Positions 1 to 20,965 of a stretch of 20,965 nt of DNA are shown here, piece after piece. The DNA is from an uncultured Oxalobacteraceae bacterium (GTDB lineage: Bacteria; Pseudomonadota; Gammaproteobacteria; Burkholderiales; Burkholderiaceae). Below the pieces are notes generated by a model. The model searched no databases and had not been told where the DNA came from. It saw only the letters and a list, made by a program, of their open reading frames with translations. Positions within the stretch are counted from its first letter, which is position 1. Each line of letters opens with the position of its first letter. A program made the translations under genes and the position numbers. The stretch is taken from NCBI GenBank assembly GCA_946480015.1, contig CAMLIL010000099.1, positions 1-20,965 on the forward strand. The letters run 5' to 3'.

Positions 1-1880
1 TCCTGGGTCAGGTTTTCCGACAGCACGATGCGGTCGCGCACCTTGATGCGGTAAGCGTCCACGGTCAGGCTGGCCGCGCCGAAGCGCGCCACCGCGCCCA
101 GCGACAGATTGACCGACTTCTCCGCGTCCAGCGGCTTGGCGCCGAGGGCCTTGGCGACCGGATCGGTCGGCTTGAAGGTGGTGATTTCGTACGGCACGCC
201 GGTGATGAAGTTGGTCGCCGTCGAGGTGAAGTTTTGCTGCTGCGGCGAGGGCGCGCGGAAGCCGTTCTGGAGCGAGCCGCGCAGGGCGAACTGCTTGGTG
301 AAGTCGTAGCGGCCGGAAAGCTTGCCGGCCAGGCTGCTGCCGAAGTCCGAATAGTGCTCGGCGCGCACCGCCACCGAGGCCAGCAGCTGTTCGGTCAGAT
401 TGGCTTCCAGGTCGACGAAGGCGCCGACCGCGTTGCGGTGGCTGTCGCTGGCATTGCTTGGCCGGAAGCCCGCGAACACTTGCGCGCCGGGCGGGGTGAA
501 GGTGCCGTTGGAATACAGTTCGCCGCCATGGCGGTAGGAATCGGGCTCGCCGGCGAATTGCTGGAAGCTTTCGCGGCGCGCTTCCACACCCAGCGCCACG
601 TTCAGGGGCGAGGCCAGGCTGGCCAGCGCCACGCTGCGGACACCGGTCAGGTTGAACACCAGCTGGTCGTAGGAAAAGCCGCCGGCGTCGAAGGTGGTCT
701 TGCTGCCTGGGCCGATCGAGCGGTTCAGCGTGTTCTCGATGCTGAATTCCATCTTGTTCTTGCCGTAGCCGAGCGAGGCGTCCATGGCCCACTCGCCCAG
801 GTCCCAGCTGGCCCCGCCGGTGGCGGAATAATCTTCCACGGTCGGCGCGATGATCGGCAGGAAGCCGTCCGGATAGATCGAAATGATGTTCCGCGGATCG
901 TTGGCCCAGCGGAAGAAGCCGCCCGAGCGCGAATCGCGTTTCTGGTAGCTGGCCCAGCCATACACCTTGACCCCGTTGGCCAGGGTGCTGCCGGCGTTGG
1001 CGAACAAGGTCGGCTGCTTGAGTTCCGGCTCGCCGTACCAGGCGTTGTAGCGGTTGATGGTGTTTTCGCGCGGGTCGAAGGCGCCATTGACCAAGGGATA
1101 TTGCTGCCGCATGTCGTAGCCGCTGCGTTCGGTGTGGCGCTGGTCCTTGTATTCGGCCGCCACGGTGAGGAAGCCGTTCTCGCCCAGCGGCAAGCCTTTC
1201 CACATGCTGACGGTGGCGGTCTGGCCATCGGTACGTTCGCGTTCGGTTTGGGCCTGCCAGGTGCTGCCGGCGGGGCCGGGCGCGACCTGGAAGCTGTAGT
1301 CGGTCAGGCGCGCGCCGTAGCTGACGGTGGCTTCGCCGCCGTCGCGGTTGGTGCGCAGGCGCAGATTGACCACGCCGGCGATCGCGTCCGAGCCGTACTG
1401 GGCGGCGGCGCCGTCGCGCAGCACCTCGATGTTCTTCACGATGGCCGTCGGGATCGTGTTCATGTCCACCGAGGCCGCGCCGCGCCCGATGGTGCCGTTC
1501 ACGTTGACCAGCGCGGAAGCGTGGCGGCGCTTGGAGTTCACCAGCACCAGGGTCTGGTCGGGCGCCATGCCGCGCAGGGTGGCGGGGCGCACGGTGTCGG
1601 TGCCGTCGGCCAGGCCGGGCCGCGGGAAGTTCAGCGAGGGCAGGGCTACCGCCAGCGCCTGGTTGATTTCGGTGGTGCCCGACTGTTTGAGGGTGTCGGC
1701 GGAAATGATGTCGACGGCGGCGGCGGTATCGAGCGCGGTGCGGTTGGCCACGCGGGTGCCGGTTACGATCACGGTGGCGCCGGGTTCGGGGACGTCCTGG
1801 GCCAGGGCGGCATCGCTGGCGAACAGGGCGGCGATGGAAAGGGCAATCAAGTGTTTGCGTGGGAGGGACGTTGAATGCAT
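1..1880 (-). CDS. TonB-dependent outer-membrane receptor (3' end outside window)
   Basis: Outer-membrane receptor that imports a ligand using energy from TonB-ExbBD. The reading frame runs on the minus strand from an ATG at 1880-1878 to the window edge, so about 626 residues are present and the end of the barrel is missing. Residues 1-27 form a signal peptide ending Ala-Leu-Ala before Gln28. VIVTGTR (about 37-43) is the usual start of the mature plug region. The plug domain follows, with NIEVLRDGAAAQYGSDAIAG at about 150-169, a hallmark of TonB receptor plugs. The rest reads as alternating amphipathic barrel strands, including NGFRAPS and, near the edge, LTVDAYRIKVRDRIVLSENL. These are typical of large TonB receptors, which usually run 750-950 residues. 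The ligand cannot be told from the sequence. No TonB, ExbB or regulator gene is adjacent. The 546-residue plus-strand frame over the same bases is a high-GC shadow. Confidence 0.93.
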   Translation of the reverse strand, partial: MHSTSLPRKHLIALSIAALFASDAALAQDVPEPGATVIVTGTRVANRTALDTAAAVDIISADTLKQSGTTEINQALAVALPSLNFPRPGLADGTDTVRPATLRGMAPDQTLVLVNSKRRHASALVNVNGTIGRGAASVDMNTIPTAIVKNIEVLRDGAAAQYGSDAIAGVVNLRLRTNRDGGEATVSYGARLTDYSFQVAPGPAGSTWQAQTERERTDGQTATVSMWKGLPLGENGFLTVAAEYKDQRHTERSGYDMRQQYPLVNGAFDPRENTINRYNAWYGEPELKQPTLFANAGSTLANGVKVYGWASYQKRDSRSGGFFRWANDPRNIISIYPDGFLPIIAPTVEDYSATGGASWDLGEWAMDASLGYGKNKMEFSIENTLNRSIGPGSKTTFDAGGFSYDQLVFNLTGVRSVALASLASPLNVALGVEARRESFQQFAGEPDSYRHGGELYSNGTFTPPGAQVFAGFRPSNASDSHRNAVGAFVDLEANLTEQLLASVAVRAEHYSDFGSSLAGKLSGRYDFTKQFALRGSLQNGFRAPSPQQQNFTSTATNFITGVPYEITTFKPTDPVAKALGAKPLDAEKSVNLSLGAVARFGAASLTVDAYRIKVRDRIVLSENLTQ

Positions 1881-1922
1881 GCGGTATCCTGAGCGATGGA
1901 ACGGTTTGAAATTGGTAGCCTG

Positions 1923-1947
1923 GCAATTATTGTGAAAAGACAATTGC
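1923..1947. promoter_or_regulatory. AT-rich inverted repeat in the receptor/tfoX intergenic region
   Basis: The 176-bp gap between the divergent receptor and TfoX-domain genes is unusually AT-rich for this genome. It contains GCAATT (1923-1928) and AATTGC (1942-1947) as an inverted repeat around a 13-base centre. The left half also overlaps a smaller palindrome, CAAT-T-ATTG (1924-1932). It lies about 45-70 bases upstream of the receptor start, where an operator or promoter is expected. No clear -35/-10 pair or known operator (for example a Fur box) was recognised. Confidence 0.3.
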
Positions 1948-2056
1948 TTTGGCATGCTCGTTGTTCGGGTAAAGAAAGTCAATCGTGAGCACGTTTCGGC
2001 AGGCGTTATGCGCCTTGTTCGTTGCGTGCAGTGCACACAAATACGGGTAAACCAGA

Positions 2057-2386
2057 ATGGGATCAAAACAAACGACGGTCGACTTCTTGGTCGACCAGAT
2101 GGCTGGCGCGGGCGAGGTCTCGGCCAGGAAGATGTTCGGGGAGTTCGGGATTTTTTGCGACGGCAAAATGGCGGCGGTGGTCTGCGACGACCAGCTGTAC
2201 GTCAAGAAAAGCGAGCCTGGCCGTGAATTCATTGGCGACCCGGTGGAGAGTCCTCCTTTTCCGGGTGCCAAGAATTACTATCTGATCGATGGCGATCGCT
2301 GGGACGAGCGCGACTGGCTGACCGAACTGCTGCGCATCACCGCGCAGGCGATGCCCATGCCCAAGCCGAAAGCTAAGAAGAAGTAA
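2057..2386 (+). CDS. TfoX N-terminal domain protein
   Basis: A 109-residue protein that is essentially a single TfoX/Sxy N-terminal domain. The family takes its name from the competence regulator TfoX/Sxy, but short single-domain members like this one are widespread and mostly uncharacterised, so no competence role should be assumed. The family signature is visible: VDFLVDQMAGAGEVSARKMFGEFGIFCDGK near the start, a central strand with QLYVKKSEPG, and a YYLIDGDRWDERDWL segment near the end. The tail is basic (PKPKAKKK). The ATG at 2057 has only a weak GGGTAA upstream, but it gives the standard family start. It is divergent from the TonB receptor and converges on yedI across a hairpin. Confidence 0.85.
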   Translation: MGSKQTTVDFLVDQMAGAGEVSARKMFGEFGIFCDGKMAAVVCDDQLYVKKSEPGREFIGDPVESPPFPGAKNYYLIDGDRWDERDWLTELLRITAQAMPMPKPKAKKK

Positions 2387-2387
2387 C

Positions 2388-2413
2388 GTCGTCCTCGCGC
2401 ACGCGGGGACGAC
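2388..2413. terminator. Bidirectional hairpin between convergent tfoX-like and yedI genes
   Basis: A nearly perfect 12-bp stem: GTCGTCCTCGCG (2388-2399) pairs with CGCGGGGACGAC (2402-2413), with one G-T wobble. The two central bases are too few for a loop, so the innermost pair must open. It starts one base after the TfoX stop and ends four bases before the yedI stop codon on the other strand, so it suits termination from both sides. No T-run follows on the plus strand. On the minus strand the downstream sequence is moderately T-rich. Confidence 0.6.
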
Positions 2414-2417
2414 TAAG

Positions 2418-3347
2418 CTAGCGTTTGAACAGGCGCGTCACGCCGCTGACCACCAGCAGGGCGCAAGCGCCGGCGATCACGCCGGCCACCGCATCGACCA
2501 CCGAGGTCGCCAGCGGCTTGAGCAGGAAGCCCACGCCCGGCACGCCGGCCGCCCCGGCGCCGATGTTTTCGGCAACGTGGTGCAGCGTCTCCGGTGCGCC
2601 ATGCATCAGGATGCTGCCGCCGACCATGAACATGGCCAGCGTGCCCAGCACCGACAGGGCTTTCATCAGGCGCGGCGCGGCCGCCAGCAGCAAGCGTCCG
2701 AACGCCTGCGAGGAGCCGTTGCCGCGCCGGCTCAGGTACAGTCCCGCATCGTCCATCTTGACGATACCGGCCACCAGGCCGTACACGCCGACCGTCATCA
2801 CCACCGCGATAACGCACAGCACCGCGACCTGCTGGGCGAACGGCATGGCCGCCACCGTGCCCAGCGAAATGACGATGATTTCCGCCGACAGGATGAAATC
2901 GGTGCGGATCGCGCCCTTGACCTTGTCTTTTTCCAGCGCCACCAGGTCGACCGATTCGTCGGCCAGGGCCGTAGCCAATGCCTCGTGGTGGGCCTGATCT
3001 TCTTCCTCGCTGTGCAGCAAGCCGTGCGCCAGTTTTTCCACGCCTTCGTAGCACAGGAACAGGCCGCCCAGCATCAGCAGCGGCTGGATCGCCCAGGGCG
3101 CGACGGCGCTGATGGCCAGCGCGGCCGGCACCAGGATGGCCTTGTTGATGAACGATCCCTTGGCCACCGCCCACACCACCGGCAGCTCGCGCTCGGGATT
3201 GACCCCGCTGACCTGCTGGGCGTTGAGCGCCAGGTCGTCGCCCAGCACGCCGGCGGTTTTCTTTGCCGCCACCTTACTCATCAAGGCGACGTCGTCCAGG
3301 ATCGTTGCGATATCGTCGATCAGTGCCAGCAAGCTGCTTGCAGCCAT
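2418..3347 (-). CDS. yedI: YedI/DUF808 family inner-membrane protein
   Basis: A 309-residue polytopic membrane protein of the DUF808 (YedI) family, whose biochemical function is not established. The family N-terminus is very clear: MAASSLLALIDDIATILDDV followed by ALMSKVAAKKTAGVLGDDLA. Several hydrophobic segments follow, at roughly residues 75-100, 165-210, 235-260 and 285-305. A charged loop rich in Glu and His (HSEEEDQAHHEA) lies between the first and second groups. The length fits the roughly 305-residue E. coli protein. The frame is open upstream to 3443, but the ATG at 3347 has a strong GAGGGAG ribosome binding site and starts exactly where the family starts. It is divergent from the BrnA-like gene. 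Confidence 0.9.
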   Translation of the reverse strand: MAASSLLALIDDIATILDDVALMSKVAAKKTAGVLGDDLALNAQQVSGVNPERELPVVWAVAKGSFINKAILVPAALAISAVAPWAIQPLLMLGGLFLCYEGVEKLAHGLLHSEEEDQAHHEALATALADESVDLVALEKDKVKGAIRTDFILSAEIIVISLGTVAAMPFAQQVAVLCVIAVVMTVGVYGLVAGIVKMDDAGLYLSRRGNGSSQAFGRLLLAAAPRLMKALSVLGTLAMFMVGGSILMHGAPETLHHVAENIGAGAAGVPGVGFLLKPLATSVVDAVAGVIAGACALLVVSGVTRLFKR

Positions 3348-3535
3348 CCGTGTTTCTCCCTCAGCGCTATTGGTCGTGACCGCCATCTTAACCGAGCGGC
3401 CTCGGCGGTGCCCATCCAACCATGCCGGATTTTTGCATTTCAAGCTACGTTTTCTGCATCTCGTCGCTTAAGCGGCCACGGCGGCACTGCGCGTCCGTAT
3501 AGTGGGTTTCACTTTCTTCGTTCAGCGAGGCTCAC

Positions 3536-3736
3536 ATGAATCCAGTTCACTCCGTTTCCGCGCCAGCCGTTTCCATGGCGCGCCAGGTCAAGCGCAAGAC
3601 CCGCATCACGATCTATCTCGACGATGAAGTGCTGCAGCAATTTCGCTCGCTGTCCGAACAGTGCGGCCAAGGCTATCAAACCCTGATCAATGCGGCGCTA
3701 CGCACGCGTTTGGCAGGAGTCGGTGCGACCGACTAA
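3536..3736 (+). CDS. BrnA-type ribbon-helix-helix protein, orphan antitoxin-like
   Basis: A 66-residue protein with a C-terminal ribbon-helix-helix resembling BrnA/CopG antitoxins. A basic lead-in (RQVKRKT) is followed by the beta-strand RITIYLDDEVLQQF and a second helix with the characteristic GQGYQTLINAALRTRL; BrnA proteins carry the same GKGYQTRINA-like motif. It should bind DNA as a dimer and may repress its own promoter. GAGG at 3527-3530 is a good ribosome binding site for the ATG at 3536. In brnTA operons the toxin gene brnT sits directly upstream. Here the upstream gene is the divergent yedI and the downstream gene encodes HU, so no toxin partner is present. It may be a solitary regulator or a remnant of a toxin-antitoxin pair. 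Confidence 0.75.
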   Translation: MNPVHSVSAPAVSMARQVKRKTRITIYLDDEVLQQFRSLSEQCGQGYQTLINAALRTRLAGVGATD

Positions 3737-3756
3737 ACCGTCGCGCACCAGTCACA

Positions 3757-3783
3757 GCGGGGCTTACTTTTATGTCGCCCCGC
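3757..3783 (+). terminator. Candidate terminator after the BrnA-like gene
   Basis: GCGGGGC (3757-3763) and GCCCCGC (3777-3783) form a perfect 7-bp stem with a 13-base T-rich loop, 20 bases after the BrnA-like stop. The following bases (GTGAATTTATT) are only partly T-rich, so this is a weak intrinsic terminator. It separates the small regulator gene from the HU promoter. Confidence 0.4.
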
Positions 3784-3788
3784 GTGAA

Positions 3789-3820
3789 TTTATTACACCT
3801 GGCAATAATTATGCTAATCT
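3789..3820 (+). promoter_or_regulatory. Probable promoter of the HU gene
   Basis: A strongly AT-rich island in otherwise GC-rich DNA lies 30-60 bases before the HU start. Two weak -10 candidates overlap: TATGCT (3810-3815) and TAATCT (3815-3820). The latter has ATTACA (3792-3797) 17 bases upstream as a 4-of-6 match to -35. The exact hexamers are uncertain. The position and base composition are the main support. Confidence 0.35.
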
Positions 3821-3849
3821 TCCCGCTCTTTTAACCCGGGAGGAAGTGT

Positions 3850-4134
3850 ATGAAAAAAGGCGAACTGATTGCGGAATTTGCGAAGCGCACCGAGATGTCC
3901 GGCGCGGCCGCAAACGGCGCGGTTAACACGATCATCGAGATCATCACGGAGCGCCTGAAAAAAGGCGATACCGTCGGTATCACCGGTTTCGGTACGTTCT
4001 CCATTTCCAAGCGCGCCGCGCGCAAAGGCCGCAATCCAGCGACCGGCGCGCCAATCAAGATCGCTGCTTCGAAGACCCCAAAATTCTCGGCTGGCGCAAC
4101 CCTCAAGGCTGCCGTCAATCCAAAGAAGAAGTAA
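3850..4134 (+). CDS. HU family DNA-binding protein
   Basis: A 94-residue histone-like nucleoid protein that binds and bends DNA as a dimer. The N-terminal helices read MKKGELIAEFAKRTEMSGAA and AVNTIIEIITERLKKGDTV. They are followed by the family signature GITGFGTFSISKRAARKGRN and the flexible beta-arm RNPATGAPIKI, whose proline intercalates into DNA in HU and IHF. A lysine-rich end (NPKKK) follows. A strong GGAGGAAG (3840-3847) and 2-3 base spacing define the start. Length and arm sequence favour HU over IHF. Such genomes often hold several HU paralogues, so I give no symbol. The gene is followed by a strong hairpin, which suggests a single-gene transcript. Confidence 0.93.
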   Translation: MKKGELIAEFAKRTEMSGAAANGAVNTIIEIITERLKKGDTVGITGFGTFSISKRAARKGRNPATGAPIKIAASKTPKFSAGATLKAAVNPKKK

Positions 4135-4163
4135 GTCGATTCAGCAGCATCCGGTAGTACCGT

Positions 4164-4191
4164 GCGCGGCCGCCGTTTTCGGTGGCCGCGC
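4164..4191 (+). terminator. Strong terminator hairpin after the HU gene
   Basis: GCGCGGCCGCCG (4164-4175) pairs with CGGTGGCCGCGC (4180-4191) as a 12-bp stem with one G-T wobble and a TTTT loop, 30 bases after the HU stop. The downstream GTCGTTTCC is only modestly T-rich. Its position also argues against the upstream GTG start (4182) possible for the LysE-like gene, which would lie inside the stem. Confidence 0.65.
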
Positions 4192-4220
4192 GTCGTTTCC
4201 AGCTCCAATCATTGCGCGCC

Positions 4221-4862
4221 ATGCTCCTGTCGACCTGGATCACCTTCGTCATCGCCGCCACGCTGATCGCCATTTCGCCGGGCTCGGGCGCGGTGCTGTC
4301 GATGACCCATGGCCTGGCCTATGGCCTGAAAAAAGCCAGCGCCACCGTGCTGGGCCTGCAATGCGGCCTGCTGCTGGTGCTGCTGATCGCCGGGGCCGGG
4401 GTCGGGTCGCTGCTGCTGGCCTCCGAACTGGCGTTCAATATCGTCAAGACGGTCGGCGCGCTGTACCTGATCTACCTGGGCATCTGCCAGTGGCGCGCGC
4501 AAGCGGCGCCCATGCCCGGCGCCGGCGGCGTCACCGCTGCCACCGTGCCCTCGTTCGGCAAGCGCGCCCTGACCGGCTTTCTGACCAACGCCACCAATCC
4601 CAAAGGCATCATCTTCATGGTCGCCGTGCTGCCGCAATTCATCACCCGGCACGCGCCGCTGCTGCCCCAGCTGGCCATTCTCGGCCTCACCATGGTTACC
4701 ATCGACACCATCGTCATGCACAGCTACGCCTTGCTGGCCGCCTCCATGCAGCGGTTTTTCCGCGATGCGCGCGCGGTCAGGAAACAGAACCGTTTTTTCG
4801 GTGCCGTGCTTATGTTGATCGGCACGGCCTTGTTTTTTGTGAAACGCGGCGCGCAGGCATGA
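4221..4862 (+). CDS. LysE/RhtB family amino-acid exporter
   Basis: A 213-residue inner-membrane exporter of the LysE/RhtB family, which secretes amino acids or related small molecules using the proton gradient. An N-terminal hydrophobic helix leads into AISPGSGAVLSMTHGLAYGL, the position of the family's conserved proline-glycine motif (here PGSG). About six membrane segments are visible (near 5-25, 40-68, 72-90, 118-140, 150-172 and 188-208). NATNPKGIIFMVAVLPQFI is the usual second signature. The substrate cannot be predicted. The ATG at 4221 has no good Shine-Dalgarno sequence, but it gives a normal family N-terminus. An in-frame GTG at 4182 falls inside the HU terminator stem and was rejected. 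Confidence 0.88.
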   Translation: MLLSTWITFVIAATLIAISPGSGAVLSMTHGLAYGLKKASATVLGLQCGLLLVLLIAGAGVGSLLLASELAFNIVKTVGALYLIYLGICQWRAQAAPMPGAGGVTAATVPSFGKRALTGFLTNATNPKGIIFMVAVLPQFITRHAPLLPQLAILGLTMVTIDTIVMHSYALLAASMQRFFRDARAVRKQNRFFGAVLMLIGTALFFVKRGAQA

Positions 4863-4977
4863 ACATCATGTGCAACTTTCTGTAACCCGGGTTGTCCGCC
4901 CGCTGCCTGCGGCGTTAAATAAATACAAGCGCGCAGTGCGCGCGCCTTTCGTTCAGTCGTTCCCTCTGGAGCCCATC

Positions 4978-6873
4978 ATGAGTAACCGTCTCGCCAAAAC
5001 TGTCACGCTGCTGGCGTTGTCGGCCCTGTCCACGCTTGCGCTGGCCGACGTGCCGGGCCGGGTCGGGCGCATTTCGGTGGCCGAGGGACAGGTCAACATC
5101 AGCACCGAGGTGGGCGAACAGGCCGACGCGGCGCTGGTCAACTGGCCGGTGACGTCGAACAACCAGATCACCACCGCGCGCGGCGCGCGCACCGAGCTGC
5201 GGGTCGGCTCGACCGCCATCCGGCTCGACGGCGATTCGGCCCTGGAAGTGGTCGAGCTCGACGACGACACCTTGCGCCTGCACCTGCATTACGGCAGCGT
5301 CAGCGTGCGCGTGCGCAATCCCGACGTGCTGCGCGGCTTCGAACTGTCCACCCCGCAAGGCCGCGTGCGCCTGCAGGAACCGGGCCGCTTCCGGGTCGAC
5401 GCCGAGCGCCAGCCCGACACCAGCGTGGTCAATGTATTCGAAGGCGTGGCCAGCGTCGACGGCGCGGGCTCGACGCTGACCGTGCGCGCCGGCCGCCGCG
5501 CCGAACTGCAGCAGGACGACATCCGCACCGCCCTGGCCGTGCGCGACGGCTTCGACGACTGGGCGCTGCTGCGCGACCGCCGCGACGAGCGCGCCGTGTC
5601 GGAACGCTATGTCACCAGCGAAATGACCGGGTACGAGGAACTGGACCAGAACGGCAGCTGGCGCGACGACGCCGAATACGGCCCGCTGTGGATACCGCGC
5701 AATGTGGCCTCCGGCTGGGCACCCTACCGCGACGGCCGCTGGACCTATCTCGCTCCCTGGGGCTGGACCTGGGTCGACAATGCGCCCTGGGGCTACGCGC
5801 CCTTCCACTACGGCCGCTGGGTGATGGTCAACCAGCGCTGGTGCTGGGCGCCGGGACGCAATATCGGCCGGCCGGTGTGGTCGCCCGCGCTGGTGGGCTG
5901 GGTCGGCGGCGGCGGCTGGAGCGTGACGTTCAATAGCGGCGGCGTGCGCCGTCCGGCACCGGCGCAGGGCTGGTATCCATTGACCCCGCGCGAGACCTTC
6001 GTGCCGCACTACGGCATCTCGCAGGATCGGCTGCGCTACATCAACCGCCATGCGCGCGACGACGACAGGCACAAACACGATCGCGATCACGATGGGCGCC
6101 ACGACGGCTTGACCGTGGTGCCGCAGGAACATTTCGCCCGGCGCGTGCCGGTGGTGGTGCCGTCCGTGCCGAAAGCCGTGGTCACGCCGCTGGCGCTGCA
6201 GACGGCTCCGGTAGCCCGCCCGCCGGTCCCGCAAGGGGTGGCGCGCGAAGTAGTGAGGCCTGGCCCGGACCGGCGCGACGGCGTGCGCGGCCAGCCGCGC
6301 TTCGAACGCAACGCCGATGATGTGCGCCCGGTCCTGTCGGTCGGCCGGCGCGAGGACAACCGCGGCAACGGCCGCCCCGAGCGCGACAACGACCGGCGCG
6401 ACGACAATCGGCGCGATGATAATCGCGCCGCTGCCGCCCCGGTGGCCGTGAGCGCGCCGCCGGTCATGCAGGTTCAGCAGCCGCAACCAGTGGTGCAGCC
6501 GCAAGCGCAGCCGCAGCCGCAGCAGCCGCGCTGGGGCGTCGCGGCGCCGCGCCAGGACGACCGTGGCGAGGCGATGCGCGCACGCTTCGAGGCCGAGCGC
6601 GAGCGCCGCCAGCAGGAGCATGGCCAGCGCCAGGCGGCCCAGCCGCAAATGCAGCAGGCGCCGCGTCCGCTGGTGATGCCGGCGCCGGTGCACGCCCAGC
6701 CGCAACCACAGCCGCAACCGCAGTTCGCGGCCCAGCCGGCGCAGGTGGCCCGTCCAGCACCGGCGCCGCAAGCGGCAGCGCAGAGCGCTCCGGCGCCGCG
6801 CCATGAAGAGAAACACAACCAGAAAGCCGCCGACAATGAGGACAAGCCGTCGCGCGGGCGCATGTTGCGCTGA
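4978..6873 (+). CDS. Secreted FecR-like/DUF6600 protein with disordered tail
   Basis: A 631-residue exported protein. Residues 1-23 are a signal peptide ending Ala-Leu-Ala before Asp24. Residues about 28-190 form a FecR-like beta domain (GRISVAEGQVNI, then NNQITTARGARTELRVGSTA, then LSTPQGRVRLQEPGRFRVD). Residues 225-345 are the DUF6600-type tryptophan and tyrosine-rich region, with repeats of the kind WAPYRDGRWTYLAPWGWTWV and PWGYAPFHYGRWV. From about 355 the chain becomes low-complexity: a His/Asp/Arg patch, RRDDNR repeats, then Gln-Pro-rich sequence (PQPQPQPQ) ending basic. Periplasmic or surface location is expected; function is unknown. A longer frame opens at 4870, but the ATG at 4978 has CTGGAG upstream and starts the signal peptide. 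The 677-residue minus-strand frame here is a shadow. Confidence 0.87.
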   Translation: MSNRLAKTVTLLALSALSTLALADVPGRVGRISVAEGQVNISTEVGEQADAALVNWPVTSNNQITTARGARTELRVGSTAIRLDGDSALEVVELDDDTLRLHLHYGSVSVRVRNPDVLRGFELSTPQGRVRLQEPGRFRVDAERQPDTSVVNVFEGVASVDGAGSTLTVRAGRRAELQQDDIRTALAVRDGFDDWALLRDRRDERAVSERYVTSEMTGYEELDQNGSWRDDAEYGPLWIPRNVASGWAPYRDGRWTYLAPWGWTWVDNAPWGYAPFHYGRWVMVNQRWCWAPGRNIGRPVWSPALVGWVGGGGWSVTFNSGGVRRPAPAQGWYPLTPRETFVPHYGISQDRLRYINRHARDDDRHKHDRDHDGRHDGLTVVPQEHFARRVPVVVPSVPKAVVTPLALQTAPVARPPVPQGVAREVVRPGPDRRDGVRGQPRFERNADDVRPVLSVGRREDNRGNGRPERDNDRRDDNRRDDNRAAAAPVAVSAPPVMQVQQPQPVVQPQAQPQPQQPRWGVAAPRQDDRGEAMRARFEAERERRQQEHGQRQAAQPQMQQAPRPLVMPAPVHAQPQPQPQPQFAAQPAQVARPAPAPQAAAQSAPAPRHEEKHNQKAADNEDKPSRGRMLR

Positions 6874-6888
6874 GGCATTAGTCAAGCG

Positions 6889-6911
6889 AATCGGCCGATT
6901 TTGGCTACAAT
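6889..6911 (+). promoter_or_regulatory. ybeD-lipBA promoter with overlapping palindrome
   Basis: TACAAT (6906-6911) is a good -10 hexamer 55 bases before the ybeD start. No convincing -35 is present at the right distance. The perfect 12-bp palindrome AATCGGCCGATT (6889-6900) sits in the -35/-10 spacer, where a bound repressor or activator would act directly on RNA polymerase. Confidence 0.45.
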
Positions 6912-6918
6912 GTGAACA

Positions 6919-6937
6919 GCGCGCCGCTCTGGCGCGC
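6919..6937 (+). promoter_or_regulatory. Hairpin in the ybeD 5' untranslated region
   Basis: GCGCGCC (6919-6925) and GGCGCGC (6931-6937) form a 7-bp GC-only stem with the 5-base loop GCTCT. It begins almost exactly where transcription from the TACAAT promoter should start and ends 29 bases before the ybeD ATG. It could stabilise the mRNA 5' end. There is no T-run, so it is not a terminator. Confidence 0.4.
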
Positions 6938-6966
6938 GCTGATTTCACTCAAGAACTGGATTGTGT

Positions 6967-7236
6967 ATGCACCCGAACGCTGATTCCCTGATCGAATACC
7001 CGAGCGACTTTCCGATCAAGGTGATGGGAGCAACCCACCCCGATTTTGCCGCCACCATCGTCGACGTCGTGCTCGAGCATGACCCCACCTTCCACATCGG
7101 CCGCATGGAAGTGCGGCCCTCGGCCAAGGGCAACTACACCGGCCTGACGGTCATGGTGCGCGCCACCAGCCGCGCCCAGCTGGACGACCTGTACCGTGCC
7201 CTGTCCGGCCACCCGATGGTCAAGATCGTCATGTAA
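6967..7236 (+). CDS. ybeD: YbeD/DUF493 (UPF0250) family protein
   Basis: An 89-residue protein of the YbeD family, close to the 87 residues of the E. coli protein. The fold is a ferredoxin-like alpha-beta domain resembling regulatory ACT domains; its function is not settled. Visible family features are SLIEYPSDFPIKVMG at the start, HDPTFHIGRMEVRPSAKGNY in the middle and TSRAQLDDLYRALSGHPMVK at the end. As in E. coli it lies directly upstream of lipB, which supports the identification. A TTG two codons upstream (6961) is less likely than the ATG at 6967. The ribosome binding site is weak. A hairpin and a second promoter-like region separate it from lipB. Confidence 0.92.
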   Translation: MHPNADSLIEYPSDFPIKVMGATHPDFAATIVDVVLEHDPTFHIGRMEVRPSAKGNYTGLTVMVRATSRAQLDDLYRALSGHPMVKIVM

Positions 7237-7239
7237 GGA

Positions 7240-7258
7240 CCTGGCCGGCAGGGCCGGG
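7240..7258 (+). terminator. Hairpin between ybeD and lipB
   Basis: CCTGGCC (7240-7246) pairs with GGCCGGG (7252-7258) as a 7-bp stem including one T-G wobble, loop GGCAG, starting three bases after the ybeD stop. No T-run follows, so termination would be partial at best. It may attenuate read-through into lipB or protect the upstream mRNA end. Confidence 0.35.
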
Positions 7259-7287
7259 GCTAACTGCGCGGCTAACTGAACTATAAT
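7258..7287 (+). promoter_or_regulatory. lipB promoter with 9-bp direct repeat
   Basis: A perfect TATAAT (7282-7287) lies 28 bases before the lipB ATG at 7316. No -35 hexamer resembling TTGACA is found 16-18 bases upstream. In its place are two identical copies of GGCTAACTG (7258-7266 and 7270-7278), 12 bases apart from start to start. A good -10, an absent -35 and a tandem repeat suggest an activator-dependent or repressed internal promoter for lipB-lipA. Confidence 0.5.
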
Positions 7288-7315
7288 GTCGGGCTATTGC
7301 CACCGCCCCGCGTCC

Positions 7316-8032
7316 ATGTCTTCTCCGTCCACCGGCCCCGCCGTCATCCGCCATCTCGGCCACGCCGAGTACGAGCCGACGTTCGCCGCCATGCGCGCTT
7401 TTACCGACGCGCGCCAGCCCGACACCCCGGACGAACTGTGGATCGTCGAGCACCCGCCCGTCTTTACGCTGGGCCTGGGCGCCGACCGCGGCCACGTGCT
7501 GGCCCCGCAGGGCATTCCCGTGGTGCAGACCGACCGTGGCGGCGAAGTGACGTACCACGGCCCCGGCCAGGTGGTGATCTACCTGCTGATGGACCTGCGC
7601 CGCAACAAGCCCGGCGGCAAGCTGTACGCGCGCCAGTTCGTGAGCAAAATCGAACAGGCCATCATCAATGTGCTGGCGGCGTATAATCTCGGCGGCGAAC
7701 GCATCGCGGGCGCACCCGGCATCTACATCGCCGGCGGACCCCGGCAGGGCGCCAAGATCGCCGCGCTCGGCCTGAAAGTGCGCGGCAACGGCTGCACCTA
7801 CCATGGGGTATCGCTGAATGTCGCCATGGATCTCGCGCCGTTTTCCTGGATCAACCCGTGCGGTTATGCCGGCCTGGAAACGGTCGACATGCGCAGCATG
7901 GGAGTCGATGCCCAGCTGGACACAGTACAACACGCCCTGGCCGACGAGCTGGTGCGGCAACTGGCGAGCGTGGAGACGCCGCTCGCATCAAACAACCCAA
8001 CCCATGCCCTACCGGGCACGCAGCCAACATGA
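7316..8032 (+). CDS. lipB: Octanoyl-[acyl carrier protein]:protein octanoyltransferase LipB
   Basis: Transfers octanoate from octanoyl-ACP to the lipoyl-domain lysine of enzymes such as pyruvate dehydrogenase and the glycine cleavage H protein, the first step of lipoate synthesis in the cytoplasm. The 238-residue product carries the family block [12 protein letters not shown] (74-85), the catalytic lysine in [12 protein letters not shown] (Lys147) and the acyl-accepting cysteine in WINPCG (Cys182), so it should be active. It is longer than E. coli LipB (213 residues) mainly because of a C-terminal extension. The frame is open back to an ATG at 7286, but that codon overlaps the TATAAT box, so the ATG at 7316 was chosen; no clear Shine-Dalgarno precedes it. 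Its last codons overlap the lipA start (ATGA), implying translational coupling. Confidence 0.95.
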
Positions 8033-9039
8033 CTTCCGACACCGATACCGGCCCCGCCTCCGCCCCCGCCTCCGCCCCCGCGTACAACGCCAGCGACAAG
8101 CAGAAAGGCGCCAGCAAGACCTCGCGCATTCCGATCAAGATCGTTCCTCTGGAACAGGTCGAACGCTTGAAAAAGCCGGACTGGATCCGCGTCAAGGCCG
8201 CCTCCGCCTCGACCCGCTTCTATGAAATCAAGGACATCCTGCGCGCCAACAAGCTCGTCACGGTGTGCGAGGAAGCCAGCTGCCCGAACATCGGCGAATG
8301 CTTCGGCAAGGGCACGGCCACCTTCATGATCATGGGCGACAAGTGCACCCGCCGCTGTCCGTTCTGCGACGTCGGCCACGGACGGCCCGACCCGCTCGAC
8401 GTCAACGAACCGGTCAACCTGTCCAAGACCATCGCCGAACTGGGCCTGTCGTACGTGGTGATCACCTCGGTCGACCGCGACGACCTGCGCGACGGCGGCG
8501 CCGGCCACTTCGTCGAGTGCATCCAGCAGACCCGCGCACAGTCGCCATCGACCCGCATCGAAGTGCTGGTGCCGGACTTCCGCGGCCGCCTCGCCAAGGC
8601 GCTGGCGATCTTCAACGACGGCCTGCCCGACGTGATGAACCACAACCTGGAAACCGTGCCGCGCCTGTACAAGGAAGCGCGTCCGGGGTCGGACTACAAG
8701 CACTCGCTGGAACTGCTGCGCGACTTCAAGGCCCTGTACCCGGACGTGGTGACCAAGTCCGGCATCATGGTCGGCCTGGGCGAAACCGACGAGGAAATCC
8801 TGCAAGTGATGCGCGACCTGCGCGAGCACAACGTCGACATGCTGACCATCGGCCAGTACCTGGCGCCGTCGGGCGACCACCTGCCGGTGCGCCGCTACGT
8901 GCATCCGGACCAGTTCAAGGTGTTCGAGGAAGAAGCCTACAAGATGGGTTTCGTGCACGCCGCCGTGGGCGCCATGGTGCGCAGCTCGTATCATGCGGAC
9001 CAGCAGGCGCATGGCGCCGGGGTGACTGTCGAGGAATAG
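8029..9039 (+). CDS. lipA: Lipoyl synthase LipA
   Basis: Radical SAM enzyme that inserts two sulfur atoms into protein-bound octanoyl groups made by LipB, completing lipoate. The 336-residue sequence has both cluster motifs: the auxiliary cluster cysteines in [12 protein letters not shown] (Cys80, Cys85, Cys91) and the radical [11 protein letters not shown] (Cys106, Cys110, Cys113). The C-terminal RSSYHAD (from Arg318) contains the serine ligand of the auxiliary cluster. [20 protein letters not shown] and [10 protein letters not shown] are further family blocks. The first 30 or so residues are Ala/Ser/Pro-rich with an imperfect APASAPA repeat and look disordered. The start overlaps the lipB stop by four bases. 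An in-frame start further upstream, inside lipB, was rejected. Confidence 0.97.
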
Positions 9040-9054
9040 TAGTTACCGAGGCAA

Positions 9055-9981
9055 CTAGGCTGCCGCGAATGCCGCGGCGGCCCGGCGGTACTGCTCCGCC
9101 GTGGCCAGCAGCCATGCCTCGAATACGTTCAAGAGCGGCGAACCCTGCTTCGCTTCCGGATACACCAGGTAGTAGCCGCTCTCGCTGCGCAAGGGAATAT
9201 CGCAGGGGATGACCAGTTCGCCGTTGCGTAATTCATTGAGCACGAAGAAGCGCGGCACCAATGCCACGCCCAATCCGGCGCGTGCCGCTTCCACCAGCAT
9301 CGAAAACAATTCATAGCGCTGGCCGCGCATGCAGTCGGCGCTGTCCACGCCCGCCTGGGCGAACCAGTGGCGCCATGCTTGCGCACGTGCCGACTGGTGC
9401 AGCAGCGTGAATTTGGTAAGGTCCGCCGGTGTCAGGCCCGTGCGGTTGCCGAGCATGCGCCGGCTGCATACCGGCGTCATTTCTTCGCCCAGCAAATGAC
9501 GCGCCATCGCGCCCGGCCATACAGGGTTGCCGAAGTGAATGGCAGCATCGAATGGCGTGTCGGCGAACATGAAAGGTTCGGCGCGGGTAGTGAGATTCAG
9601 CGTGATGTTGTCATGCCGCGCATAGAACTGCGGCAGGCGAGGGATCAGCCATCGCGTGGCGAACGTCGGTATCACCGCCAGCTCCAGTATGCCGCCGGCG
9701 CCCTTGTGCGCCATCGCGGCCAGCGTGTCATGCTCGATGCGCTCAAGATGCTCTCTCACCTGTTTCGCATAGGCACGCCCCACATCGGTCAGGATCAGGC
9801 GTTTCTTCACCCGGTTGAACAAGGGTACGCCGACGTAGTCTTCCAGCCCGGCGATCTGCCTTCCCACCGCGCTTTGCGTCAGCGCCAGTTCATTGGCGCT
9901 GCGCGTGAAACTTTCATGCCGTGCTGCCGCTTCGAAAGCGATCAGCGCCTCCATGCTCGGGATCTTTCTTCTCAAGTTCAT
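9055..9981 (-). CDS. LysR-type transcriptional regulator, GcvA-like
   Basis: A 308-residue LysR family regulator. The N-terminal winged helix-turn-helix reads MEALIAFEAAARHESFTRSA and ELALTQSAVGRQIAGLEDYV, ending VPLFNRVKKRLILTDVGRAY. The C-terminal two-lobed effector domain starts near residue 90 (LELAVIPTFATRWLIPRLPQ) and includes GLGVALVPRFFV, as in the GcvA-like subgroup. It is transcribed divergently from the radical SAM aminomutase operon with 206 bases between the starts. This is the classic arrangement for a LysR protein controlling its neighbour, probably with a substrate or product as co-inducer. The N-terminal MNLRRKIPSM is a normal start for this group; GAGG lies very close to the ATG. 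Confidence 0.93.
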   Translation of the reverse strand: MNLRRKIPSMEALIAFEAAARHESFTRSANELALTQSAVGRQIAGLEDYVGVPLFNRVKKRLILTDVGRAYAKQVREHLERIEHDTLAAMAHKGAGGILELAVIPTFATRWLIPRLPQFYARHDNITLNLTTRAEPFMFADTPFDAAIHFGNPVWPGAMARHLLGEEMTPVCSRRMLGNRTGLTPADLTKFTLLHQSARAQAWRHWFAQAGVDSADCMRGQRYELFSMLVEAARAGLGVALVPRFFVLNELRNGELVIPCDIPLRSESGYYLVYPEAKQGSPLLNVFEAWLLATAEQYRRAAAAFAAA

Positions 9982-10030
9982 TCCTCAAACGCACAAGGTG
10001 CCGAATTTTTATCGTTTGTGAAGTATTAGC

Positions 10031-10085
10031 GTTGGCGCAACACTGTAGTCCATTCAATGCCGGCCAAGTGACGAACGGACTATAG
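10031..10085. promoter_or_regulatory. Candidate LysR operator region upstream of the kamA-like operon
   Basis: Two symmetric elements lie between the divergent regulator and operon. GTTG-GCG-CAAC (10031-10041) is a perfect palindrome of the short, gapped type bound by LysR proteins. CTGTAGTCC (10043-10051) and GGACTATAG (10077-10085) form a 9-bp inverted repeat with one mismatch and a 25-base centre. The right arm contains the -10-like TATAGC (10081-10086). The site's position fits autorepression plus activation of the operon. The regulator-site assignment is inference. Confidence 0.4.
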
Positions 10086-10187
10086 CGTTTATCTGGCCCG
10101 CTGTTGACGTCGATCATGGCGAAGTTTGCGAAATGTCAAACCGCCGGTCCCGCAAAGGTACTTCAACTGACCATGGAAGGAAACACG

Positions 10188-11636
10188 ATGAGTCTCGCGA
10201 ACAAGGAATCCGCTGCACCGTTGCCAAGCAAGTTCAAGCCCTATACCCGGCAAACAATTCATCAGGCGCCGCAATGGGCGCGCATGCCGGAGGAGCTGCG
10301 CGAAGCGGTACAGGTCATTTCGCATGTCCTGCCGTTTCGCACCAACGAGTACGTCATGAACGAGCTGATAGATTGGGACAAGGTTCCGGACGATCCGATC
10401 TACCGCCTCACCTTCCCCCATCGCGACATGCTGGCGGCCGACGAATACGAACGGCTGCGCGACCTTGTCCTGTCCAATGCCGACGAGCAGGCGATCAACA
10501 AGGAAGTGTGGCAAATCCGCATGCGCATGAATCCGCACCCGGCCGGGCAGATGACGCACAACGTGCCGATGGTGAACGGCGTGCCGCTGCGCGGCGTGCA
10601 GCACAAGTACAAGCAGACGGTGCTGTTCTTCCCCAGCGCCGGCCAGACCTGCCACGCCTACTGCACCTTCTGTTTCCGCTGGCCGCAGTTCGTCGGCATG
10701 GACGATTTGAAATTCGACGCTAAGGAAACATCCGAGCTGGTGGCCTACCTCAAGCAGCACCCTGAAGTGACCGACGTGCTGATCACAGGCGGCGATCCGC
10801 TCATCATGAGCACCCGTGCACTGGCAGGCTACCTCGAGCCGCTGCTGGTGCCGGAGCTGTCCCACATCCAGAACATCCGCATCGGCACCAAGTCGGTATC
10901 GTACTGGCCGCAGCGTTTCGTGACCGACAAGGATGCCGACGACCTGATCCGTCTGTTCGAGAAAGTGGTCGCCGCGGGCAAGAACCTGGCGATCATGGGG
11001 CATTACAACCACCCGGTCGAGTTGCGGCAAGAAATTGCGCAGAAGGCGGTCAAGCGGATCGTCGGCTCCGGGGCGACGCTGCGCATGCAGGCGCCGTTGA
11101 TCCGCCACATCAATGAAGACCCGAAAGGCTGGGCGGAGTTGTGGACCACCGGCGTGCGCCTGGGCGCGATTCCGTATTACATGTTCGTCGAGCGCGACAC
11201 CGGACCGAAGAACTATTTCGCGCTGCCACTGGCGAAGGCTTACGAGACTTTCCAGGCGGCATACCAGCTGGTGTCCGGCCTGTCACGCACGGTGCGCGGC
11301 CCGTCGATGAGCGCGTTCCCGGGCAAGGTGGCGGTGGACGGCATCGTGACCATCGCAGGAGAAAAGGTGTTTGCGCTGCAGTTCCTGCAGGCGCGCAATC
11401 CGGATTGGGTACGCAGGCCTTTCTACGCGAAGTTCGACCCGGAAGCGACCTGGCTGGACGACCTGGTGCCGGCCTTCGGCGAAAAGAAATTTTTCTTCGA
11501 GACCGATCAGGACGAGGTGGACCAGACGCGCGGGCACAAGGTGGTGCACATGCTGGAACGCCACGATACCCGTGTCACGCCGGTCGTGGCGAACTCCGCG
11601 CCGGACGACCGCACCGTCGCAGGGGGAAGGCAATGA
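10188..11636 (+). CDS. KamA-family radical SAM aminomutase of uncertain substrate
   Basis: A 482-residue PLP-dependent radical SAM enzyme of the lysine 2,3-aminomutase family, expected to move an amino group from C2 to C3. The cluster motif CHAYCTFC is Cys155, Cys159, Cys162. Arg164 follows it where lysine aminomutase has its substrate-carboxylate arginine. GGDP is 201-204 and a PLP-binding lysine is likely in FPGKVAVDG (Lys380). By hand alignment to the Clostridium enzyme, the two aspartates that hold the lysine side chain correspond to Arg336 (in YYMFVERDTG) and Ser373, so lysine may not be the substrate. The C-terminal segment (FLQARNPDWVRRPFYAKFDP) is unlike short EpmB proteins. GGAAGGA precedes the ATG at 10188; a TTG at 10104 is less likely. 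It overlaps the aminotransferase gene by four bases. Confidence 0.88.
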   Translation: MSLANKESAAPLPSKFKPYTRQTIHQAPQWARMPEELREAVQVISHVLPFRTNEYVMNELIDWDKVPDDPIYRLTFPHRDMLAADEYERLRDLVLSNADEQAINKEVWQIRMRMNPHPAGQMTHNVPMVNGVPLRGVQHKYKQTVLFFPSAGQTCHAYCTFCFRWPQFVGMDDLKFDAKETSELVAYLKQHPEVTDVLITGGDPLIMSTRALAGYLEPLLVPELSHIQNIRIGTKSVSYWPQRFVTDKDADDLIRLFEKVVAAGKNLAIMGHYNHPVELRQEIAQKAVKRIVGSGATLRMQAPLIRHINEDPKGWAELWTTGVRLGAIPYYMFVERDTGPKNYFALPLAKAYETFQAAYQLVSGLSRTVRGPSMSAFPGKVAVDGIVTIAGEKVFALQFLQARNPDWVRRPFYAKFDPEATWLDDLVPAFGEKKFFFETDQDEVDQTRGHKVVHMLERHDTRVTPVVANSAPDDRTVAGGRQ

Positions 11637-13021
11637 CTTATCTGTTGCACAGGCAGATCAATCACGACTATCCGCTGGCCGTTGCGGGCCAGCAGGAATA
11701 TTTGATCGACGCGGACGGCAAGCGCTATATCGATGCCAGTGGCGGCGCCGCCGTTTCCTGTCTCGGCCACCAGCATCCGGAGGTGATCGCCGCGATGCAG
11801 AAGCAGATGGCGGCGCTGTGTTATGCGCACACCGGTTTCTTCAGCACAGCCGTCGCGGAAGAGCTGGGCGAAGAGTTGATCCGGCATGCGCCGCGCGGAC
11901 TGTCGCATGCCTATCTCGTCTCCGGCGGCTCGGAAGCGGTGGAGGCGGCACTGAAGCTGGCGCGGCAATACTTCGTCGAACGCGGCGAACCCCAGCGCCG
12001 GCGTTTCATCGCCAGGCGGCAGAGCTACCACGGCAATACGCTGGGCGCGCTCGGCGTCGGCGGCAATGCCTGGCGGCGTGCACAGTTTGCGCCGCTGCTG
12101 ACGGAAAGCCACTATATCGATCCCTGCTACGAGTACCGTTACCGGCAGCCCGGCGAGACGCCGGAGCAATACGGACAGCGCGCCGCCGACGCACTGGAAG
12201 CGAAGCTGATCGAGCTGGGGCCGGAAAGCGTCATTGGCTTCGTCGCCGAACCGGTGGTGGGCGCGACGCTGGGCGCGGTACCCCCGGCGCCGGGATATTT
12301 CCGGCGCATTCGCGATATCTGCGATCGTTACGGCATCTTGCTGATCCTCGACGAAGTCATGTGCGGCATGGGGCGCACCGGCTCCTTGCATGCCTGCGAA
12401 CAGGAGGGGATCGCACCGGACCTGATGACGGTGGCGAAGGGTTTGGGCGGCGGCTATGCGCCGGTCGGCGCGGCTCTCGTGGGCGCGAACATCTACGACA
12501 CCATCGCCACGGGATCGGGCGTGTTCCAGCACGGCCACACCTACATCGGCCATCCGCTTGCCTGCGCCGCCGCGTTGGCGGTGCAGCGCATCGTCCACCG
12601 CGACAACCTGCTGGGCAATGTACGTGAACGCGGCGCGCAGCTGATGCAGGGTTTGCAGGCGCGCTTCGCAGAGCATCCGCATGTGGGTGACATCCGCGGG
12701 CGCGGGCTGTTCCAGGGTATAGAACTGGTGGCCGACCGTGAACGGAAACTGCCCTTCGAGGCGAAGCGCAAGATCCACGCCAGGATCAAGACCGAGGCGC
12801 TGGCGCGCGGCCTGATGGTGTATCCGATGGGCGGCACGATCGACGGCAGTAGCGGCGACCATGTATTGCTGGCGCCGCCGTTCATCGCAAGCGCGGCGAC
12901 CATCGATGCCATCGTAGAGCGCCTGGGAGAATCGGTCGATGCGGCCATCGCTGCAGCCGGGCTGCATGGCGGGCAGGCCCAGGCGGCGGCATCCACGCCC
13001 TCGATCATGGCTCACGCATAA
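11633..13021 (+). CDS. Class III PLP-dependent aminotransferase
   Basis: A 462-residue fold-type I, class III aminotransferase, the group that includes omega-amino acid, beta-amino acid and 7,8-diaminopelargonate aminotransferases. Family blocks are present: DASGGAAVSCLGHQHPEV, VSGGSEAVEAALKLARQYF, SYHGNTLGALGVGG, LILDEVMCGMGRTG (Asp240 contacts the PLP nitrogen) and TVAKGLGGGYAPVGA with the Schiff-base lysine Lys269. The start overlaps the aminomutase stop (ATGA) with AGGGGGAAGG as ribosome binding site, so the two should be made in fixed ratio. In context it probably acts on the amino acid formed by the aminomutase, removing its shifted or terminal amino group. The exact substrate cannot be read from sequence. 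The tail (GGQAQAAASTPS) is flexible. Confidence 0.92.
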   Translation: MTYLLHRQINHDYPLAVAGQQEYLIDADGKRYIDASGGAAVSCLGHQHPEVIAAMQKQMAALCYAHTGFFSTAVAEELGEELIRHAPRGLSHAYLVSGGSEAVEAALKLARQYFVERGEPQRRRFIARRQSYHGNTLGALGVGGNAWRRAQFAPLLTESHYIDPCYEYRYRQPGETPEQYGQRAADALEAKLIELGPESVIGFVAEPVVGATLGAVPPAPGYFRRIRDICDRYGILLILDEVMCGMGRTGSLHACEQEGIAPDLMTVAKGLGGGYAPVGAALVGANIYDTIATGSGVFQHGHTYIGHPLACAAALAVQRIVHRDNLLGNVRERGAQLMQGLQARFAEHPHVGDIRGRGLFQGIELVADRERKLPFEAKRKIHARIKTEALARGLMVYPMGGTIDGSSGDHVLLAPPFIASAATIDAIVERLGESVDAAIAAAGLHGGQAQAAASTPSIMAHA

Positions 13022-13034
13022 CAAGGAGAAAAAC

Positions 13035-13571
13035 ATGCCTCGCATTCCCTATCAGCCGTCGGACCTCGCGGAGCCCAAGGCGATCGTCGATGCCATCCGC
13101 GCCCGTCGCGGCGGCAGGCTGCTCAACCTCGACCGCATGCTGCTCAACAGCCCGGCGCTCGCGAGAGGATGGAACGCGTTCCTCGGCGACGTGCGCAACA
13201 ACCTCGAACTGCGGGCCCGGCTGCGCGAGCTGGCGATGTGCCAGGTTGCGCTGTTGAATGGCGCGGACTACGAGTTCCACCACCATGCGCCCGAATTCCT
13301 CAAGGCGGGCGGCACGCAGGCGCAGCTCGAAGCCTTGCGCGGTGTCGGCAGTGAGAGCGCTGCCTTCGATGCCGGTGAACGCGCGATCATTGCGCTGATC
13401 CGCGCGATCACGGTTGATGTGAAGGTCAGCGACGCGGTATTCGATGCCGCGCGTGCAGCTCTGAAAAGCGACCAGCTGACGATCGAACTGGTTGGCGTCG
13501 TGGCGACCTACAACATGGTGTCGCGTTTTCTCGTTGCGCTCGGCATCCGTCCGGAGGAGGAAGAAGCATGA
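13035..13571 (+). CDS. Carboxymuconolactone decarboxylase-family protein
   Basis: A 178-residue protein of the carboxymuconolactone decarboxylase/AhpD-like all-helical family. The signature segment is [20 protein letters not shown] followed by [11 protein letters not shown] (residues about 63-93), and a second helix pair contains [19 protein letters not shown] and [20 protein letters not shown]. Members include true decarboxylases, AhpD-type peroxidase partners and many enzymes of unknown role. AhpD's CxxC is absent: only one cysteine (Cys69) is seen, so a thiol peroxidase role is unlikely. AAGGAG at 13023-13028 gives a clear start 13 bases after the aminotransferase stop. It overlaps the ferredoxin gene by four bases. 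Decarboxylation of a keto acid from the upstream enzymes is possible but is inference. Confidence 0.85.
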
Positions 13572-13891
13572 CCTTTGTCGTCACCGAAAACTGCATCCGC
13601 TGCAAGCATACCGATTGCGTCGAGGTTTGCCCTGCGGACGCCTTCCGCGAAGGCCCGAACTTCCTCGTCATTTCGCCGGACGACTGCATCGACTGCGCGC
13701 TCTGCGTGCCGGCCTGCCCGGTCAAGGCGATCTACCAGCAGGAGGAAGTGCCGGAAGGCCAGCGTGAATTTATCGCGCTCAATCGCGAGCTCGCTGGCGC
13801 ATGGGAGCTGATCTACGAGCGCAAGGATGCGCCGGCGGATGCATCCCAGTGGTCCAACGTGAAGGGCAAGCTGGAACACCTGGCGAGATAG
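13568..13891 (+). CDS. fdxA: Seven-iron ferredoxin (FdxA type)
   Basis: A 107-residue ferredoxin carrying one [3Fe-4S] and one [4Fe-4S] cluster, close to Azotobacter vinelandii ferredoxin I in length and sequence. From the known AvFdI ligands, Cys9, Cys17 and Cys50 bind the 3Fe cluster, and Cys21, Cys40, Cys43 and Cys46 bind the 4Fe cluster. Motifs are [15 protein letters not shown] and [13 protein letters not shown]. The non-ligand cysteine found near the 4Fe cluster in AvFdI is Ala25 here. The C-terminal half ([28 protein letters not shown]) matches the long tail of this class. Many genomes keep fdxA elsewhere; here it is the last gene of the radical SAM operon, overlapping the previous gene (ATGA). 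It may supply electrons for SAM cleavage. Confidence 0.93.
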
Positions 13892-13985
13892 CTTTGCTGG
13901 AGCGGCAACCTGGCGGCCGAGCGCGAGTCTGTTGTTTGTTATCCAAACCGGGATTTTCCCTACCGTGTCTTGATCGATCTCAACA

Positions 13986-14007
13986 CTGATCAGTTTGGCT
14001 AAGCCAA
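13986..14007. promoter_or_regulatory. Two adjacent palindromes upstream of the patatin gene
   Basis: CTGATCAG (13986-13993) is immediately followed by TTGGCT-A-AGCCAA (13995-14007), a 13-bp palindrome, 36 bases before the patatin ATG. They could be an operator or a small hairpin in the leader. No confident -35/-10 pair was found nearby. Confidence 0.3.
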
Positions 14008-14042
14008 TCTAGCCATTCCCTTGACGTACTACAGGAGTAGCA

Positions 14043-15104
14043 ATGAAACCAATGGCTTTGATTCTCCAGGGCGGCGGTGCCCTGGGCGCTTTTGAATGTG
14101 GTGTGGTATCGGAACTGGTCGCGCAGGGTTACCAGCCGGTCGCGGTATCGGGCGTGTCGATCGGCGCGATCAACTCGGCCGCGATCGCCGGGGCCAAGGG
14201 GGGCGACATCCCCGCCAGCCTCGAACGCATGTGGAAGGCCATCACCCTGCCGGAAATGCCCTGGCTGCCGCCGAAGCAGCAAACCAATCTGTCGCTGCTG
14301 GGCAATCCCCAGTTCTGGCGCTCGCGCACCGACTATCTCAACATGTCGAACTGGGACAGCCTGTGCGATACCACGCCCATGCTGGCCACGCTGGCCAGCC
14401 ACGTCGACTTCGAGCAGCTCAACAATCCCGAGCATATCCGCATCGCCGTCACCGCGACCGACCTGCACACGGGCGGACAGACCACGTTTTCCAACTACAT
14501 GCAGGGCGGCGTCGATGACGAGGCCGGCAACCACACCCAGCACCAGTCCACGCTGACCCCGGCGCACATCATGGCCAGCGGCAGCCTGCCGCCCGGATTT
14601 CCACCGATCACCATTGACGGCCGCCAATACTGGGACGGCGGCCTGTTCAGCAATACCCCCATCGACGCCCTGCTCAACATGCTCACGCCGGACGAGGTCG
14701 CGACCTTGCCGATCTTCGTGGTCGACCTGTTCCCCACCGACGGCCTGCCCGCGCCGACCAATCTGATGGCGGTGCAATCGCACGCCCTTGCGCTGCAATA
14801 CCAGAACCGCTTCTGGGCCGATTACGGCGGCAGCGCCGAACTGGGCGACTTCCTGCAGATGCTCGACCAGCTGGCCGGGCTGGCCAAAGGCAATCCGGTC
14901 GAAGCCAATCCCGCCTTCGCCTGGCTGCTGCGCCTGCGCGCCATGAAAAACCTGCGCATCATCGATAGCCCGCCGGTGGTGTACGGCGACGACCACGATT
15001 TTTCGCCCTACGGCGTGAACAAGCGCTGCGAAGCGGGCCGCGCCGCCGCCCGCAAGCAGATCGCCCTGCAGGAACCGGGCGCGGCCCTGCGCGACGCGGC
15101 CTGA
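14043..15104 (+). CDS. Patatin-like phospholipase
   Basis: A 353-residue patatin-family lipid acyl hydrolase using a Ser-Asp dyad. The oxyanion-hole glycines are in LILQGGGALGAFECGV. The nucleophile elbow is SGVSIGAIN with Ser39, and the catalytic aspartate is in YWDGGLFSNTP (Asp198). No signal peptide is visible, so the enzyme is probably cytoplasmic or membrane-associated from inside. The segment after residue 200 (VATLPIFVVDLFPTDGLPAP and onward) is a C-terminal region seen in bacterial patatins of this length. Likely roles are phospholipid turnover or release of fatty acids from storage lipids, but neither is shown here. AGGAG at 14033-14037 fixes the start. It is convergent with the VOC gene, the stops being only five bases apart. 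Confidence 0.93.
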   Translation: MKPMALILQGGGALGAFECGVVSELVAQGYQPVAVSGVSIGAINSAAIAGAKGGDIPASLERMWKAITLPEMPWLPPKQQTNLSLLGNPQFWRSRTDYLNMSNWDSLCDTTPMLATLASHVDFEQLNNPEHIRIAVTATDLHTGGQTTFSNYMQGGVDDEAGNHTQHQSTLTPAHIMASGSLPPGFPPITIDGRQYWDGGLFSNTPIDALLNMLTPDEVATLPIFVVDLFPTDGLPAPTNLMAVQSHALALQYQNRFWADYGGSAELGDFLQMLDQLAGLAKGNPVEANPAFAWLLRLRAMKNLRIIDSPPVVYGDDHDFSPYGVNKRCEAGRAAARKQIALQEPGAALRDAA

Positions 15105-15109
15105 ACCAG

Positions 15110-15469
15110 CTAGGGAAGCGCCCCGCGGTGGCTCACCTCCACCAGCACGCCGCCGGGCGCGTAGCAGTAGAACAGCAGGCTGCCGCGCATGGTCTTGGGC
15201 GCTTCCGGCACCGCGATGCCGGAAGCCAGCAAATGCGCATAAGCGGCCTGGACCGCATCGGCCGAGGGCTGCAGAAAGCCGATGTGGAACGACGGCGGGT
15301 AGACCGCCTCGGTCGAACGGGTCAGCACCAGCACCATGCCGGGGCTGGTGAGGATGGCCATGCCATGGTTTCCCCGCTGCTCGGCCAGGGTAAAACCGAA
15401 GCCGTCGACGAAAAACGCGGTGGCGGCGGCGACATCGGGCACGGGAAGATCGATATGGTTCAACTGCAT
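15110..15469 (-). CDS. VOC family (glyoxalase/dioxygenase fold) protein
   Basis: A 119-residue vicinal oxygen chelate protein made of two beta-alpha-beta-beta-beta modules. It opens with MQLNHIDLPVPDVAAATAFF and closes with LFYCYAPGGVLVEVSHRG. Potential metal ligands at the usual positions are His5, His62 (in PSFHIGFLQPS) and Glu111, so a metal-dependent reaction is plausible. VOC proteins include glyoxalases, ring-cleavage dioxygenases and antibiotic-resistance proteins, and the reaction cannot be named. The frame is open back to 15697, but the ATG at 15469 has AAGGAGC as ribosome binding site and begins the domain exactly. The upstream 190 bases form a highly structured leader (separate entry). 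Confidence 0.88.
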   Translation of the reverse strand: MQLNHIDLPVPDVAAATAFFVDGFGFTLAEQRGNHGMAILTSPGMVLVLTRSTEAVYPPSFHIGFLQPSADAVQAAYAHLLASGIAVPEAPKTMRGSLLFYCYAPGGVLVEVSHRGALP

Positions 15470-15479
15470 TGCTAGCTCC

Positions 15480-15668
15480 TTGAACAAGGGCCCGGCCGGT
15501 TGCAGTGCGAATGTCTGCCTTGCCACACCGACGAGCCGAAAGCGCGCACAGGCGTGCGCACGGCTTCGTCGTGGGTTCTCATGCGACAGCATGGAGCAGA
15601 GCTCTTGGAAACAAGAGGGACCGGGCTTACCGAAAACCGGTCCTGCCTTTTTCGACCTCGCTAGTATA
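15480..15668 (-). promoter_or_regulatory. Structured leader or small RNA region upstream of the VOC gene
   Basis: On the minus strand TGGTATACT (15671-15663) is an extended -10 element, predicting a transcript start near 15656 and a leader of about 187 bases before the VOC ATG. The leader can form three strong hairpins. Arms 15529-15533/15567-15571 plus 15534-15538/15561-15565, topped by a 6-bp stem at 15544-15549/15554-15559, form a 43-base stem-loop. CTCTTG/CAAGAG (15602-15607/15612-15617) has a 4-base loop. GGACCGG/CCGGTCC (15618-15624/15637-15643) follows. On the plus strand the last stem is followed by TTTTT (15648-15652), so the element could also be a plus-strand terminator or small RNA. 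No known riboswitch class was recognised. Confidence 0.45.
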
Positions 15669-15712
15669 CCATCGCCTTTCAGCGCCGCGCGCCACAACCC
15701 AGGGAGACGAGC

Positions 15713-16138
15713 ATGAGCACCGCCAGCAAATACAACCCGGAATCAATGACCCAGGCAGGCCAGGGCACCCTGCCCGGCTATCTGGGCGTGCAGATCACCC
15801 GCGTGGACGAGAGCGAAGTGACGGCACGGCTGGACATCAAACCGCATCACCTCGCGCCCAACGGTTACCTGCATGCCGGCAGCATCGTCACCCTGGCCGA
15901 CACGGCCGCCGGCTACGCCTGCATGGCCAACCTGCCCGAAGGCGCCCACAGTTTCACCACCATCGAACTGAAATCCAACCACCTCGGCACCGCGCGCGAC
16001 GGCGCCATTGCCTGCGTCGCCAAGGGCGTGCACCTGGGCCGCACGACCCAGGTCTGGGACGTGGTCGTGAACCATGAGCAAAGCGGCAAAACCATCGCGT
16101 TGTTCCGCTGCACGCAGATGATCCTTTACCCCAAATAG
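15713..16138 (+). CDS. PaaI-type hotdog-fold thioesterase
   Basis: A 141-residue hotdog-fold thioesterase of the PaaI/DUF4442-like group, which hydrolyses acyl-CoA thioesters in the cytoplasm. The active-site region reads APNGYLHAGSIVTLADTAAG: the HGG motif of the family appears as His54-Ala55-Gly56, and Asp63 sits in the position of the catalytic acidic residue on the long helix. The second half has SFTTIELKSNHLGTARDG and the strand VHLGRTTQVWDVVV, typical of the fold. A GGGAGA ribosome binding site precedes the ATG at 15713. The substrate may be a phenylacetyl-CoA-like or other aromatic or branched thioester, but this cannot be decided. The gene stands alone between the structured VOC leader and the globin gene. 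Confidence 0.9.
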   Translation: MSTASKYNPESMTQAGQGTLPGYLGVQITRVDESEVTARLDIKPHHLAPNGYLHAGSIVTLADTAAGYACMANLPEGAHSFTTIELKSNHLGTARDGAIACVAKGVHLGRTTQVWDVVVNHEQSGKTIALFRCTQMILYPK

Positions 16139-16164
16139 AAGTGGAGCAAGCAGTTTCCATCTGC

Positions 16165-16170
16165 TAAATT
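16165..16170 (+). promoter_or_regulatory. Possible extended -10 of the globin-DUF3034 operon
   Basis: TAAATT (16165-16170) is preceded by TGC, giving an extended -10 (TGnTAAATT) 32 bases before the globin ATG. No good -35 is visible. It directly follows a short stem, AGCAG/CTGCT (16149-16153/16161-16165), which may belong to the end of the thioesterase transcript. Confidence 0.3.
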
Positions 16171-16202
16171 GGTCAAACGAAAAACATCCTGCCAAGGCGC
16201 TG

Positions 16203-16625
16203 ATGAAACTGCTCACCCTGGTCGCCGCGCTCACGCTGGCCACCTCTTCCCTCGCCATGGCGCAGAGCGCCGACGCCACTTACCAAGGCCTGGGTGGCCA
16301 GGCCGGCATCAAAAAGATCGTCGCCACGCTCGTCCCGCTGCTGCAGTCCGACCCGCGCACGGCGGAAACCTTCAAGGACATCGACATGGCCAGGATCGCC
16401 ATGCGCCTGGAGGAGCAGTTTTGCGAGCTTAGCGGCGGTCCCTGCCGCTACAAGGGCAAGGACATGAAAGACATCCACGATGGCCTGAACATCACCAATG
16501 CGCAGTTCAACGCGCTGGCCGAGGACTTGCAAGTGGCGATGGACGCGGCCGGGGTGAATTCGCGCGTGCAAAACCGCCTGCTGGCAAAACTGGCGCCGAT
16601 GCAAAAAATCGTGGTCACCAAATAG
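16203..16625 (+). CDS. Exported group 1 truncated haemoglobin-like protein
   Basis: A 140-residue protein with a signal peptide (residues 1-20, ending Ala-Met-Ala before Gln21) and a truncated haemoglobin domain of the group 1 (N) type. The domain begins YQGLGGQAGIKKIVATLVP. Phe57 (in TFKDIDM) suits the conserved CD1 phenylalanine. The block FCELSGGPCRYKGKDMKDIH leads to the proximal haem histidine His92, followed by LNITNAQFNALAEDL. Known truncated globins bind O2 or NO, but most are cytoplasmic; this one should act in the periplasm. Cys74 and Cys81 could form a disulfide there. AAGG at 16194-16197 is the ribosome binding site. The DUF3034 gene follows after 22 bases, so the two are likely co-transcribed. 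Confidence 0.87.
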   Translation: MKLLTLVAALTLATSSLAMAQSADATYQGLGGQAGIKKIVATLVPLLQSDPRTAETFKDIDMARIAMRLEEQFCELSGGPCRYKGKDMKDIHDGLNITNAQFNALAEDLQVAMDAAGVNSRVQNRLLAKLAPMQKIVVTK

Positions 16626-16647
16626 CCGGCTGATAAGGGTAGTGTTA

Positions 16648-17547
16648 ATGCATATGAAGAATTTGTACCGCCCAGGCGCCGCCGTGCTGGCCGCCGTGCT
16701 GGCCACCGCTGCGGCGCAGGCCCAGAACAGCCCCGACATGGGCAAGCTGACCGCGACCGGCGGCGTCAGCCAGCTCGAAGGCGCGGGCGGCGGTGGCCTG
16801 ACGCCGTGGGCCTTGATTACGGGCTATGGCACGCGCGACAGCTGGGGCGCCAACGCCCACGTCACCGGCGTGCGCACCCAGGATTACACGCTCGACAGCT
16901 ACGGCGTGGCGGTGGGCATCGCCGACCGCATCGAATTGTCGCTGGCCAGGCAAGACTTCCGCGGCAACCTGGCGCCGCTCGATCAGTTGCATGTCTCCCA
17001 GGAGATCGTGGGCGTGAAGCTCAAGCTGATCGGCGATGCGGTCTACGACCAGGACTTGCCGCTGCCGCAGATTTCCATCGGTCTGCAGCACAAGCGCAAC
17101 AAGGGCATCGGCGGGCTGGGCGCGCTCGGCGTGACCTCGGTCACCCAGCTGGGCGCAAAGAAAGACAGCGGCACCGATGTCTACCTGGCCGCCACCAAGC
17201 TCTACCTCGATTCCAGCCTGCTGCTCAACGGCACGGTGCGCGCCACCAAGGCCAACCAGATGGGCCTGCTGGGCTTCGGCGGCGACATCAACGACAGCTA
17301 TGAAGCCATGTTCGAGGCCTCGGCCGCCTATCTGGTGGACCGCCGTTTCATCGCAGGGGTGGAATACCGGAGGAAGCCGCGCAACCTCGGCGTGGACAAC
17401 GAGAAGGCTTACTACGATGTGTTTGCCGCGTGGTTCCCGAGCAAGCATGTGTCGGTCACGGCGGCGTACGCGGTGCTGGGCGAGATCACGATCTTCAACC
17501 CCACGCGCCAGCGCGGGGCTTACCTGTCGGTCCAGACCGGCTTCTGA
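16648..17547 (+). CDS. DUF3034 family outer-membrane beta-barrel protein
   Basis: A 299-residue exported protein of the DUF3034 family, function unknown. A signal peptide ends Ala-Gln-Ala near residue 25 (before Gln26). The mature part starts with a glycine-rich stretch (GGVSQLEGAGGGGLTPWALI) and then shows alternating amphipathic strands ending in GAYLSVQTGF. The terminal phenylalanine is the usual C-terminal signal of an outer-membrane barrel. AAGGG (16635-16639) is correctly spaced for the ATG at 16648; a second ATG at 16654 and a GTG at 16642 are less well placed. It follows the exported globin gene by 22 bases, suggesting a joint role at the cell envelope. Its stop codon abuts that of the convergent tlpA-like gene inside a single TGATCA. 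Confidence 0.87.
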   Translation: MHMKNLYRPGAAVLAAVLATAAAQAQNSPDMGKLTATGGVSQLEGAGGGGLTPWALITGYGTRDSWGANAHVTGVRTQDYTLDSYGVAVGIADRIELSLARQDFRGNLAPLDQLHVSQEIVGVKLKLIGDAVYDQDLPLPQISIGLQHKRNKGIGGLGALGVTSVTQLGAKKDSGTDVYLAATKLYLDSSLLLNGTVRATKANQMGLLGFGGDINDSYEAMFEASAAYLVDRRFIAGVEYRRKPRNLGVDNEKAYYDVFAAWFPSKHVSVTAAYAVLGEITIFNPTRQRGAYLSVQTGF

Positions 17548-18060
17548 TCAGCCCGCGAGGGCTTTTTCGAGCAGCGCGTGCAGGGCCGGAAATTCCGGCT
17601 CGCCCACATAGCGCTTGAGGATGGTGCCGTCCTTGCCGATCACGAAGGTGGTCGGCGTCATCACCACATTGCCGAACGACTTGGCGATGTCGCCACCGCT
17701 GTCGAGCGCCACCTTGAACGGCAGCTGGCGCGTCTGGGTGTAGTTGAGCACGTAGTCGGGACGGTCGCCCTGCATCGCCACGGCGACAAATTCCAGGCCT
17801 TGCCCTTTGTATTTGTTGTAGGTCTCGACCATATGCGGCATTTCCTTGACGCAAGTGGAACACGAGGTCGCCCAAAAATTGACCATCACCACCTTGCCAC
17901 GCAAGCTTTGCGCGCTGATCTTCTGGCCATCCAGGCTGATGAAGGTCACGTCCGGCGCCGTGGCCGGCTTGGCGGCGAAGAAATAGCCGCCCGCGCCCAG
18001 CACCGCCACCACGGCGGCGATCAGCGCGGGCTTGGTCCAGGAACGTTTGGCATCGCTCAT
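17548..18060 (-). CDS. TlpA-like membrane-anchored thioredoxin
   Basis: A 170-residue thiol-disulfide oxidoreductase of the TlpA/ResA family. A single membrane anchor (residues about 11-29) is followed by a periplasmic thioredoxin domain with the strand VVMVNFWATSCSTCVKEMP (active-site Cys67-Ser-Thr-Cys70) and the cis-proline in VMTPTTFVIGKDG (Pro136). Members reduce cytochrome c haem-binding cysteines or other periplasmic disulfides. The WATSCSTC active site, with Ser-Thr between the cysteines, differs from the Glu-Pro or Pro-Pro of ResA/CcmG, so a general reductase role is safer than a cytochrome one. It is 12 bases after dolP and probably the last gene of the diaA-dolP operon. The ribosome binding site is weak. 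Confidence 0.92.
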   Translation of the reverse strand: MSDAKRSWTKPALIAAVVAVLGAGGYFFAAKPATAPDVTFISLDGQKISAQSLRGKVVMVNFWATSCSTCVKEMPHMVETYNKYKGQGLEFVAVAMQGDRPDYVLNYTQTRQLPFKVALDSGGDIAKSFGNVVMTPTTFVIGKDGTILKRYVGEPEFPALHALLEKALAG

Positions 18061-18072
18061 GATGTGGCTCGC

Positions 18073-18708
18073 TTACAGGCTGGTCGACGAGGAACCGGCT
18101 GCCGGTGCCAGGGCCTTGAGTTCGTCGTCGGTGAGGTACTCGAAAATCTTGACCACTTTCTGCACGCCCGACACGCCGCGCGCCACGTCGGCCGCCACCT
18201 GGGCTTCGCGCTGGGTCACGCGGCCCATCAGGTAGACCGTGCCGCGCTCGGTGACGACCTTGAACGAGGTGGCCGAGATGGTCTTCATGTCGATCAGGCC
18301 GGCCTTGACCTTGCCGGTGATGTAGGTGTCGCTCGAGCGCGAGGTGTAGCTGGCCGGGCCGGCGATCTCCAGCTCGTTGATCACGGAAATGACGCCGTCG
18401 ATGGCGCGCACGTCGCGCTCGACCGCTTCCTTCATGGCCTCATCCTTGACTTCGCCGGTCAGCAGCACCTTGCGGTTGTAGCTGTTGGCGTTGACGTGGC
18501 CATAGTCGCCGGTGATCTTGGGCACCCGCAGGTCCGCTTTCAGGCCGATCGCCTTGTCGTCGGCCTGGGCGCCCAGGGTGCGCCGGTCGGCCGTGGCGAC
18601 CGCGCTGGCCACCGCGCCGCCGACCACCACGCCCACGCAGCCGGCCAGGTTGGACACCAGGGCTGCGCACAGCAGGGCTTTCATCAACGGCGTTGCAAGC
18701 TTACTCAT
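18073..18708 (-). CDS. dolP: DolP/YraP family BON-domain outer-membrane lipoprotein
   Basis: A 211-residue lipoprotein with two BON domains, homologous to E. coli DolP (YraP, 191 residues), which supports outer-membrane integrity and the BAM complex by binding anionic phospholipids. The signal peptide ends in the lipobox LAGC with the lipidated Cys24. The first BON domain spans roughly residues 48-115 ([20 protein letters not shown], then [13 protein letters not shown]). The second spans about 126-195 ([14 protein letters not shown], then [20 protein letters not shown] and [11 protein letters not shown]). A short Ala/Ser-rich tail follows. GGAGGAG precedes the ATG at 18708. The start overlaps the end of diaA by eight bases, matching the conserved diaA-dolP order. 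Confidence 0.94.
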
Positions 18709-19297
18709 TCCCATCTCCTCCGAACAAGGCGACGTCGATGCCGTCGCAGATGCAGTGTATCGTGACCAGGTGAACCTCCTGAATGCGCGCGGTGCGCGTG
18801 TGCGCGACGTTGATATGGACGTCGGCGTCGGTGAGCATCTTGCCCAGTGCCCCGCCATCCTTGCCGGTCAGCGCCACGACGCGCATTTCGCGCTCCAGCG
18901 CCGCTTCCACCGCGGCCAGCACATTGGCCGAATTGCCGGAGGTGGAGATGGCCAGCAGTACATCGCCATCCTTGCCGAAGGCCTGGACCTGCTTGGAGAA
19001 AATCTCGCGGTAGCTGTAATCGTTGCCGACCGCGGTCATGATGGAGGTGTCGGTGGTCAGCGCCATGGCCGGCAGCGGAAAGCGTTCGCGCTCGAAGCGG
19101 CCCACCAGCTCGGCGGCGAAGTGCTGGCAATCGGCGGCCGAACCGCCGTTGCCGCACGCAAGAATCTTGTTGCCGTTCGACAGCGCACCGAACATCAGTT
19201 CGATGGCTTGCGAGATCGGCTGTGACAAGGCGGTGGCCGATTGAATCTTCAGTTCGGCACTTTCGTGGAAATGGGCGAGGATGCGTTGAGTATTCAT
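18701..19297 (-). CDS. diaA: DiaA family SIS-domain protein (DnaA initiator-associating)
   Basis: A 198-residue sugar isomerase (SIS) domain protein. E. coli DiaA (196 residues) binds DnaA and promotes initiation at oriC; the fold is shared with the phosphoheptose isomerase GmhA. Visible blocks are [60 protein letters not shown] and [18 protein letters not shown]. GmhA and DiaA are hard to separate by motif alone; the yraN-diaA-dolP context favours DiaA. A perfect TATAAT lies only nine bases before the ATG, and no Shine-Dalgarno is present, so the mRNA may be nearly leaderless. Confidence 0.9.
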
Positions 19298-19306
19298 AGT
19301 GTCGCG

Positions 19307-19312
19307 ATTATA
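19307..19312 (-). promoter_or_regulatory. -10 element of the diaA-dolP-tlpA operon
   Basis: On the minus strand TATAAT (19312-19307) is a perfect -10 hexamer, ending nine bases before the diaA ATG (19297). The predicted start point near 19300 leaves about three bases of leader. No good -35 is seen at 16-18 bases. The palindrome AAGTGCACTT (19337-19346) lies just upstream and may be an operator. Confidence 0.55.
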
Positions 19313-19366
19313 GTGCAGGCGCGCAGCAAGCCGGACAAGTGCACTTAAAAATGCTTACATTTGTGT

Positions 19367-19723
19367 TTACTCATAGATAACATTGCTCAGCCAGTCGACC
19401 GTTCCGCCCTCGACCGCCACCACGTCGAAGCGGCATGGCGGCGCCTCGGTGAAGCGCAGCAGATAGGTTTGCGCGGCGCACACCAGCCGGCGCTTTTTCT
19501 CTCCGTGGATGCTGGCCAAGGCCCCGCCATGGCTGGCGCTGCTGCGCTGGCGTACCTCGACGAACACCAGGGTGCCGCCGTCGCGCATGATCAGGTCGAT
19601 TTCGCCGCCGCGGCAGCGGTAATTGGTTTCGACCAGCTTGAGGCCGCGCCCCTGCAGGTGGGCGAGGGCATGCTGTTCGTATTGATGGCCCTGCTGCTGG
19701 CTGGAAGAGCGGCGCGCTTCCAT
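19367..19723 (-). CDS. yraN: YraN/UPF0102 family nuclease-like protein
   Basis: A 118-residue protein of the YraN family, predicted from its Holliday-junction-resolvase-like fold to be a nuclease, with no firm function. The signature is complete: GHQYEQHALAHLQGRGLKLV, NYRCRGGEIDLIMRDGG and TLVFVEVRQRSSASHGG. The acidic residues of EID and VEV are the expected metal-binding positions. A GTG at 19738 could extend it by five residues; the ATG at 19723 has GGGG upstream and was preferred. It is 69 bases upstream of diaA and separated from it by the diaA promoter. It is divergent from rsmI. In E. coli lpoA lies between the rsmI and yraN genes; it is absent here. Confidence 0.92.
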   Translation of the reverse strand: MEARRSSSQQQGHQYEQHALAHLQGRGLKLVETNYRCRGGEIDLIMRDGGTLVFVEVRQRSSASHGGALASIHGEKKRRLVCAAQTYLLRFTEAPPCRFDVVAVEGGTVDWLSNVIYE

Positions 19724-19827
19724 CTCAGTACCCCGCACTTGTGTTCAATGCAATAGGCGCGCACAATCGGCCCTTCGCCGGATGCGCGCGGCGCGCGTTC
19801 AGACATTTCATCAGCATCGCATTCTCC

Positions 19828-20745
<918 letters not shown>

Positions 20746-20924
20746 AAATGTGCTGGAACGCCGCACCGATTGCGTTCGGCGCGGTCAAACGGCCACGCGG
20801 GCCGCTCGCTGCCCTTGCTGCTTGTGCAGGTTATATCGGGGGACCATGTGCAAGGGCATCCGGTGGCGAGCGGGCCGCGCCCTGGGCCGCAAAATAAAAC
20901 CGGGCCGAACCTGTCAACGCTAAA
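20746..20924. other. Non-coding stretch between rsmI and the repeat pair
   Basis: No supportable gene is present: the short frames across it lack family features. It contains small GC-rich inverted repeats (CGCCG/CGGCG at 20759-20763/20777-20781 and GGCC/GGCC at 20791-20794/20800-20803) that could serve as rsmI termination hairpins without T-runs. On the minus strand a perfect TTGACA (20917-20912) is followed 15 bases later by TATTTT (20896-20891), a possible outward promoter from the adjacent repeat element. Confidence 0.4.
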
Positions 20925-20965
20925 TAGAAATGTCCCCTGTTCTCCAAAGTAGAAATGTCCCCTGT
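20925..20965. repeat. Two direct copies of a 16-bp repeat, probable insertion-sequence end
   Basis: TAGAAATGTCCCCTGT occurs at 20925-20940 and again at 20950-20965, 25 bases apart from start to start, separated by TCTCCAAAG. Closely spaced direct repeats of this length are typical of the transposase-binding termini of some insertion sequences, notably IS21-like elements. The window stops at the second copy, so no transposase is visible. The boundary may lie near TGTCAACGC (20912-20920). The family assignment is tentative. Confidence 0.55.

Follow-up and report, generated by a model that had tools for sequence, protein, structure and literature searches.

A LysR-associated radical SAM gene set that may act on an acidic beta-amino acid

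Four closely packed genes of an uncultured Oxalobacteraceae bacterium encode a KamA-like radical SAM/PLP protein, a class III aminotransferase (AT3), a protein of the carboxymuconolactone decarboxylase (CMD) family and a 7Fe ferredoxin, with a divergent LysR-type regulator. What reaction sequence might such a set of genes support, and with which substrate? A sequence-only reading of this DNA had proposed a path from an alpha-amino acid through a beta-amino acid to a beta-keto acid. We examined the locus within the 20,965-nt stretch of contig CAMLIL010000099.1 (termed the window) and in other genomes. The interpretation that we tentatively favour, with a little less than even confidence, is an operon under LysR control that handles an acidic beta-amino acid, with beta-glutamate as the likeliest candidate; the ferredoxin, KamA-like enzyme, AT3 and CMD protein would process it. 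The earlier proposal was partly right, and it can be made more specific by the addition of an acidic substrate; it proved weaker than claimed in recurrence, co-occurrence and CMD identity.

Organization of the locus

Direct reading of the sequence bore out the gene layout as first described (Table 1): four co-directional genes, ATGA overlaps at 11633 and 13568, a 13-base gap between AT3 and the CMD gene, and a divergent LysR gene. Because the co-directional set carries two ATGA overlaps and is seen again in a second genome (locus L004), we argue that it reflects more than chance. The family assignments of the aminotransferase, CMD protein, ferredoxin and regulator also held, each scoring over its family cut-off. 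Scans for promoters and terminators gave a yield no greater than that from shuffled sequence. The flanks of the window are ordinary, with a lipoyl ligase-type protein and lipA upstream and a patatin downstream; the names lipA, RpiR, Usp and TRAP permease were read by us from sequence or context and not from a family search.

Table 1. Features of the locus, with positions in the window
Feature	Position	Strand	Reading frame	Assignment or remark
LysR-type regulator	9055..9981	-		GcvA subfamily; transcribed away from the operon
Putative LysR operator	9986..10018	.		Dyad CAAACG-N21-CGTTTG, in the interval that separates the start codons of LysR and KamA
KamA-like radical SAM/PLP protein	10188..11636	+	ATG 10188 to TGA 11634-11636; in-frame alternative start ATG 10173	Predicted glutamate 2,3-aminomutase-like
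AT3	11633..13021	+	ATG 11633 to TAA 13019-13021; ATGA overlap with the KamA-like gene	Class III aminotransferase PRK07483; predicted beta-glutamate:2-oxo acid aminotransferase
CMD-family protein	13035..13571	+	ATG 13035 to TGA 13569-13571	Lacks CxxC; predicted to decarboxylate a beta-keto acid (3-oxoglutarate) or to assist in this
FdxA-type 7Fe ferredoxin	13568..13891	+	ATG 13568 to 13891; ATGA overlap with the CMD gene	Predicted to supply electrons to the KamA-like enzyme

The regulator matches PF03466 and PF00126 and scores 290.6 bits against the GcvA subfamily model (cut-off 288). A genome scan matched at least 594 stretches, at least 588 of them relatives, and the best 80 were kept. Among these 80, a LysR orthologue (74-77% identity) lies divergent from the KamA-like gene at seven loci (L001-L006 and L034, the last truncated by its contig end), and the same arrangement is found at L120, from a further genome. 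Alignment of nine LysR-KamA intergenic regions contains a conserved block in which the dyad of the putative operator was found by eye. Both arms are exact in six of the nine regions, and the other three carry one mismatch in one arm. The dyad is not a T-N11-A site, and a T-N11-A scan of the intergenic regions did not report it.

The KamA-like enzyme

The first gene had been described as encoding a KamA-family aminomutase. Homology, fold, the PLP lysine and the carboxylate arginine speak for this description, and the score against TIGR00238 (124.7 bits, below the curated cut-off of 199.2) speaks against it; judged from sequence, the family label expresses homology only. Each of the six NCBIfam models matched by the protein gives a score below its cut-off. 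Scores are 94.5 bits for arginine 2,3-aminomutase (cut-off 600) and 88.0 bits for EpmB (cut-off 369.3), and 22.4 bits for Radical_SAM PF04055 (threshold 29.5).

Several features are shared with lysine 2,3-aminomutase (LAM; KamA/AblA, PDB 2a5h). The protein has the LAM fold and carries the radical SAM motif CxxxCxxC (C155-x3-C159-x2-C162), whose three cysteines are invariant among 24 sequences. R164, aligned to LAM, and K380, aligned to canonical relatives, are invariant in sequence set A2, and we take them to be the carboxylate arginine and the PLP-binding lysine. A 1,2-amino shift is the reaction to be expected from these likenesses. The window enzyme differs from LAM, however, in overall sequence (20-23% identity; 112.5 bits against TIGR03820, cut-off 525.4) and in the residues that presumably hold the lysine side chain, Asp293 and Asp330 of LAM. 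R336 occupies the Asp293 column of the alignment, where the Asp of a lysine enzyme is missing, and the Asp330 position, counted back from the PLP lysine, is taken to be Ser.

Glutamate 2,3-aminomutase (eam) presumably has Lys332 and Asn369 at these two positions, so that a basic residue in the Asp293 column would be common to eam and the window enzyme. The predicted substrate and product of the window enzyme would be shared with eam and with IdnL4 of incednine biosynthesis, although its score against the eam model TIGR04368 is 96.4 bits for a cut-off of 650. IdnL4 was assigned by gene disruption, and its activity had reportedly not yet been seen in vitro (PMC11284099). Because an Arg stands at the Asp293 column, and because AT3 relatives stand beside genes for a homologue of glutamate dehydrogenase and for a transporter of the Glu/Asp type, the substrate suggested by the sequence is probably acidic. 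To our knowledge, there is no characterised enzyme of this KamA-like clade.

Genomic context of AT3

AT3 scores 321 bits against Aminotran_3 and 769.4 bits against PRK07483 (NF005685, cut-off 485), a family that NCBIfam names only 'aspartate aminotransferase family protein'. The genes near AT3 orthologues were examined at 37 loci. Seventeen are family-level loci, a non-random choice of five LysR-KamA genomes, all nine KamA-free AT3 genomes and three KamA genomes with a remote AT3; the other 20 are class-level loci, comprising all AT3 matches in the class sample. A beta-keto acid cleavage enzyme (BKACE, which we take to be of the DUF849 type) is encoded within five genes of AT3 at 10 of the 37, a call based on two members whose matches to the substrate-specific models NF052387 and NF053568 fall short of the cut-offs. 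Acetoacetate-CoA ligase adjoins AT3 at three of the 20 class-level loci (946 bits for the L185 member, cut-off 521), as does a thiolase at L196 (444 bits, cut-off 241). Because these three kinds of enzyme adjoin AT3 orthologues, AT3 probably yields a beta-keto acid whose eventual product is acetoacetate, and the step from beta-amino to beta-keto acid proposed earlier is likely.

The transporters carry information about the substrate. At five family-level loci, AT3, a GltI-like binding protein, the CMD gene and two permeases stand in a row. The binding protein of one locus (L174) scores 368.5 bits against 375 for the Glu/Asp model, and its best PDB match is 2ia4/2vha, presumably a Glu/Asp-binding protein; one permease is over the GltK cut-off (333 bits, cut-off 318). 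At L171, the genes beside AT3 encode a homologue of glutamate dehydrogenase (510 bits, cut-off 750) and a TAXI-TRAP protein (344 bits for a cut-off of 84). Class-level loci have other transporters and, in three of the 20, a FAD/GcvT-type protein, which may indicate other substrates in other lineages. The FAD/GcvT-type protein is a poor simple fit with beta-glutamate.

The same logic could apply to another acidic or polar substrate (2-aminoadipate, glutamine or an N-substituted amino acid) and hence to another beta-keto acid. That R336 implies only a probably anionic or polar side chain, that the two scanned BKACE proteins match several substrate-specific models with none at cut-off, and that the FAD/GcvT-type protein occurs near AT3 are all in keeping with this alternative. 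We nevertheless consider it rather unlikely, as the Glu/Asp-type transporter and the glutamate dehydrogenase homologue beside AT3 point to glutamate, and so do the osmotic neighbours of the wider KamA clade described below.

The CMD protein and the ferredoxin

The CMD protein scores 39 bits against PF02627 (gathering score 23). The CxxC pair that is typical of AhpD is absent from the window sequence, which therefore lacks the mark of an AhpD-type peroxidase. A CMD gene lies within five genes of AT3 at 14 of the 37 AT3 loci and occurs together with BKACE at none of them. This exclusion follows lineage, since 13 of the 14 CMD loci are family-level and all 10 BKACE loci are class-level. The idea that the CMD protein assists on the beta-keto acid gains from this distribution and loses from sequence comparison: the window protein, a remote branch, shows no more than about 26-32% identity with the AT3-linked CMD proteins (E 8e-12 to 0.02), and 64% with that of L004.

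Might the CMD protein instead be an AhpD-like antioxidant that shields the radical enzyme, itself sensitive to oxygen, in an aerobic cell without ever touching the intermediate? Its best PDB matches, which are weak, are named AhpD or AhpD core, as this explanation would have it. The missing CxxC pair argues against it, as does the exclusion of BKACE, and a CMD gene adjoins or is near AT3 in eight of nine KamA-free loci (L172-L179, the exception being L171). We regard a purely antioxidant role as improbable. The ferredoxin scores 152.6 bits against the FdxA model NF045490 (cut-off 135), and we infer its role in electron supply.

A possible route through beta-glutamate

In the favoured interpretation, the KamA-like enzyme would receive from FdxA, at its [4Fe-4S] cluster, the electron needed to cleave SAM. 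With SAM and PLP it would shift the amino group from C2 to C3 or back, thereby interconverting L-glutamate and beta-glutamate. AT3 would then transaminate beta-glutamate with a 2-oxo acid as acceptor, yielding 3-oxoglutarate, and loss of CO2, either spontaneous or catalysed by the CMD protein, would give acetoacetate for central metabolism. The direction could be either way, such that glutamate is consumed or environmental beta-glutamate, an osmolyte, is salvaged inwards. We infer the substrate, the direction and every catalytic step, while the gene set, folds, motifs and co-localisation are observed. It counts against this route that direct catabolic routes for glutamate already exist.

Clostridial lysine fermentation, which uses KamA, a dehydrogenase, a B12 mutase and later the 3-keto-5-aminohexanoate cleavage enzyme, offers a partial parallel. 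An amino shift, a later beta-keto acid and acetoacetate are alike, and BKACE genes are neighbours of AT3 relatives; in contrast, the window has a transaminase in place of the dehydrogenase, CMD in place of BKACE, and no B12 mutase. The kamA-yodT type cluster of Bacillus subtilis also places KamA near a class III aminotransferase, but differs from the window in having a lysine-type KamA and CoA-transferase genes, and is not known to include CMD or a ferredoxin. In agreement with the earlier statement that no named pathway has this gene set, a search of the literature, with subscription journals mostly outside its reach, turned up no recognised work on the set or on catabolism of beta-glutamate by transamination. 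The enzyme types themselves are known. The literature searched yielded neither their combination nor the probable substrate, and the pathway appears to be undescribed.

Recurrence of the genes in other genomes

A conserved four-gene neighbourhood had been anticipated. It does recur, at L004, yet the full gene set is present at only this one of the best 80 of at least 588 relatives. Within the same 80, FdxA follows KamA at four loci (L001-L004), without AT3 in the first three and as the last gene of the operon in L004; AT3 is directly downstream of KamA at two (L004, and L034 where the contig ends) and anywhere in the fetched flanks at 16. L120 has LysR, KamA and AT3 without CMD and FdxA. Genes of fetched loci were predicted by a simple codon-usage caller, and their starts are approximate. 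A tree was built from 114 sequences longer than 380 aa and free of stops, omitting L123 and 11 Pseudomonas loci that are nearly alike. In it the window groups with L004 and L120 (support 0.967), and this clade joins a Paraburkholderia/Trinickia LysR clade (support 0.743). L034 falls apart from both LysR-KamA clades, with weak support.

In all five Paraburkholderia/Trinickia LysR-KamA genomes searched, three of which have FdxA, AT3 (62-66% identity) is on a separate contig and is followed immediately by a CMD gene; an RpiR-type regulator precedes it in four of the five. The KamA module and the AT3-CMD module are a single operon in the window and L004. In the family sample, KamA is present in 44 of 195 genomes, and AT3 in all 44 of these vs nine of the 151 others; the two share a contig in 35 of the 44 and lie within 12 kb in 31. 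They do so in two arrangements, a same-strand operon and one with AT3 on the opposite strand a few kilobases away (L022). The 44 genomes are related, so this co-occurrence is confounded by kinship and does not represent 44 independent events. KamA was found in 18 of 399 genomes of the order sample. The class sample of 369 genomes has KamA in 41, AT3 in at least 20 and both in at least two. KamA and AT3 show no association at this level: AT3 occurs in two of the 41 KamA genomes vs 18 of the 328 others, both counts being lower bounds because only the first four candidates were scored per genome.

These distributions raise the alternative that KamA and AT3 serve separate routes, unrelated to each other, which a local accident has placed under one regulator. 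It would account for the lack of association in the class sample, for the lack of a neighbour common to distant KamA-like genes, and for the three loci in which FdxA follows KamA and AT3 is absent. We judge it unlikely, given that two different arrangements in the family sample keep KamA and AT3 close and that the AT3-CMD pair is present elsewhere in each of the five LysR-KamA genomes.

The wider KamA-like clade

The KamA-like protein has at least 7,998 homologues. No neighbour is conserved throughout 61 KamA loci (15 among the best 80 and 46 others). After removal of 11 near-duplicate or other-clade loci, 174 neighbour proteins passed a 90-800 aa filter; from 148 of these, 129 were analysed (the last 19 were left out). 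Sucrose-phosphate synthase is encoded close to KamA at four loci (L133, L139, L144 and L151; 4 of the 129 proteins, the L139 member being named by family search), and an MscS channel at four (L066, L069, L133 and L158). Both proteins serve osmotic adaptation. Since they were picked after all neighbours had been viewed, with no background rate, we treat them as a lead. Beta-glutamate is a known compatible solute, according to a review that also gives evidence against an aminomutase as its origin in methanogens (PMC1224877). A Na+ riboswitch paper includes eam, with beta-glutamate, among its genes (PMC9337991). An Rfam search at gathering scores of eight sources (the window and seven KamA loci) found no Na+ riboswitch, the sole match being a tRNA at L072.

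A broader proposal, possible though doubtful, is that a new glutamate 2,3-aminomutase clade, spanning seven bacterial phyla as judged by record titles and with an invariant Arg at the specificity position, makes the osmolyte beta-glutamate in a wide range of bacteria, and that in Burkholderiales an aminotransferase-decarboxylase module has become attached to it, forming an undescribed route linking glutamate, beta-glutamate and acetoacetate. If true, a substrate would be named for a large, so far unassigned radical SAM clade, aerobes would gain a means of making and consuming beta-glutamate, and the PRK07483 aminotransferase family would be assigned.

Other leads were set aside. Genes suggestive of aromatic-compound degradation (FAA hydrolase, maleylacetoacetate isomerase, cupin and MBL lactonase-like) lie near KamA of other lineages, and the window operon has none. 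The class III aminotransferases beside KamA in distant Gammaproteobacteria (L138, L145 and L161) are only 35-37% identical to AT3, that of L145 being BioA-type (880 bits, cut-off 729). In L132, the member of one recurring neighbour cluster (cluster 14) proved to be a sigma-54 response regulator, and the cystobactamid aminomutase is a different kind of domain (PMC7966384). In Pseudomonas, Streptomyces and Pantoea, members of the clade are found beside an AurF-like oxygenase, an IlvE-like aminotransferase, and an MBL hydrolase or cupin, in what are probably natural-product clusters. Its occurrence in such biosynthetic-looking gene sets means that the clade does not imply one fixed pathway, and the aminomutase would serve several.

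Genomic contexts of KamA-like and AT3 homologues

The genome whose locus L004 carries the full operon encodes a second KamA copy (L121). Sequence comparison showed that this paralogue keeps R336, the arginine at the LAM Asp293 column, together with the cluster cysteines, and that Gln replaces the PLP lysine K380. Because of this replacement, the aminomutase step may be lost in the L121 paralogue. A close KamA homologue, P0088, is filed under the fungus Apophysomyces and possibly originates from a bacterial endosymbiont.

In Pseudomonas and Trinickia terrae (L048, L050-L061, L063-L065 and L068), the KamA-like gene lies in a conserved cluster with genes for an IlvE-like aminotransferase, a 2OG oxygenase, an AurF-like N-oxygenase and an MBL hydrolase (family names assigned on the L051 members), joined in Pseudomonas by YjgF, cupin and GST members. 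This arrangement looks like an undescribed natural-product cluster. A single cluster of Pantoea agglomerans (L040) holds two KamA homologues, a weakly ATP-grasp-like protein, a hydroxyacid dehydrogenase, an MBL hydrolase, an FAD protein, and cupin, MFS, GST and CMD members; that of Rahnella bruchi (L041) is similar.

Elsewhere, KamA-like genes lie near those for sucrose-phosphate synthase (L133, L139, L144, L151) or an MscS channel (L066, L069, L133, L158), which suggests an osmolyte role. Near AT3 orthologues at L193, L195 and L198 is a fused FAD oxidase/GcvT-like protein (assigned on the L195 member), a hint that some relatives of AT3 may take N-methylated substrates.

Other, unassigned genes in the window
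Gene product	Position
DUF808 protein	2418-3347
DUF6600 protein	4978-6873
DUF3034 protein	16648-17547
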